64,000 nucleotides of DNA from Clavibacter michiganensis. GTDB lineage: Bacteria > Actinomycetota > Actinomycetes > Actinomycetales > Microbacteriaceae. The notes beneath the pieces were generated by a model that did not search any database, was not told the DNA's origin, and saw only the letters and a list, made by a program, of their open reading frames with translations. Shown piece by piece: positions 1 to 64,000 of the stretch (the first letter of the stretch is position 1; each line of letters starts with the position of its first letter). The DNA is taken from contig NZ_CP080437.1 in the NCBI RefSeq assembly GCF_021216655.1, positions 620,001 through 684,000 on the forward strand. The letters run 5' to 3'. Position numbers and translations under genes: made by a program.

Positions 1-454
1 AGCCCCAGTTGTGCGTGCCGTTGAAGCCGTTGACCGGCAGCACCTCCACGAGGTCGACCCCGAGCGCGACGAGGTGGTCGAGGCGGTCGATCGCGGAGTC
101 GAGCGTGCCGTCGGGCGTGAAGGTCCCGATGTGCATCTCGTAGATGACGGCGCCGGCGAGCTGGCGACCGGTCCACGCCTGGTCGGTCCAGGCGAACGAC
201 GACGGGTCGTAAGTCCGCGAGCGGCCGTGGACGCCCTCGGGCTGGCGACGCGAGCGCGGATCCGGCAGCGGCGTCTCCGCGTCGTCCACGAGGTAGCCGT
301 AGTCGAGGTCGCCGGAGGGCAGGGCCTCGGCGCGGTCGGCGTCGAGGGTCCACCAGCCGTCGCCGACGGGCGAGAGCGGCAGGCGCTCGTCGCCCACGGA
401 GAGCGCGAGGGTGCGGGCCTTCGGGGCCCAGATGTCGAAGCGGTCGTCGGTCAT
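1..454 (-). CDS. treZ: Malto-oligosyltrehalose trehalohydrolase, N-terminal part (cut by window edge)
   Basis: TreZ hydrolyses the maltooligosyl-trehalose made by TreY and releases free trehalose in the cytoplasm. About 151 codons are visible. They begin [13 protein letters not shown], the N-terminal carbohydrate-binding (CBM48-like) module. They continue into the start of the GH13 barrel, with [13 protein letters not shown] followed by a segment ending VEVLPVNGF near the edge, which is typical of TreZ. The gene continues past base 1, so it is partial because of the window and not broken. Its ATG overlaps the treY stop as ATGA, so it is translationally coupled as the last gene of treX-treY-treZ. 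The trehalose branching family member GlgB is an alternative for such a short piece, but the position after treY argues strongly for TreZ. Confidence 0.9.
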
Positions 455-2798
455 GCTCGGCTCCCGGGGGTGAGGTCGGCTGCGGTGGATGCGGGCGCGA
501 GGATCGCGACCGGGTAGTCGGCGAGGAGCGCGGCGACGGACACGCGCCCGCCGTCGAGGCGCCGACCGCTGACGTGGTCGACGAGCTCGCCCTCGGGGAG
601 CGTGATGGTGGTGGATCCCCATCCGCCGCCCGTCTCGAGCCCGACGGGCAGGCGGGTCGCGACGGTGATCGCCCCGCCGCGGTCGAACGCGATCACGTGG
701 GCCGCGGCGTCGCCTGTCGCGCGCACGGGCTCGTAGCCCGTGAACAGCTCCGGGTGCTCGCGGCGGAGGCGGAGCGCGCGCGCCGTGACGAGGAGCTTGG
801 CGGCCCCCGTCTCGTCGATGGCGGGCTCGGCGCCCTTGAGCACGGCGTCGAGGGCGGCGCGGCGCATGCCGAAGTCGACCTCGCGGCGGTTGTCGGGATC
901 CACGAGGCTCGTCTCCCACAGCTCGCTGCCCTGGTAGACGTCGGGCATGCCGGGGGCCGTGAGCTGGATGGCCTTGGCGGCCAGCGAGTTCGACCAGCCC
1001 GGGCCGGAGAGCCGGTCGTAGAGCCCGGCGACGATCGTGCGGGCGCGCGGGTCGTCGAAGGCCGCGTCGACGAGCGCGTGCATGCGCTCCTCGAACGCCT
1101 CGTCGGGCGCGGTCCACGTGGTCGAGTCGCCGGCCTCGCGCGACGCCTTCTCGGCGTACGCGTGCAGGCGCTCGCGCGACGCGGGCCACGTGCCGACGAG
1201 CGTCTGCCAGAGCAGGTTCTCGAACGGGCCGTCGCCGGTCGGGGCGACCTCGCGGAGCTGTCCGAGCGCGTCGCGCCAGGCCTCGGGCGTCTCGGAGAGC
1301 ACGTCGATGCGGGCGCGGACGTCCTCGCCGCGCTTCGTGTCGTGCGTCGAGAGCGTGGTCATGGCGTGCGGCGCGATGCGGTGCCGCTCCTGCTGGCGCG
1401 CGTGGAAGTCGTCGACGTCGATCGCGAAGATCGACGGGTCGGCGCCGACCTCGTTGAGCGAGACGAGGCGCGAGTAGCGGTAGAACGCCGTGTCCTCGAC
1501 GCCCTTGGCCATGACCATGCCGCTCGTCTGCTGGAAGCGCTGGGCGACCGCCGTGGACGGGTCGGACAGCTGCGGCATGAGCGCGTCGATGGTGGCGACC
1601 AGGTCGGGGCGGCTCGCGCGCGCGGCCTCGGCGGCCTCCTCGAGGTGATGCAGCCCGCCGGGCAGGTAGCTGCGGTAGACGGGGAAGGTCGCGAGGAGCT
1701 CGGCGAGCGCGTCGGCGGCGTCCGCCGGGGCGTCCTCGACGAGGCGCTCGAGGCGGAGGACCTCGCTGCGGAGGATCCCGTCCGCGATGCCGCGCTTCGT
1801 GCCGCGGATCATGTCGGCCCAGCTGGTGAGCTCGCCCTGCGGCAGGCCGCGCAGCGACGCCTCGAGGTGGTCGAGCTCGACCTGGCCGTCGGGGTCGACG
1901 AGCACGCGGTCGATCTCGGCGAGCGCGTCGTACCCGGTGGTGCCGGCGGTCGCCCAGTCGGTGGGGAGGGTCTCGCCGGGCTCGAGGATCTTCTCGACGA
2001 GCACGTACGCGCCGCCCGTGATCCGCGCGAGGTCGTCGAGGTACCCCTTGGGGTCGAGCAGGCCGTCCGGGTGGTCGACGCGGAGCCCGTCGGCGAGGCC
2101 CTCGCGGAACCAGCGCGAGATCTCCCGGTGCGACTCCTCGAAGACGCGCGGCAGCTCGACGCGGATGCCCGCGAGCGTGTTGACCGCGAAGAAGCGGCGG
2201 TAGTTGAGCTCGGCGTCGGCGCGGCGCCAGTTGATCAGCTCGTAGGACTGGCGCTCGTGCACCGTGCGGGCGTCCGCGTCGTCCTCGGCCGTGCCGGGCG
2301 CGACGGGGAAGCGCTGGTCGTAGTAGCGGAGCTCGACGGTGCCGTCGTCGCCGCGCACGAGCGTGAGCTCGTCGAGCTCGGTCTCGCCGTCGCCGAGCAC
2401 GGGGATCCGTACCTTGCCCTGCCCGAAGTCCCAGTCGACGTCGAACGCGTCGGCGTACCGGCTCGCGGTGCCGTGCGTGAGGAGGTCCCACCACCAGAGG
2501 CTCTCCACGGGCGTCGCGACGCCCACGTGGTTCGGGACGATGTCCACCAGCACGCCGAGGCCCAGCTCGTGCGCGCGGTCCGCGACGGCCTTCATGCCCG
2601 CCGCGCCGCCGCGCAACGGGTCCACCTGCGAGTGGTCGACCACGTCGTAGCCGTGGTCGGATCCCGGCTCGGCCGCGAGGATCGGGCTGAGGTACACCCA
2701 GTCCGCGCCGAGGTCCTTCACGTACGGCAGCTGCTCGGCCACGGCGGCGAGGTCGAACGACTCCCGCACCTGGAACCGGTAGGTGGAGATGGGGGTTC

Positions 2799-2802
<4 letters not shown>
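451..2802 (-). CDS. treY: Malto-oligosyltrehalose synthase
   Basis: TreY rearranges the reducing-end alpha-1,4 bond of a malto-oligosaccharide to alpha,alpha-1,1, forming maltooligosyl-trehalose for TreZ. The 783-residue length is normal for the family. GH13 signatures are visible: DIVPNH at residues 87-92, [10 protein letters not shown] near 240 (catalytic Asp region), VEKIL near 270 (acid/base Glu) and [10 protein letters not shown] near 485. The N-terminus starts directly with the barrel (TPISTYRFQ), as TreY proteins do. Its start codon overlaps the treX stop by 4 bp and its stop overlaps the treZ start by 4 bp, giving one compact operon. It has no signal peptide and should be cytoplasmic. 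Confidence 0.96.
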
Positions 2803-5003
<2,201 letters not shown>

Positions 5004-5213
5004 GTGGTCCTCCAGTTGGGTCGACTCGTCCGCCGACGGCGCGCGGGCGGGCGTGCGTGCGCGGGGTCCGTCGGGGGCGGGGCAGGCGGTGGATCAGCGT
5101 GGGCCGCGACGGCAGGAGGCCGGATGCGACGCAGCGACGCACCAGGGGCGAGGTTACCGTGAGGACGCGGATCGCCCGGCATCGTCTCGCCGCCGCGGGG
5201 TACGGTGGGACGC

Positions 5214-5546
5214 ATGACCAACCTCGTCGCACAGCTCGCAGAGAACGTGAAGAACGCCGGAGTGGGGACGGTCTACGGCGACCCCCTCGACATCGACGGC
5301 TCGACCATCGTGCCCGTGGCATTCGCCTGGTACGGCTTCGGCGGGGGCAGCGACCTCCCCGACTCCGACGGCAACGTCGCGGGCGGCGGCGGGGGCGGCG
5401 GCGCCACCTGGCCCATCGGCGCGTACATCGCCACCGACGGCGAGGTGCGGTTCCAGCCCAACGTCATCGCCCTGCTCGCGGTGGCCACCCCCGTCATCTG
5501 GATCTCCGGCAAGGTCCTCGTCAAGCTCATCAAGACGCTGAAGTAG
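5214..5546 (+). CDS. GerW-family (YtfJ-like) protein
   Basis: This small 110-residue protein resembles the GerW/YtfJ family (PF09579), first named for spore germination in Bacillus but common in non-sporulating actinobacteria, where its role is unknown. Visible hallmarks are the N-terminal helix (LVAQLAENVKN), the VYGDPLDIDGSTIVPVA strand-loop, a glycine-rich middle with a run of seven Gly, and a hydrophobic C-terminal segment (about residues 80-105) ending in lysines, which may touch the membrane. The ATG at 5214 is preferred over the GTG at 5205 because TACGGT (5201-5206) lies 7 nt upstream, as in other probable leaderless genes here, and no ribosome-binding site is visible. It is a single-gene unit. 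Confidence 0.75.
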   Translation: MTNLVAQLAENVKNAGVGTVYGDPLDIDGSTIVPVAFAWYGFGGGSDLPDSDGNVAGGGGGGGATWPIGAYIATDGEVRFQPNVIALLAVATPVIWISGKVLVKLIKTLK

Positions 5547-5669
5547 CCGGCTCGCACGACCACCGCGGAGCGCGGGTGCCCTCGGGCATCCGCGCTCCCG
5601 TGCGTCCGGGGCGGCCCGCCTCCCGGGCTCGCGTCCCGGGCCCGCGTCCCGGGCGCGTCGACCGCGCGC

Positions 5670-5675
5670 TAGGAT
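5670..5675 (+). promoter_or_regulatory. -10 element of the ykoEDC operon
   Basis: TAGGAT at 5670-5675 lies about 7 bp before the first paired bases of the TPP riboswitch. A transcript starting near 5682-5683 would therefore begin with the aptamer. The hexamer is identical to that before the ileS T-box and several probable leaderless genes in this window. No convincing -35 was assigned. Confidence 0.5.
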
Positions 5676-5682
5676 CGCCTCG

Positions 5683-5776
5683 AACACGGGAGTCCGGTGA
5701 GCCGGGCTGAGAGGAAGACACCCAGTCTTCGACCGTCGAACCTGATCTGGATCATGCCAGCGCAGGGAGGCTTCCA
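5683..5776 (+). promoter_or_regulatory. TPP riboswitch (THI element)
   Basis: The conserved thiamine pyrophosphate aptamer cores are present in the right order: CTGAGAGG at 5707-5714, then ACCTGATCTGG at 5740-5750 followed by ATCATGCCAGCG up to 5762. Between them is a variable stem (P3) with a GTCTTCGAC-type loop region. The aptamer lies 45-50 nt before the ykoE start. In high-G+C actinobacteria such switches normally block translation or cause termination when TPP is abundant, so the downstream transporter is expected to be expressed when thiamine is low. The exact ends are estimated from the motif. Confidence 0.93.
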
Positions 5777-5820
5777 TCTCGCACCCGTGCCCTCTTCCAC
5801 TCATCCGAAGGGCACGTCCA

Positions 5821-6474
5821 ATGACCGCATCACCGTCGTCCACGGCATCCCCCGTCCCCGCCGACACCGGCGTCCGCGCGCCCCGTTCCGGCCTGCGCGC
5901 CCGCTGGCGCGTCATCGACATCGTCGTTGCCAGCGTCCTCGGCGTCGCCTCCGGCCTCGTCTTCGTCATCTGGAACACGGCGTCCGTGCCGGTCGGCGGC
6001 TTCTTCCAGCCGCTGCTCCCCGGCCTCCAGGCGCTGGCCGGCGGCGGCTGGCTGTTCGCGGGCGTCCTCACCGGCATCGTGATCCGCAAGCCCGGCGCCG
6101 CTCTTTACGGGGAGCTGCTCGCGGCGTTCGTCTCCATGCTCGTCGGGAACGTCTGGGGCGTCGGCACGCTGCTCTCCGGCCTCACGCAGGGCCTCGGCGC
6201 CGAGCTCGTCCTCCTCGTCTTCCTCTACGCGAACTGGCGCGCCTACGTCGCCGTGCTGGCGGGCATGGGAGCCGGGCTCGGCATGGCGATCACCGACCTC
6301 ATCACCTACTACCCGGGATCCACCCCGCTGTTCGCGACGATCTACACGATCGCGGCGCTCGTCTCGGGCGCGGTCATCGCGGGGCTGCTCTCGTGGCTCG
6401 TCGCCCGGGCGCTCGCCCGCACCGGCGCTCTCTCGCGCTTCGCCTCGGGCCGCGACACCGCGGCCCGCGTCTGA
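5821..6474 (+). CDS. ykoE: ECF transporter S component for HMP/thiamine (YkoE)
   Basis: YkoE is the substrate-binding membrane subunit of the YkoEDC energy-coupling-factor importer, thought to take up thiamine or its pyrimidine precursor HMP. The 217-residue protein has a disordered Ser/Pro/Thr-rich start (1-35) and about six hydrophobic segments between residues 37 and 205. Family-like patches include FVIWNTASVPVGGFF, GELLAAFVSMLVGNVWG and YYPGSTPLFATIY. It sits directly after a TPP riboswitch and 2 bp before the ATPase gene, which supports the thiamine role independently of sequence likeness. A GAAGGG-like ribosome-binding site precedes the ATG. Confidence 0.9.
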   Translation: MTASPSSTASPVPADTGVRAPRSGLRARWRVIDIVVASVLGVASGLVFVIWNTASVPVGGFFQPLLPGLQALAGGGWLFAGVLTGIVIRKPGAALYGELLAAFVSMLVGNVWGVGTLLSGLTQGLGAELVLLVFLYANWRAYVAVLAGMGAGLGMAITDLITYYPGSTPLFATIYTIAALVSGAVIAGLLSWLVARALARTGALSRFASGRDTAARV

Positions 6475-6476
6475 CC

Positions 6477-8039
6477 GTGCGGCGGCCGGGCCGTCGCACG
6501 TCGTCGGTCGCCGCGTCGCGCATCCCGCTCGCCGGACCCGAGGCGACGGCCGACGCGGCGGGCGGCGCGTCCGTCCGGGCCGCGGGCTGGGGCTGGCGGC
6601 ACGCGGGCCGGAGCGCCTGGGCGGTCCGCGACGTCGACCTCGTCATCGAGCCGGGGGAGCGGGTGCTGCTGCTCGGCGCGTCCGGTGCGGGCAAGACCAC
6701 GCTCATGCACGCCCTCGCGGGCGTCCTCGGCGGCGACGACGAGGGGGAGGCGCGCGGCACCCTGCTCGTCGACGGGCAGGATCCGGCCTCCCGCCGCGGC
6801 CGCGCGGGGCTCGTGCTGCAGGACCCGGACGCGCAGGTGATCCTCTCCCGCGTGGGCGACGATGTCGCGTTCGGCTGCGAGAACCTGGGCGTCCCGCGCG
6901 ACGAGATCTGGATCCGCGTCCGCGCCGCGCTCGACGCCGTCGGGCTCGACGTCGCCCTCGACCGCTCGACCACCGCGCTCTCCGGCGGCCAGAAGCAGCG
7001 CCTCGCCCTCGCCGGCGTCCTCGCGATGCGGCCCGGGCTCCTCCTCCTCGACGAGCCGACTGCCAACCTCGACCCCGAGGGCGTCGGGGAGGTGCGGCGC
7101 GCCGTAGAGTCCGTGGTCGAGCGGAGCGGCGCCACCCTCGTCGTCATCGAGCACCGGGTCGCCGTGTGGCAGGACCTCGTCGACCGGGTCGTCGTGCTCG
7201 GAGCGGACGGCGGGATCCTCGCCGACGGCGCGCCGGACGACGTCCTGCGCGACCAGGGTGCGTCCCTCGCGGCCGCGGGCGTCTGGGTGCCGGGACGGGA
7301 GCCCGCCACGCCCGTCCGGGAGCGTGCCGCGCCCGCGCCGCTCCTCCGCGCGGACGGCCTCGCGGTCGGCAGGGGCGGCGCGCGCGGCACCGCGGTCGCC
7401 GACCGGATCGGCGTCGCGCTCGCGTCCGGCCGCGTCACCGCCCTCACCGGTCCGAACGGCGGCGGCAAGAGCACGCTCGCGCTGACGCTCGGCGGCCTGC
7501 TGCCCGCGCTGTCCGGCCGGGTCGTGGCGGAGGCGGCCCTTGCCGACGGCCTCGGCGCGGATCCCGCCACCTGGGGCTCGCGCGAGCTCGCGGCGCGCAT
7601 CGGCACCGTGTTCCAGGACCCGGAGCACCAGTTCCTCGCCGGCACCGTGCGCGCCGAGCTCGAGGTCGGGCCGCGTGCGGTGGGCATGGATCCCGCAGAC
7701 GCCGCCCGCCGCGTCGACGAGCTGCTCGTGCGCCTGCGCCTCGATGGCCTCGCGCAGGCGAACCCCTATACCCTCTCCGGTGGCGAGAAGCGGCGCCTTT
7801 CGGTGGCGACCGCCCTCGCGACCGCGCCGCGCCTCCTCGTCCTCGACGAGCCGACGTTCGGGCAGGACGCCCGCACCTGGGCCGAGCTCGTCGCGCTCCT
7901 CGCCGACCTCGTCGACCGCGACGGCGTCGGGGTCCTCGCCGTCACCCACGACGCCGACCTCGTCCGCGGGCTGGCGGACGACGTCCTCCGCCTCGACGCC
8001 GCCTCCGGTCGGGCGGCCCGCCTGGAGGTCGTGCGATGA
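6477..8039 (+). CDS. ykoD: ECF transporter duplicated ATPase (YkoD)
   Basis: This is the energising subunit of the YkoEDC importer. The 520-residue protein is a tandem ABC ATPase. Domain 1 has Walker A GASGAGKTT at 67-75, signature LSGGQKQR at 168-175 and Walker B LLLLDEPT near 188-195. Domain 2 has Walker A GPNGGGKST at 325-333 and signature LSGGEKRR at 433-440. The Q-loop motifs LQDPDAQ and FQDPEHQF are characteristic of ECF ATPases. The open frame extends upstream through the riboswitch, but the GTG at 6477, 2 bp after the ykoE stop, is the sensible start. Its stop overlaps the next ATG as ATGA. Confidence 0.93.
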   Translation: MRRPGRRTSSVAASRIPLAGPEATADAAGGASVRAAGWGWRHAGRSAWAVRDVDLVIEPGERVLLLGASGAGKTTLMHALAGVLGGDDEGEARGTLLVDGQDPASRRGRAGLVLQDPDAQVILSRVGDDVAFGCENLGVPRDEIWIRVRAALDAVGLDVALDRSTTALSGGQKQRLALAGVLAMRPGLLLLDEPTANLDPEGVGEVRRAVESVVERSGATLVVIEHRVAVWQDLVDRVVVLGADGGILADGAPDDVLRDQGASLAAAGVWVPGREPATPVRERAAPAPLLRADGLAVGRGGARGTAVADRIGVALASGRVTALTGPNGGGKSTLALTLGGLLPALSGRVVAEAALADGLGADPATWGSRELAARIGTVFQDPEHQFLAGTVRAELEVGPRAVGMDPADAARRVDELLVRLRLDGLAQANPYTLSGGEKRRLSVATALATAPRLLVLDEPTFGQDARTWAELVALLADLVDRDGVGVLAVTHDADLVRGLADDVLRLDAASGRAARLEVVR

Positions 8040-8830
8040 GCGCCGCCCCGTCCGTCGTCGTCCCCACCGCTCGCGCCACCGGCCTCGCCGCCGTCAACCC
8101 CGTCGCGCGCCTCGCGGCGGCCCTCGTGCTGACCCTGGTCCTCGTGCTGAGCCTCGACGTGGTCTCCGCGGGCGCGGCGCTGCTGCTCGAGCTGCTCCTC
8201 CTGCCGTTCGCGGGCCTCCGACCGCGCGCCTTCCTCGTGCGCGGCATCCCGATCTGGATCGCGGCCCCCGGCGCGGGCCTCACGATCCTGCTCTACGGCC
8301 GCACGTCCGGCGAGGTCTACGCGCAGTTCCTGCTCGTCGTCGTCAGCGAGGGGTCGGTGCTGCTCGCGGTCGCGACGACGCTGCGCGTCCTGGCGATCGG
8401 CGTCGCGTCGCTCGTGCTCTTCTCGGACGTGGATCCGACGGACCTCGCCGACGGCCTCGCGCAGGTCGCGCGCCTGCCGTCCCGCTTCGTCCTCGGGGCG
8501 CTCGCGGGCGTCCGGCTCGTCGGCCTCCTCCTCGACGACTGGCGCTCGCTCGAGCTCGCCCGCCGCGCGCGGGGCGTCGCCGACCGCGGTCGCATCCGCC
8601 GGTTCGCCGGGCAGGCCTTCGCGCTCCTCGTGCTCTCCATCCGCCGCGGCAGCAAGCTCGCCACCGCGATGGAGGCCCGCGGGTTCGGCGGCGCCATCGC
8701 GCGCACGTGGGCCCGGCCCAGCGTCGTCGGTCGGCGCGAGGCGCTCGTCGTCATCGTCGCGGTGCTGGTCGCCGCCTGCGCGGTGACGGCCGCCGTCGCC
8801 GCCGGGACGTGGGGCTCCGGTGCGTCCTGA
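8036..8830 (+). CDS. ykoC: ECF transporter T component (YkoC, CbiQ family)
   Basis: This is the scaffold membrane subunit that couples the YkoD ATPase to YkoE. It has 264 residues with four to five hydrophobic segments. In the C-terminal half are the arginine- and glycine-containing coupling helices of CbiQ/EcfT proteins: LARRARGV, and AMEARGFGG, a close match to the family's second Ala-Arg-Gly motif. Start and stop overlap their neighbours (ATGA with ykoD, 11 bp with the kinase gene), so the four genes form one translationally coupled operon behind the TPP riboswitch. Confidence 0.9.
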   Translation: MSAAPSVVVPTARATGLAAVNPVARLAAALVLTLVLVLSLDVVSAGAALLLELLLLPFAGLRPRAFLVRGIPIWIAAPGAGLTILLYGRTSGEVYAQFLLVVVSEGSVLLAVATTLRVLAIGVASLVLFSDVDPTDLADGLAQVARLPSRFVLGALAGVRLVGLLLDDWRSLELARRARGVADRGRIRRFAGQAFALLVLSIRRGSKLATAMEARGFGGAIARTWARPSVVGRREALVVIVAVLVAACAVTAAVAAGTWGSGAS

Positions 8831-9368
8831 CGCGGGGGAGCGTCGCCCGGCGCTGGTCCTCGTCGACGGCCCGTCCGGCTCCGGCAAGTCGACGCTCGCG
8901 GACGCCCTCGTCCGCGACGGCGACCTGGATGCGGGGCTGCCGCCCGGGGCGCAGCTCCTCCGCCTCGACGACGTCTACCCCGGCTGGGACGGCCTCGCGG
9001 CGGCGTCCCGGCACCTCGAGCGCCACGTCCTGCAGGAGATGCGCCCGGACGGTCGCCCTCGGTGGCGCCGCTGGGACTGGGCCGCGGGCGCGCCGGCGGA
9101 GTGGCACGACCTCGACCCGGCACGCCCGCTGGTGGTCGAGGGCTGCGGATCCCTGACCCGGGTGGCCGCGCGCCTCGCCACGCGCCGCATCTGGGTCGAG
9201 GCCGACGACGCCGTCCGCCGGGCCCGCGCCATCGCGCGCGACGGCGATGCGTTCGCGCGGGAGTGGGAGCGCTGGGACGCGCAGTGGCGCGCGCACGTCG
9301 ACCGGGACGATCCGCGCGCCCTGGCCGACGTCGTCGTCCGCACGGACGCCGTCGCGGCGGCCGGGTAG
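8820..9368 (+). CDS. P-loop kinase of uridine/cytidylate-kinase type, substrate unknown
   Basis: A 182-residue cytoplasmic P-loop protein with Walker A GPSGSGKST at residues 17-25. A LDDVYPGWDG segment resembles the phosphate-acceptor region of nucleoside and (d)CMP kinases, VVEGCGS forms a Walker-B-like strand, and there is a lid-like Arg-rich stretch (RRARAIARDGD). The start is a GTG lying inside the end of ykoC (11-bp overlap), which makes it the fourth gene of the riboswitch-controlled operon. Nothing in the sequence fixes the substrate. The context allows a role in salvage of a thiamine precursor, but that is inference and it may only be a co-transcribed nucleotide kinase. Confidence 0.7.
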   Translation: MRPDAGERRPALVLVDGPSGSGKSTLADALVRDGDLDAGLPPGAQLLRLDDVYPGWDGLAAASRHLERHVLQEMRPDGRPRWRRWDWAAGAPAEWHDLDPARPLVVEGCGSLTRVAARLATRRIWVEADDAVRRARAIARDGDAFAREWERWDAQWRAHVDRDDPRALADVVVRTDAVAAAG

Positions 9369-9377
9369 CCTGAGGCC

Positions 9378-9650
9378 ATGACCGATTCCGCACCGTCCGA
9401 CGTCCGCTACCTCGCCGTCTTCGCCGACGGCCCCCTCGAGGGCACCACCGAGACCCGCGTCCTCGTCGACGGCCAGCACGACGAGACCATCAGCACGATG
9501 TCGGCAGTGGAGGGCAAGGAGTCCCTGTTCCAGTACCGCGCCGGCGAGGTGTCCGAGGTCGCGGGCGAGCAGCGCGTCACCTACACCTACGTGGCCGACG
9601 GCAGCGACGACGTCCTCGGCGAGGGCGACGACGAGTCCCTCGAGCTCTGA
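9378..9650 (+). CDS. Small acidic conserved hypothetical protein
   Basis: A 90-residue acidic soluble protein with no family I recognise. It looks like a single small beta-rich domain: alternating hydrophobic strands ([40 protein letters not shown]) with a Gly-Pro-Leu turn, ending in a run of Asp and Glu. TAGCCT at 9366-9371 lies 6 nt before the ATG, suggesting its own leaderless transcript in addition to read-through from the kinase gene 9 bp upstream. Codon use matches its neighbours, so it is a credible gene. No function can be assigned. Confidence 0.65.
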
Positions 9651-9684
9651 CACCCGGCACGCCCGGCGCCTGAGCGCCGCGCCC

Positions 9685-9719
9685 ACGACCCCGGCCCGCG
9701 ACGCGGCGACCGGGGTCGT
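9685..9719. terminator. Hairpin between convergent genes
   Basis: Inverted repeat ACGACCCCGG (9685-9694) and CCGGGGTCGT (9710-9719) with a 15-nt loop. It lies between the ends of the gene at 9378 and the zincin gene at 9744 and could serve both. No T tract follows. Confidence 0.5.
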
Positions 9720-9743
9720 CGTGCGTCCGGGCCGCGCGGGGCC

Positions 9744-10118
9744 TCAGGCCCAGCCGAGCTCGTGCAGCCGGTCGTCGTCGATGCCGTGGAAGTGCGCGAT
9801 CTCGTGCACGAGCGTGACGTGGACGAGGTCGCGCAGCGCGTCCAGGTCCTCCGCCTCGTGCAAGTGCGGCTCGCGGTAGACGACGATGCGGTCCGGCATC
9901 TCGCCGAACCCGTACTGCCCGCGCTCCGTCATGGCGACGCCGTCGTAGAGGCCCAGCAGGTCGAGCGAGCCGTCCTCGGGCCGGTCCTCGACGACGAAGA
10001 CGACGTTGTCGAGCCCGTCCACCATCTCGTCCGGCAGATCGTCGAGCTCGTCGACCACCAGTCGCTCGAAGTCGTCGGGTTCGCAGTGCAGCACGGATCC
10101 ACCCTCGCACACGCGCAT
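9744..10118 (-). CDS. Minimal zincin metallopeptidase family protein (DUF1025)
   Basis: A 124-residue protein of the minimal zincin family (PF06262, possible zinc metallopeptidase). The zinc motif is [11 protein letters not shown], with His105, Glu106 and His109, followed by an Asp/Glu-rich tail. An upstream RIVVYREP strand is also typical of the family. The physiological substrate is unknown for the whole family. The ATG at 10118 gives the longest form. A GTG at 10094 with a GAGGG ribosome-binding site 7-8 nt upstream fits family lengths better (116 residues), so the first eight residues are uncertain. It is transcribed toward the hairpin at 9685-9719. Confidence 0.82.
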
Positions 10119-10191
10119 GCGGCGGAGCCCGGCCGCGGCGAGGTCCGGCCGTGCGGGCCAGAGGAGAGGAGAGGACGGAGGGGGAGACGAC

Positions 10192-10227
10192 GGAAGGGCC
10201 GGGACCCTCTCGGATCCCGGCCCTTCC
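10192..10227 (-). terminator. Terminator-like hairpin after tRNA-His
   Basis: Perfect 13-bp inverted repeat GGAAGGGCCGGGA (10192-10204) and TCCCGGCCCTTCC (10215-10227) with a 10-nt loop. It begins 4 nt beyond the CCA end of the minus-strand tRNA-His. It has no T tract, as is usual for intrinsic terminators in this very GC-rich DNA. Confidence 0.6.
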
Positions 10228-10230
10228 CGG

Positions 10231-10307
10231 TGGGGTGGACGACGGGGCTCGAACCCGCGACTTCCGGCTCCACAAGCCAGCGCTCTGCCAACTGAGCTAC
10301 GCCCACC
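10231..10307 (-). tRNA. tRNA-His (GTG)
   Basis: The cloverleaf folds by eye: acceptor GTGGGCG paired with CGTCCAC, D arm GCTC/GAGC, anticodon stem CTGGC/GCCGG with loop TTGTGGA (anticodon GTG) and T loop TTCGAGC. The gene encodes the extra 5' G (10307) facing discriminator C, the identity element of tRNA-His, and the 3' CCA (10231-10233). Confidence 0.97.
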
Positions 10308-10350
10308 ATGCGGCCGTTCCCGCTCTCGCGGACGGCCATGGATGAGGATA

Positions 10351-10971
10351 CTACAGCCGCGGAGCCCACGCGGACGTCACGTCCGCGGAGATGGCCTGCA
10401 CGTCGTCCGTGGCGGGTCCCGGCGCCGGGACGAACGCCGCGCGGCGGTAGTACTCGAGCTCCCGGATCGACTCGAGGATGTCGGCGAGGGCGCGGTGCCC
10501 GCCGTTCTTGGCGGGGGAGTTGAAGTAGATCCGGGGGAACCACTCCTTGGCGAGCACCTTGATGGAGGAGACGTCGACGCTGCGGTAGTGGAGGTGCGCG
10601 TCGACGCGGGGCATGTACTTCGCGAGGAACGCGCGGTCGGTGCCGATGGTGTTGCCCGCGATGGGCGCCTTGCCGCCGGTCGGCACGTGCTGCAGCAGGT
10701 ACTCGAGCACCGCGAACTCGGCGTCGGCGAGGCTCACGCCCGCGGGGATCTCCTCGAGCAGCCCCGAGGAGCGGTGCATCTCGGTGACGAACTCGCCCAT
10801 GTTGGCGAGCGCCGCGGGGTCGGGGTTGATCACGATCGTGAAGCCGTCGTCGACGGGCACGAGGTCGAAGTCGGTGACGACCACCGCGACCTCCACCAGC
10901 TCGTCGATCGCGAGGTCGAGCCCCGTCATCTCGCAGTCGATCCACACCAGCCGGTCCGCGTTGTTGCCCAT
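10351..10971 (-). CDS. orn: Oligoribonuclease
   Basis: A DEDDh 3'-5' exonuclease that clears short RNA oligomers and di-nucleotides such as pGpG at the end of RNA and c-di-GMP turnover. The 206-residue length is about 20 longer than the E. coli enzyme because of a C-terminal tail. All five catalytic residues are visible: Asp12 and Glu14 in WIDCEMTGLD, Asp112 in NTIGTDRAF, His159 in GGHRALAD and Asp164. TAGGAT (complement of 10978-10983) lies 6 nt before the ATG, so the mRNA is probably leaderless. The gene precedes tRNA-His on the same strand. Confidence 0.96.
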   Translation of the reverse strand: MGNNADRLVWIDCEMTGLDLAIDELVEVAVVVTDFDLVPVDDGFTIVINPDPAALANMGEFVTEMHRSSGLLEEIPAGVSLADAEFAVLEYLLQHVPTGGKAPIAGNTIGTDRAFLAKYMPRVDAHLHYRSVDVSSIKVLAKEWFPRIYFNSPAKNGGHRALADILESIRELEYYRRAAFVPAPGPATDDVQAISADVTSAWAPRL

Positions 10972-11027
10972 CCCCCGATCCTATCGGCGGGCCGGGGCGG
11001 CCCCGATGCGCCGCCTACCATGGGGGA

Positions 11028-11243
11028 GTGATCACCTTCCTCGCCGTCCTCCTCATCGTCAACGGCGTCTGGAACGTCGTCGTGTGGCCGCAGTTCCTCA
11101 AGCGCGTCGCGAAGGATCCCCGTGCGCGCGCCGCCGACGGGTCGCGTACGCCGTTCTTCACCGTGCACCTCGTGCTGGTCTCGGTCTCGCTGCTCCTCGC
11201 CCTCGTGTCGATCGTCGCCGCCGTCGCGGCGTTCCTCTCCTGA
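11028..11243 (+). CDS. Small SCO4848-family membrane protein
   Basis: A 71-residue protein with two hydrophobic helices (about 2-22 and 44-70) separated by a charged loop (FLKRVAKDPRARAADGSRT). It matches the pattern of the actinobacterial SCO4848 family: a W-N-V-V-V-W-P first helix and a TPFFTVHLVL start of the second. Function is unknown. The GTG start has TACCAT (11016-11021) 6 nt upstream and no ribosome-binding site, suggesting leaderless expression. It probably shares a transcript with the thioredoxin-like gene about 50 bp downstream. Confidence 0.75.
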   Translation: MITFLAVLLIVNGVWNVVVWPQFLKRVAKDPRARAADGSRTPFFTVHLVLVSVSLLLALVSIVAAVAAFLS

Positions 11244-11296
11244 CCCCCGGCGAGGGCGCTCCAGCGGCGGACGCCGCGCCCGCGGGAGCGGATGGC

Positions 11297-11608
11297 GTGC
11301 GCGTGGTCATGTTCACCTCGCTCTTCTGCGTCCCGTGCCAGGCGACCCGGCGCGTGCTCGCGGACGTCCAGCGGCTCCTGCCCTGGCTCCCGGTGGAGGA
11401 GCTCGACGTCGCGGCGCACCCCGACCTGGCTGAGGCGGAGAGCATCCGGTCGACGCCGACGATCCTCGTGCGGGCCGGAGACCGGCAGGTGCTCCGCGCC
11501 GAGGGCGTGCCGACCGCGCCGCAGGTGCTGCAGGCGGTGGTGCGGGCCATGGACGGGCCGGCGCCGGCCGGCCCCTCGGGCGCCTCGGGGCGTCCGGACC
11601 CCGCGTAG
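11297..11608 (+). CDS. Short thioredoxin-like protein with CVPC motif
   Basis: A 103-residue thioredoxin-fold protein with the redox motif FCVPC, a cis-proline strand TPTILV about 45 residues later, and an Ala/Pro/Gly-rich C-terminal tail. It lacks a signal peptide and should act in the cytoplasm on disulfides or as a mycoredoxin partner. Its substrate is unknown. I chose the GTG at 11297, which has a GGGAG ribosome-binding site, because the frame upstream back to the previous gene holds no other good start. It follows the SCO4848-like gene at a short distance. Confidence 0.75.
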   Translation: MRVVMFTSLFCVPCQATRRVLADVQRLLPWLPVEELDVAAHPDLAEAESIRSTPTILVRAGDRQVLRAEGVPTAPQVLQAVVRAMDGPAPAGPSGASGRPDPA

Positions 11609-11622
11609 TACCCTCGTCTCGA

Positions 11623-11695
11623 CCCCCTGTAGCTCAATGGATAGAGCATCGGCCTTCTAATCCGACGGTTGCGCGTTCGAGTCGCGCCGGGGGGA
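11623..11695 (+). tRNA. tRNA-Arg (TCT)
   Basis: Acceptor CCCCCTG pairs with CGGGGGG, D arm is GCTC/GAGC, anticodon loop is CTTCTAA (anticodon TCT) and the T arm is GCGCG/CGCGC with TTCGAGT. The discriminator is A. Unlike the other three tRNA genes here, the CCA end is not encoded (CCG follows). Confidence 0.95.
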
Positions 11696-11735
11696 CCGAC
11701 TGTCGGAAGCGCGGGATCGGCCGTAGATTCGACGC

Positions 11736-12557
11736 ATGCGCGACATCCAGTCACAGATCATCGCCGCCCTCGAGGTGCGCCCGACCATCGATCCCGCCGA
11801 CGAGGTCCGGAACCGCGTCGACTTCCTCAAGGCCTACCTCAGGTCCACCGGAGCGGAGGGCTTCGTCCTCGGTGTGAGCGGCGGGCAGGACTCGTCCCTC
11901 GCCGGGCGCCTGGCCCAGCTCGCGATCGAGGAGCTCGCGTCCGAGGGGCTCCTCGCCGAGTTCGTCGCGGTCCGCCTGCCGTACGGCGTGCAGGCCGACG
12001 AGGAGGACGCGCAGCTGGCGCTCTCCTTCATCCAGCCGAAGTCGAGCGTCGTCTTCGACATCAAGCGCGCCGTCGACGGCTTCCAGGCGGAGTACGCCGA
12101 CGCGGCCGGGCACGCGATGACCGACTTCACCAAGGGCAACGTCAAGGCGCGCTCCCGCATGGTCGCCCAGTACGCCCTGGCCGGGCAGGCCCGCCTGCTG
12201 GTGATCGGCACGGACCACGCGGCGGAGGCCGTCACGGGGTTCTTCACGAAGTACGGCGACGGCGGCGCGGACGTCCTCCCGCTCACGGGCCTCAGCAAGC
12301 GCCAGGGGCGCGCGCTGCTCGAGCACCTGGGGGCGCCGGAGCGGCTGTACCTCAAGGCCCCCACGGCGGACCTCCTCGACGACACCCCCGGTCAGACCGA
12401 CGAGGCCAACCTCGGCCTCACCTACGCCGACATCGACGACTTCCTCGAGGGCCGCGACGTCGACGACGAGGTGGCCGAGGCGATCGAGGCGAGATACGCG
12501 AGCACGGAGCACAAGCGACGCGTCCCCGCGAGCATGTTCGACGACTGGTGGAAGTGA
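11736..12557 (+). CDS. nadE: NH3-dependent NAD+ synthetase
   Basis: Catalyses ATP-dependent amidation of nicotinic acid adenine dinucleotide to NAD+ in the cytoplasm. The 273 residues match the short, ammonia-using bacterial form (no glutaminase domain). The PP-loop is GVSGGQDSS, with SGGQDS at 48-53. Family patches [30 protein letters not shown] and FFTKYGDGG follow in order. TAGATT (11724-11729) is 6 nt before the ATG, so translation is probably leaderless. It is monocistronic, ending at a strong bidirectional hairpin. Confidence 0.97.
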
Positions 12558-12574
12558 TCGCGGCCTGATCCGAC

Positions 12575-12614
12575 GACGACGCCCCGCACCTCCCAGGAGG
12601 TGCGGGGCGTCGTC
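12575..12614. terminator. Bidirectional terminator hairpin (nadE / hypothetical)
   Basis: Near-perfect inverted repeat of about 18 bp, GACGACGCCCCGCACCTCC (12575-12593) against GGAGGTGCGGGGCGTCGTC, with a loop of only 2-3 nt. It lies between convergent nadE and the gene at 12636. Confidence 0.75.
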
Positions 12615-12635
12615 ACATGTCGGCGCGCGTCCGCG

Positions 12636-13343
12636 TCAGCGGCGGTCGGCCTCTGCGGAGCGCGAGTTCGCGGCCGAGGAGGAGGGCACGGGCGGGCTGT
12701 ACTGCTCGTCGGGGGACTCGACGCGGCGCTCGGCGGCGGGCTGGTCGTCGGATCCGCTGCGCCACAGCACCGGCACGGGAGCGACGGCGGTCGGCTCCTC
12801 CGGGCGCGCCGCGGTGCGGGTCCCGGTGGACGTGTCGGCGGGCTGGTCGTCCTCGAACTGCCAGCGCGAGATGTCGCCCTGGAAGATCTTGCGCGCGCGA
12901 CCCGGGTGGTGCTGCCACTCGACCATGCGGTCGCGGAACTCGGCGAGCTGCCCGTCGAACTGGAAGCCGAAGCTGCCGCTGCCGCGCTTGAACTCCGTGA
13001 TCTCGTGCGCGGCCCAGGTGGCGGCCGTGGCGGCGCCCTTGACCGGGAGGAGGCGGATGCGGATGTCCGCCTCGCCCGCCGCGCGGTCGGCGAGCACCCG
13101 CTCTTGCGCCGTGAGCCCGTCCCAGACGGAGGCCTGGCGCGCCGCATCCACGAGGACGCCGATGGCGGCCGCCTTCACCTCGCGGTCGTGCCGCGTGAGG
13201 ATCCGCTGCGTGGCACCGCGCGCGATGACCGCGGCGAGGACGCCGGCGACCACGATGGCGACGAAGGGGACGACGACGCCGGAGAGGAGCTGCGTGCCCC
13301 GCTCGGACGCGAGGGCATCGAGGAGATCATTCCACCACTGCAT
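12636..13343 (-). CDS. Membrane-anchored hypothetical protein
   Basis: A 235-residue protein I cannot assign to a named family. It has a short amphipathic start (MQWWNDLLDALAS) and one strong transmembrane helix at about residues 22-45 (GVVVPFVAIVVAGVLAAVIA). A basic and polar cytoplasmic-type helix region follows to about 150, rich in Arg, Glu and Ala and including a WQHHPGRARKIFQG stretch. The last 80 residues are disordered and Pro/Ser/Glu-rich. TACGGT (complement of 13350-13355) lies 6 nt before the ATG, so I prefer this start to one 23 codons upstream. It looks like a membrane-tethered accessory protein. Confidence 0.65.
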   Translation of the reverse strand: MQWWNDLLDALASERGTQLLSGVVVPFVAIVVAGVLAAVIARGATQRILTRHDREVKAAAIGVLVDAARQASVWDGLTAQERVLADRAAGEADIRIRLLPVKGAATAATWAAHEITEFKRGSGSFGFQFDGQLAEFRDRMVEWQHHPGRARKIFQGDISRWQFEDDQPADTSTGTRTAARPEEPTAVAPVPVLWRSGSDDQPAAERRVESPDEQYSPPVPSSSAANSRSAEADRR

Positions 13344-13424
13344 GCGGCGACCGTACCCCGGGCCCGCGCCCGATCCGGGAGGCCGGGCGGGCGCGTCGCC
13401 GCACCCGCGCACGGGCGCAGCCGG

Positions 13425-13661
13425 TCAGAACCGCAGGCAGTCGACCGCGTCCTGCAGCGACCAGAAGTCGCCGAGCGGCACGAACCCCTGCGCGTCGCGC
13501 CGGAGCCGCTTGGCGCGGAAGCGCTCGCCCTGCGGCTCGCGCATGCGCTCGACGTAGCCGAGGACGGCACCGTCCGGCCGGGTGACGCGCAGCAGCCCGT
13601 CGTGCAGCTCCCGGACCTGCACGGCCGAACGCGCCAGGGGTGTGTAGGTGATGCTGGGCAT
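13425..13661 (-). CDS. Small hypothetical protein
   Basis: A 78-residue basic soluble protein with no recognised family. It has an even mix of strands and charged turns (VRELHDGLLRVTRPDGAVLG, then YVERMREPQGERF) and ends with FVPLGDFWSLQDAVDCLRF. This layout suggests a small compact beta domain with a C-terminal helix. Codon use matches its neighbours. It lies 81 bp upstream of, and on the same strand as, the membrane-anchored gene at 12636, but a separate promoter for the latter makes a common operon uncertain. Confidence 0.55.
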   Translation of the reverse strand: MPSITYTPLARSAVQVRELHDGLLRVTRPDGAVLGYVERMREPQGERFRAKRLRRDAQGFVPLGDFWSLQDAVDCLRF

Positions 13662-13829
13662 GGTGTCCTCCGTCCGTGCGCCGCCGGCCCGGCGATGTCT
13701 CGATGTCCCCGAAGCTACGGGCGACCACCGACATAGCGGAGGCGCGGAATGGGATCCGTCCGGTGACGGTTCCCTCCCATGTCGACCACCGCGGACCTCG
13801 CGCGTCGACGGGAAGTAGGTTCATCTCTC

Positions 13830-14357
13830 ATGCAGACATTCATCCTCGCCGGCGGCTGCTTCTGGTGCCTCGATGCGGTCTACCGCACGCTCGACGGCGT
13901 CCAGGACGTCATCTCCGGCTACATCGGCGGCCACACCGCCCATCCCTCCTACGACGCCGTGTGCACGGGCGCGACCGGGCACGCCGAGGCGGTGAAGGTG
14001 GTCTTCGACGAGGAGGTCATCCCCGCCGACGTCATCCTCGACGTCTTCTTCACGCTGCACGACCCGCGGCAGCTCAACCGGCAGGGTGCCGACGTCGGCA
14101 CCCAGTACCGGTCGGCCATGTTCCCCGCGGACGCCGCGCAGGAGCAGCTGTTCCGCGACGCGATCTCCCGCGCCGGCGAGCTGTGGGACGGCACAGCCGT
14201 CACCACCATCGAGCCGGTCGGCACCTGGTACGACGCGGAGGACTACCACCAGGACTTCTTCGCCAAGAACCCAGGCCAGGGCTACTGCAACGCGGTCGCC
14301 GTGCCCAAGGTGAACAAGGTGCGGAAGTCGTTCGCGCAGTACGTGCGCGCCGCCTGA
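13830..14357 (+). CDS. msrA: Peptide-methionine (S)-S-oxide reductase
   Basis: Repairs methionine-S-sulfoxide in proteins using thioredoxin-type reductants. The 175-residue protein starts MQTFILAGGCFWC, placing the catalytic Cys10 in the invariant GGCFW motif. Family segments GYIGG, GHAEAVKVVFD, LHDPRQLNRQGADVGTQYRS and YHQDFFAKNPGQGYC follow. The last supplies a possible resolving cysteine. The open frame extends 17 codons upstream, but TAGGTT (13816-13821) 8 nt before the ATG at 13830 and the family N-terminus favour this start. A strong hairpin follows the gene. Confidence 0.95.
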   Translation: MQTFILAGGCFWCLDAVYRTLDGVQDVISGYIGGHTAHPSYDAVCTGATGHAEAVKVVFDEEVIPADVILDVFFTLHDPRQLNRQGADVGTQYRSAMFPADAAQEQLFRDAISRAGELWDGTAVTTIEPVGTWYDAEDYHQDFFAKNPGQGYCNAVAVPKVNKVRKSFAQYVRAA

Positions 14358-14366
14358 GCCACCCTC

Positions 14367-14405
14367 GCCGACGCCCCGCGGCCTGTACGGCCGCGGGGCG
14401 TCGGC
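14367..14405 (+). terminator. msrA terminator hairpin
   Basis: Perfect 17-bp inverted repeat GCCGACGCCCCGCGGCC (14367-14383) and GGCCGCGGGGCGTCGGC (14389-14405) with a 5-nt loop, 10 bp after the msrA stop. No T tract follows. Confidence 0.75.
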
Positions 14406-14456
14406 GTACCATCGGCACGTCCGGGCGACGAGGCCCGGCGAGGAGAGGCGACGACG

Positions 14457-14687
14457 ATGTCGATGACCACCAGCACGAGCACGACCGGGCTCCCGCGCAC
14501 CGCGGGCAAGACCTGGGTGGCCTTCGGGGCCACGGGGGCGCTCGCCTCCATCCACTCCCACGACGACGGCTACGAGGTGCGGTCTCTGCACCGCGGCGTC
14601 GTCGCGGGCACCTACCCGACGCTGGAGATCGCGAAGGCCGCCCTCCGTGCCGGCCGGGACGACGACCTCCGCTTCTCGGAGCACTGA
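14457..14687 (+). CDS. Small hypothetical protein
   Basis: A 76-residue protein with no recognised family. After a Thr/Ser-rich start (MSMTTSTSTTG) it reads as a small alpha-beta domain with WVAFGATG, EVRSLHRGVVAGTYPTLE and IAKAALRAGRDDD. The TYPTLEIAKAAL part resembles short domains in which a strand leads into a helix that tracks a residue repeat. An AGGAGAGG ribosome-binding site precedes the ATG at normal spacing, which separates it from the many leaderless genes nearby and supports its reality. It stands alone between the msrA terminator and the SSB-like gene. Confidence 0.6.
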   Translation: MSMTTSTSTTGLPRTAGKTWVAFGATGALASIHSHDDGYEVRSLHRGVVAGTYPTLEIAKAALRAGRDDDLRFSEH

Positions 14688-14818
14688 GCCCCGTCCGTCT
14701 CCTCCACAGGCGTGCACGCTGACGCGTCGCGCGCGCTGATCGCACCGCGTGGTTGCGCGGCACCCCCTGTGACGCATCCTGGCTACGCGGTCAGGAGGTC
14801 GCGGGAAGGGGCGGCCCG

Positions 14819-15196
14819 GTGGTCGACGAGAGCAGGGGGCGGGAGCGCGACGGCGGGAGCGGGACGGGCGTCGCGCTGCACGGGGTGGTCGCTCGGCGAC
14901 CGCGGTGCATCCGCACGGCGGAGGGCTGGGAGGCCGCGAGCCTCCTCGTCGGATCCCGCGACGTCGGCGGCTCGCATCACGGTGCCGTCGTCGTGGTGTG
15001 CACGGGTGCCGGCTCCTCGTGCGCCGTGGGCCGTCTGGCGGTCGGGGACGAGGTGGTCGTCCTCGGGCGCCTCGAGCCTCGTCGCGCCGTCTGCCCCGAG
15101 GACGACGCGGTCGAGCTCGCGGCGGACGCGGTGCTCGCGCGACGCAGGTCCGTCGCCGTCGGCACGCAGGCCGAGGAGCCTAGGATCGCACCATGA
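14819..15196 (+). CDS. SSB-like OB-fold protein (divergent)
   Basis: A 125-residue protein whose pattern follows single-stranded DNA-binding proteins. It has a first strand GVALHGVVARRP, then T-x-x-G-W-x-A-A-S strand 2-3, a VVVVCTGAGSSCAVGRL strand corresponding to the W-x-V-x-x-(F/W) region, GDEVVVLGRLEPRR in place of the usual G-D-x-V-x-V-x-G-R-L, and VELAADAVL as the last strand. It lacks the acidic C-terminal tip of housekeeping SSB, so it may be a specialised paralogue. The GTG at 14819 with GGAAGGGG upstream is chosen. Its stop overlaps the MarR gene start as ATGA. The assignment is by pattern only. Confidence 0.5.
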   Translation: MVDESRGRERDGGSGTGVALHGVVARRPRCIRTAEGWEAASLLVGSRDVGGSHHGAVVVVCTGAGSSCAVGRLAVGDEVVVLGRLEPRRAVCPEDDAVELAADAVLARRRSVAVGTQAEEPRIAP

Positions 15197-15756
15197 GCGG
15201 ATCCCCCCGGTGGCTCGAGCCGGATCAGCAGCGCGCCTGGCGGACGGTCATCGTCGCGTTGAACAACGTCAGCGAGCGCATCGAGCGGCAGCTCCTCCGC
15301 GACTCGGGCATGCCGCACGCGTACTACATGATCCTCGTCCGGCTCTCCGAGGCGGAGGACGGTGCTCTGCCCATGAGCGTCCTCGCCCGCGCGCTCCAGG
15401 CGTCGGCGAGCCGCACCTCGCACGCCGTCACGCGGCTGGAGCAGCTGCGCTGGGTCCGCCGCACGCGGTCGCCGCACGATGGCAGGAGCCTGCTCGCGGA
15501 GCTCACCGACGAGGGCCGGGCGACGCTGGAGGCGGCGGCACCGGGTCACGCGGATGAGGTGCTCCGCTCGGTGTTCGATCCGCTGACCGACGAGCAGACC
15601 GCGCAGCTGGAGACCATCGCGCGGGATATCCTCACCAGCATGAGCGCATCCCCCCTCGACGATGGCCAGGTGGGGGTCCGAGGCGACGACCTCGCCATCC
15701 CGCCGGCACCCGACCGCGACGACAGCCCGGACCGCGCCGACGAGTCCGCCGCGTGA
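15193..15756 (+). CDS. MarR-family transcriptional regulator
   Basis: A 187-residue winged-helix regulator. Residues about 30-145 carry the MarR core: a dimerisation helix, YYMILVRLSEAEDGALPMSVLARAL, recognition helix ASASRTSHAVTRLEQLRWV, and wing RTRSPHDGRSLLAELTDEG with the characteristic Asp-x-Arg. A C-terminal dimerisation helix and an unusual acidic, Pro-rich tail of about 35 residues follow. The ATG overlaps the preceding stop, yet TAGGAT (15181-15186) lies 6 nt upstream inside the SSB-like gene, so it may also be made as a leaderless mRNA. Its ligand and target genes are unknown. Confidence 0.9.
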   Translation: MSGSPRWLEPDQQRAWRTVIVALNNVSERIERQLLRDSGMPHAYYMILVRLSEAEDGALPMSVLARALQASASRTSHAVTRLEQLRWVRRTRSPHDGRSLLAELTDEGRATLEAAAPGHADEVLRSVFDPLTDEQTAQLETIARDILTSMSASPLDDGQVGVRGDDLAIPPAPDRDDSPDRADESAA

Positions 15757-16226
15757 TCCGCGCTCCCCGCGCCCTCCTGGCGCCGGCGCTCCTCGGTGCC
15801 CTACTCCTCTCGGCCTGCACGCAGTCGGCCCCTTCGCCGGAGCCGACACCCGCCGCCGTCACGGCGACCCCCGGCGCCGCCTCCGCTGCGCCCACCGTCG
15901 CGCCGCTCGATCCCGATGGCACGGCCGAGGCCGCCCTCCCCGTCTTCGAGGCGACGGCGGGCGGGGTCGTCGCCGCGGATGCGAACGCGCAGGGTCGCGC
16001 CCTCGTGGACGCGCTCGTGGCCGCCGGCTTCCCGAAGGACCGCATGGAGGTCACCGCGGACGCGACGCCCCTCGGCAACGCGGTCGACTCGATCCTGGTC
16101 TCCGTGCACATGCCGGACGCGTGCCTCGTCGGGCAGCGGGCGAAGGACGGGTTCAGCGCGCACGTCGAGCCGGCGCTCTCGTCCGGCAGGTGCCTCGTCG
16201 GCCAGACGCGCGCGATCGACTGGTGA
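15753..16226 (+). CDS. Lipoprotein, DUF6993-like
   Basis: A 157-residue exported lipoprotein. A basic start and hydrophobic helix end in the lipobox LLSAC (Cys about 22). A disordered Ser/Pro/Thr/Ala linker spans about 23-50, then a compact domain of about 100 residues. The domain has two cysteines (in DACLVGQ and GRCLVGQ) that could form a disulfide and ends TRAIDW. This layout matches the actinobacterial DUF6993 lipoproteins, whose role is unknown. The GTG start overlaps the marR stop (GTGA), so the two are translationally coupled, and the regulator may act on an envelope function. Confidence 0.75.
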   Translation: MIRAPRALLAPALLGALLLSACTQSAPSPEPTPAAVTATPGAASAAPTVAPLDPDGTAEAALPVFEATAGGVVAADANAQGRALVDALVAAGFPKDRMEVTADATPLGNAVDSILVSVHMPDACLVGQRAKDGFSAHVEPALSSGRCLVGQTRAIDW

Positions 16227-16289
16227 TGCCCGGGCCCACGGGCCCTGGCGCGGCATCCGGCACCCGCGGCATTCAATAGACTCGTGCGC

Positions 16290-17972
<1,683 letters not shown>

Positions 17973-17976
17973 TCCC

Positions 17977-18456
17977 GTGACCCGGGTCCACGTCCCGGTC
18001 CACCTCAGGTGGGCCGACCTCGACGCATACGACCACGTGAACAACGTGGAGGTCCTGCGGCTCCTGGAGGAGGCGCGCGTCCGCGCCTTCTGGCGGGGCG
18101 ACGACGACGGGGGCGGCGTGGACCCGGGGATGGCGCTCATCGACGCGACGGCGGGCGCCGCCACGATGACGATGATCGCGCGGCAGGAGATCGAGTACCT
18201 GCTGCCCATCTCCTACGGCAGGCGGCCGCTCGACGTGCAGGTGTGGCTGGGACGGCTCGGCGGATCCAGCCTCGAGGCCTGCTACGAGGTGCGCACGCCG
18301 GTGGGGGTCGAGCCGTCGGCGCTGTACGCGCGGGCGACCTCGACCATCGTGCTGGTCGACTCCGGCACCGGGCGGCCCCGCCGGATCACCGGCGACGAGC
18401 GCGCCGCGTGGGCGGAGTACGTCGAGGAGCCCGTGGCCTTCAGCCGACGCGGCTGA
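17977..18456 (+). CDS. Acyl-CoA thioesterase, YbgC/FadM-type hotdog
   Basis: A 159-residue hotdog-fold thioesterase. The active-site loop LRWADLDAYDHVNN near residue 10 is the 4HBT hallmark, with the Asp of D-x-Y-D-H-V-N-N as the likely catalytic residue, and EIEYLLPISYGRRPLDV is the central strand pair. It hydrolyses some acyl-CoA or acyl-thioester in the cytoplasm; chain-length preference cannot be read. The GTG start lies 4 bp after ettA, so it is in the ettA operon. It faces the convergent tesB gene, a second, unrelated thioesterase, across 20 bp. Confidence 0.85.
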   Translation: MTRVHVPVHLRWADLDAYDHVNNVEVLRLLEEARVRAFWRGDDDGGGVDPGMALIDATAGAATMTMIARQEIEYLLPISYGRRPLDVQVWLGRLGGSSLEACYEVRTPVGVEPSALYARATSTIVLVDSGTGRPRRITGDERAAWAEYVEEPVAFSRRG

Positions 18457-18476
18457 GCCGGTTCCGGCCTCGGGCG

Positions 18477-19382
18477 TCAGTCCCGCGGCTGGGCCGGGAC
18501 CCGGACCATGCCCTCCTGGGCCACGCTCGCGAGCAGCACGCCGTCGCGCGAGTAGATCCGGCCGAGCGACAGGCCGCGGCCGCCCTGGGCGCTCGTCGAC
18601 TCCTGCACGTAGAGCATCCACTCGTCGGCGCGGCCGAACCGGTGGAACCACATCGCGTGGTCGAGGCTCGCGGCCTTGATGCCGGGGGTGGCCCATGAGA
18701 GTCCGTGCCTGCGGTAGATGGACTCGAGGATCGAGTAGTCGCTCGCGTAGGCGAGGGAGGCGAGGTGCACGGCCGGGTCGTCGGGCAGGCGGCCGATCGC
18801 GCGGATCCACACGGCCTGATGGGCGACGCGGTCGGGCGCGGCGCCGAAGTAGACGGGCTGCTCCACATGGCGCATGTCGAAGGGGCGGTCGTTGGCCCAG
18901 TGCGCGGCGACGGGGTGGTCGATGCGGGACAGCACGTCGCGCGCGCTCGGCAGGGACTCCGGCTCGGGGATCCCCTCGGGCATGGGCGCCTGGTGCTCGA
19001 GGCCCTCGTCCGTGTCCTGGAACGAGGCGATCATCGAGAGGATCGGGCGGCCGTCCTGGTAGGCCTGCGTGCGGCGCGTGGAGAACGAGCGGCCGTCGTG
19101 GATCCGGTCGACCGAGAAGGTGATGGGCTTCGTGACGTCGCCGGGCCGGAGGAAGTAGCCGTGCATGCTGTGCGGGCGTCGGTCGGCCTCGGTGGTGCGC
19201 ATGGCAGCGACGAGGGACTGCGCGAGCACCTGGCCGCCGAAGACGCGGCCCATGGGCATCCACTGCGACGGACCGGTGGAGATGTCCTCGCTCGTGCGGG
19301 CGCCCGTGTCGGTGAGGTCGAGGGCGGTCAGCAGACCGGCGAGCGGGCCGTCGTCCGGGATGTCGGATGCGTGGTCGGTCAT
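18477..19382 (-). CDS. tesB: Acyl-CoA thioesterase II
   Basis: A double-hotdog thioesterase of 301 residues that cleaves medium and long acyl-CoAs to free acid and CoA. N-terminal hotdog: MGRVFGGQVLAQSL and HSMHGYFLRPGD. C-terminal hotdog: KAASLDHAMWFHR (catalytic Asp region) and a final QGGRGLSLGRIYSRDGVLLASVAQEG, given here in part: SLGRIYSRDG then ASVAQEG, holding the catalytic Gln. The length and both halves are intact. It is monocistronic on the minus strand, convergent with the small thioesterase gene, and its upstream region is shared with the divergent gene at 19466. Confidence 0.95.
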   Translation of the reverse strand: MTDHASDIPDDGPLAGLLTALDLTDTGARTSEDISTGPSQWMPMGRVFGGQVLAQSLVAAMRTTEADRRPHSMHGYFLRPGDVTKPITFSVDRIHDGRSFSTRRTQAYQDGRPILSMIASFQDTDEGLEHQAPMPEGIPEPESLPSARDVLSRIDHPVAAHWANDRPFDMRHVEQPVYFGAAPDRVAHQAVWIRAIGRLPDDPAVHLASLAYASDYSILESIYRRHGLSWATPGIKAASLDHAMWFHRFGRADEWMLYVQESTSAQGGRGLSLGRIYSRDGVLLASVAQEGMVRVPAQPRD

Positions 19383-19465
19383 GGGTCCTCCGCCTGGCGG
19401 GTCCGGCCTCGGGCAGCCGGGCGCCCGGCGGATCGCACGGGCGCATCCAGTAGCTTAGACACGCC

Positions 19466-20161
19466 ATGACGCCCTCCTTCGCCCTCCGGGACGCCCTCGC
19501 CCTCGGGGATCTGCAGACCTTCCTCGGGCGCTCCGCCCGCGTCGACGACGGGGCCGTGCGCCTCATCGGATCCGGCGGCGTCCTCGCCGTCTACACCTCG
19601 GTGCTGCAGCCCGCCGGTCTCCTCGACCGGTCGCCGACGGTGCTCGGCCTCCGTACCTTCGCGGCCGAGACGCAGGGGCCCGTGGACAGCGTGGTCCCGA
19701 TCCGCGCGCTGCTCGACCGCCTCGCGCGCCTCGAGGGGCCCGCGACCGGATCCCCGGGCGAGCCCGTAGGCGTCCTCGTGCCGCCGGACACCGCCACCGC
19801 GCCGTGGGCGGGGATCTCGCCGCCGCGCGGCGGGTGGCAGCGCACATCGGACGTCGCCGCGTCCGCGCTGCGCGCCGCCGCGCGGGCCGGCATCGACGAG
19901 GTGGCCGCCGCCGTCCCGTCGGGCATCGGCGAGCAGATCGTCTCGCGCGTGCGCGGCGAGGTCTGGGGCCGCCCCGTGGAGGGCGCGCCCGACGTCGTCG
20001 CCGGTGGCGCGTTCGCCGCCTACAGCCTCGGGTTCCTGGGCCCGGATCCCGCCCCCGACGCGGAGCAGGACGACGCGGAGGCGCCCGTCGCGGTGTTCCG
20101 CGCCGGCCCGTGGACGCGCCTCACCACCGCGCGCGGGCACGTGCTCGTGCGACGCCTCTAG
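19466..20161 (+). CDS. Conserved hypothetical protein
   Basis: A 231-residue soluble protein, Ala/Gly/Pro/Arg-rich, with no signal peptide or membrane helix and no catalytic motif I recognise. It shows two halves: about 1-110 with VRLIGSGGVLAVYTSVLQP and VLGLRTFA strands, and about 120-231 with a long helix (DVAASALRAAARAGIDEVAAAV) and a terminal TRLTTARGHVLVRRL. It looks like an actinobacterial protein of unknown role. TAGCTT (19451-19456) precedes the ATG by 9 nt, slightly longer than in the other leaderless candidates. It is divergent from tesB and convergent with glbO. Confidence 0.65.
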   Translation: MTPSFALRDALALGDLQTFLGRSARVDDGAVRLIGSGGVLAVYTSVLQPAGLLDRSPTVLGLRTFAAETQGPVDSVVPIRALLDRLARLEGPATGSPGEPVGVLVPPDTATAPWAGISPPRGGWQRTSDVAASALRAAARAGIDEVAAAVPSGIGEQIVSRVRGEVWGRPVEGAPDVVAGGAFAAYSLGFLGPDPAPDAEQDDAEAPVAVFRAGPWTRLTTARGHVLVRRL

Positions 20162-20188
20162 AGCGTCAGACGGAGTCGGCGGACGCCC

Positions 20189-20584
20189 TCAGGACTCGTC
20201 GAACGTGTTGACCATGGCGTGGGCGGCGCGCTCCAGGTAGTCCCAGAGCTGCGCCTCGTGCATCGGGGCTAGGTCGAGCGAGTCGACGGCGACGCGCATG
20301 TGCGCGAGCCAGCGGTCGCGGGCGTCGGGGTTGACGCGGAACGGCATGTGCCGCATCCGCAGGCGCGGGTGGCCCCGCTCGTCGCTGTAGGTAGTGGGAC
20401 CGCCCCAGTACTGCTCGAGGAATCCGGTGAGGCGCTGGATCGCGCCCTCGAGGTCCTCCTCCGGGTACATCGCGACGAGCACGGGATCGTCGGCGACGCC
20501 CCGGTAGAACTCCCGGACGAGCCTCTCGAAGGTGGGCCGGCCGCCGACGTCGTCGTAGAACGAGCTCGCGAGCAGGTCGGCCAT
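20189..20584 (-). CDS. glbO: Truncated haemoglobin, group II (trHbO)
   Basis: A 131-residue haem protein that binds O2 and may protect respiration or detoxify reactive nitrogen species. It shows the two-on-two globin pattern: VGGRPTFERLVREFYRGV (A-B helices with a B10 aromatic), MYPEEDLEGA, QYWGGPTTY in the CD/E region, proximal His79 in RMRHMPF and Trp92 (G8) in RDRWLAHM. The last two are characteristic of group II. The start codon shares one base with the stop of the upstream mscS-like gene, so the two are coupled. It is common in actinobacteria. Confidence 0.93.
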   Translation of the reverse strand: MADLLASSFYDDVGGRPTFERLVREFYRGVADDPVLVAMYPEEDLEGAIQRLTGFLEQYWGGPTTYSDERGHPRLRMRHMPFRVNPDARDRWLAHMRVAVDSLDLAPMHEAQLWDYLERAAHAMVNTFDES

Positions 20585-21903
20585 CAGGACTCCTCGGGCG
20601 GCGTGGCGGGCTTCGGCGGCTGGCGTGGCGCGCGCGGCGGCTTCGGGGGAGCCGCGTCCTCGGATCCGCTGCCCGTGTCCGCGTCCGCGCTCGTGCTCGT
20701 GCTCGGCTCCGCGGACGCCGGGTCCTCGGGGAGGACGGTCCAGGTCGCGGTGACCTCGTCCTCGTCCGGGTCAGCGTCGCGGGCCGGCGCCGGGTCCTGG
20801 GCGGGGATCATCTGCGTCGAGCGCGGGTCGGGGCGAGAGCCAGCGGCGCCGCGGACGACGGGGGAGGTCGACCCGGCGGGGGTGCCGGGCTGCCGCTGCG
20901 CGACCTTCCGTGCGGCGCGCTTGCGGGGAGCGGGCTGCTCCGGCTGCTGCACGGGCGTCGACGCGGTGCGCGGCGGGTGCGCGCCGCCCACGCTGGCCGC
21001 GCTGTCGAAGCCGGTGAGGACGACGGCGGTGAGGGAGGGCAGCGTGACGCCCATCGCGTCGAGGCTCGCCTTGAGGCGGGCGCGGAGCTCGCGGGAGACG
21101 TCGTCCCGGGCGTTGCTGCGGGTCTTGACGACCACGCGGATAACGACGGCCGACTCGGAGATCGACTCGATGCCCCAGAGCTCCGGCTTCTCGACGATGC
21201 GCGAGCGCCACTTCGGGGTGGACGCGAGCTCGGTGGCGGTCGCGAGCATGCGCTCCTGCACGGCCTGCACGTCGGTGTCGTAGGGGACGGCGAGGTCGAT
21301 GACGACTCGGGCCCAGCCCTGCGACATGTTGCCGACGCGGAGGATCTCGCCGTTGCGCACGAACCAGAGCGTGCCGTTGACGTCGCGGAGGGTCGTGATG
21401 CGGATGCCGACGGTCTCGACGACGCCCGTCGCAGGCCCCACGTCGACGACGTCGCCCACGCCGAGCTGGTCCTCCACGACCATGAACAGGCCGTTGAGGA
21501 TGTCCTTGACGATGTTCTGCGCGCCGAAGCCGAGGCCCGCGCCGAGGGCGGCGGTGAGGAGGGCGAGGGAGCTGAGGATCGTCCTGTCGACCGCGTTCAC
21601 GATGAGAGACAGGACGATGATCACGATCACCACGGTCGTGATGTTGCTGAGCACGCTGCCCAGCGTCCGCGTCCGCTGGACCACGCGCACCGCGGTGAGC
21701 GGCGAAGGCTGGATCGACTGCGTGTCGTCGACGTTCTGGCGCTTCTTCACACCCGACACGATCTGGTCGACCGTGTTGCGGATCACGACGAGCAGGATCC
21801 ACCGAAGGAGAAAGCCGCCGATCAGGAAGGAGAGGACCTGGATCAGGACGCCCCACGTGGAGAAGAACGAGCCGTCGCCGCAGCACACCATGCTCAGGTC
21901 CAT
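20584..21903 (-). CDS. MscS-family mechanosensitive ion channel
   Basis: A 439-residue small-conductance mechanosensitive channel. Three hydrophobic helices lie near residues 14-38, 85-108 and 112-138. The third contains the gate-lining Gly/Ala pattern ALGAGLGFGAQNIVKD. A beta domain follows (GVGDVVDVG, VETVGIRITTLRD, NGTLWFVRNGEI), then a C-terminal alpha-beta domain. The last 115 residues are a disordered, Pro/Ala/Lys- and Asp/Ser-rich cytoplasmic tail, longer than in E. coli MscS. It releases osmolytes on hypo-osmotic shock. It is cotranscribed with glbO, a pairing with no obvious functional link. Confidence 0.93.
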   Translation of the reverse strand: MDLSMVCCGDGSFFSTWGVLIQVLSFLIGGFLLRWILLVVIRNTVDQIVSGVKKRQNVDDTQSIQPSPLTAVRVVQRTRTLGSVLSNITTVVIVIIVLSLIVNAVDRTILSSLALLTAALGAGLGFGAQNIVKDILNGLFMVVEDQLGVGDVVDVGPATGVVETVGIRITTLRDVNGTLWFVRNGEILRVGNMSQGWARVVIDLAVPYDTDVQAVQERMLATATELASTPKWRSRIVEKPELWGIESISESAVVIRVVVKTRSNARDDVSRELRARLKASLDAMGVTLPSLTAVVLTGFDSAASVGGAHPPRTASTPVQQPEQPAPRKRAARKVAQRQPGTPAGSTSPVVRGAAGSRPDPRSTQMIPAQDPAPARDADPDEDEVTATWTVLPEDPASAEPSTSTSADADTGSGSEDAAPPKPPRAPRQPPKPATPPEES

Positions 21904-22014
21904 CGCGACGCGCTTCCGACGGGGGTGAGGAGAGGGGAGGTCATCCGGCCGAGTGTACCGGCGGCCTCCCCGGCCGGCCCTGGGTCCGTCCGCAGGTCGG
22001 GCGGGAGGGAAGAC

Positions 22015-22048
22015 GAGGGGGACGGCCGCCTGCGCGACCGTCCCCCTC
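22015..22048 (-). terminator. pepN terminator-like hairpin
   Basis: Inverted repeat GAGGGGGACGG (22015-22025) and CCGTCCCCCTC (22038-22048) with a 12-nt loop, 18 bp beyond the pepN stop on the minus strand. The rest of 21904-22065 holds nothing else I can identify apart from the likely mscS promoter. Confidence 0.55.
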
Positions 22049-22065
22049 GGGTGGAGCGATGGTGC

Positions 22066-24609
<2,544 letters not shown>

Positions 24610-24760
24610 GGTGCTCCTGCTCGTCCGTGAGGTGGGTGGGCCGTGCGTGCGGACGCGCCTCGCGGGATGGAGCACCTGGCGGTCGAGGACCGCGGGTGCG
24701 GGCGGAGCGGCGCCGCTTTCGGAGCCGATCCTATTGCGTCGGCTGACCTAGGCTTGCGGC

Positions 24761-25387
24761 ATGTCCGACGTTGAGAACAGCCCCCGCACCACCGCCGTCG
24801 AGTTCTGGTTCGACCCGTCCTGCCCCTGGGCGTGGATGACCTCCCGCTGGGTCGACGAGGTCGCCCGCCACCGCGACCTCGACATCACCTGGCGGGTCAT
24901 GAGCCTCGCCGTCCTCAACGAGGACAAGGCAGACGACCCGAACTTCGCCGCGTTCCTCCCGCGCGCCCTCCGCTTCACCCGCCTCGTCGCCGCGGTCGAG
25001 GCCGAGCACGGGGCGGAGCACGTCAAGCCGCTGTACGACGCCCTCGGCGCGCGGATCCACCTCCGCGACCAGAAGGACGCCGACGTCGTGATCCCCGAGG
25101 TCCTCGCGGAGCTCGGCCTCCCCGCGGAGCTCTCGGAGACGAGCCGCACCGACCGCTACGACGAGCCCATGCGCGCCAGCCACTTCGACGGCATCGAGCG
25201 CGTCGGCCAGGATGTCGGCACGCCCGTCATCGCGGTCGACGGGGTCGCGTTCTTCGGTCCCGTCATCTCGCCCGCGCCGAAGGGCGAGGAGGCCGTCAAG
25301 CTGTGGGACGGCGTCGTCGCCGTGGCCGCGTACCCGGGCTTCTTCGAGATCAAGCGCTCGCGCACCGTGGGCCCCATCTTCGACTGA
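24761..25387 (+). CDS. Mycothiol-dependent nitroreductase family protein (Rv2466c-like)
   Basis: A 208-residue DsbA-like thioredoxin-fold protein with an active-site CPWAW motif (Cys21). It is the single-cysteine-pair variant seen in Rv2466c, a mycothiol-dependent nitroreductase of M. tuberculosis. FWFDPSCPWAW at the start, TWRVMSLAVLNE, a helical insertion, and GTPVIAVDGVAFFGPVISP with the cis-Pro are all in place. It probably reduces electrophilic or nitro compounds using mycothiol in the cytoplasm. TAGGCT (24749-24754) lies 6 nt before the ATG (leaderless). It fits an actinobacterial host that makes mycothiol. Confidence 0.88.
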   Translation: MSDVENSPRTTAVEFWFDPSCPWAWMTSRWVDEVARHRDLDITWRVMSLAVLNEDKADDPNFAAFLPRALRFTRLVAAVEAEHGAEHVKPLYDALGARIHLRDQKDADVVIPEVLAELGLPAELSETSRTDRYDEPMRASHFDGIERVGQDVGTPVIAVDGVAFFGPVISPAPKGEEAVKLWDGVVAVAAYPGFFEIKRSRTVGPIFD

Positions 25388-25406
25388 CCCGTTCCCGTCG
25401 CGTGCG

Positions 25407-25440
25407 CGGCGGCCGGGCGTCCACGGGCGTCCGGCCGCCG
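25407..25440 (+). terminator. Hairpin after the nitroreductase gene
   Basis: Inverted repeat CGGCGGCCGG (25407-25416) and CCGGCCGCCG (25431-25440) with a 14-nt loop, 20 bp past the stop. It separates this gene from rpiB. Confidence 0.5.
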
Positions 25441-25503
25441 TGCGCCCGGCACCGCCCGCGCAGCGGGCACGACGCCGCGACGCGCGGCAGGAGGGATGCA
25501 CCG

Positions 25504-25992
25504 ATGCGCATCCACATCGCGACCGACCACGCGGGCCTCGACTTCTCGAGGTACCTCACCGGGCACCTGACCGACGCCGGCCACGACGTCGTCGACCACG
25601 GGCCCACGTCCTACGACGCGCTCGACGACTACCCGTCGTTCTGCATCCGCGCTGCCCGAGCCGTCGTCGCCGACCAGCGCGACGGCGCGACCGCGCTCGG
25701 CGTGGTGTTCGGCGGGTCGGGCAACGGCGAGCAGATCGCGGCCAACAAGGTCGAGGGCGTCCGCGCGGCGCTCGTCTGGAACCTGTCGACGGCCGTGCTC
25801 GCGCGCCAGCACAACGACGCCAACGTGATCTCCATCGGCGCCCGCCAGCACACGGTCGAGGAGGCCACGGCCTTCATCGACGCCTTCATCGCCGAGCCGT
25901 TCTCCGCGGAGGAGCGGCACGCGCGCCGCATCGCGCAGCTGGCCGAGTACGAGACGACGGGGGCCATCGCCGGTCACCCCGTCACCGACTAG
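25504..25992 (+). CDS. rpiB: Ribose-5-phosphate isomerase B
   Basis: Interconverts ribose-5-phosphate and ribulose-5-phosphate in the pentose phosphate pathway. The 162 residues closely follow the mycobacterial RpiB pattern: ATDHAGLDF, DDYPSFCIRAA, the phosphate loop GGSGNGEQIAANK with Glu76 as the likely proton-transfer residue (these enzymes use Glu where E. coli uses Cys), and HNDANVISIGAR. A GGAGGG ribosome-binding site lies about 8 nt before the ATG, and the longer open frame upstream has no role. The nei gene follows after 6 bp, forming a two-gene operon. Confidence 0.94.
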   Translation: MRIHIATDHAGLDFSRYLTGHLTDAGHDVVDHGPTSYDALDDYPSFCIRAARAVVADQRDGATALGVVFGGSGNGEQIAANKVEGVRAALVWNLSTAVLARQHNDANVISIGARQHTVEEATAFIDAFIAEPFSAEERHARRIAQLAEYETTGAIAGHPVTD

Positions 25993-25998
25993 GCCGTC

Positions 25999-26988
25999 GT
26001 GCCCGAGGGGCATTCGATCCACCGGATCGCGAAGCAGTTCGAGGCGCACTTCGTCGGCGACGTCGTGCAGGCGTCGTCGCCGCAGGGCCGCTTCGCCGAG
26101 GGGGCGGCCGTGCTGGACGGACGACGGCTCGTCGCCGCTCGGGCCGTGGGGAAGCAGATGTTCCTCGAGTTCGACGGCGACGTCTGGCTCCGCGTGCACC
26201 TCGGCCTCTACGGCGCGTGGGACTTCGCGGGCGATGTCTCCACGCTCAACCGGATGGGGCAGAACGGCATGCGCGGCGACGTCCCCGTGGACGACCGGGT
26301 CGGTGACGCGCCCGTCGACTCCGACGCGGAGGACTCGCTCGCGAGCATCGGCGCGCCCCGCCGGGCGCGCCTCCGCATGGCCGAGCAGGAGAAGGTCCAC
26401 GACCCGTTCTCGGCCGAGGCGTGGCCGCCAGAGCCCGTGGGCCAGGTGCGCGTTCGGCTCCTGACCGAGCACGCCGTGGCGGATCTCCGCGGTCCCACCG
26501 CATGCGTCGTCGCGAGCCCCGAGGAGGTGCAGCAGGCCATCGACAAGCTCGGACCGGATCCCCTCGTCGACGGCGGGAAGCGCTCCGAGGACCGCTTCAC
26601 CGCGACCGTGCGGAAGAAGCCGACCGCGATCGGCCTGCTGCTGATGGACCAGGCGGTGGTCAGCGGCATCGGCAACGTCTACCGCGCCGAGCTGCTGTTC
26701 CGCGCCCGGCAGAACCCGCACACACCGGGGCGTGACGTGCCCGAGGACGTCGTGCGGGGGCTCTGGAAGGACTGGTCGAAGCTGCTGCGCAAGGGCGTCG
26801 AGGTCGGCCAGATGATGACGATGGACGGCCTGCGCGGCAAGAGGCTCGACGCGGCGCTGCGCAACCGCGCGGACCGGCACTGGGTCTACCACCGCGAGGG
26901 GCTGCCGTGCCGGGTGTGCGGCACGAACATCGTGATGGAGGAGGCCGCCGGCCGGAAGCTGTACTGGTGCCCGTACTGCCAGGCGTGA
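25999..26988 (+). CDS. nei: Fpg/Nei-family DNA glycosylase
   Basis: A bifunctional DNA glycosylase/AP lyase that removes oxidised bases. The chosen GTG places PEGHS at the extreme N-terminus, so Pro at position 2 becomes the catalytic nucleophile after Met removal, with Glu next to it. PEGHS (not PELPE) points to the Nei branch. The helix-two-turn-helix GIGNVYRAELLF and C-terminal zinc finger (Cys304, 307, 324 and 327) are intact. At 329 residues it is longer than E. coli Nei (263), with an inserted loop near residues 80-130. It is coupled to rpiB. Confidence 0.92.
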   Translation: MPEGHSIHRIAKQFEAHFVGDVVQASSPQGRFAEGAAVLDGRRLVAARAVGKQMFLEFDGDVWLRVHLGLYGAWDFAGDVSTLNRMGQNGMRGDVPVDDRVGDAPVDSDAEDSLASIGAPRRARLRMAEQEKVHDPFSAEAWPPEPVGQVRVRLLTEHAVADLRGPTACVVASPEEVQQAIDKLGPDPLVDGGKRSEDRFTATVRKKPTAIGLLLMDQAVVSGIGNVYRAELLFRARQNPHTPGRDVPEDVVRGLWKDWSKLLRKGVEVGQMMTMDGLRGKRLDAALRNRADRHWVYHREGLPCRVCGTNIVMEEAAGRKLYWCPYCQA

Positions 26989-27047
26989 CGGTCCGCGGGT
27001 CCTGAGCCGGTCCTGCGGCTGACCTGCGTCGCCGGGGGTCCGCGCTG

Positions 27048-27082
27048 CCGCTGAGTCGGTGCCGCCGCTGAGTCGGTGCCGC
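27048..27082. repeat. Short 17-bp tandem duplication
   Basis: The unit CCGCTGAGTCGGTGCCG occurs at 27048-27064 and again directly at 27065-27081, with a degenerate third start (CGCGGCTGA) after it. It sits between the nei stop and the shared terminator. No function is evident. Confidence 0.6.
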
Positions 27083-27105
27083 GGCTGACACTGTGCGCGA
27101 AGACG

Positions 27106-27139
27106 GAGGGGCCCGGATCCAGTCGGATCCGGGCCCCTC
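27106..27139. terminator. Bidirectional terminator (nei / dps)
   Basis: Perfect 15-bp inverted repeat GAGGGGCCCGGATCC (27106-27120) and GGATCCGGGCCCCTC (27125-27139) with the 4-nt loop AGTC, between convergent nei and dps. Confidence 0.75.
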
Positions 27140-27170
27140 GACCGTCGGCGTGCTGCTGCCGCGGGCGGTG

Positions 27171-27656
27171 CTACTCGCTGATGTGGGCGAAGAGGAACCA
27201 GCGGTCCTTCTCGAGCCCGCGCGCGATCTCGATGGCGACGTCCTGGCTGTTGACGTCGATCTCGCCGAGCTCCTGCACGGCGCGGTTCACGAGCTCCATG
27301 GTGGCGTCGATCTGGGCGATGACCTCGGCGATCGTGGCGCTCGACGGACGGAAGCCGGGCGTGAGGGGCGCGGTGGTGGTGGACGCTGCGACCGTCTCGA
27401 TGCGGGCGTCGATCGGGAGGCCGAGGGCGACGACGCGCTCTGCGGCGGTGTCCGCCCAGTCCTGCGCGTGGGCGACGAGGACGTCGAGGAACTCGTGGAC
27501 GCCGATGAAGTTCGCGCCACGGACGTGCCAGTGTGCCTGCTTGCCGTTGACGGCGAGGGCCTGGAGGTTGACGACCACGGGGCTGAGGAACTGGGCGACG
27601 CCGGCGGCGACGTCGGCCGATGCGGAGCTGGTGGGGACGTGGACGGTGTCGGTCAT
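27171..27656 (-). CDS. dps: Dps-family ferritin-like protein
   Basis: A 161-residue Dps monomer expected to form a 12-mer that oxidises and stores iron and shields DNA under stress or in stationary phase. The ferroxidase signature at the dimer interface is intact: KQAHWHVRGANFIGVHEFLD, then HAQDWADTAAERV, supplying His, Asp and Glu ligands. The start is the ATG at 27656, with a GAGGAGAG ribosome-binding site; an in-frame ATG 32 codons upstream has none. The N-terminus lacks the lysine-rich DNA-binding tail of E. coli Dps. Upstream, TTGCGG and GAGATT with 17-bp spacing form a plausible promoter. Confidence 0.93.
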   Translation of the reverse strand: MTDTVHVPTSSASADVAAGVAQFLSPVVVNLQALAVNGKQAHWHVRGANFIGVHEFLDVLVAHAQDWADTAAERVVALGLPIDARIETVAASTTTAPLTPGFRPSSATIAEVIAQIDATMELVNRAVQELGEIDVNSQDVAIEIARGLEKDRWFLFAHISE

Positions 27657-27808
27657 GGGTTCTCTCCTCGAGCGGCGGGACGGGTCTGCGGGCTGCGGAC
27701 GATGTCGCCAATCTCGCGCATCCGTCTGCCGCCCGCAAGCAAGCTGAGGCATGGCTTACCGGGTCGAGCGCGCTCCCGGATCCGTTCCCGGCAGCGACTC
27801 TCCCACGC

Positions 27809-30800
27809 TCAGCGGAGCGCCGAGACGCGGGCCGCCACCCCCTTGACGTCCCGGATGCGGCGCTCGTAGCGGGCCGCGACCGCGATGAGGACCACGCCGC
27901 CTATCCCCGCCCACGCCCACCAGGGGACGGTCGTCGATGCCTCGCGTATCCACGGCCAGAGCTGGGCGACGGCGTGCACGAGCAGGACGCCCGCGCCGAT
28001 GAGGAACGGCGCGCGCAGCCTCAGGCGGGCTCCGGTGAGCAGCGTGGCGAGCGCGAGGACCCCGAGCCCGACGATGCGCCACGCCGGGCTCGGGCCGAGG
28101 TCGGCGAGGAGCGGCGGGACGAGCAGGACGAGGAGCCCGGGCGACAGGTGCTGCGTGCTGCCTGCCGTCGCGTCGCGGATCAGGCGTCGGGCGCCGACCA
28201 CGAGCAGCGCCACGGCGATCGGCACCGTGACGGTCTCCACCGGGTCCGCGGCTCCCGCGACGACCAGGATCGCGGCGACCAGCCCGCCGACGACGAGCCC
28301 CGCGAGCGCGAGGACGCGGTCGCCCGACGGGTGCGATGCGGCGCGCTGTCCCGCCTCGTCGGTCCCGGCGCCGGTCGTCGTCAGCCCGGAGGGGGAGGAC
28401 ACGACGTGGAGGGCGGCGAGGACGCTGACGAGGAGCGCGGCCCGGAGACCGACCCCGTCCATGCGCTCGGCGTGGGCGACGAGGATCCCGGCGGCACCCG
28501 CGGATCCCGCTCCGATCAGCGCGACCAGCCCGACGACACGGGGCGCCGCGCGGAGCAGGGTGTCCGTGGCGGTGCGCGCTCCGCCGGATGCGTTCCCCGG
28601 CGTCCACGTGTCGGATGCGTTGCCGACCTGACCGCTCGCGGGCACCGCCACGGCAGGGTCCCGTAGGGGGAGGTCCTCCGCGCGTGGGGGCAGGAGGCCG
28701 ACCGCGAGGATGAGGACGACGGCAGCCGAGAGCGTCCAGAGGTCGATGCGCGCGAACGTGGGCGGATCGTTCGCGACCAGCGCGGACACCGCGCGGCCGA
28801 AGCCGACGAGCGGGACGACGAGGCCGGACGCGACGGCGGTCGCCAGGAGCAGTGGCCTCGTCGGCGAGGCGGCGTCCGTCCCACGGAGGGCGGTCGCAGC
28901 CAGGAGGAGGACGGCTCCGGCGGCACCCCCGAGCACGAGCGCCCGGACGGGCGTCCCCGTCCACGACGCGACGGCGGTGGGCAGGGCGGCGAGGAGGAGG
29001 GCACCGAGGACGACGGGCGCCGCGCCGGATGTCCGGGCGGGGACCTGCGTCGCGCCGTGACGGCGCCCGCGGGGGAGCCCCCGCTGGAGGAGCGCCGCGA
29101 CGGCGAGCAGCACGCCTGCGGGCGGCAGGACGTAGGGCTCCACGGCATCGATGCGTCCGCGGCCGAGCGCGACCCACAACGCCGCGGTGCCGAGGGCGAG
29201 GGCGATCCAGCCCGCGTGTCGCCGCGCATGCGAGCCCGGTGCCGAGGATGCGATGAGCACGCCCACCGCCGACAGCAGCAGCGCGACGGGGAGCCCGGGG
29301 CCGTCGGAGGCCACGCCGACCGCGACCGTGCCGGCGACGAGCGCGCCCGTCGCCGTGTCGGCGGCATGCCGGACGGCGCCGGCGACCGCACCGGGCGCGC
29401 GTCCGGGGACCGTCGCCGGTGCCGGGTTCCTCAGACGATCGGCTGCACCGACCGCAGCCACGAGCACGGCCACGATCGCCGGCACGACCAGCGCTGCGGG
29501 GTCGAGCGCCGTGTACCCGCCGCGCCAGGCGAGGAGCGCCACGACCACGGCACCGACGAGCGCCACCGCGGCGGACGCCGCGAGCACGTCTCGATGCGCG
29601 GAGCGGAGGACGAGGAGGATCCCAGCACCCGCGACGAGCGCCACGCTCACGACGAGCGGGCGGACGACGCCCTCTCCAGAGCCGACGGATGCCGCCATGA
29701 CGACGGCCACGAGGACGCTCGTGCCCACCCAGGCCGAGCCCGCGAGCCGCGCGTCCTCGGCGCTGCGGGCGCCGCGGAGGACGAGCGCCCCGAGCCCGAC
29801 GAGCAGCACGGCCGTGACCGTCAGCTGCACGTCGACGGCCGTCTCGCGCGCGACGGATCCCGCGGAGAGGCGCAGCGCACGCACGCCGCCGACGGCCAGG
29901 ATCCCGAGGCCCGCGCCGATCACGACGGCTCGCAGCAGCGGACGCACGGGGAACGCGGCGTGCCGCAGCACCGCGGCGCCCCCGAGGGCGAGGGCCGCGC
30001 AGATGCCGGTCAGGAGATACGGCCGGAGCACGTCACCGGGACGACCTGCGGCCACGAGCGGCAGGACGGCGGTGAGGATGCCCGCGAGGGTCAGGGCCGT
30101 GACGCCGCGGCGGACCCGTGGCCCGACCGTCGGGCCCGTCGCGTCGCCGTCACGATCGACGAGTACCGCGGCGCGGTGCATGAGCCCCGCGATGAGCAGC
30201 AGCACACCCGCGATCGGCAGCCAGTACGCCTCCGGCGAGGCCACGCCGCCCGCGAGGAGCCGGGACCACGACGCCGCGATCCCCGTGGCGAACGCTGTCC
30301 AGCCCCATGCGCGGCGTGCGCTGCCCGACAGGAGCAGGCCGTCGTGCGCGTACGAGAGGGTGGATGCGGTGCCGGCGAGCGTCAGCAGGGGGATCCACAG
30401 GAGCTCGCGGGCCTCGCGCGTGGGGTCGAAGGAGACGGCGACGAGCATCGCCCCCGCCGCCACGGCGGTCGTGCCCGCATCCAGGGCCACGCGGAGCGCC
30501 GGGGACGTGTGCCGGTATGCGAGCAGGGCGGCGACCGCGACGACGAGTGCCACGGCGGCGGGCATCACGCCGTGGGGAGTCGCACCACGGTCGACCAGCG
30601 GGCCGGCGGTGAGGACGGCGAGCAGCAGCGAAGGCGCGACGAGGGCCGCGGTCGTGAGCCGCCAGCGGCGCAGGGCGGCGCTCCCCGGTGCGCGCGGCAC
30701 GTCGTCCTGCGCGTCGGCGCGGGGCGCACGCCCGGGCAGGGGGACGCAGCGGGCACCGCCCACGGTCCAGGCCACGAGGCCGGTCACGAGGACCGCCTGC

Positions 30801-33244
30801 GCCGCGACGGACCAGACCGGCGATCCGGTGAGCGCGCCGCCGACGCGGTCGGCGCCGACGATCGCGACGAGGAGGGCCGCGAGGCACGCGGGGAGCAGGA
30901 TCGTCGCGAGCAGCGCTCGTCGCCGGACGCCCGGACGCCCGGGGAGCGCACCGGCCACCGAGGCCGCCAGCCCGCTGGTGAGCAGGACGAGCACGATGGG
31001 ATCGCCGGCCGAGTCAAGCGCGCTCGACAGGGGCGCGGATCCGATGACTCGTGCAGCCGTGAGCGACGGCGCGAGGGCGGCGACCGCGGCGAGGCCGGCG
31101 AGGGCGGCGCCGGCGGTGGCGAGGCGCGCGGTGCCCTCCGAGCGCGCGGTCCGGGATCCGGCGACGAGGAGGAGCACGACGGCCGGAGCGACCACCCACC
31201 ATGTGCTCGTGCTCGCCCAGGACGCGGCCCACGCGAGGGCGCCCGCCGCGAGCGACAGCGCCACGAGCGGGGCGGCGGGGACGACGGCGGGGCCGGGGGC
31301 GCGACGCGCGGAGACCCGCCAGGCCAGAGCACCCGCGGAGGCGGCGAGGTACGCGCCGGCCACGACCGCGACGGGACCGAGCGCGGGGATCGCGGCGAGC
31401 ACGACGGCGGCCCCGGTCCAGGCGAGGAGGCTCCTGCCGGCCCGCACGCGGCGGCCGAGGAGCGCGGCGGCCGCCGCGAGGATCCAGACGAGGACGAGTC
31501 CGACGGCCGCCGCGCGGACGTCTCCTGGCAGTTCGGCGACGCCGCTCGTCCGGCCGAGGAGGACCACCGCGTCGTCGAGGGCTCCGTGGTCCCAGGCGGG
31601 CAGGCCGACGAGCAGCACGGCCGTGATCCCGCCGATGCCTGCGACCGCGGCGGGCAACCCGGCCAGGACGGTGACGACCAGGGCGGCGACGGCGGCGACC
31701 CGGGCCGTCGCGGCGACGACGGGGTCGTGAAGGCGGCGAGCGGCCACGTCCAGCGCGGCCGCGACGACCGCGGCCGCCACGAGCTGCATGCAGAACGTGA
31801 GCAGAGCGGGTCCGCCCATGAGGGCGATGACCGGCACGGCGGCCGATGCTCCGACTCCCGCGACGGCGGCGGCGAGGACGCGCAGAGGATCAGCCGATGT
31901 CGGCGCGGGGTCGGTCGCGTCGTCAGGAGCCGCGACCAGCTCCACCGATGCCTCGGCGGATGGTGGCACGTCGTCACCGGTCAGGCGCGGATCGGCGTCC
32001 CCGTCCGTGACGCGGCCGAGGAGCTCGGCGCGGAAGGCGGGCCGGGTGAGCGCCCAGGCGTGCGCGCCGCTGGCGACGGCCGCGACGAGGAGGGGGAGAG
32101 CCGGGACCGCGTCGCGTGCAGCGGCGCTGGCGGCTCCCGCGACGACGGCGGCGGTCGCGGTCGCGACGCCCACGACCCGGAGCACGCGACGCTCGAGCGC
32201 GTCCGGGAGGGCGGCCGCGCGCGACCGGGGCGCGGCGTGGACGAGGGCGACGGCCGAGGCGGCTGCCAGCGCGAGCGCGACGCGGGTGCCGGCGTCGGCT
32301 GTCGGCACGGCGCCGACCAGGAGGCCGGCGGCGACCGTCAGCCCCGCCCAGCCGGCGATGCCCGGCGCGCGGATGCGGAGCAGGGGCGCGAGCACGAGGA
32401 GCGACGCCGACACGACGAGCGTCCCGACGCCGAAGTGGACGAACGGGTCGTTCGACGCGGCTCCGGCCAGGTCGTAGGACCGCACGGCCCAGACATCGAG
32501 GTGCAGCAGCACGATCCCGACCACGCCCACGGCCTCCGCGGTGCCGGGCAGTCGCCGCCGGGCGAGGACCGCCGCCGCCGCGAGCGCGGCCACCGTGACG
32601 GCCGCGGTGATCGCCGCCCGGACGACCAGCCCGTAGGTCACGAACGCGTAGACCACGTAGAACACCGCCGCCACCGAGAGCAGCACGACGCCGATGGCGA
32701 GCAGCACTGCCGGGACGCTGATGCGACGCCGGGGTGCCGTGGGCGCTGCGGAGACAGGGGCGTGGACCTGGACCGGCGTCCGCTGCAGCCGTCGCGCGTC
32801 TGCTTCGGGAGCGGGGCCGGTCGGCGCGAGGATCGCGGGAGCGGTGTCCGACGACGCCCCGGCGGCGGGCAGCGCCGCTGCCCGCCGCGGATCGGGGATC
32901 GCGGTCGCGGAGGGCTCTGAAACGCGGGTCGCGGAGGGCTCAGGGACGCGGGCCGCGGCGGACGCGACGACCACGGCTTGACGGCGACGCACCGCCTCCT
33001 GGCTCCAGCGCCGCATGGCACCGACGAGGCGCTCGCGTTCCGCGATCGCCTCGACGACCCGGTGCGATGCCTCGAGCACGGCGGCGGCCCCCGGCGCGCG
33101 GACGTCCAGACCGCAGCGCCCGCAGACGAGCGCGCCCAGGGGCGCGAGGCAGGCCGGGCAGAGATCCGTGCGCAGGAGGTCGTCCGGCGACGCGACCCAC
33201 GGTTGCGCCGGGAACCGCGATCCACGTGCGTCGTCCTCGACCAT
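27809..33244 (-). CDS. Giant polytopic membrane protein with N-terminal zinc ribbon (SCO7613 C-terminal-like)
   Basis: An 1811-residue protein that resembles the actinobacterial SCO7613 C-terminal-domain membrane proteins; no function is established. Order of parts: a zinc ribbon with Cys29, Cys32, Cys41 and Cys44, a helix to about 90, a Pro/Ser/Ala-rich linker with octad repeats (PSATRV/EPSATAI) to about 170, then some 1600 residues made almost wholly of hydrophobic helices. I estimate several dozen, broken by short Arg/Asp/Pro loops. The C-terminus ends in a basic cytoplasmic-type tail. Start ATG at 33244 is the first in frame. It is monocistronic. The frame is intact throughout, so it is not a fusion artefact. 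Confidence 0.85.
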   Translation of the reverse strand: MVEDDARGSRFPAQPWVASPDDLLRTDLCPACLAPLGALVCGRCGLDVRAPGAAAVLEASHRVVEAIAERERLVGAMRRWSQEAVRRRQAVVVASAAARVPEPSATRVSEPSATAIPDPRRAAALPAAGASSDTAPAILAPTGPAPEADARRLQRTPVQVHAPVSAAPTAPRRRISVPAVLLAIGVVLLSVAAVFYVVYAFVTYGLVVRAAITAAVTVAALAAAAVLARRRLPGTAEAVGVVGIVLLHLDVWAVRSYDLAGAASNDPFVHFGVGTLVVSASLLVLAPLLRIRAPGIAGWAGLTVAAGLLVGAVPTADAGTRVALALAAASAVALVHAAPRSRAAALPDALERRVLRVVGVATATAAVVAGAASAAARDAVPALPLLVAAVASGAHAWALTRPAFRAELLGRVTDGDADPRLTGDDVPPSAEASVELVAAPDDATDPAPTSADPLRVLAAAVAGVGASAAVPVIALMGGPALLTFCMQLVAAAVVAAALDVAARRLHDPVVAATARVAAVAALVVTVLAGLPAAVAGIGGITAVLLVGLPAWDHGALDDAVVLLGRTSGVAELPGDVRAAAVGLVLVWILAAAAALLGRRVRAGRSLLAWTGAAVVLAAIPALGPVAVVAGAYLAASAGALAWRVSARRAPGPAVVPAAPLVALSLAAGALAWAASWASTSTWWVVAPAVVLLLVAGSRTARSEGTARLATAGAALAGLAAVAALAPSLTAARVIGSAPLSSALDSAGDPIVLVLLTSGLAASVAGALPGRPGVRRRALLATILLPACLAALLVAIVGADRVGGALTGSPVWSVAAQAVLVTGLVAWTVGGARCVPLPGRAPRADAQDDVPRAPGSAALRRWRLTTAALVAPSLLLAVLTAGPLVDRGATPHGVMPAAVALVVAVAALLAYRHTSPALRVALDAGTTAVAAGAMLVAVSFDPTREARELLWIPLLTLAGTASTLSYAHDGLLLSGSARRAWGWTAFATGIAASWSRLLAGGVASPEAYWLPIAGVLLLIAGLMHRAAVLVDRDGDATGPTVGPRVRRGVTALTLAGILTAVLPLVAAGRPGDVLRPYLLTGICAALALGGAAVLRHAAFPVRPLLRAVVIGAGLGILAVGGVRALRLSAGSVARETAVDVQLTVTAVLLVGLGALVLRGARSAEDARLAGSAWVGTSVLVAVVMAASVGSGEGVVRPLVVSVALVAGAGILLVLRSAHRDVLAASAAVALVGAVVVALLAWRGGYTALDPAALVVPAIVAVLVAAVGAADRLRNPAPATVPGRAPGAVAGAVRHAADTATGALVAGTVAVGVASDGPGLPVALLLSAVGVLIASSAPGSHARRHAGWIALALGTAALWVALGRGRIDAVEPYVLPPAGVLLAVAALLQRGLPRGRRHGATQVPARTSGAAPVVLGALLLAALPTAVASWTGTPVRALVLGGAAGAVLLLAATALRGTDAASPTRPLLLATAVASGLVVPLVGFGRAVSALVANDPPTFARIDLWTLSAAVVLILAVGLLPPRAEDLPLRDPAVAVPASGQVGNASDTWTPGNASGGARTATDTLLRAAPRVVGLVALIGAGSAGAAGILVAHAERMDGVGLRAALLVSVLAALHVVSSPSGLTTTGAGTDEAGQRAASHPSGDRVLALAGLVVGGLVAAILVVAGAADPVETVTVPIAVALLVVGARRLIRDATAGSTQHLSPGLLVLLVPPLLADLGPSPAWRIVGLGVLALATLLTGARLRLRAPFLIGAGVLLVHAVAQLWPWIREASTTVPWWAWAGIGGVVLIAVAARYERRIRDVKGVAARVSALR

Positions 33245-33408
33245 GCAGCCCCCCGAGCTCGCCCGATGCGGAAGCTCCCAGGCTATCCACGGATCGGCAC
33301 GCTATCGGGGCCGGCGTCGGCTGCGGCGCCGAGTCTCCCCGAACGGGGGATGGGCGATGCGACGCCGGGCCTGGGGAGGAGGCCGACGGAGATCCGACGG
33401 GAACGTGA

Positions 33409-33482
33409 TGGAGGGGATGACGGGAATCGAACCCGCGTGATCAGTTTGGAAGACTGAGGCTCTACCATTGAGCTACATCCCC
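33409..33482 (-). tRNA. tRNA-Gly (TCC)
   Basis: Acceptor GGGGATG pairs with CATCCCC, D arm is GCTC/GAGC, anticodon stem TCAGT/ACTGA holds loop CTTCCAA (anticodon TCC), and the T loop is TTCGATT. The discriminator is T and CCA is encoded. Confidence 0.96.
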
Positions 33483-33673
33483 GCGATGCCCGGACCGCCG
33501 CCCTCGAGGGGCCGTGCTCCGGATGCGCGGGATCCAGCGTAGCGCAGGCTCCCGTCGCCGGTGACCAGCGGCGGGCACGAGTCGGATAGGCTGTGCCACG
33601 GTCGGATCGGCTTCCGCGCGCCTGCACGAAGAGGGGTGCGGCGCCCGCTGCGACCGAGGGAATGCGTGGCAGC

Positions 33674-33749
33674 CGGGGCGTAGCGTAGTGGCTAGCGCGT
33701 CCGCTTTGGGAGCGGAAGACCGCAGGTTCGAGTCCTGTCGCCCCGACCA
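33674..33749 (+). tRNA. tRNA-Pro (TGG)
   Basis: Acceptor CGGGGCG pairs with CGCCCCG, anticodon stem TCCGC/GCGGA holds loop TTTGGGA (anticodon TGG), and the T loop is TTCGAGT. CCA is encoded at 33747-33749. A TAGGCT hexamer near 33590 could be its promoter -10. It lies 65 bp before tig on the same strand. Confidence 0.96.
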
Positions 33750-33814
33750 CATCCCCGACGACGAAATGCCGTCTCAGCCGAGGCGCGTACCGCGATTACA
33801 GGAGAACTCCACAC

Positions 33815-35269
33815 GTGAAGACCACGGTCGAAAAGCTGAGCCCCACGCGCGTCAAGCTCGCGATCTCTGCCACCCCCGAAGACCTGAAGCCGCACATCGA
33901 CCACGCATACGGCCACATCGCCGAGCAGGTCGCCATCCCCGGCTTCCGCAAGGGCAAGGTGCCGCCGCCCATCATCGACCAGCGCGTCGGCCGCGAGGCC
34001 GTGCTGGAGCACGCCGTCAACGACGGCATGGACGGCTTCTACCAGGCCGCCGTCAAGGAGACGGACATCCGTCCCCTCGGCCGCCCCGAGGCCGACGTCA
34101 AGGAGTGGCCCGGCAAGGACCTCACCGGCGACCTCCTCCTCGAGATCGAGGTCGACGTCCGCCCCGAGTTCGACCTGCCCGCGTACGAGGGCCTCGAGCT
34201 CACCGTGGACTCCGTCGAGGTCACCGACGACGAGGTCGCGACCGAGCTCGACAGCCTGCGCAGCCGCTTCGGCACGCTGATCACGGTCGACCGCCCCGCG
34301 AAGACGGGCGACTTCGTCCAGATCGACCTCACCGCCACCATCGGCGGCAACGCCGTCGACACCGCGAGCGGCATCTCCTACGAGCTCGGCTCCGGCGACC
34401 TCATCGACGGCATCGACGAGGCCCTCGAGTCCCTCACCGCCGGTGAGAGCACCACCTTCGAGTCGAAGCTGCTCGGCGGCGACAACGAGGGCGAGACGGC
34501 CGAGATCGCCGTCACCGTCCAGTCCGTCAAGGAGCGTGAGCTGCCCGAGGCCGACGACGACTTCGCGCAGATCGCCAGCGAGTTCGACACCATCGACGAG
34601 CTGCGCGCGGACCTCAAGGTCCAGGTCGGCAAGTCCAAGGTCTTCGGCCAGGTCACCCAGGCCCGCGACCAGATCGTCGACAAGCTCCTCGAGGGCGTCG
34701 AGATCCCCGTCCCCGAGAAGCTCGTCGAGGACGAGGTGCAGCGCCACCTCGAGAACGAGAACCGCCTCGAGGACGACGTCCACCGCGCCGAGGTCAAGGA
34801 GTCCAGCGAGAAGGCGTTCCGCCAGCAGCTGCTCCTCGACGTCATCGCGGAGAAGGAGGAGCTGAAGGTCAGCCAGGACGAGCTGACCCAGTACCTCATC
34901 CAGGGCGCGCAGCAGTACAACATGGAGCCGAACGAGTTCGTCCAGGTGCTGCAGCAGAACAACCAGATCCCCGCCATGGTCGGCGAGGTCGCGCGCAACA
35001 AGGCCCTCGCGGTCGTGCTCGACAAGGCGAAGGTCGTGGACGCCGACGGCAAGGTCGTCGACGTGACCGAGTTCACGAACCCCGTCGTGCGCGACGCGGA
35101 CGCGGTGTCCGAGGAGCCGGCCGACGCGGACGCCGAGGCCGTCGTCGCCGACGCCCCCGCCGAGGAGGCCGCAGAGGCCCCCGCCGCGGAGGAGGCCCCG
35201 GCCGAGAAGCCGAAGAAGAAGGCGCCCGCGAAGAAGAAGGCCTCCGAGAAGGCCGCCGACTCCGAGTAG
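33815..35269 (+). CDS. tig: Trigger factor (ribosome-associated chaperone)
   Basis: A peptidyl-prolyl isomerase and chaperone that binds nascent chains at the ribosome exit. The 484 residues show the N-terminal ribosome-binding domain with the signature GFRKGKVPP at about 43-51, then the FKBP-type PPIase domain ([11 protein letters not shown] to about 240). A helical C-terminal substrate cradle runs to about 420, followed by an Ala/Glu-rich tail ending in a lysine-rich stretch ([16 protein letters not shown]) that may contact RNA or the ribosome. The GTG start has a CAGGAGA ribosome-binding site 8-9 nt upstream. It heads the tig-clpP1-clpP2 region but has its own terminator. Confidence 0.97.
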
Positions 35270-35302
35270 TCGCCACCGCCGCTCGTCTCGACGGGCGGTG
35301 AC

Positions 35303-35340
35303 GCGAGGGCCCGGGGAGCTGATGCTCCCCGGGCCCTCGC
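35303..35340 (+). terminator. tig terminator
   Basis: Perfect 17-bp inverted repeat GCGAGGGCCCGGGGAGC (35303-35319) and GCTCCCCGGGCCCTCGC (35324-35340) with a TGAT loop, ending 7 bp before the tandem repeat at 35347. Confidence 0.8.
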
Positions 35341-35346
35341 GCGTCC

Positions 35347-35412
35347 GGCGGCTGCGCTCTCCGCCCGCGGCGGCTGCGCTCTCCGCCCGCGGCGGCTGCG
35401 CTCTCCGCCCGC
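35347..35412. repeat. Three perfect 22-bp tandem repeats upstream of clpP1P2
   Basis: The 22-bp unit begins GGCGGCTGCGCTCTC and ends CGCCCGC. Three identical copies lie at 35347-35368, 35369-35390 and 35391-35412. Identity across all copies suggests recent expansion, so copy number may vary between strains. The array sits between the tig terminator and the clpP1 promoter. Each unit junction gives CGC-N5-GCG, the core of a ClgR operator. Confidence 0.95.
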
Positions 35413-35419
35413 GGCGAAC
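35406..35419 (-). promoter_or_regulatory. Candidate ClgR operator upstream of clpP1P2
   Basis: Read on the minus strand, this is GTTCGC-CGCGG-GCG, a full match to the GTTCGC-N5-GCG motif reported for the actinobacterial Clp regulator ClgR. It ends 27 bp before the predicted clpP1 -10 hexamer, just upstream of where a -35 would lie. That is a sensible place for an activator, and clpP1P2 is a known ClgR target in other actinobacteria. Binding here is inferred. Confidence 0.6.
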
Positions 35420-35446
35420 ACGGGCGTAGGCGCGGATGCGCTCCGA

Positions 35447-35452
35447 TAGATT
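35447..35452 (+). promoter_or_regulatory. clpP1P2 -10 hexamer
   Basis: TAGATT at 35447-35452 matches the hexamer used by other genes in the window and would start a transcript near 35459, giving clpP1 a leader of about 30 nt with a GGGAG ribosome-binding site. No consensus -35 is evident, consistent with activator dependence. Confidence 0.5.
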
Positions 35453-35489
35453 CGTGACTCGAAGCGACGAATGAATGGGAGCTCGAACA

Positions 35490-36077
35490 ATGGCCGAACC
35501 GACACTGGTACCCGGTGTTTTTGACCGACTGCTGAAGGACCGCATCATCTGGCTCGGATCCGAGGTCCGCGACGACAACGCGAACGAGATCTGCGCGAAG
35601 ATCCTGCTGCTGGCGGCGGAGGATTCCGAGAAGGACATCTTCCTGTACATCAACTCGCCCGGCGGTTCCATCACCGCGGGAATGGCCATCTACGACACCA
35701 TGCAGTTCGTCCCCAACGACATCGTGACCGTCGGGATCGGCATGGCCGCCTCCATGGGACAGCTGCTCCTCACGAGCGGCACCAAGGGCAAGCGCTACAT
35801 CACGCCGAACGCGCGCGTGCTGCTGCACCAGCCCCACGGCGGCTTCGGCGGCACGTCGAGCGACATCCAGACGCAGGCCCAGCTCATCCTCTCGATGAAG
35901 CAGCGCCTCGCCGAGATCACCGCGGGCCAGACGGGCAAGACGGCCGAGCAGATCAACGAGGACGGCGACCGCGACCGCTGGTTCACCGCCCAGGAGGCGC
36001 TCGAGTACGGCTTCGTCGACCACATCCGAGAGTCCGCCACCGACGTCGTCGGCGGCGGCGGCACCGAGACCTCCTAG
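35490..36077 (+). CDS. clpP1: ATP-dependent Clp protease proteolytic subunit 1
   Basis: A serine protease subunit of the Clp degradation machine. In actinobacteria ClpP1 and ClpP2 form a mixed 14-mer served by ClpX or ClpC. It has 195 residues with an intact triad: Ser88 in GMAASMGQ, His113 in LLHQPHGG and Asp162 in GDRDRWF. The ATG at 35490 is preferred to one five codons upstream because GGGAG lies 8-9 nt before it and MAEPTLVP fits the family. clpP2 follows after 36 bp. Predicted control by ClgR is described in the operator entry. Confidence 0.96.
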
Positions 36078-36113
36078 AGCACGCGACAGAAGAGACAGGC
36101 AGAGAAGAAGAAC

Positions 36114-36794
36114 ATGGAACTCCCCACCTTCGGCGGCGCCCGTGGCGCCGGCTCCACCGCCACGAGCCCGTCGTCGCGGTACATCCTCCCCAGCTTCGAG
36201 GAGCGCACGGCCTACGGCTACAAGCGCCAGGACCCGTACGCCAAGCTCTTCGAGGACCGCATCATCTTCCTCGGCGTGCAGGTCGACGACGCGTCCGCGG
36301 ACGACGTCATGGCCCAGCTGCTCGTGCTCGAGTCGATGGACCCGGACCGCGACATCGTCATGTACATCAACTCGCCCGGCGGCTCGTTCACGGCCATGAC
36401 GGCGATCTACGACACGATGCAGTACGTCTCCCCGCAGATCCAGACGGTCTGCCTCGGCCAGGCGGCATCTGCCGCCGCCGTTCTGCTCGCCGGCGGCGCC
36501 CCGGGCAAGCGCCTGGCGCTCCCGAACGCGCGCGTGCTCATCCATCAGCCCGCCACGGGCGAGTCGAGCGGCGGCCAGGCGTCCGACATCGAGATCCAGG
36601 CCGCGGAGATCATGCGCATGCGCTCCTGGCTCGAGGACACGCTCGCGAAGCACACCAACCGCGACCGCGACCAGATCAACCGCGACATCGAGCGGGACAA
36701 GATCCTGGGTGCGGACGAGGCGCTCGAGTACGGCCTCATCGACCAGGTGCTCACTTCGCGCAAGAACCTGACGGCGGCGATCCCCGCCCGCTAG
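36114..36794 (+). CDS. clpP2: ATP-dependent Clp protease proteolytic subunit 2
   Basis: The partner subunit of ClpP1 in the mixed Clp peptidase. The 226 residues include an N-terminal extension of about 40 residues (Gly/Ser/Thr-rich, then [20 protein letters not shown]), usual for ClpP2. The triad is intact: Ser119 in GQAASAAA, His144 in LIHQPATGE and Asp195 in ERDKIL. The Gln-Ala-Ala-Ser motif in place of Met-Ala-Ala-Ser marks it as the second paralogue. It ends at a strong bidirectional hairpin. clpX is separated from it by an opposing gene. Confidence 0.96.
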
Positions 36795-36805
36795 GCCCGC
36801 ACCGC

Positions 36806-36845
36806 GGAAGAGGGGCGGTCGGCATCAGCCGACCGCCCCTCTTCC
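36806..36845. terminator. Bidirectional terminator (clpP2 / sfnG)
   Basis: Perfect 18-bp inverted repeat GGAAGAGGGGCGGTCGGC (36806-36823) and GCCGACCGCCCCTCTTCC (36828-36845) with a 4-nt loop, between convergent clpP2 and the SfnG-like gene. Confidence 0.8.
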
Positions 36846-36858
36846 TGTCCCGGACGAG

Positions 36859-38001
36859 TCAGGCCGCCGGCTCCGCGATCTCGCCGCGCTCGATCGCCTC
36901 CCGCTCGAGCTCCCGCACGATGGGCAGCACCTGCGTGCCGAACTGCTCGATGTCCTCGAGGTAGTGCAGGAAGCCGAGGAGCAGCAGGTCGACCCCGCGC
37001 TTGCGGTACTCCACCATGCGCCGCGCGATCTGCTCGGGCGTGCCGATGAGGCCGGTCCGGAAGCCGTCGTTGTACTGCACCAGGTCGCGGAACGTCGAGT
37101 CGGACCACATGCCCTTGCCGTCGCCGGTGGATGCCCCGGCCTGCTTCACGGCCTGGCGGAAGCCCTCGACGGCGTCGGGGTTCGCCTTCGCGATGATCTC
37201 CTCGAGCACGTCCAGCGCCTCCTGCTCGGTGTCGCGCGCGATGACGAAGCCGTTGAGGCCGAACCTGACCCGCTCGCCGCGGCCGGCGGCGCGGGCGGAG
37301 GCGAGGACGTCGGTGCGCTGCTCCTCGAAGCCCGCGAAGTCCTTGCCGTTGGAGAAGTACCAGTCGGTGACCCGGCCGCCCATCTCGCGCGCGTCCGTGC
37401 TATTGCCGCCCATGAAGATCTCCGGGTGCGCGCGGCCGGGCACGTCGACGGGCGGCGGCTTCAGCGTGAAGTCGTGGATCCGGTAGAAGTCACCGAGGTG
37501 CGTGAACTCCTTCTCCGTCCAGAGGCCGCGGAGCACTCGGATGAACTCCTCGGTACGCCGGTAGCGCTCCCCGTGCTCGAGCCACGGCTCGCCGAAGCCG
37601 ACGAACTCGTCCTTCAGCCAGCCGGAGACGACGTTGACGGCGGCGCGGCCGTGGGACATGTGATCGGCCGTGATGATCCACTTGGCGAGCACGCCCGGGT
37701 GCCAGAGGCCCGGGTGCACGGCGGCGATCACCTTGAGCCGCTCGGTCGCGAGCAGGAGGCCGAGCGAGAACGAGGTCGACTCGTGCTGCTGGTCGGCGCC
37801 GTAGGACGCGGCGTACCGCACCTGGCTGAGGGCGTAGTCGAAGCCGTTGCGCTCGGCGAGCTGCGCGACGCGGACGTTGAAGTCGAAGTCGAAGTGGGTG
37901 CGCTGCTCGATGTCGCTCGTCACGAGGCCGCCCGAGACGTTCGGGACCCAGTAGGCGAAGGACAGCGCGTCGGGGGATGCGGTGGCGGTGTTCTCGGTCA
38001 T
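36859..38001 (-). CDS. sfnG: SfnG-like FMNH2-dependent dimethylsulfone monooxygenase (LLM class)
   Basis: A 380-residue luciferase-like flavin monooxygenase. Its pattern follows Pseudomonas SfnG, which converts dimethylsulfone to methanesulfinate for sulfur supply: FAYWVPNVSGGLVTSDIEQRT at the start (read in two parts, FAYWVPNVSGG and DIEQRT), QVRYAASYGA, AVNVVSGWLKDEFV, GGNSTDAREMGGRVTDWYFS and VQYNDGFRTGLIGTP. It needs a separate flavin reductase, none of which is nearby. The exact substrate within the LLM family is inferred. It has a short SD-poor leader and lies convergent to clpP2 and divergent from clpX. Confidence 0.82.
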   Translation of the reverse strand: MTENTATASPDALSFAYWVPNVSGGLVTSDIEQRTHFDFDFNVRVAQLAERNGFDYALSQVRYAASYGADQQHESTSFSLGLLLATERLKVIAAVHPGLWHPGVLAKWIITADHMSHGRAAVNVVSGWLKDEFVGFGEPWLEHGERYRRTEEFIRVLRGLWTEKEFTHLGDFYRIHDFTLKPPPVDVPGRAHPEIFMGGNSTDAREMGGRVTDWYFSNGKDFAGFEEQRTDVLASARAAGRGERVRFGLNGFVIARDTEQEALDVLEEIIAKANPDAVEGFRQAVKQAGASTGDGKGMWSDSTFRDLVQYNDGFRTGLIGTPEQIARRMVEYRKRGVDLLLLGFLHYLEDIEQFGTQVLPIVRELEREAIERGEIAEPAA

Positions 38002-38113
38002 GCGGACATGGTGGGGGCGTGCGCTGGGGCGGACCCCGAGTGTTGCGCCGTGTGACGGCTGGCACGCGACGGGCCGTGCTCCCAGGGGTCCTGGCGATGT
38101 CCCATGCACGCGT

Positions 38114-38119
38114 TAGGCT
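38114..38119 (+). promoter_or_regulatory. Candidate clpX -10 hexamer
   Basis: TAGGCT at 38114-38119 would start a transcript near 38126 with a leader of about 27 nt carrying a GGGAGG ribosome-binding site before clpX. The same hexamer precedes several other genes in the window. Confidence 0.45.
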
Positions 38120-38152
38120 CGTGGGACACCGCACGACTTCCGGGAGGCTTCC

Positions 38153-39433
38153 ATGGCACGCATCGGCGAGAGCGCGGATCTGCTCAAGTGCTCCTTCTGC
38201 GGGAAGAGCCAGAAGCAGGTCCAGCAGCTGATCGCGGGACCGGGCGTCTACATCTGCGACGAGTGCGTGGAGCTCTGCAACGAGATCATCGAGGAGCGCC
38301 TGGCCGAAGCCAGCGAGGAGACCACGGGAGAGTTCGAGCTGCCCAAGCCGAAGGAGATCTTCGGCTTCCTCGACGAGTACGTCATCGGGCAGGAGGCCGC
38401 GAAGCGAGCCCTGTCCGTCGCGGTCTACAACCACTACAAGCGCGTGCGTGCCGTCAGCACCATCGGGCCGGCCGAGACCGTGGGCGACGAGATCGAGATC
38501 GCCAAGAGCAACATCCTCCTCATCGGGCCCACCGGCTGCGGCAAGACCTACCTGGCTCAGACGCTGGCGAAGCGTCTCAACGTGCCCTTCGCCGTGGCCG
38601 ACGCGACGGCACTCACCGAGGCGGGCTACGTCGGCGAGGACGTCGAGAACATCCTGCTGAAGCTCATCCAGGCCGCCGACTACGACGTGAAGCGGGCCGA
38701 GACCGGCATCATCTACATCGACGAGGTCGACAAGATCGCGCGCAAGGCCGAGAACCCGAGCATCACGCGCGACGTGTCGGGCGAGGGCGTGCAGCAGGCG
38801 CTGCTGAAGATCCTCGAGGGCACGGTGGCCTCGGTCCCGCCGCAGGGCGGCCGCAAGCACCCGCACCAGGAGTTCATCCAGGTCGACACGACCAACGTGC
38901 TGTTCATCGTCGCGGGCGCGTTCGCGGGGCTCGAGGACATCATCAGCCAGCGCGCGGGCAAGAAGGGCATCGGCTTCGGCGCCCCGCTGCACCGTAAGGA
39001 CGTGAACGCCGACGTGTTCGGCGAGGTGCTCCCGGAGGACCTGCACAAGTTCGGGCTCATCCCCGAGTTCATCGGTCGCCTCCCCGTCGTCACCACGGTC
39101 ACGCAGCTCGACCAGCGCGCGCTCATGGAGATCCTCACCAAGCCGCGCAACGCGCTCGTGCGCCAGTACCAGCGCATGTTCGAGCTCGACGGCGTGGAGC
39201 TGGAGTTCGAGCAGGGCGCGCTGGAGTCGATCGCCGACCTCGCCGTCCTCCGGCAGACGGGTGCGCGCGGGCTGCGCGCCATCCTGGAGGAGGTGCTCGG
39301 GCCGATCATGTTCGACATCCCCTCGGACGACGAGGTGGGCCGCGTGGTCATCACCCGTGAGTCGGTCGTGCAGAACGCCGCGCCCACCATCGTGCTGCGC
39401 GCGTCGATGCTCCGTGCGGAGAAGTCCGCCTGA
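38153..39433 (+). CDS. clpX: ClpX unfoldase subunit of Clp protease
   Basis: AAA+ ATPase that recognises, unfolds and feeds substrates such as ssrA-tagged proteins to ClpP1P2. The 426 residues begin with the four-cysteine zinc-binding domain (Cys13, 16, 35 and 38), which binds adaptors. The AAA+ core has Walker A GPTGCGKT, the pore loop GYVGEDVE, Walker [11 protein letters not shown] and the ClpP-docking loop region around IGFGAP. A C-terminal small domain follows. Length and motifs are complete. The GGGAGG ribosome-binding site sets the ATG. A strong hairpin follows the gene. Confidence 0.97.
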
Positions 39434-39458
39434 TCCGGCCGGCTCACCGCCGGCAGAC

Positions 39459-39500
39459 GACGAGAGCGCCGCACCCCGTGAGGGGCGCGGCGCTCTCGTC
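39459..39500. terminator. Bidirectional terminator (clpX / dcp)
   Basis: Inverted repeat GACGAGAGCGCCGC (39459-39472) and GCGGCGCTCTCGTC (39487-39500), extended by a CCCC/GGGG pairing inside. It lies between convergent clpX and the M3 peptidase gene. Confidence 0.75.
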
Positions 39501-39514
39501 ATGTGGGGCCCGGA

Positions 39515-41578
39515 TCAGTCGGCGAGGCCCCGGCGCTCGAGCAGCGGCTCGATGACGGCGTCGCGGCCGCGGAAGTCGCGGTACGCCTCCAGCGGGTCCT
39601 TCGATCCGCCGACGCCGAGGAGGAGCGAGCGGAAGCGGTCGCCGTTATCGCGCGTGAGGCCGCCGTTCTCGCGGAACCACTCGACCGTGTCGGCGTCCAG
39701 CACCTCGCTCCAGATGTAGGAGTAGTAGCCGGCGTCGTAGCCGCCCGCGAACGTGTGCTGGAAGTAGCTCGACGCATAGCGGGGGAGGACGGCGGGCACG
39801 TCGAGGCCGACCGCCGCGAGGGCGTCGGCCTGGAACGCGTCCACGTCCTCGATCCGGTCGTCGACGCCGATGCGGTGCCACGCCTGGTCGAGGAGCGCGG
39901 CGCCCAGGTACTCGGAGGTGAGGAAGCCCTCGTTGAAGGCGCTGGACGCCTGGACGGCGGCGACGAGCTCGGCCGGCATGGGCTCGCCCGTCTCGTGGTG
40001 CACGGCGTAGGACGCGAGGATCTCGGGCCACAGCATCCACATCTCGTTGACCTGGCTGGGGAACTCGACGAAGTCCCGGAACACGTTCGTGCCGGCGAAG
40101 CGCGGGTAGGTCACGCGGGCGAAGAGGCCGTGCAGCGCGTGGCCGAACTCGTGGAACAGCGTGGTGGTCTCGTCGTAGCTGAGCAGGGTCGGCTGACCGG
40201 CCGGCGGCTTCGGCACGTTGAGGTTGTTGAGCACGACCGTGGGCGTGTCGAGCAGCGCGCTCTGCGAGATGAGCGGGTTCATCCACGCCCCGCCGCGCTT
40301 GGAGTCACGGGTGTGGAGGTCGAGGACGTACAGGCCGACGGGGGATCCGTCCTCGTCGCGCACCTCGAAGACGCGCGCGTCGGGGTGGTAGGCGACGATG
40401 TCGTCGCGCTCCGTGAAGGTGACGCCGTACAGCGCGGTGGCCGCGCGGAACACGCCGTCGCGCAGCACGCGATCGGCCTCGAGGTAGGGGCGCATCCGCT
40501 CGGTGTCGACGTCGTAGCGCTCGGTGCGCACCCTCTCGCTGTAGAACGCCCAGTCCCAGGCCGCGAGCTCGAACGTCGGCTCGCCGCGCTCCTCCTGCGT
40601 GCGGTCGATCACGCGCTGCAGCTCGACGGCCTCGGCGCGGGCGTTCCGGGCCGCGGCGGGGGCGAGGCGGCCGAGCATGTCGGCGACGGCCTCGGGCGTG
40701 CGGGCCGTCTGGTCGGCGGTGACGGCGGCGGCGTGGCTCGGGAATCCGAGGAGCGCGGCGCGCTCGGCGCGGAGGCGGGTGATCTCGAGCACGAGGGGGC
40801 GGTTGTCGTACTCGTTCTCCCGTGCGCCGCGGGCGAGCGACGCCTCCATGATCCGCTGACGCAGGCCCCGGTCCGTCAGCTGCGAGAGGTACGGGTGGCC
40901 GGTCGGCAGCACCAGCGTGATGAGGTGCTTCCCCTCCAGTCCGCGGTCGGCGGCGGCCTGCGCGGCGGCCGCGATGGCGCCCGCGCCCAGACCGTCGAGC
41001 TCCGCCACGTCATCGACCACGACGGCGAGGTCGTTGGTGTCCTCGAGCAGGTTCGACTCGAAGCGCGTGGTGAGGACGGACAGGCGGCGGTTCAGGTCGC
41101 GCAGGCGGTCCTTGGCGTCGTCGTCGAGGCCCGCGCCCGCGATCGTGAACTCGGCCAGGTAGCGCTCGACGAGGTAGACGGACTCGGCGTCGAGGCCGGA
41201 GTCGTGGCGTGCGTCGTGCACGGCGCGGATCCGGGCGTAGAGGGCGGCGTCGAGGCGGATCGCGTCCTCGTGCGCCGCGAGCTCGGGGGCGATCTCGGCG
41301 TCGAGCTCGCGCGTGAAGGGGGAGCTGTCCGCGGAGGAGAGCGTGAAGAAGACGTGGCCGACGCGGTCGAGCGTGCGCCCCGCGCGCTCGAGGGCGACCA
41401 GGGTGTTCTCGAAGGCGGGCGGCTCGGGGGAGTCGGCGATCGCGCGGACCTCGGCCAGGTGCTCGGCGATACCGGCCTGGAACGCGGGGCGGAAGTGCTC
41501 CTCGCGGATGTCGGCGAATGGGGGCATGCCGTAGGGGAGGGTGCTCGGTTCGAGGAAGGGATTCGGGGGCGTCGTCAT
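39515..41578 (-). CDS. dcp: M3-family metallopeptidase (Dcp/OpdA-like)
   Basis: A 687-residue cytoplasmic zinc oligopeptidase of the thimet family that trims short peptides, either as peptidyl-dipeptidase (Dcp) or oligopeptidase A. The zinc motif FHEFGHALHG lies near residue 474, with the third-ligand Glu region about 25 residues later (FVEFPSQVNEMW). The N-terminal helical half (NPFLEP, FENTLVALERAG) and the C-terminal YYSYIWSEVLDAD motif are intact. Dcp is slightly favoured by overall likeness, but the split is not certain. TAGGCT lies 6 nt upstream of the ATG (leaderless) and mirrors that of the divergent gene. Confidence 0.92.
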   Translation of the reverse strand: MTTPPNPFLEPSTLPYGMPPFADIREEHFRPAFQAGIAEHLAEVRAIADSPEPPAFENTLVALERAGRTLDRVGHVFFTLSSADSSPFTRELDAEIAPELAAHEDAIRLDAALYARIRAVHDARHDSGLDAESVYLVERYLAEFTIAGAGLDDDAKDRLRDLNRRLSVLTTRFESNLLEDTNDLAVVVDDVAELDGLGAGAIAAAAQAAADRGLEGKHLITLVLPTGHPYLSQLTDRGLRQRIMEASLARGARENEYDNRPLVLEITRLRAERAALLGFPSHAAAVTADQTARTPEAVADMLGRLAPAAARNARAEAVELQRVIDRTQEERGEPTFELAAWDWAFYSERVRTERYDVDTERMRPYLEADRVLRDGVFRAATALYGVTFTERDDIVAYHPDARVFEVRDEDGSPVGLYVLDLHTRDSKRGGAWMNPLISQSALLDTPTVVLNNLNVPKPPAGQPTLLSYDETTTLFHEFGHALHGLFARVTYPRFAGTNVFRDFVEFPSQVNEMWMLWPEILASYAVHHETGEPMPAELVAAVQASSAFNEGFLTSEYLGAALLDQAWHRIGVDDRIEDVDAFQADALAAVGLDVPAVLPRYASSYFQHTFAGGYDAGYYSYIWSEVLDADTVEWFRENGGLTRDNGDRFRSLLLGVGGSKDPLEAYRDFRGRDAVIEPLLERRGLAD

Positions 41579-41617
41579 ACGGCGAGCCTAGGCCGGGCGG
41601 CGACCTAGGCTCGGAGG
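41579..41617. promoter_or_regulatory. Symmetric divergent promoter region with 10-bp inverted repeat
   Basis: Only 39 bp separate the start codons of dcp and the methyltransferase gene. CGAGCCTAGG (41583-41592) and CCTAGGCTCG (41604-41613) form a perfect 10-bp inverted repeat. Each arm contains a TAGGCT hexamer that ends 6 nt from one of the two start codons. Both genes therefore appear to be driven by back-to-back leaderless promoters. Confidence 0.7.
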
Positions 41618-42421
41618 GTGAAGATCGAGCGATACACCCACGGCCACCACGAGAGCGTCCTCCGCGTGCACAGCGCGCGGACCGTCCGGAACTCCGCCGC
41701 CTACCTGGAGCCGCACCTGCGGCCCGGGCTCGACGTCCTGGACGTCGGCAGCGGCCCGGGCACCATCACGGTGGAGCTCGCCGACCTCGTCGCGCCCGGC
41801 CGCGTGGTCGGACTGGACATGTCCGAGGACGTCGTGCGGCAGGCGTCGGAGCTGGCGACGTCGCGGGGCACGGCGAACGTCGAGTTCGTCACGGGATCCG
41901 TGTACGAGCTGCCCTACCCCGACGCGGCGTTCGACGTCGTCCACGCGCACCAGGTGCTGCAGCACGTGGGCGACCCCGTCCGCGCGCTGGCGGAGATGCG
42001 TCGTGTCACGCGCCCCGGCGGGCTCGTGGCAGCACGCGACGTCATCTACTCGAAGGTCGCGCTGTTCCCCGAGTCGGACGGGCTGCGGCTCTGGGCCGAC
42101 GTGTACCTGCCGGTCCACCGGGCGAACGGCGGCGAGCCCGACGCGGGATCCCGCCTCAAGTCGTGGGCGCGCCAGGCGGGGTTCACGGACATCGCGTCGA
42201 GCGCATCCGTGTGGTGCTTCTCCTCGGATGCGGAGCGCGCCTGGTGGGGCGGCGCCTGGGCCGACCGCGCGGTCGCGTCGTCGTTCGCGGGCCAGGCGCG
42301 CGAAGGCGGCTTCGCCACCGACGACGACCTGCAGGCCATCCGCGCCGGCTGGCAGGAGTGGGCCGCGGACGACGACGGCTTCCTCGCGATACCGCACGGC
42401 GAGATCCTCGCCCGGCGTTGA
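41618..42421 (+). CDS. Class I SAM-dependent methyltransferase
   Basis: A 267-residue methyltransferase of the Methyltransf_11 type with SAM motif I VLDVGSGPGT near residue 40, the acidic ribose-binding residue in VVGLDMSED, motif II FDVVHAHQVLQHV and motif III VTRPGGLVAARDV. The C-terminal third, rich in Trp and Ala with a WGGAWADRAVASS stretch, resembles UbiE-like relatives of unknown substrate. The GTG start has TAGGCT 6 nt upstream and a CGGAGG stretch between, so it could be read with or without a leader. It is divergent from dcp, and the next gene converges on it. Confidence 0.85.
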   Translation: MKIERYTHGHHESVLRVHSARTVRNSAAYLEPHLRPGLDVLDVGSGPGTITVELADLVAPGRVVGLDMSEDVVRQASELATSRGTANVEFVTGSVYELPYPDAAFDVVHAHQVLQHVGDPVRALAEMRRVTRPGGLVAARDVIYSKVALFPESDGLRLWADVYLPVHRANGGEPDAGSRLKSWARQAGFTDIASSASVWCFSSDAERAWWGGAWADRAVASSFAGQAREGGFATDDDLQAIRAGWQEWAADDDGFLAIPHGEILARR

Positions 42422-42433
42422 CGCGGCGGGCGG

Positions 42434-42697
42434 TCAGTCGTCGAAGGGGTCGTCCGTCGACTCGCCGGGGATCGTGATGGTCGCCGCGTCCTCGACCGGG
42501 TCGTAGCGGATCACGGTGCCGTCGTCGAGCTCGACCACCGGCTTGCGCTCGAGCCACGTGAGCGTCCAGCGCCACTGCGAGGTGTCGGTCTCCAGGGCGA
42601 CGACGTCGGACTCGACGGTCTTCACAGCTAGGAGGACGACCTCGGGCAGGTCCGCCGGGGCGGTGCCGCCGACGGGCCAGCGGGTGCCGAGCTGCAT
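42434..42697 (-). CDS. Small hypothetical protein downstream of a GNAT gene
   Basis: An 87-residue acidic protein with no recognised family. It looks beta-rich: VVLLAVKTVESDVVALETD, RWTLTWLERKPVVELDDG and TVIRYDPVEDAATITI, each cited only as the visible strand cores. The tail is Asp-rich. Its ATG overlaps the stop of the acetyltransferase gene by one base (TGATG), so it is the third coupled gene of the valS operon. No function can be given. Confidence 0.65.
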   Translation of the reverse strand: MQLGTRWPVGGTAPADLPEVVLLAVKTVESDVVALETDTSQWRWTLTWLERKPVVELDDGTVIRYDPVEDAATITIPGESTDDPFDD

Positions 42698-43149
42698 CAG
42701 ACGTCCTGCTCGTAGGTGACCCACGTCGTGCGGCGGGCGACCCGGTCGTAGAGGTGCTGCGCGTCCGCGTTGTCCTCGGCGGTGATCCACCGGAGCATGC
42801 TCGCGCCGTCGCGGCGGGCGACCTCGGCGACCGCCGCGATGAGCTGCTCGCCCACGCCCTGGCGGCGCGAGACCTCGCGCACGTACAGGTCGTCGACCAG
42901 CAGGCCGTCGGTGCCGCGGGCCAGGCGCGCGAAGCGGTGGAAGTGCGCGAGGCCGACGAGGGCGCCCTCGTGCGCGTCGTCGACGGCGACGAGCGCGGAG
43001 CTCGCGTGCGCGTCGTCGATGAGGTGGCTCCAGGCGAGCACGGCCGCCTCGTCGGTCAGCTCGGTGCCGTAGAACCCGGCGTAGCCCGCGAACAGGTCGA
43101 ACCAGGGGAAGAAGTCGCCGTCGCGGACGGGACGGATCGAGATGGTCAT
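42697..43149 (-). CDS. GNAT-family N-acetyltransferase
   Basis: A 150-residue acetyltransferase transferring acetyl from acetyl-CoA to an unknown amine. The GNAT fold is visible: ISIRPVRDGD start, ALVGLAHFHRF strand 4, DLYVREVSRRQGVGEQLI containing the acetyl-CoA pyrophosphate loop R-x-x-G-x-G, and ITAEDNADAQHLYDRVA in the final helix. Its ATG overlaps the valS stop as ATGA and it is followed by a coupled 87-residue gene, so the three are cotranscribed. Such an enzyme could modify a small molecule or protein terminus; nothing specifies which. Confidence 0.88.
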   Translation of the reverse strand: MTISIRPVRDGDFFPWFDLFAGYAGFYGTELTDEAAVLAWSHLIDDAHASSALVAVDDAHEGALVGLAHFHRFARLARGTDGLLVDDLYVREVSRRQGVGEQLIAAVAEVARRDGASMLRWITAEDNADAQHLYDRVARRTTWVTYEQDV

Positions 43150-45791
43150 GCGCGGTTCTCCTCGGGCTGCTCGGCGGGAGCGAGCGTGATGCGGGTTACG
43201 GCGGGGCCGTCCCCCTCGGTGAAGGTCAGGTCGGTGATGCGGCCCACGGCGCGGAGGTCCCGCGCCACGAGCTCGAGCGAGCGGATGTCCTCGGGCGAAG
43301 CGGAGACCACGGCCTCCGCGACGGGCGTCTTCTGCGAGGCCTTGGCGTCGGTCTTGGCGCGGCGGATGCCCACGAGCGCCCGGCCGGCGAGCGCGAGCAG
43401 CCGCGGGTCGGCCGCGCCGCCGGTCGCCGGGGCGGCGGGGGTCGGCGCGGTCGGCCACGCGGCGGTGTGGATCGAGCCGTCGTGCGACCAGCTCCACGCC
43501 TCCTCCGCCGCGAACGGGACGAAGGGCGCGAACAGCCGCAGCAGCACGTCGAGGGCCTCGCGGAGCGCGGCGACCGCGGATCCCCGGTCGGCCGGGTCGG
43601 CGTCGGCCGAGTAGGCGCGGTCCTTGACGAGCTCCAGGTAGTCGTCGCAGAAGGTCCAGAAGAAGCTCTCGGTGACCTCGAGCGCGCGGGCGTGGTCGTA
43701 CTCCTCGAGCGCGGTGGTCGCCGTCTCGACGACCTCCGCGAGGGCGGCGAGCATGCCCACGTCGATGGCGTGCGTCGCGCGGGCGCCCTCGGGGGCCTCG
43801 AACGAGAGGATGAACTTCGCCGCGTTGAGCACCTTGATCGCGAGGCGACGGCCGATCTTGATCTGCGTCGGGTTCTGCGGGTCCATCGCGGCGTCCACTC
43901 CGAGGCGGGCGGACGCGGCCCAGTAGCGCACCGCGTCGGAGCCGAACTGCTCGAGCGTGGCCGCGGGGGTCACGACGTTGCCCTTGGACTTCGACATCTT
44001 CTTGCGGTCGGGGTCGAGGATCCAGCCGGAGATCGCCGCCGTCTTCCACGGTGCGGTGCCGTGCTCCAGCTCGGCGCGCAGCACCGTGGAGAACAGCCAC
44101 GTGCGGATGATGTCCTGGCCCTGCGGCCGCATCGAGAACGGGAAGACGAGGTCGAAGAGCTCGGGGTCGCGCTCCCAGCCGCCCGCGAGCTGCGGGGTGA
44201 GGGAGGACGTGGCCCAGGTGTCCATGACGTCGAGCTCGCCCTGGAAGCCGCCGGGGACGCCGCGCTGGTCCTCTGCGTAGCCGGGGGCGGGATCCGACGA
44301 CGGGTCGACGGGCAGCTGGTCCTCGGCGGGCGTGATGGCCTTCTCGAACTCCGGGTTGCCGTCGGCGTCGAGCGGGTACCAGACGGGCAGCGGCACGCCG
44401 AAGAAGCGCTGGCGGGAGACGAGCCAGTCGCCGTTGAGGCCGCCCACCCAGTTCTCGTAACGCACGCGCATGAAGTCGGGGACGAAGCCGATCTCGCGGC
44501 CGCGGCCGATGAGGCCCGCACGCAGGTCCTCGTCCCGGCCGCCGTTGCGGATGTACCACTGGCGGGTCGAGACGATCTCGAGCGGCTTGTCGCCCTTCTC
44601 GTAGAACTTCACGGGGTGCGTGATCTTGCGCGGCTCGCCGATGAGCTCGCCGGACTCCGTGAGGAGCTCGACCATGGCGGCCTTCGCGGAGAAGACGGTC
44701 TTGCCGGCGAGGGCGGCGTACGCCGCGCGTCCCGCCTCCGACGTGATCGCGGCGGGCGCCTCGGAGACGATGCGGCCGTCGAAGCCGACGATCGCGCGGT
44801 TCTCCAGCTGCAGCTCGCGCCACCAGACGACGTCGTTGAGGTCGCCGAAGGTGCAGACCATGGCGATGCCGGATCCCTTGTCGGGCTGCGCGAGGTGGTG
44901 CGCGAGCACGGGCACCTCGACGCCGAACACCGGCGTCGTGACGGTCGTGCCGAAGAGCCCCTGGTACCGCTCGTCGTCCGGGTGCGCGACGAGGGCGACG
45001 CACGCCGCGAGGAGCTCGGGGCGCGTGGTGTCGATGATCACGTCGTCGCCGCCCGCGCGGTGGAACGCGAGGCGGTGGTAGGCGCTCGGCTGCTCGCGGT
45101 CCTCGAGCTCGGCCTGCGCGACCGCCGTGCGGAAGGTGACGTCCCAGAGCGTCGGGGCGTCGGCCTGGTAGGCCTCGCCGCGGGCGAGGTTGCGGAGGAA
45201 CGCGCGCTGCGAGGCGACCTGCGCCTCGGCGCCGATGGTGCGGTAGCTCTGGCGCCAGTCGACGCTCAGGCCGAGCGTGCGGAAGAGGTCCTCGAACTGC
45301 TTCTCGTCCTCCTCGGTGAGGCGCTCGCACAGCTCGATGAAGTTGCGTCGGGAGATGGGCTGCTGGTCGCCGGGCTTCGACGTGCCGCCGGTCTCGGCCG
45401 GCTGGTACGCGGGGTCGTAGGGGAGCGTGGGGTCGCAGCGGACGCCGTAGAAGTTCTGCACGCGGCGCTCGGTGGGGAGCCCGTTGTCGTCCCAGCCGAG
45501 CGGGTAGAAGACGCTCTCGCCGCGCATGCGGCGGTAGCGGGCGATGACGTCGGTGTGCGTGTAGCTGAACACGTGGCCGATGTGCAGGGATCCGCTCGCC
45601 GTGGGCGGCGGGGTGTCGATCGAGAAGACGGTGCCCGCCGCGGCCTCGTCGCGGCGGAAGTCGTACGTGCCGTCGGCCTGCCAGCGGTCGCCCCACTTGG
45701 CCTCGAGGCCCTCGAGGGCCGGCTTGTCGGGGACCCGGGCGGCCTCTCCGGTCGCTCCCTGCGCGGTGTCCGGACGTCGTTCGTCAGCCAT
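43146..45791 (-). CDS. valS: Valyl-tRNA synthetase, divergent (archaeal-like) type
   Basis: Charges tRNA-Val. The 881-residue class I synthetase has the HIGH motif in SGSLHIGHVFSY, KMSKS in KKMSKSKGN and a CP1 editing domain (around IDTTRPELLAACVAL). It is the alternative ValRS form: near the active site it has GWDDNGLPTERRVQ, as in archaeal and rickettsial enzymes. Ordinary bacterial ValRS has a G-x-D-H-A-G-I-A-T-Q motif there. It also lacks the C-terminal coiled coil of the usual bacterial enzyme. The ATG at 45791 with GGAGC upstream is chosen. The downstream GNAT gene overlaps it by 4 bp. Confidence 0.93.
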   Translation of the reverse strand: MADERRPDTAQGATGEAARVPDKPALEGLEAKWGDRWQADGTYDFRRDEAAAGTVFSIDTPPPTASGSLHIGHVFSYTHTDVIARYRRMRGESVFYPLGWDDNGLPTERRVQNFYGVRCDPTLPYDPAYQPAETGGTSKPGDQQPISRRNFIELCERLTEEDEKQFEDLFRTLGLSVDWRQSYRTIGAEAQVASQRAFLRNLARGEAYQADAPTLWDVTFRTAVAQAELEDREQPSAYHRLAFHRAGGDDVIIDTTRPELLAACVALVAHPDDERYQGLFGTTVTTPVFGVEVPVLAHHLAQPDKGSGIAMVCTFGDLNDVVWWRELQLENRAIVGFDGRIVSEAPAAITSEAGRAAYAALAGKTVFSAKAAMVELLTESGELIGEPRKITHPVKFYEKGDKPLEIVSTRQWYIRNGGRDEDLRAGLIGRGREIGFVPDFMRVRYENWVGGLNGDWLVSRQRFFGVPLPVWYPLDADGNPEFEKAITPAEDQLPVDPSSDPAPGYAEDQRGVPGGFQGELDVMDTWATSSLTPQLAGGWERDPELFDLVFPFSMRPQGQDIIRTWLFSTVLRAELEHGTAPWKTAAISGWILDPDRKKMSKSKGNVVTPAATLEQFGSDAVRYWAASARLGVDAAMDPQNPTQIKIGRRLAIKVLNAAKFILSFEAPEGARATHAIDVGMLAALAEVVETATTALEEYDHARALEVTESFFWTFCDDYLELVKDRAYSADADPADRGSAVAALREALDVLLRLFAPFVPFAAEEAWSWSHDGSIHTAAWPTAPTPAAPATGGAADPRLLALAGRALVGIRRAKTDAKASQKTPVAEAVVSASPEDIRSLELVARDLRAVGRITDLTFTEGDGPAVTRITLAPAEQPEENRA

Positions 45792-45878
45792 GCGTGCTCC
45801 GGTTCCCTCGATGTGGACGGCACCGTGTCGGTGGTGAGGTGCCTTCTGTGCGGGGTTCACGCTACCGGATGGGGGCGC

Positions 45879-45923
45879 GGAGGCCGGATGCGAGGGCATG
45901 GGCAGCCCGGGCATCCGGCCTCC
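45879..45923 (-). terminator. pckG terminator-like hairpin
   Basis: Perfect 13-bp inverted repeat GGAGGCCGGATGC (45879-45891) and GCATCCGGCCTCC (45911-45923) with a 19-nt loop, just beyond the pckG stop and upstream of valS. Confidence 0.55.
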
Positions 45924-45926
45924 CGG

Positions 45927-47867
45927 CTAGGCGGGCCCGGTCGTCGCGGTCTCCCGGAAGGCCACGCGCATGGCGTCGAGGCGGGCCGTCAGCTCCGCCG
46001 GCACCCGGCCGCCGAAGCGCGCGAAGTGCGCCTCCACGGCGTCGAGCTCCTCGAGCCAGAGGGCCGGATCCAGCGCGAGGAGCTCGTGGAGCGCGTCGTC
46101 GGCGAGGTCGAGGCCCCGGACGTCGAGGTCCTCGGGCAGCGGCAGGCCGCCGACCGGGGTCGGCACCACGGTCACGCGGTCCTCCAGGCGGCGCACGATC
46201 CACTCGAGGACGCGGGCGTTCTCGCCGAAGCCCGGCCAGAGGAAGGACCCGTCGTCGCCCTTGCGGAACCAGTTGACCTGGAAGACGCGGGGCGCCCCGT
46301 CCCCGAGGCCCCGCCCCACCTCGAGCCAGTGCCGCCAGTGGTCGGCCATGTCGTATCCGCAGAAGGGCTGCATCGCGAACGGGTCGTGGCGGAGCTCGCC
46401 GACCCGGCCCTCGGCGGCGGCCGTCTGCTCCGACGCCATGGTGGCCCCCACGAAGACGCCGTGCTCCCAGTCGTCCGCCTCCGCGACGAGCGGGACGTTC
46501 GTCGCACGGCGGCCGCCGAACAGGATCGCGTCGACCACGACGCCGTCGGGGTCGTCCCAGTCGTCCGCCAGCGACGGGCACTGCTCGATCCCCACGGTGA
46601 ACCGGGCGTTCGGGTGCGCGGCGGGGGTGCCGGATCCGGGCGACCACGCCTTCCCCTGCCAGTCGACGAGACCCGCGGGCGGCCTCGGCGTCATGCCCTC
46701 CCACCACACGTCGCCGTCGGGGCGGAGCGCGACGTTCGTGAAGATCGCGTTGCCCCAGACGGTCGACATGGCGACGGGGTTGGTGCCCTCGCCCGTGCCG
46801 GGCGCCACGCCGAAGAGTCCGCGCTCGGGGTTGACGGCGCGGAGGCGGCCACGCGCGTCGGGACGGAGCCAGGCGATGTCGTCGCCCAGCGTCTCGACCG
46901 TCCAGCCCGGGATGGTGGGCGTGAGCATCGCGAGGTTCGTCTTCCCGCACGCCGACGGGAACGCGGCCGCGACGTGGAAACGGCGGCCCTCGGGGCTCGT
47001 GATCCGGATGAGGAGCATGTGCTCCGCGAGCCAGCCCTCGTCGCGCGCCATCACGGAGGCGATGCGGAGGGAGAAGCACTTCTTGCCGAGCAGCGCGTTG
47101 CCGCCGTAACCCGATCCGAACGAGATGATCTCGCGCTCCTCGGGGAAGTGGCAGATGCGCTTGTCGGCGTTGTGCGGCCACGCGACGTCCGTGCGGCGGA
47201 TCCCGGCGTCGTCGACGAGCGGCGCGCCGACGCCGTGCAGCGCGCGGACCCACGTGGTGTCGGGGCCGATGAGGCGGAGCGCGTCGTCGCCCATCCGGGT
47301 CATGAGCGCCATGCTCGCGACGACGTAGGGGCTGTCGGTGATCTGCACGCCGAGCTGCGAGATCGCGCCGCCGAGCGGGCCCATCGAGAACGGGACGACG
47401 TAGAGCGTCCGGCCGCGCATGGATCCGGCGAAGAGGTCGCGGAGCTCCGCTCGCGTCTGGGCGGGGTCGCGCCAGTTGTTCGTGGGGCCGGCGTCGGCGG
47501 GATCCTCCGAGCAGATGAAGGTGCGGTCCTCGACGCGGGCCACGTCGGCCGGGGCGCTGCGCGCGAGGAAGCTGTGCGGGCGCCACTCGGGGTTCAGCCG
47601 GATGAGCGTGCCGGCGTCGACCATCTGCCGCGTGATGCGGTCGTACTCGGCGACGCTGCCCGTGCACCAGACGACCCGGTCCGGGAGCGTGAGCCGCGCG
47701 ACCTCGGCGACCCACTCGGCGATGCGGGGATCGCGGCAGCGCGCGGGGGCAGCTGCGCCGGGCGGGAGCGGCCGGGCGTCGGGCGCCGCGCCGGCGGTCT
47801 CGGTGCCGGTCCGGCTGCCGCGCGGGCGGTCGGCGGTGAGCGGGGGTGCGTCCTGGATGGTGGTCAT
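45927..47867 (-). CDS. pckG: Phosphoenolpyruvate carboxykinase (GTP)
   Basis: Converts oxaloacetate and GTP to phosphoenolpyruvate, CO2 and GDP, the entry step of gluconeogenesis. The 646-residue length is slightly above normal because of a disordered Pro/Ala-rich N-terminus of about 35 residues. Key elements are present: [20 protein letters not shown] (PEP and substrate site), [13 protein letters not shown], the kinase loop [12 protein letters not shown] with the reactive Cys, GDDIAWL for metal binding, and NWFRKGDDG with the mobile lid nearby. It is monocistronic and divergent from a RamB-like regulator that may control it. Confidence 0.96.
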
Positions 47868-47935
47868 GTCGGTCCGTCCTCGTCGATCGGTCTGTTGTTC
47901 CAGCCTGCGACCGGTCAGGATGGGGTTCGGGGATC

Positions 47936-47962
47936 CATCCGCGTGAAGAAGCGCGGATGTTC
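47936..47962. promoter_or_regulatory. Nested inverted repeats in the pckG-ramB intergenic region
   Basis: CATCCGCG (47937-47944) pairs with CGCGGATG (47952-47959). Overlapping it, GTGAA (from 47943) pairs with TTCAC (to about 47963). These lie 17-40 bp before the RamB-like gene in the divergent region and could be its operator. No match to the C. glutamicum RamB consensus is obvious. Confidence 0.4.
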
Positions 47963-47978
47963 ACGGAGAGGTGAAGGA

Positions 47979-49406
47979 ATGGACCAGCTCGTCATCGGCC
48001 GGCGCATCCGGCACGCGCGGAAGGGCGCCGGGCTCACGCTCCAGGCGCTGGGGGAGCGGGCGGGGATCCTGCCGAGCCAGCTGAGCATGATCGAGAACGG
48101 CCGGCGCGAGACGCGGCTGTCGACCCTGGGGCGGATCGCGGGCGCGCTCGGCGTGGACGTCACGCACCTGCTCGCGGCCGACGCGCCGGACGCCCGCTCG
48201 GCCCTGGAGATCGAGCTCGACCGCGCGCAGCGCTCGTCGCTCTACGGCGGCCTCGGCCTGCCCGCGGTGCCGGCGAGTCGGGCGCTCCCGCAGGAGACGC
48301 TCGAGGCGCTGGTGGGGCTGCACCGCGAGCTGGCGCGACGCGAGCGGGAGTCGATCGCGACGCCCGAGGAGGCCAGGCGGGCGAACACCGAGCAGCGGCT
48401 CAGCATGCGGCAGCAGGACAACCACATCCCCGACATCGAGGAGCTGGCCGAGCGGATGCTGGCCGACGTCGGCCACCGCAGCGGGGCCCTCTCGCACCGC
48501 AGCGTGAGCCGCATGGCGGAGGGGCTCGGCTTCGAGCTCATCTACGTGGACGACCTGCCGCGGTCGACGCGCTCGGTCACCGACATCGGGGAGGGGCGGA
48601 TCTACCTGCCGCCCGCGTCGATCCCCGGCGGCCACGGCCTCCGCTCGATGGCGCTGCAGGCGATGGCGCACCGCGTGCTCGGGCACGAGGAGCCCGCGAG
48701 CTACGCCGACTTCCTGCGGCAGCGACTCGAGATCAACTACTTCGCCGCTGCGTGCCTCATGCCGCTGATGCAGTCGGTCGAGTTCCTCAGCGAGGCGAAG
48801 TCCCGGCGCGACCTCGCGGTGGAGGACTTCCGTGACGCGTTCGGCGTGACGCACGAGGCGGCGGCCCTCCGGCTCACGAACATCAGCACCACGCACCTCG
48901 ACCTCCGCGTGCACTTCCTGCGCGTGGGCGGCGACGGGGCGGTCTACAAGGCGTACGAGAACGACGGGCTGCCGCTGCCCGTCGACGTCACGGGCGCGGT
49001 CGAGGGTCAGCCGGTGTGCCGGGAGTGGGCGGCGCGCGGCGCGTTCGACCGCACCAACCGCACGACCGAGTTCCACCAGTACACGGACACGCCCGCGGGC
49101 ACGTTCTGGTGCTCGACGCAGACGGGATCCACGGCCGAGGGGGAGTACTCCATCTCCTTCGGCGTGCCGTTCGCGCACGCGAAGTGGTTCCGCGGACGCG
49201 AGACGACGGCCAGGAGCGTCTCCCGCTGCCCGGACGAGTCGTGCTGCCGCCGCGCCGATCCCGAGGACGCCGGCCGCTGGCGCGACCGGGCGTGGCCGAG
49301 CGCCCGGCTGCACGCGCACATCCTCGCTCCGCTGCCGCGCGGCTCATTCCCCGGGGTGGACGACCGCGAGCTCTACGCGTTCCTCGACCGGCACGCGGGG
49401 GCGTGA
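47979..49406 (+). CDS. ramB: RamB-like XRE-family regulator (ScfR type)
   Basis: A 475-residue transcriptional regulator. Residues about 5-60 form an XRE helix-turn-helix (IGRRIRHARKGAGLTLQALGERAG, cited by its core GLTLQALGERAG, then SQLSMIENGRRE). The middle is an ImmA/IrrE-like domain with HRVLGHEEPASYADFLRQRLE but without an intact HExxH. The C-terminal DUF2083 region has paired cysteines (RCPDESCCRR). This is the layout of RamB and other short-chain fatty acyl regulators that control acetate, propionate and gluconeogenic genes. Divergence from pckG supports that role here. A GGAGAGG ribosome-binding site sets the ATG; a long upstream extension of the frame is antisense to pckG and valS. 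Confidence 0.88.
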   Translation: MDQLVIGRRIRHARKGAGLTLQALGERAGILPSQLSMIENGRRETRLSTLGRIAGALGVDVTHLLAADAPDARSALEIELDRAQRSSLYGGLGLPAVPASRALPQETLEALVGLHRELARRERESIATPEEARRANTEQRLSMRQQDNHIPDIEELAERMLADVGHRSGALSHRSVSRMAEGLGFELIYVDDLPRSTRSVTDIGEGRIYLPPASIPGGHGLRSMALQAMAHRVLGHEEPASYADFLRQRLEINYFAAACLMPLMQSVEFLSEAKSRRDLAVEDFRDAFGVTHEAAALRLTNISTTHLDLRVHFLRVGGDGAVYKAYENDGLPLPVDVTGAVEGQPVCREWAARGAFDRTNRTTEFHQYTDTPAGTFWCSTQTGSTAEGEYSISFGVPFAHAKWFRGRETTARSVSRCPDESCCRRADPEDAGRWRDRAWPSARLHAHILAPLPRGSFPGVDDRELYAFLDRHAGA

Positions 49407-49424
49407 CGCGCGGACCCGCGGCGG

Positions 49425-51089
49425 CTAGCGCGGCGCGGCGTCCGGATCCAGGCGCGGGACGGCGGCGAGGAGCGCCCGGGTGACGGGGTGCGTCGGGCGG
49501 AGGAGCACGTCGTCGGCGGATCCACGCTCCACGACCCGGCCGTCGGACATGACGGCGACCTCGTCGCTCATGTGCGCGACGACGCCGAGGTCGTGCGAGA
49601 TGAGCAGGAGGCCGAGGCCGAGACGGCGCTGCAGCTCGTCGAGGAGGTCGAGCACCTGGGCCTGCACGGCGATGTCGAGGGCGGACACGGGCTCGTCGCA
49701 GATGAGCACGTCGGGGCGGGCCGCGAGGGCGCGCGCGATGGCGACGCGCTGACGCTGGCCGCCGGAGAGCCGCGCGGGACGGCGGGGGAGGAGCGCGGGA
49801 TCCAGGCCCACCTGCGCGAGGAGCGTCCCGGGGGAGTCGAAGGCGCTGGCGCCGCGGAGGCCGGCTACGGCGAGGGCGTCCCGCAGGATCCGGTCGACGC
49901 TCCAGCGCGGGTCGAAGGACGCGAGCGGGTCCTGGTAGACGGCGCCGATCCGCGCGCGTCGGCTCCGGCGCTCGCGCTCCGGGATGCCGCTCCACGGCGC
50001 GCCGTCGAGCGTCACGTCGCCCGCGTCCGGCTCCTCGAGCGCGAGCAGGAGGCGGGCGACCGTGGTCTTGCCCGAGCCGGATCCCCCGACGAGGCCGAGC
50101 GTGCGGCCGCGGCGGACCTCGAGGGAGACGCCGTCGACGGCGGTGCGCGCGGATCCGCCGGGGCGACGGTAGGAGCGGGTCAGTCCGGTGGCGCGGAGGA
50201 CGACGCGGTCGTCCGCGCGTGGCTCCGCGGTCCATGCGGGTGCGGATGCGGCGGCCTCGAGCCGGGCCTCCGAGAGGGGCGTGCCGCGCGGGACGCCCGT
50301 CGGCACGGCCGCCACGAGCGCGCGCGTCCGGCGGTGGGCGGGCGTGCGGAGGATCTCCGCGGTCGGGCCCTCCTCGACGACGCGGCCGTCGTGCATCACG
50401 GCGACGCGGTCGGCGAGCCGCGCGACGACGGCGAGGTCGTGGCTGACGAGCAGGGTCGCCTGACCGCGCGAGCGCAGGTCGGCGAGCAGGTCGATGATGC
50501 GCGCCTGCACCGTCGCGTCGAGCGCGGTCGTGGGCTCGTCGGCGACGAGGAGCGGCGGATCCAGCGCGAGGGCCGCCGCGAGCAGCGCCCGCTGCCGCAG
50601 TCCGCCCGAGAGCTCGCCGGAGCGCTGGTGCACGCGCGTCGCGGGATCCGGCATGCCCACGCGCTCGAGCAGCTCGAGCACGCGCGCCCGTCGGGCGCGC
50701 GGGTCCCGCATCCCGTGGACGCGGAGGGCGTCGCCGATCTCGCGGCCGATGGGGCGGAGCGGGTCGAGCGAGGAGAGCGCGTCCTGCAGCACGAGGCCGA
50801 CGCCGGATCCGCGGACGCGTCGCCACTCGCGCGGCCCCGCGTCGCGGAGGTCGCGGCCGCCGATCTCGAGGACGTCCGCCCGGACGTCGGCGCCCGGGCC
50901 GGCGAGCCCGAGGAGGCTCCGCGCGGTCACGCTCTTCCCTGAGCCGGACGTGCCGACGAGCGCGAGGCACTCGCCCGGCGCGATCCGCAGCGAGACGCCG
51001 TGCACGACGGGCACGCCGTCGAAGGACACGCGGAGGTCCTCGACGCGCAGGGCGGGTGCAGCCCCCACCGGCCCGGATCCGTCCGTCAC
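49425..51089 (-). CDS. Dpp/Opp-type ABC transporter, fused double ATPase
   Basis: The energising subunit of a peptide/nickel-class importer. The two ATPases that are usually separate (DppD and DppF) are fused in 554 residues. Domain 1: Walker A GTSGSGKS, signature LSGGLRQRA, Walker [13 protein letters not shown]. Domain 2: GGSGSGKTT, signature [21 protein letters not shown]. Each is followed by SHDL. The domain 1 signature has Leu where domain 2 has Gln, a common variation. The GTG start overlaps the stop of the upstream permease gene (GTGA). It is the last gene of the four-gene operon. Confidence 0.93.
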
Positions 51090-51946
51090 GACTCACGCAC
51101 CCGTCGCTCGAGAGCCCGGCCGAGCACGGTCGACGCGGTCGCCGTCAGCACGATCATGAGGCCGGGCACCACCGTGAGCCACGGCGCCGAGCCGATGTAG
51201 GTGCGTCCGGCCGCGAGCATGGCGCCCCATTCGGGATCCGGCGGCACCGTCCCGAGCCCGAGGTAGCTCAGCGAGGACGCCCACACGATCGCCTGCCCGA
51301 CGCCGAGCGTGCCGAGCACGAAGAGCGGCGCGGCCGTGTTCGGCAGGATGTGCCGCGCGAGCACCACGAGCGGCGGGCGGCCGAGCACGGTCGCCGCCTC
51401 CACGTACGCCGAGCGGCGCACCGACATGACCCGGCCGCGGATGATGCGCGCGTAGCCAGGGGCGGCCGAGATGCCGACGGCGAGGGTGGCGCTGCCGATG
51501 CCTGGCCCGAGGATCACGATGAGGAAGAGCGCGAGCAGGAGGCCGGGGAACGCGAAGACCACCTCGATCACGCGGTTCACGGCGAAGTCGGCGACGCGGC
51601 CGAGGAGCGCGGCGGCGAGCCCGAGGACCGCGCCGAGGCCCAGGCCGATGGCCGTGGCGCTCACGCCGATCACGAGGCTGGGGCCGGCGCCGTGCACGAC
51701 GCGCGTGAGCACGTCGCGGCCCGACTCGTCGGTGCCGAGGAGGTGCCCGGCGCCGGGAGGACGGAACGCCTCGGCGGGTGCGATGGCGAGCGGGTCGCCG
51801 GGCGCGAGGATCCCGGGGGCGAGGGCGGAGACGAGGAGCGCGAGCACGACGATCGCGGCGCCCGCTGTGCCGGCCACGGCCAGGATCCGGACCGGGGGGC
51901 GCGACGGGGCGGCGGCGAGGAGCGTCTCGGCGCGGGGGTCGCTCAT
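51086..51946 (-). CDS. Dpp/Opp-type ABC permease (DppC-like)
   Basis: A 286-residue inner-membrane permease with about six hydrophobic helices. The N-terminal helix (about 22-48) is followed by the periplasmic HLLGTDESGRDVLTRVVHGA motif (core GTDESGRDVLTR) that marks DppC/OppC proteins. The EAA loop near residue 190 (EAATVLGRPPLVVLARHILPN, core EAATVLGRPPLVV) docks onto the ATPase, and YLGLGTVPPDPEWGAML lies near the end. It is coupled on both sides by 4-bp overlaps (ATGA with dppB, GTGA with the ATPase gene). Confidence 0.92.
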   Translation of the reverse strand: MSDPRAETLLAAAPSRPPVRILAVAGTAGAAIVVLALLVSALAPGILAPGDPLAIAPAEAFRPPGAGHLLGTDESGRDVLTRVVHGAGPSLVIGVSATAIGLGLGAVLGLAAALLGRVADFAVNRVIEVVFAFPGLLLALFLIVILGPGIGSATLAVGISAAPGYARIIRGRVMSVRRSAYVEAATVLGRPPLVVLARHILPNTAAPLFVLGTLGVGQAIVWASSLSYLGLGTVPPDPEWGAMLAAGRTYIGSAPWLTVVPGLMIVLTATASTVLGRALERRVRES

Positions 51947-53013
51947 CTGGCGGCCGCCGTCGCGTCTGCCGCTGCCGCGGGGCCGGCCACGGGCGCGACG
52001 CCCGCGGGGACCGGAGCGGCCGCGGGCACGGGCCCGGTGCGCGCGTCGACGAGCCGCGGGTCCACGATCCGCGCGAGCAGGTCGGTCACGGCCGTGAGCA
52101 CGATGTAGATCACGGCCACCACGAGCACCACGCCGACGATGACCGGCACGTCCCTGCTGGTCACGGCCGAGAGCGCCGTGCGTCCGAGGCCGGGCCGGGC
52201 GAAGATCTGCTCGACCACCACGGCGCCCGAGATGAGGAAGCCGAACGCCCAGCCGGACAGCGCGATCCCGGGGGCGGCCGCGTGGCGCAGCGCGTGCCGC
52301 AGCCGCACGCCGGCCTCCGACTCGCCGCGGGCGCGGGCCGCCAGCGCGAACGGGGAGTCGAGCGCGTCGAGCAGCGCCTCTCGCATGATCTGGCCGAGGA
52401 ACCCGGCGAGGGGGATCGCGAGGGTGAGCACCGGCAGCACGAGGCCCGCGGGCGAGGATCCGCTCACGGCCGGCAGCCAGCCGAGGCCGGTGGAGAACAC
52501 GAGGATCAGCACCACGCCGATCCAGAAGTGCGGCAGCGAGGCCGCCACGATCTCGACGCCCGCGCCGATCGCCGCGGCGACCCGGCCCGCGCCCGAGGAG
52601 ACGAGGGCGAGGCCGAGCGCGAGGATCCACGCCACGGCGAGCGCGAGCACGGCCAGCAGCAGCGTGCCCGGCAGCTGCCGCGCGAGCACCGCGACGACGT
52701 CCTCGCGCAGCGCGTACGACCGGCCGAGGTCGCCCTGCGCGAGGCGCCCCAGCTGCGCGAGGTACTGCACGAGGAGAGGCTGGTCGAGCCCGTACTCGGC
52801 GCGCACCGCGGCGACGGCCTCGGGCGGCGCCTGCGAGCCGGGGCCGCCGAGGATCGCCTGCGCCGGGTCTCCCGGGATCAGCCGCACCGCGAGGAACGTC
52901 ACGGTCGCGACCGCCCAGAGCACGAGGACCGCGCCGCCGATCCGGGCCCCGACGGCGCGGAGGAGCGCGGATCGACGGGGGCCGGACGCGCGGACGGCGC
53001 GGCCGCGCCTCAC
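51943..53013 (-). CDS. Dpp/Opp-type ABC permease (DppB-like)
   Basis: A 356-residue permease. The first helix (about 18-38) contains FLAVRLIPGDPAQ, the DppB/OppB N-terminal signature. YGLDQPLLVQYLAQL and GDLGRSY follow, then five more helices with the EAA-like loop RARGESEAGVRLRHALRHAA (core ARGESEAGVRLRHA). The last 40 residues are a Pro/Ala/Val-rich tail not typical of the family. The GTG at 53013 is chosen because it overlaps the stop of the binding-protein gene (GTGA), and the frame upstream of it only shadows that gene. Confidence 0.9.
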   Translation of the reverse strand: MRRGRAVRASGPRRSALLRAVGARIGGAVLVLWAVATVTFLAVRLIPGDPAQAILGGPGSQAPPEAVAAVRAEYGLDQPLLVQYLAQLGRLAQGDLGRSYALREDVVAVLARQLPGTLLLAVLALAVAWILALGLALVSSGAGRVAAAIGAGVEIVAASLPHFWIGVVLILVFSTGLGWLPAVSGSSPAGLVLPVLTLAIPLAGFLGQIMREALLDALDSPFALAARARGESEAGVRLRHALRHAAAPGIALSGWAFGFLISGAVVVEQIFARPGLGRTALSAVTSRDVPVIVGVVLVVAVIYIVLTAVTDLLARIVDPRLVDARTGPVPAAAPVPAGVAPVAGPAAAADATAAAR

Positions 53014-54656
53014 CGGGCGAGCCAGGTGTCGTACATCGTCGGCGTCGCGACGGAGGGCAGCGCCCGGAGCCCCTGGACCGCCGTGCCGTGCAGGAAGTGG
53101 TTCTGCTGGTCGTAGAGCGGCAGGATCCAGTACCCGGCCATCACGCGCTGCTGCACGTCCGCGTAGAGCGCGTTCCGCCGGTCGGGGTCGGTCGTCGCCC
53201 GCGCCTCGGCGAGCGCCTGGTCGATCTCGGGCACCGACACCTTGGCGTGGTTGGCGAAGTAGCCGCTCGGCGCGGGCGTGATGCCGGAGGTGTCGTAGAG
53301 GATCCGCAGCACGTCGGGACCCGCCTTCGTGTACGGCGCGCTGACGAGCTCGTACGCGTCGTCGCCGAGCGCCTCGTACCAGGAGCCGAGGTCCATGGGC
53401 TCGAGCTGCACGTCGAAGCCCACGGCCTTGACGTTCGCCTGGATCTGCTCGAACAGCGACTGCTCGGCGGGGATCGACTGGTTGGTGCTCACGGGGAAGC
53501 GCAGCGTCAGGCGCGCGCCGTCCTTCGTGCGGATCCCGTCGGGTCCCTTCGCGGACCAGCCGGCCTCGTCGAGCAGCGTGGCCGCCCGGTCGACGTCGAT
53601 GCCGAACAGGTCCGGATCGGAGACCGCGGCCGGCTCGGTGCTCGCGAGCGGCGAGTGCGAGCGCTCGGCGGTGCCCTGGAAGAGGGCGGTGATCCCCGCG
53701 TCGACGTCGGCCGAGCGGATGAACGCCTCGCGCACGCGCTCGTCGTCGAACGGCGGCTGGCCGGAGTTCAGCTCGATGCGGTTCGAGGCGCCCGGCCGGG
53801 GCGCGTCGAGCTCGCCGAGCGCGCCGCCCGCCGTGGCGGAGACGATCGCGTCGGGCTGCGCGTTGTCGATCACGTCGACCTCGCCGCTCTGCAGGGCCGC
53901 GTACCGGGAGGCGGCGTCCGGCAGGAAGCGCCAGTCGATGCGCTCCAGGTACGCGGGCCCCGTGTGCGCGGCGTCGGTGGGCGGCGACGCGTACGCGTCG
54001 TTGCGCACGAGCGAGATGGACTGCTGGCGGTCCCAGCGCTCGACGCTGAAGGGCCCGGTGCCTATGGGCTGGGCGCAGTTCGCATCGGTGCCGCGGGCGA
54101 TCCCGGCGGGCGACTCCATCGCGAGCCACGGCTGGGAGAGCGACTCGAGCAGCGCGCTGTCGGGCGTCGAGAGGGTGAGGCGCACGGTGGACGCGTCGAC
54201 CGCGGTCGCGTCCGTGACCGCCTGCAGCGCGAGGTACCCGGTGGAGGAGAGCGTCGCCGGATCCTGCACGCGGCGGATGTTCGCGACCACCGCGTCGGCG
54301 TCGAACGGCGTGCCGTCCGTGAAGGTGACGCCCTGGCGCAGCGTGAGCTCGAGCCCCAGGCCGTCGTCGCTCCAGGTCCAGCTGTCGGCGAGCCACGGCG
54401 TGATCCCGCCCTTCCCGTCGAGCGACACGAGCGGCTCGAGGAACTGGGACGAGACGAGCGCCTGCGGGTAGTTGCCGCCGACGTGGGGGTCGAGGCAGTC
54501 GGGCTCCGCGTCGCCGGACGCGTAGACGAGCGTGCCTCCGGAGACGGGGGTGGTCGACGCCTCGGGGGTGGCGGACGTGCATCCGCTGAGGAGGAGGGCG
54601 GTCGTGGCGAGGGCGCCGAGGCCCGCGAGCGCGCGGGTGCGTGGGGTGTGGATCAT
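53010..54656 (-). CDS. Peptide/nickel-class solute-binding lipoprotein (SBP_bac_5)
   Basis: A 548-residue extracytoplasmic lipoprotein that delivers ligand to the downstream permeases. A signal peptide (1-24) ends in the lipobox LLSGC. SBP family-5 features follow: [56 protein letters not shown]-type region (visible core [17 protein letters not shown]), [13 protein letters not shown] and a C-terminal [14 protein letters not shown]. The ligand (peptide, nickel complex or other) cannot be read from sequence. It is the first gene of the operon. About 100 bp separate it from the divergent TetR gene, a likely shared operator region. Confidence 0.93.
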   Translation of the reverse strand: [548 protein letters not shown]

Positions 54657-54760
54657 GGGTGCTTCCGATGTGCGCGCCGCGGCGGACGCTGGTGCGGGTG
54701 TTTCTGTACCGCGTCCAACAATACGCGCACGCGGTCACCCCGGTGCACCAGGATGGGCGC

Positions 54761-55366
54761 ATGACTCCCGCCCGTCCCGCCGGTCGCCCGCGTCGCTCGT
54801 CGCGCGCGACCCTCGAGGAGGCCGCCGCCGAGCTCTTCCTCGAGAACACCTACGCCGCCACGACCGTCGAGCAGATCGCCCAGCGCGCCGGGGTCAGCCG
54901 TGCCACGTTCTTCAACTACTTCGCGTCCAAGGCCGACCTGCTGTGGGCGGGGCTCGACGACACGCTCCGCGCCTTCGGCGACGCGCTCTCCTCTGTGGGT
55001 CCCGCCGGGGCGCCCGGCGACGGCGTCGTCGACGCGCTGATCGCCGCCGCCTGCTCCCGCGGCGTGGGCTGGCTGCCGCTCGCCCTGACGCAGCACGAGG
55101 TCATGGGCCTCGGCTCCGACGTGCCGGGGGAGGGCGTGGCACGCGCGGCGCCGCTCGTGGATCCCGTCGCGCAGGCCCTCGCGCGCGCGTCCGGCCGCCG
55201 TGCCTCGGTCGCCCCCGTGCGGATCGCCGCCGCCGTGATCGCGGCCGCCACCGCCGCGGCCGTCGTCGCGTGGGCCGGGGACGGGGTGGGACGGGGCCCT
55301 CTGGAGGACGCCGTGCGCCGGGCGCTGGATCCGCTCCGCACGGCGCTCGCCGCCCTCCTCGCCTGA
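54761..55366 (+). CDS. TetR-family transcriptional regulator
   Basis: A 201-residue regulator. Residues about 12-60 form the TetR DNA-binding domain, with RATLEEAAAELFLENTYAAT, TVEQIAQRAGVSRATFFNYFASKADLL (core EQIAQRAGVSRATFFNYF). The remaining helical domain is Ala/Val-rich and binds an unknown ligand. The ATG at 54761 is chosen over a start 40 codons upstream that would overlap the divergent gene's leader. Its position facing the ABC operon across about 100 bp suggests it represses that operon and itself. Confidence 0.9.
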   Translation: MTPARPAGRPRRSSRATLEEAAAELFLENTYAATTVEQIAQRAGVSRATFFNYFASKADLLWAGLDDTLRAFGDALSSVGPAGAPGDGVVDALIAAACSRGVGWLPLALTQHEVMGLGSDVPGEGVARAAPLVDPVAQALARASGRRASVAPVRIAAAVIAAATAAAVVAWAGDGVGRGPLEDAVRRALDPLRTALAALLA

Positions 55367-55475
55367 CCGCGCGGCTCGAGGCCTCGGGAGGGATGCCCCG
55401 CTGTCCGCCACGGGTCTCCTAACCTGTGCGCGCGGCCCGACCGCGTCCGCTCCCTCGACCACGAGAAGAGACGCC

Positions 55476-56237
55476 ATGACCCGTGCATCCGCCCTGCCCG
55501 GCCGCCCCCGAGCGCCGCGTCGCCCGTTCACCGCCGCTCGTCGCCGGATCCTGTCGGCCGCGCTGGCGGTCCTGGTCGCGGTAGCGGGCCCCGCGATGGC
55601 GGCGTCGGCCGCATCGGCTGCCCCGGCGGCCGGCCCCGCCCGCCTGTCCGGCTACGCCACGCACTACTCGCTCGGGCCTGACGGGAGGACGACGAACGGC
55701 AACTGCTCGCTCCCGGCCATCCCGAAGGACCGCCTCTACGTGGCGGTCGGCCCCGACCTCTACGCCGGCGGTGCCGGATGCGGCAGCTACCTCGACGTCA
55801 CCGGACCCCACGGCACGGTGCGCGTCGAGGTCGCCGACTCCTGCCACGAGTGCGTGCACGGCCACCTCGACCTGAGCGAGGAGGCGTTCCGGGCCATCGG
55901 CGTTTACGACGCCGGCATCATCACCACCTCGTACGTGCCGGTCGCGGCGTCGACCGTCCCCCCGCTCTCCTTCCGGTTCAAGGACGGCTCCTCGGCGTAC
56001 TGGGCGGCCCTGCAGGTGCTCGACGCCGGCGTGCGGCTCCGATCGGTCGAGCTGTGGGTGGGCGCGCGGTGGGTGCCGCTCTCCCTGACGGACTACGGCT
56101 ACTGGCTGGCTCCTGGGTACGTGGGCGCGGGGCCCTTCACGGTGCGCGTCACGGACACCACGGGGCGCACGGCCACGGTGCAGGGCATCGTGCTCGACCC
56201 GATGAGGCTGCAGCACACCGCATCGCGCCTCCGCTGA
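55476..56237 (+). CDS. Secreted expansin-like protein (EXLX)
   Basis: A 253-residue exported protein with a signal peptide of about 45-50 residues (basic start, ILSAALAVLVAVAGPAMA, AxA site). Domain 1 is an expansin double-psi beta-barrel: GYATHYSL, GNCSLP, GCGSYLDVTGP, VEVADSCHEC and HLDLS at 130-134. Asp121 and Asp132 match BsEXLX1 Asp71 and Asp82. Domain 2 is a CBM63-like module with Tyr175, Trp176 and Tyr207 in the cellulose-binding positions. Expansins loosen plant cell walls without hydrolysis. A stand-alone expansin is known in Clavibacter michiganensis. A GAAGAG ribosome-binding site and an upstream TAACCT hexamer are visible. Confidence 0.9.
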   Translation: MTRASALPGRPRAPRRPFTAARRRILSAALAVLVAVAGPAMAASAASAAPAAGPARLSGYATHYSLGPDGRTTNGNCSLPAIPKDRLYVAVGPDLYAGGAGCGSYLDVTGPHGTVRVEVADSCHECVHGHLDLSEEAFRAIGVYDAGIITTSYVPVAASTVPPLSFRFKDGSSAYWAALQVLDAGVRLRSVELWVGARWVPLSLTDYGYWLAPGYVGAGPFTVRVTDTTGRTATVQGIVLDPMRLQHTASRLR

Positions 56238-56313
56238 CGGCGCGGCGCGCACCCGACGAGCCGCGTCCTCCGCGTGGATCGCGCGCCGTCCCGCTCTCGG
56301 CCAGGATGTCCGC

Positions 56314-57063
56314 ATGACCTCCGACTCGCCCGACCTCGCCGCCCTGTCCTCCTCGTTCGGCGGCGTCTCCGAGCAGTACGACCGGGTGCGGCCGGCCTAC
56401 CCGGACGAGGCGGTGGCGTGGATGCTCCCCGCCGGCGCCCGCCGAGTGGTGGACCTCGGCGCGGGCACGGGCAAGCTGACGCGCCTCCTCGCGGATCGCG
56501 GCCTCGACGTCACGGCGGTCGAGCCGGACGACCGCATGCGCGCCGTGCTCGCGGACCGGCTGCCGGGCGTGACGGCCGTCCGCGGATCCGGCGAGGCGAT
56601 CCCCGTGGGCGACGGCGAGGAGGACGCCGTGCTCGTCGCGCAGGCCTGGCACTGGATGGACGCGGGCGAGGCGGCCCGCGAGGCCGCGCGCGTGCTCCGT
56701 CCCGGTGGTCGCCTCGGCATCGTCTGGAACGTCATGGACGGCGAGGTCGACTGGGTCCGCGAGCTCGACGCGATCCTCGACGGGGGTCGGCGCGGCGGCG
56801 CACGGGCGGCCGAGCCCGGCCCGTTCCCCGGCTTCGGCCCCGTCGAGCACGCGTCCTTCGCGCATGCGCAGCGCATGACCCCCGAGGACGTGGTGGACCT
56901 CGCCGGATCCATCAGCCGGATCAGCACGCTGCCCGACGACGCGCGCGCCGGCGTCCTCGACGACATCAGGACCCTCCTCGCCGGACACCCGGACACCGCG
57001 GGCCGCGACGCGCTCGACCTGCCGTACCGCGCCGACGCGTACCGCGCACAGCTCGGCGGATGA
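56314..57063 (+). CDS. Class I SAM-dependent methyltransferase
   Basis: A 249-residue methyltransferase of the Methyltransf_11 type. It begins FGGVSEQYDRVRPAYPDEAV, a pattern common in SmtA-like and putative trans-aconitate-type relatives. Motif I is VVDLGAGTGKLT near residue 45, the acidic loop VTAVEPDDRM follows, then AQAWHWMD and VLRPGGRLGIVWNVM. The Ala-x-x-Trp-His-Trp stretch is frequent in a large, uncharacterised actinobacterial subgroup. The substrate is unknown. It stands alone between the expansin gene and the ileS leader. Confidence 0.85.
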   Translation: MTSDSPDLAALSSSFGGVSEQYDRVRPAYPDEAVAWMLPAGARRVVDLGAGTGKLTRLLADRGLDVTAVEPDDRMRAVLADRLPGVTAVRGSGEAIPVGDGEEDAVLVAQAWHWMDAGEAAREAARVLRPGGRLGIVWNVMDGEVDWVRELDAILDGGRRGGARAAEPGPFPGFGPVEHASFAHAQRMTPEDVVDLAGSISRISTLPDDARAGVLDDIRTLLAGHPDTAGRDALDLPYRADAYRAQLGG

Positions 57064-57092
57064 GCGCCCACGGGCTGCGGTCCGACGGGCGC

Positions 57093-57098
57093 TAGGAT
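57093..57098 (+). promoter_or_regulatory. -10 hexamer of the ileS leader
   Basis: TAGGAT at 57093-57098 would start transcription near 57105, placing the whole T-box leader in the transcript. The hexamer is identical to that before the TPP riboswitch. Confidence 0.5.
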
Positions 57099-57104
57099 CG
57101 TCAG

Positions 57105-57309
57105 CACAGGCGCCGATCCGGCCATCACCGGGGAGCCTTCGGAAGAAAGCCGCGGAGCACGCGACGAGTAGAACCGAACGGACAGGGCCCGTCATCGCCT
57201 TCAGGAGAGTGGTCGCGCATCGCGTGGCAAGCGGGGTGGTACCGCGCTCGGGGATCCGCATGAGGGATCCGGGCGTCCTCGCGGAGAGCCCGTCCCCGCA
57301 GGAGATGCC
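57105..57309 (+). promoter_or_regulatory. T-box riboswitch controlling ileS (translational type)
   Basis: A tRNA-Ile-sensing leader. The stem I region is short, with the specifier ATC at 57124-57126 in GGCCATCACCGGGG, as in the ultrashort stem I T-boxes described upstream of actinobacterial ileS. The conserved T-box element GGGGTGGTACCGCG (57233-57246) pairs with the uncharged tRNA acceptor end. No terminator hairpin with a T tract is present. Instead a GC-rich hairpin runs to the ribosome-binding site AGGAG at 57300-57304, so uncharged tRNA-Ile should free the start site for translation. Confidence 0.93.
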
Positions 57310-60300
57310 ATGACCTACCCCCGTCCCGTCCCCGACGACCCGAGCGCCCCCGACCAGGTCGCCGCGAGCCCGCGCTTCCCGGACGTCGAGAAGGGCATCC
57401 TCGCGTTCTGGAAGCGCGACGACACGTTCCGCGCCTCGGTCGAGCAGCGCGAGGGCTGCGACGAGTGGGTCTTCTACGACGGCCCTCCGTTCGCCAACGG
57501 CCTCCCGCACTACGGGCACCTCCTCACGGGCTACGCGAAGGACGCCTTCCCGCGCTTCCAGACCATGCGGGGCAAGCAGGTGCACCGCCGCTTCGGCTGG
57601 GACACGCACGGACTGCCCGCCGAGCTCGAGGCGATGCGCCAGCTCGGGATCACCGAGAAGAGCGAGATCGAGGAGATGGGCGTCGAGGAGTTCAACGCCG
57701 TCGCCCGTCGCTCGGTGCTCGAGTACACGGGGGAGTGGGAGGACTACGTCACCCGCTCGGCCCGCTGGGTCGACTTCGAGGACGACTACAAGACGCTCGA
57801 CGTCGACTTCATGGAGTCGGTGATCTGGGCGTTCAAGCAGCTGCACGACAAGGGCCTCGCCTACGAGGGCTTCCGCGTGCTGCCGTACTGCTGGCACGAC
57901 CAGACGCCGCTGAGCAACCACGAGCTGCGGATGGACGACGACGTCTACCGCATGCGCCAGGACCAGTCCGTGACCGTCACGTTCCCGCTCGTCGGCGCGA
58001 AGGCCGAGTCGCTCGGCCTCACCGCGGTGCGCGCGCTCGCCTGGACGACCACGCCCTGGACCCTGCCGACCAACATGGCGCTCGCGGTCGGGCCGGACAT
58101 CGTCTACGCCGTGGTGCCCGCCGGCCCCGCGGGCACCCCCGACGCCGAGGCGCCCGACTCCCTGCCCCGCGCGTCGAGCGTGCAGCTCGCGGCCGAGGTG
58201 CTCGGATCCGAGTACCTCATCGCCCAGGACCTCGTGGGGAACTACGCCAAGGACCTCGGCTACGCGTCCGCCGACGAGGCCCGCGCCGCCGTCTCCCGCA
58301 CCGTGCTCGGCCGCCAGCTCGAGGGCGTCGCGTACGACCGCCTCTGGGACTTCTACGCGGACAGCGAGAGGTTCGGCACGGAGAACGCGTGGCAGGTGCT
58401 CGTCGCCGACTACGTCACGACGACCGACGGCACCGGCATCGTCCACCAGGCCCCGGCTTACGGCGAGGAGGACCAGCAGGTCTGCGCCGCGGCCGGGATC
58501 CCCGTGATCCTGTCGCTCGACGAGGGCGGCCGCTTCGTCGACACCGTTCCCGAGGTCGCGGGCGAGCTGTGGTCGGACGCCGGGAGGACGCTCACGCGCA
58601 TGCTCAAGGCGCAGGGCCGCCTCATCCGCCAGGCCAGCTACGAGCACTCCTACCCGCACTGCTGGCGCTGCAAGAACCCGCTCATCTACAAGGCCGTCTC
58701 CAGCTGGTTCGTGCGCGTCACCGACTTCCGCGACGACATGGTGCGCCTCAACCAGGACATCGCGTGGACGCCCGAGAACGTGAAGGACGGGCAGTTCGGC
58801 AAGTGGATCGGCAACGCGCGCGACTGGTCGATCAGCCGCAACCGCTTCTGGGGCAGCCCGATCCCGGTGTGGAAGAGCGACGACCCGGCCTACCCGCGCA
58901 TCGACGTGTACGGCAGCCTCGACGAGCTCGAGGCCGACTTCGGCGTGCGCCCGACGGACCTGCACCGCCCGTTCATCGACGAGCTCACGCGCCCGAACCC
59001 GGACGACCCCACGGGGAAGAGCACCATGCGTCGCATCGAGGACGTGCTCGACGTCTGGTTCGACTCCGGATCCATGCCCTTCGCCCAGGTGCACTACCCG
59101 TTCGAGAACCGCGAGTGGTTCGACGAGCACAGCCCGGCGGACTTCATCGTCGAGTACATCGGCCAGACCCGCGGCTGGTTCTACACGCTGCACGCGCTGT
59201 CGACCGCGCTGTTCGGGCGGCCGGCGTTCTCGAGCGTCGTGAGCCACGGGATCGTCCTCGGCAACGACGGCCAGAAGATGTCCAAGTCGCTCCGCAACTA
59301 CCCGGACGTCAACGAGGTGTTCGACCGCGACGGATCCGACGCCATGCGCTGGTTCCTCCTCGCGAGCCCCGTGCTCCGCGGCGGCAACCTCGTGGTCACC
59401 GAGGAGGGCATCCGCGAGGGCGTCCGCCAGGTGCTGCTCCCGCTCTGGAGCACCTGGTACTTCTTCTCCCTCTACGCCAACTCCGCGCAGCCGGGCGGCT
59501 ACGAGGCGCACCGCGACACGACGAGCGACGACGTGCTGGACCGCTACATCCTGGCCCGCACCCGCCGCCTCGTCACCGAGGTCACGCAGCACATGACCGC
59601 CCTCGACTCGACGCTCGCCGCCGCGTCCCTCCGCGACTTCGCCGACGTGCTCACCAACTGGTACGTGCGCCGCAGCCGCGACCGGTTCTGGGCGGGCACG
59701 GAAGCCGGCGACACGCGCGCCTTCGACACCCTGCACACGGTCCTCGAGACCGTGACGCGCGTGGCCGCGCCGCTGCTGCCGCTCGTGTCGGAGCGCATCT
59801 GGAAGGACCTCACGGGCGGGCGCAGCGTCCACCTGGAGGACTGGCCCGAGCCCGACGACCTGCCCGCGGACGACCGCCTCGTCGAGGTGATGGACCGGGT
59901 CCGCCAGGTCGCCTCGACCGCGCTCTCGCTCCGCAAGCAGTCGGGCCTCCGCGTCCGCCAGCCGCTCGCGCGGCTCACGGTCGTGAGCGACGACGCCGAC
60001 GGGCTCGCCCGGTTCGAGGACATCCTGCGCGACGAGCTCAACGTCAAGGCCGTCTCCGTCGAGGAGCTGACCCCCACGAGCGCCTCCGACGCGGGCATCA
60101 CGCGCCGCCTCACCGTGAATGCGCGCATCGCCGGGCCGCGCCTCGGCAAGGGCGTGCAGCAGGTGATCCAGGCCGCCCGCTCCGGGGACTGGACCGAGTC
60201 CGACGGCGAGGTCGTGGCGGGCGGCGTGCCTCTCGTGGCCGGCGAGTACGAGCTGGTGCTGGAGGTCGCGGGCGACCGCGCCGACCAGGCGCTCGCGCTC

Positions 60301-60612
60301 CTGCCGGGCGGCGGGTTCCTGCTGCTCGACACCGCGCTCACCCCCGAGCTCGAGGCCGAGGGCCTCGCGCGCGACGTCGTGCGGAACGTGCAGGACGCGC
60401 GGAAGGGCGCGGGGCTCGACGTGAGCGACCGCATCTCCCTCGTGATCCGGCTGGACGCCGCGGGCGCCGAGCAGGCCGAGCGGTTCCGCGACCTCATCGC
60501 CCGTGAGACCCTGGCGGTGGCGCTGCGGATCGACGCGGACGACCAGGCGACGGAGTCCGGCATCACCGTCGGCAGCGGATCGCCCCTGTACATCGAGGTG
60601 GAGCGAGCATGA
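57310..60612 (+). CDS. ileS: Isoleucyl-tRNA synthetase, type 2 (eukaryote-like)
   Basis: Charges tRNA-Ile and edits mischarged valine. The 1100 residues carry the HIGH equivalent HYGH at 67-70, KMSKS at 656-660, a CP1 editing domain ([16 protein letters not shown]) and a long C-terminal anticodon-binding region. The adjacent [19 protein letters not shown] and the overall layout identify the eukaryote-like type 2 enzyme, a class known to be naturally insensitive to mupirocin. It is preceded by a T-box and overlaps folC by 4 bp (ATGA). Confidence 0.96.
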
Positions 60613-62183
60613 GCGACCAGCTGGGCGGACAGCCCTTCGACGACGACGCGGACGACGTCCGGCGCGACGACGACTTCGAGCCGGAGACGGACGAGGGCGT
60701 CGACGCCGCGGCGCGCGCCCTCGACCCCGACGTCGACGGCCTGAGCGACGACCAGCTCTTCGCCGACGACGCGGCCGAGCTCCGCCGCGAGGCCGAGCAG
60801 TCGATCGTGGCCGGCCGCGAGGTCGACGACGAGAACTACTTCGAGCGCGAGGGCGACGCCGTGTACCAGGCGCTCCTCTCGCGGATGGGGGAGCAGGCGC
60901 CGCAGCCGCGCCTGTCCGCCACCCGCCGCGTCGTCGAGCTCCTCGGCGACCCGCAGCGCGCGTACCCGATCGTGCACGTCACCGGCACCAACGGGAAGAC
61001 GTCGACGAGCCGGATGACCGAGAGCATCCTGCGCGCCGCGGGCCTCCGCACGGGCCTCTTCACGAGCCCGCACCTCGTCCGCTTCAACGAGCGCATCGTG
61101 GTCGACGGCCTGCCCATCACCGACGAGGCCCTCAGCCGCAACTGGGCAGACGTCGAGCCCTTCATCGACCTGGTCGACCGGGAGCTCGTCGCCGCGGGCG
61201 AGGAGCCCGTCACCTTCTTCGAGGCGCTGACGGTGCTCGCGTTCGCGGCGTTCGCCGACGCGCCCGTCGACGTGGCCGTGATCGAGGTCGGCATGGGCGG
61301 CGAGTGGGACAGCACCAACGTCGGCGACGGCCAGGTCGCGGTCTTCACGCCCGTCTCCCTCGATCACACGCAGCGCCTGGGATCCACCGTGGCGGAGATC
61401 GCGCGCACCAAGTCCGGCATCGTCAAGCCCGCAGCGGACGTCGTGTCCAGCGCGCAGGCCCCTGACGTCGTGGCCGAGCTCGTGCGCGCCGCCGAGCTCA
61501 CGGAGTCCACCTGGTCGATCGAGGGCGAGCGGTTCCGCCTCCTCGACACGACCCTCGCGGTCGGTGGCCAGGTCATCAGCGTGCAGGGCCTCGCGGGCAC
61601 GTACCGCGACGTGTTCCTCCCGATGTTCGGCGCGCACCAGGCGCAGAACGCCGCCGTCGCGATCGCCGCGGTCGAGTCGTTCCTCGGCGGCGGCGACCAC
61701 GCCATCCACGACGACGTGCTCGCGGAGGGCCTCGCCACGGCGACGAGCCCCGGCCGGCTGCAGGTCGTGGGCACCGAGCCGACCGTCCTGGTCGACGCCG
61801 CGCACAACCCCGCGGGCGCCGCGTCGCTCGCGGCCGCGCTGCCCGTCTACTTCACGTTCGACCGCGTCACCGCCGTCATCGGCGTGCTCGCGGACAAGGA
61901 CGCGGAGGGCATCGTGCGCGAGCTCGCGCCCGTGGTCGACCACTTCATCGTCACGCGCTCCCAGTCCGAGCGCTCGGTGGATCCGGACGAGCTGGCGCGC
62001 ATCGTCGTCGACGTCGTCGGCCGCGACCGCGTCACGGTCGAGCCCGACCTCCGCACGGCCCTCGAGGACGCGCGCGACTCCGCGGGCGAGACCGAGAAGG
62101 GCGCGGCGCTCGTCACGGGCTCGATCCTCCTCGTCGGCGAGGCCATCGCCCACGCCGCCGACGAGGGCTGGAAGACCGCGTGA
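60609..62183 (+). CDS. folC: Folylpolyglutamate synthase / dihydrofolate synthase
   Basis: A Mur-ligase-family enzyme that adds glutamate to dihydropteroate and to folates. The core from about residue 75 to 524 is normal: GTNGKTST loop at 125-133, [33 protein letters not shown], and the C-terminal [12 protein letters not shown]. It has an unusual N-terminal extension of about 75 residues rich in Asp and Glu that other FolC proteins lack. The frame is continuous and the start overlaps ileS as ATGA, so the extension appears genuine. The next gene overlaps its stop. Confidence 0.94.
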
Positions 62184-62677
62184 GCGCCGACGGCCGCCCG
62201 GCCCGCACCAGGCGACCCCGACCGCCCCGCACGACGGTCGAGATCCTCGGATCCATCGTCATGGGCTTCCAGGTCATCGTCGTGTTCCTCGCGAGCCTGG
62301 TCGCCTTCGGCCTCGAAGCGCTGCCGGCGCTGCCCGCGCTCGGCGGCGGTGCGCTCCTCGTGCTCGCCATGCTCGCCGTCGTCGGCGCCCTGCGCACCCC
62401 GCTCGGCATCCGCGCCGGCTGGGTCGTGCAGGTGCTCGTCGTCCTCACCGGCTTCGTGTTGCCCGCCATGTTCGCCGTCGGCGGCTTCTTCCTGCTGCTG
62501 TGGATCTACGCCATGGTCCAGGGCGCCCGGATCGACCGCGAGAAGGCGGCGGCCCGCGGCGCGTGGGAGCAGGCCATGCTCGACGAGCAGGCCGCGGCGG
62601 GCGACGCTCCGGCCCCGGGCGACGACCGCCCCACCGACCACCGACCGACCACCGAGCCGCCGGCTCCCACCCCGTAG
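62180..62677 (+). CDS. DUF4233 small membrane protein
   Basis: A 165-residue membrane protein of the actinobacterial DUF4233 family, which sits between folC and ndk in many members of the phylum; its role is unknown. A basic Pro/Arg-rich start (1-20) is followed by four hydrophobic helices at about 22-42, 46-66, 74-96 and 98-115. A cytoplasmic-type tail then ends in a disordered Pro/Asp/Thr-rich segment. Its start overlaps the folC stop by 4 bp. Confidence 0.85.
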   Translation: MSADGRPARTRRPRPPRTTVEILGSIVMGFQVIVVFLASLVAFGLEALPALPALGGGALLVLAMLAVVGALRTPLGIRAGWVVQVLVVLTGFVLPAMFAVGGFFLLLWIYAMVQGARIDREKAAARGAWEQAMLDEQAAAGDAPAPGDDRPTDHRPTTEPPAPTP

Positions 62678-62686
62678 GAGGCACCC

Positions 62687-63106
62687 ATGTCCGCTCCCGT
62701 CCAGGAGACCCTCGTCCTCGTCAAGCCCGACGGCGTCGCCCGCGGCCTCACCGGCGAGATCCTCCGCCGCATCGAGGCCAAGGGCTACCAGATCGTCGAC
62801 CTCCGCATGGTGCAAGCCGAGCGCGCCCTGCTCGAGCAGCACTACGAGGAGCACCAGGGCAAGCCGTTCTACGAGCCGCTCGTCGAGTTCATGGAGTCGG
62901 GCCCGATCGTCGCCGTCCGCGTCGCCGGGAACCGCGTGATCGAGGGCTTCCGCTCGCTCGCCGGCACGACCGACCCGACGGGCGCCGCCCCCGGCACGAT
63001 CCGCGGCGACCTCGGTCGCGACTGGGGCCTCGCCGTGGCGCAGAACCTCGTGCACGGCAGCGACTCGCCCGAGTCGGCCGCGCGCGAGCTCGCGCTCTGG
63101 TTCTAG
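62687..63106 (+). CDS. ndk: Nucleoside diphosphate kinase
   Basis: Transfers phosphate from ATP to NDPs through a phospho-histidine, balancing nucleotide pools. The 139-residue protein has the classic order: ETLVLVKPDGV, GEILRRIEAKGY, phosphohistidine His123 in AQNLVHGSDSPESA, and a C-terminal Trp-Phe close to the usual end. GTIRGDLG provides the nucleotide-binding segment. A TAGGAGG-type ribosome-binding site (GTAGGAGGCACCC) precedes the ATG. It is the final gene of the ileS-folC-DUF4233-ndk cluster and ends at a 21-bp perfect hairpin. Confidence 0.97.
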   Translation: MSAPVQETLVLVKPDGVARGLTGEILRRIEAKGYQIVDLRMVQAERALLEQHYEEHQGKPFYEPLVEFMESGPIVAVRVAGNRVIEGFRSLAGTTDPTGAAPGTIRGDLGRDWGLAVAQNLVHGSDSPESAARELALWF

Positions 63107-63113
63107 GACCCGC

Positions 63114-63158
63114 ACGACCAGAGGGGCCGACCGGGATCCGGTCGGCCCCTCTGGTCGT
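63114..63158. terminator. Bidirectional terminator (ndk / VKOR)
   Basis: Perfect 21-bp inverted repeat: the arm at 63114-63134 (starting ACGACCAGAGGGG) pairs with 63138-63158 (ending CCCCTCTGGTCGT), with a GAT loop of only 3 nt. It is the strongest hairpin in the window, between convergent ndk and the VKOR gene. Confidence 0.85.
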
Positions 63159-63167
63159 CCCGTCGTC

Positions 63168-63776
63168 TCAGCCGAGCAGCGTCGGGATGAGGGCGGGGAA
63201 CGTCGCGATGATCGCGACCACGATGATCGCGTAGTTCAGCACCACCACCGCCCACGTGTACGGCGCCACGGCGTCGGCGGCCCGGCGGATCCCCGCGGGC
63301 ACCGGCAGCAGCCCCGCGCGAGCGGTGGCCGACAGCGTGCCCCACCACAGCGGGATCATCGCGCTCCACACGAGCAGGCAGTAGGGGCAGAGCGCGCCGA
63401 TGACGAACACGCTCTGGGTGAACAGCCACGTCACGAAGACCCAGCCGGCGAACGTCCCCACCGCGAACAGCGTCCAGAACCATCGCGCGAACCGCGCGCC
63501 CGCGAGGAGCGCCATGCCGATCACGATCGGCACCACGAACGCGGCGACCCCGATGAGCGGGTTGGGGAAGCCGAACAGCGAGCCCTGCGGGGATTCGATG
63601 ACGGTGGCGCAGGAGATGAACGGGTTCACGTCGCACGAGAGCGACGCGCCCGGGTTCTCGAGCAGGTGCAGCCGGTCGAGCACGAGCACGAACGCGCCGA
63701 TCCAGCCGACGACGCCCGTGACGACGAGCAGGACGGCCAGGGAGCGGGGGTGCGCGGGGGCCCGGGTCGCGGTCAT
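63168..63776 (-). CDS. Vitamin K epoxide reductase (VKOR) family membrane protein
   Basis: A 202-residue integral membrane protein that, in actinobacteria, reoxidises DsbA-type proteins by passing electrons to menaquinone. Five hydrophobic helices are visible. The loop cysteines Cys48 and Cys56 (SCDVNPFISC) lie near Ser62, which is usual in the family, and the redox pair Cys130-Pro-Tyr-Cys133 lies at the quinone-side helix. All four functional cysteines are present. No DsbA-like gene is fused or adjacent. It is transcribed toward ndk from a region shared with the right window edge. Confidence 0.92.
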   Translation of the reverse strand: MTATRAPAHPRSLAVLLVVTGVVGWIGAFVLVLDRLHLLENPGASLSCDVNPFISCATVIESPQGSLFGFPNPLIGVAAFVVPIVIGMALLAGARFARWFWTLFAVGTFAGWVFVTWLFTQSVFVIGALCPYCLLVWSAMIPLWWGTLSATARAGLLPVPAGIRRAADAVAPYTWAVVVLNYAIIVVAIIATFPALIPTLLG

Positions 63777-64000
63777 GCGGCGATCATGGCAGACGGGGGA
63801 GGGCCGACCCTGACGGCCAGGTGGGCGTCGGCGTGCGATACTGGCAGGCAGGTCGGACCGCCGCGCGGCACGACCGCCATGAAGAGTCTTTCCCGGGGCA
63901 GACCCGGGCCGCCAGGCACGTCCGGCGGCGGATAGCCAGTTCCGTACCAGTGCGCACGACCGAAGCCTCGGGCCGGACGTCGCAGACCAGGATCGACGGA
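63777..64000. other. Right-edge non-coding stretch (possible leader of a gene beyond the window)
   Basis: I see no convincing gene in these 224 bases. They should contain the VKOR promoter. On the plus strand there is a GATACT hexamer (63837-63842). Short hairpins follow, CCCGGG/CCCGGG (63892-63897 and 63903-63908) and GCCGCC/GGCGGC (63909-63932 region). A frame from the GTG at 63951 stays open to the edge. This could be a structured leader and the first codons of a plus-strand gene, but that cannot be confirmed here. Confidence 0.35.

What the first reader, a model, noticed from the sequence alone, without database searches (positions are those of the whole stretch)
35347..35452. Tandem-repeat array that rebuilds ClgR operator cores in front of the clpP1P2 promoter
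Three perfect 22-bp repeats (35347-35412) run straight into a full match to the actinobacterial ClgR motif GTTCGC-N5-GCG (minus strand, 35406-35419), 27 bp upstream of a TAGATT -10 hexamer (35447-35452). The end of the last repeat supplies half of the operator. Each earlier repeat junction gives CGC-N5-GCG but with GCT where the full site has AAC. Strains with more or fewer copies could therefore present different numbers of weak ClgR sites at the same spacing, making this a possible repeat-tuned promoter for the Clp protease. The motif is established for ClgR; the array's role is inference.
Basis: partly seen in the sequence, partly recalled or inferred. Interest (0 to 1): 0.78.

Follow-up and report, generated by a model that had tools for sequence, protein, structure and literature searches.

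The report
Protease-gene control site with duplicated stubs
In front of the Clp protease genes of Clavibacter bacteria, a stretch of about 22 bases that ends in one conserved control site is repeated zero to six extra times depending on the species; the control site is likely bound by the regulator ClgR, whereas the extra copies lack its most conserved bases and are predicted to do little.

Summary
In detail: three perfect 22-bp units (35347-35412) run into a ClgR-type site 27 bp before a TAGATT -10. The genus is Clavibacter; clgR is present. The proximal site is a well-supported operator: all 144 clpP1 promoters examined from 63 other genera of the family carry it 33-34 nt before the -10, a matrix built from those sites ranks it first of 127,964 window positions, and the same operator precedes clpC in 18 of 18 Clavibacter genomes. 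Copy number varies: 0 to 6 upstream copies in 18 species (one cut by a contig end), at least 10 changes on a poorly resolved tree.

That the upstream copies are weak ClgR sites is not supported: 0 of 31 keep AAC, those in the window score about 30 bits below the operator, and cores vary about as much as linkers (p=0.53). I read them as operator stubs left by repeat slippage.

New lead: 7 of 63 other genera carry a second same-strand ClgR-type site 21, 31-32 or 42 bp upstream, i.e. whole helical turns; two of these also have one at clpC. Extra operators are a theme of this promoter, though Clavibacter's stubs probably are not functional ones. No binding was tested.

The parts
33815..35269 (+). 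tig, trigger factor (upstream gene)
   Evidence: TIGR00115 344.7 bits; Pfam Trigger_N and Trigger_C
35302..35341 (+). hairpin after tig, predicted terminator: 18-bp stem with 4-nt loop
   Evidence: fold of 35300-35350: -47.3 kcal/mol, z -6.74; terminator role inferred
35346..35416 (+). tandem array, period 22, 3.2 copies; perfect units 35347-35368, 35369-35390, 35391-35412
35362..35372 (+). upstream stub 1: CGCCCGCGGCG followed by GCT
   Evidence: matrix score of the 19-mer around it -7.9 bits
35384..35394 (+). upstream stub 2: CGCCCGCGGCG followed by GCT
   Evidence: matrix score of the 19-mer around it -7.9 bits
35402..35420 (+). proximal ClgR-type operator, centre 35411
   Evidence: 21.75 bits, first of 127,964 positions; same place in 144 of 144 family promoters; binding by ClgR inferred
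35447..35452 (+). -10 hexamer TAGATT, predicted
   Evidence: TAGATT in 110 of 144 family promoters
35490..36077 (+). clpP1
   Evidence: Pfam CLP_protease 244 bits; ORF
36114..36794 (+). clpP2
   Evidence: Pfam CLP_protease 250 bits; ORF

Best explanation
A single conserved operator at 35402-35420, likely bound by ClgR and predicted to switch on clpP1P2, ends a 22-bp tandem array whose upstream copies are operator stubs that are likely close to inert. The operator is centred 36 bp before the first base of the -10, which would put it near -48 from the predicted start, in a promoter where I see no -35 hexamer; this fits an activator-dependent promoter (inferred). In the four single-copy species the stretch from the end of the tig hairpin to the operator core is 20-23 bp, and it begins and ends with short GGCG-containing repeats (GCGGCG on both sides in G013), the right-hand one being the inner half of the operator. 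Slippage or unequal exchange between such repeats would copy the whole spacer as one unit and always leave the AAC end of the operator with the last copy only (inferred). That accounts for spacers of about 22, 44, 66, 88-99 and 154 bp and for the lack of AAC in every upstream core counted. Selection would keep the proximal operator and the -10, while array length drifts quickly between species (inferred).
For: Operator at fixed spacing in 144 of 144 family clpP1 promoters, no miss; first of 127,964 window positions; identical operator at clpC in 18 of 18 Clavibacter genomes; best + strand matrix match ends in GCGAACA in 60 of 60 family clpC stretches. clgR present. Proximal core CGCCCGCGGCGAACACGG with the -10 at one distance in 18 of 18 genomes, upstream cores 0 to 6; at least 10 changes of copy number on the tree. 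0 of 31 upstream cores followed by AAC; stub score -7.9 bits, reached or passed by 378 of 127,964 positions; core differences 6 of 341, linker differences 5 of 190, p=0.53.
Against: Core differences are slightly rarer than linker differences and the test has little power, so weak selection on the stubs cannot be ruled out. No array reaches the clpC operator in 18 of 18 genomes, so something at clpP1 favours the array. Other genera hold full second sites at whole helical turns, and 22 bp is near two turns. Arrays in other genera end at the same base of the operator, and several share GGCGGCYGTGC there, which slippage alone does not explain.
Confidence: 0.62

Rival explanations
1. The stubs are weak ClgR sites and copy number tunes the promoter: extra dimers on nearly the same helical face would raise local ClgR or add contacts with RNA polymerase.
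For: Unit length 22-23 bp, near two turns. Seven of 63 other genera have a second same-strand site at 21, 31, 31, 31, 31, 32 and 42 bp, in two of them also at clpC. The Clavibacter proximal site (21.75 bits) is below the family median (26.3), and genera with second sites also have weaker proximal sites (p=0.026, exploratory).
Against: 0 of 31 stubs keep AAC; -7.9 bits; no significant constraint on cores over linkers; four of 18 species do without any upstream copy.
Confidence: 0.22
2. The array works as RNA or as a spacer: extra hairpins that stop read-through from tig or keep the promoter away from it.
For: Each unit can pair GGCGG with CCGCC; the array lies between the tig hairpin and the promoter.
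Against: The array folds no better than shuffles (z -1.06; 26 of 200 shuffles as good), while the tig hairpin next to it is already very strong (z -6.74). Four of 18 species have no upstream copy.
Confidence: 0.08
3. The array is a dispersed or mobile repeat that happened to land here.
For: Other genera have arrays at the same place.
Against: With up to 3 mismatches the pattern matched in 9 of 18 Clavibacter genomes, and each of the 20 places listed lies beside clpP1 by its coordinates. The pattern cannot see strongly diverged units, so the other 9 genomes are not fully tested.
Confidence: 0.02

Closest known systems
ClgR-controlled clpP1P2 and clpC promoters of actinobacteria
   Same: clgR beside cinA, a site like the published ones upstream of both clpP1 and clpC. 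Published consensus WNNWMGCYNNNRGCGWWS (PMC2905415, passage) and TNCGCT-N3-GGCGNAA (PMC9004370, passage); by my reading the window site departs from the first at one of its defined positions.
   Different: Left half differs family-wide (TCTGCC rather than the published left half); a variable tandem array of operator stubs is attached; ClgR binding is untested here.
Variable-number tandem repeats (VNTR) of Clavibacter michiganensis
   Same: Tandem units of 20 bp or more that vary in number. PMC3691591 (passages) used eight such loci.
   Different: The paper says all its tested loci lie in putative coding regions; this array is between genes. Variation here is between species; strains of one species were not compared.
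Class III CRP-type promoters with tandem activator sites in helical phase (recalled; a search listing was seen, not read)
   Same: Two activator sites on one face of the helix, like the second ClgR-type sites in seven other genera.
   Different: Clavibacter has only stubs upstream; activation from two ClgR sites is untested.

Membership tests
ClgR-controlled promoter | clgR in the genome | tested here: met
   102-aa HTH protein beside cinA; ClgR structures 5woq E 2.2e-22 and 3f51 E 3.1e-15
ClgR-controlled promoter | ClgR-type operator at conserved distance from the -10 of clpP1 | tested here: met
   144 of 144 family promoters; 18 of 18 Clavibacter
ClgR-controlled promoter | same operator at clpC | tested here: met
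   18 of 18 Clavibacter; 60 of 60 family stretches
ClgR-controlled promoter | ClgR binds and activates | not testable with these tools
   needs footprint and reporter
Array copies as ClgR operators | operator bases including AAC | tested here: not met
   0 of 31 upstream cores; -7.9 bits
Array copies as ClgR operators | constraint on cores over linkers | tested here: inconclusive
   6 of 341 against 5 of 190, p=0.53; 15 of 385 against 10 of 223, p=0.83 with four extra leftmost pieces; low power
VNTR | copy number differs between genomes | tested here: met
   0 to 6 upstream copies in 18 species
VNTR | copy number differs between strains of one species | not tested
   one genome per species is held
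Dispersed or mobile repeat | copies at many loci | tested here: not met
   20 listed places in 9 of 18 genomes, each beside clpP1; diverged units would be missed

The most novel reading that the evidence does not exclude
The clpP1P2 promoter of Microbacteriaceae is a place where ClgR operators are added again and again upstream of a fixed one, in whole helical turns (21, 31-32, 42 bp), making up for weak proximal operators; the Clavibacter array is this process running by tandem duplication, with 0 to 6 partial copies setting how strongly each species makes its Clp protease.
Probability: 0.2. Interest if true: 0.62.

Novelty: new variant of a known kind. Interest (0 to 1): 0.42.

Why it matters
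It fixes the likely ClgR operator of a whole bacterial family base by base and shows it at both clpP1P2 and clpC. It separates the part of the promoter that selection keeps from a fast-changing repeat beside it. The second sites in helical register in other genera are a natural series for testing how an activator gains sites in evolution. If array length did matter, it would be a simple length dial on a central protease.

Tried and rejected
Motif count alone: GTTCGC-N5-GCG has 149 matches in the genome; replaced by position and a matrix. Dispersed repeat. In some searches, units of other genera matched beside clpP1 in G113, G149, G085 and G188, with further matches elsewhere about as frequent as in the reversed-pattern control. 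RNA structure of the array. Partial cores in the 144 promoters: 19 loci against a shuffled mean of 8.7 and a maximum of 17 in 30 shuffles, only modest. First clgR and cinA readings used wrong frames and found nothing (and the second protein); the right clgR frame is L146:3360-3668; cinA rests. The first tree had a badly placed outgroup; rebuilt without it, again 10 changes. Plasmid search: 3 records, none covering 80% of the query. Paper searches for earlier reports: ClgR with Clavibacter 1 unrelated paper; ClgR with tandem repeat and promoter 3 unrelated; ClgR with Microbacteriaceae none; a wider search listed 15 of 1,320, none with the word ClgR. The library holds open-licence papers only.

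Full report
What is there. The window is G000:C1:620001-684000 of a 3.38-Mb genome in a genus of 18 held species. Six records found by the proximal unit are named Clavibacter, and their contig lengths equal those of contigs of G004, G005, G006, G012, G013 and G016. Gene order is tig, a strong hairpin (35302-35341), the array, the operator, the -10, clpP1, clpP2, and further on clpX. TRF gives the array as 35346-35416, period 22, 3.2 copies, 100% match.

The operator. I took clpP1 upstream DNA of 144 of the 194 genomes outside Clavibacter that searched, namely those whose coordinates it listed, from 63 of 77 such genera. In all 144 a GCGAA lies 33 (107) or 34 (37) nt before a TAnnnT hexamer, TAGATT in 110. 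GCGAA and TAnnnT were required by the search, so those letters are conserved by construction; that each locus had such a pair at 33-34 nt, although 32 to 35 was allowed, is a result. The family consensus is near TCTGCC-NAN-GGCGAACA. A genus-weighted matrix of these sites, holding no Clavibacter sequence, gives the window operator 21.75 bits, first of 127,964 positions; the next, 19.6 bits at 62469 on the minus strand, was not followed.

Second target and regulator. GCCNNNGGCGAACA has 10 matches in the genome: one is this operator, one begins one base before the clpC operator, whose start codon lies 93 bp on; the other eight were only looked at in their surroundings. The clpC operator is identical in 18 of 18 Clavibacter genomes. 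For 60 of the 194 family genomes I fetched the clpC upstream stretch (L277 only 119 bp). The best + strand match of the clpP1-trained matrix scores 5.9 to 26.1 bits and ends in GCGAACA in 60 of 60. In 59 of 60 a GCGAAC lies 32-34 nt before a -10-like hexamer; L305 failed the -10 rule. clgR stands beside cinA at C1:1282359-1282667, 102 aa, and matches ClgR structures 5woq and 3f51. That ClgR binds these sites here is inferred from this and from published work in other actinobacteria (PMC2905415, PMC9004370; passages seen).

The array in 18 species. Each of 18 Clavibacter genomes has CGCCCGCGGCGAACACGG with the -10 at one distance. Upstream cores with at most one mismatch, in unit register, number 0 in G009, G010, G012, G013; 1 in G002, G003, G005, G011, G015; 2 in G000, G006, G007, G008; 3 in G001, G004, G014, G017; 6 in G016. 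G004 is cut by its contig end, so its 3 is a lower bound. Dropped before the count: one core-like match each in G010 and G013, 79-80 bp upstream, beyond the hairpin. The hairpin-to-core distance is 20-23, 44-45, 66, 88-99 or 154 bp in 17 genomes, so it is the whole spacer that is copied. At least 10 changes of number are needed on a tree of 17 species (G004 left out), which is poorly resolved. At clpC, TRF finds short imperfect repeats (periods 6-17) in 3 of 18 upstream stretches; none reaches the operator core.

Are the stubs ClgR sites? None of the 31 upstream cores is followed by AAC: GCT 18, GCC 8, GGT 3, GCG 2. In the window each scores -7.9 bits, reached or passed by 378 of 127,964 positions. 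Between adjacent units, cores differ at 6 of 341 positions and linkers at 5 of 190, p=0.53; an earlier count with four extra leftmost pieces gave 15 of 385 against 10 of 223, p=0.83. So constraint on the cores is not visible, with low power. All of this is by sequence only.

Second sites in other genera. With the matrix at 4 bits or more, searched up to 170 bp upstream, the best same-strand site per genus lies at 21, 31, 31, 31, 31, 32 and 42 bp in 7 of 63 genera (g16 has one member at 32 and two at 42). A looser pattern finds 18 of 144 loci in 10 genera, against a mean of 1.6 and a maximum of 6 loci in 100 shuffles. For the 7 genera the phase at 10.5 bp per turn has R=0.976, reached by 0 of 20,000 random sets drawn from 19-60 bp. 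Against this reading: thresholds were set after a first look; genera may share the site by descent; same-strand sites also lie at 88 bp (g45) and 111 bp (g16); opposite-strand sites lie at 22, 40 and 44 bp and further out. At clpC, 4 of 59 loci in 2 of 47 genera have a same-strand second site at 31-32 bp, three of the four only under a looser rule; both genera are among the seven. Genera with second sites have weaker proximal sites (p=0.026) and none of 7 has the GCCCACGGC centre, against 24 of 56 others (p=0.038); both tests are exploratory.

Other arrays. TRF finds arrays near the operator in 6 of 144 loci. In four (L076, L127, L133, L215; genera g66, g69, g30, g71) the array ends inside the operator, in three of them exactly at GCG before AAC. 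Periods are 48, 38, 39 and 24 bp, so they share no one helical register. The other two (L080, L103) end 6 and 10 bp before GCGAA.

Verdict. Operator and promoter are well supported; the array is a genuine, fast-changing tandem repeat anchored in the operator; tuning by weak sites is possible but has no sequence support. I put most weight on stubs left by repeat slippage.

Noticed in passing
clpP1 promoters of genera g5, g16, g41, g46, g55, g73, g76 (e.g. L108, L119, L132, L139, L145, L170, L205): A second same-strand ClgR-type site 21, 31-32 or 42 bp upstream of the proximal one, whole helical turns.
   Followed up: partly
L256, L257, L258, L261 (clpC promoters of g55 and g76): A second same-strand site 31-32 bp upstream of the clpC operator, in two genera that also have one at clpP1.
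   Followed up: partly
L076, L137, L177, L117, L133, L127: Arrays or single units upstream of the clpP1 operator in which a core is followed by ACTGTGC or GGCTGTGC and, in several, by an inverted ClgR-like half GTTCGCC; the likeness between genera is unexplained.
   Followed up: partly
window 35453-35489: The predicted leader between the -10 and clpP1 is nearly identical in 18 Clavibacter genomes, more than a ribosome-binding site would need.
   Followed up: no
window 27047-27096 and 32903-32958: Two further short tandem arrays, periods 17 and 24.
   Followed up: no
window 62469-62487, minus strand: Second-best match to the operator matrix in the window, 19.6 bits; gene context not examined.
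   Followed up: no
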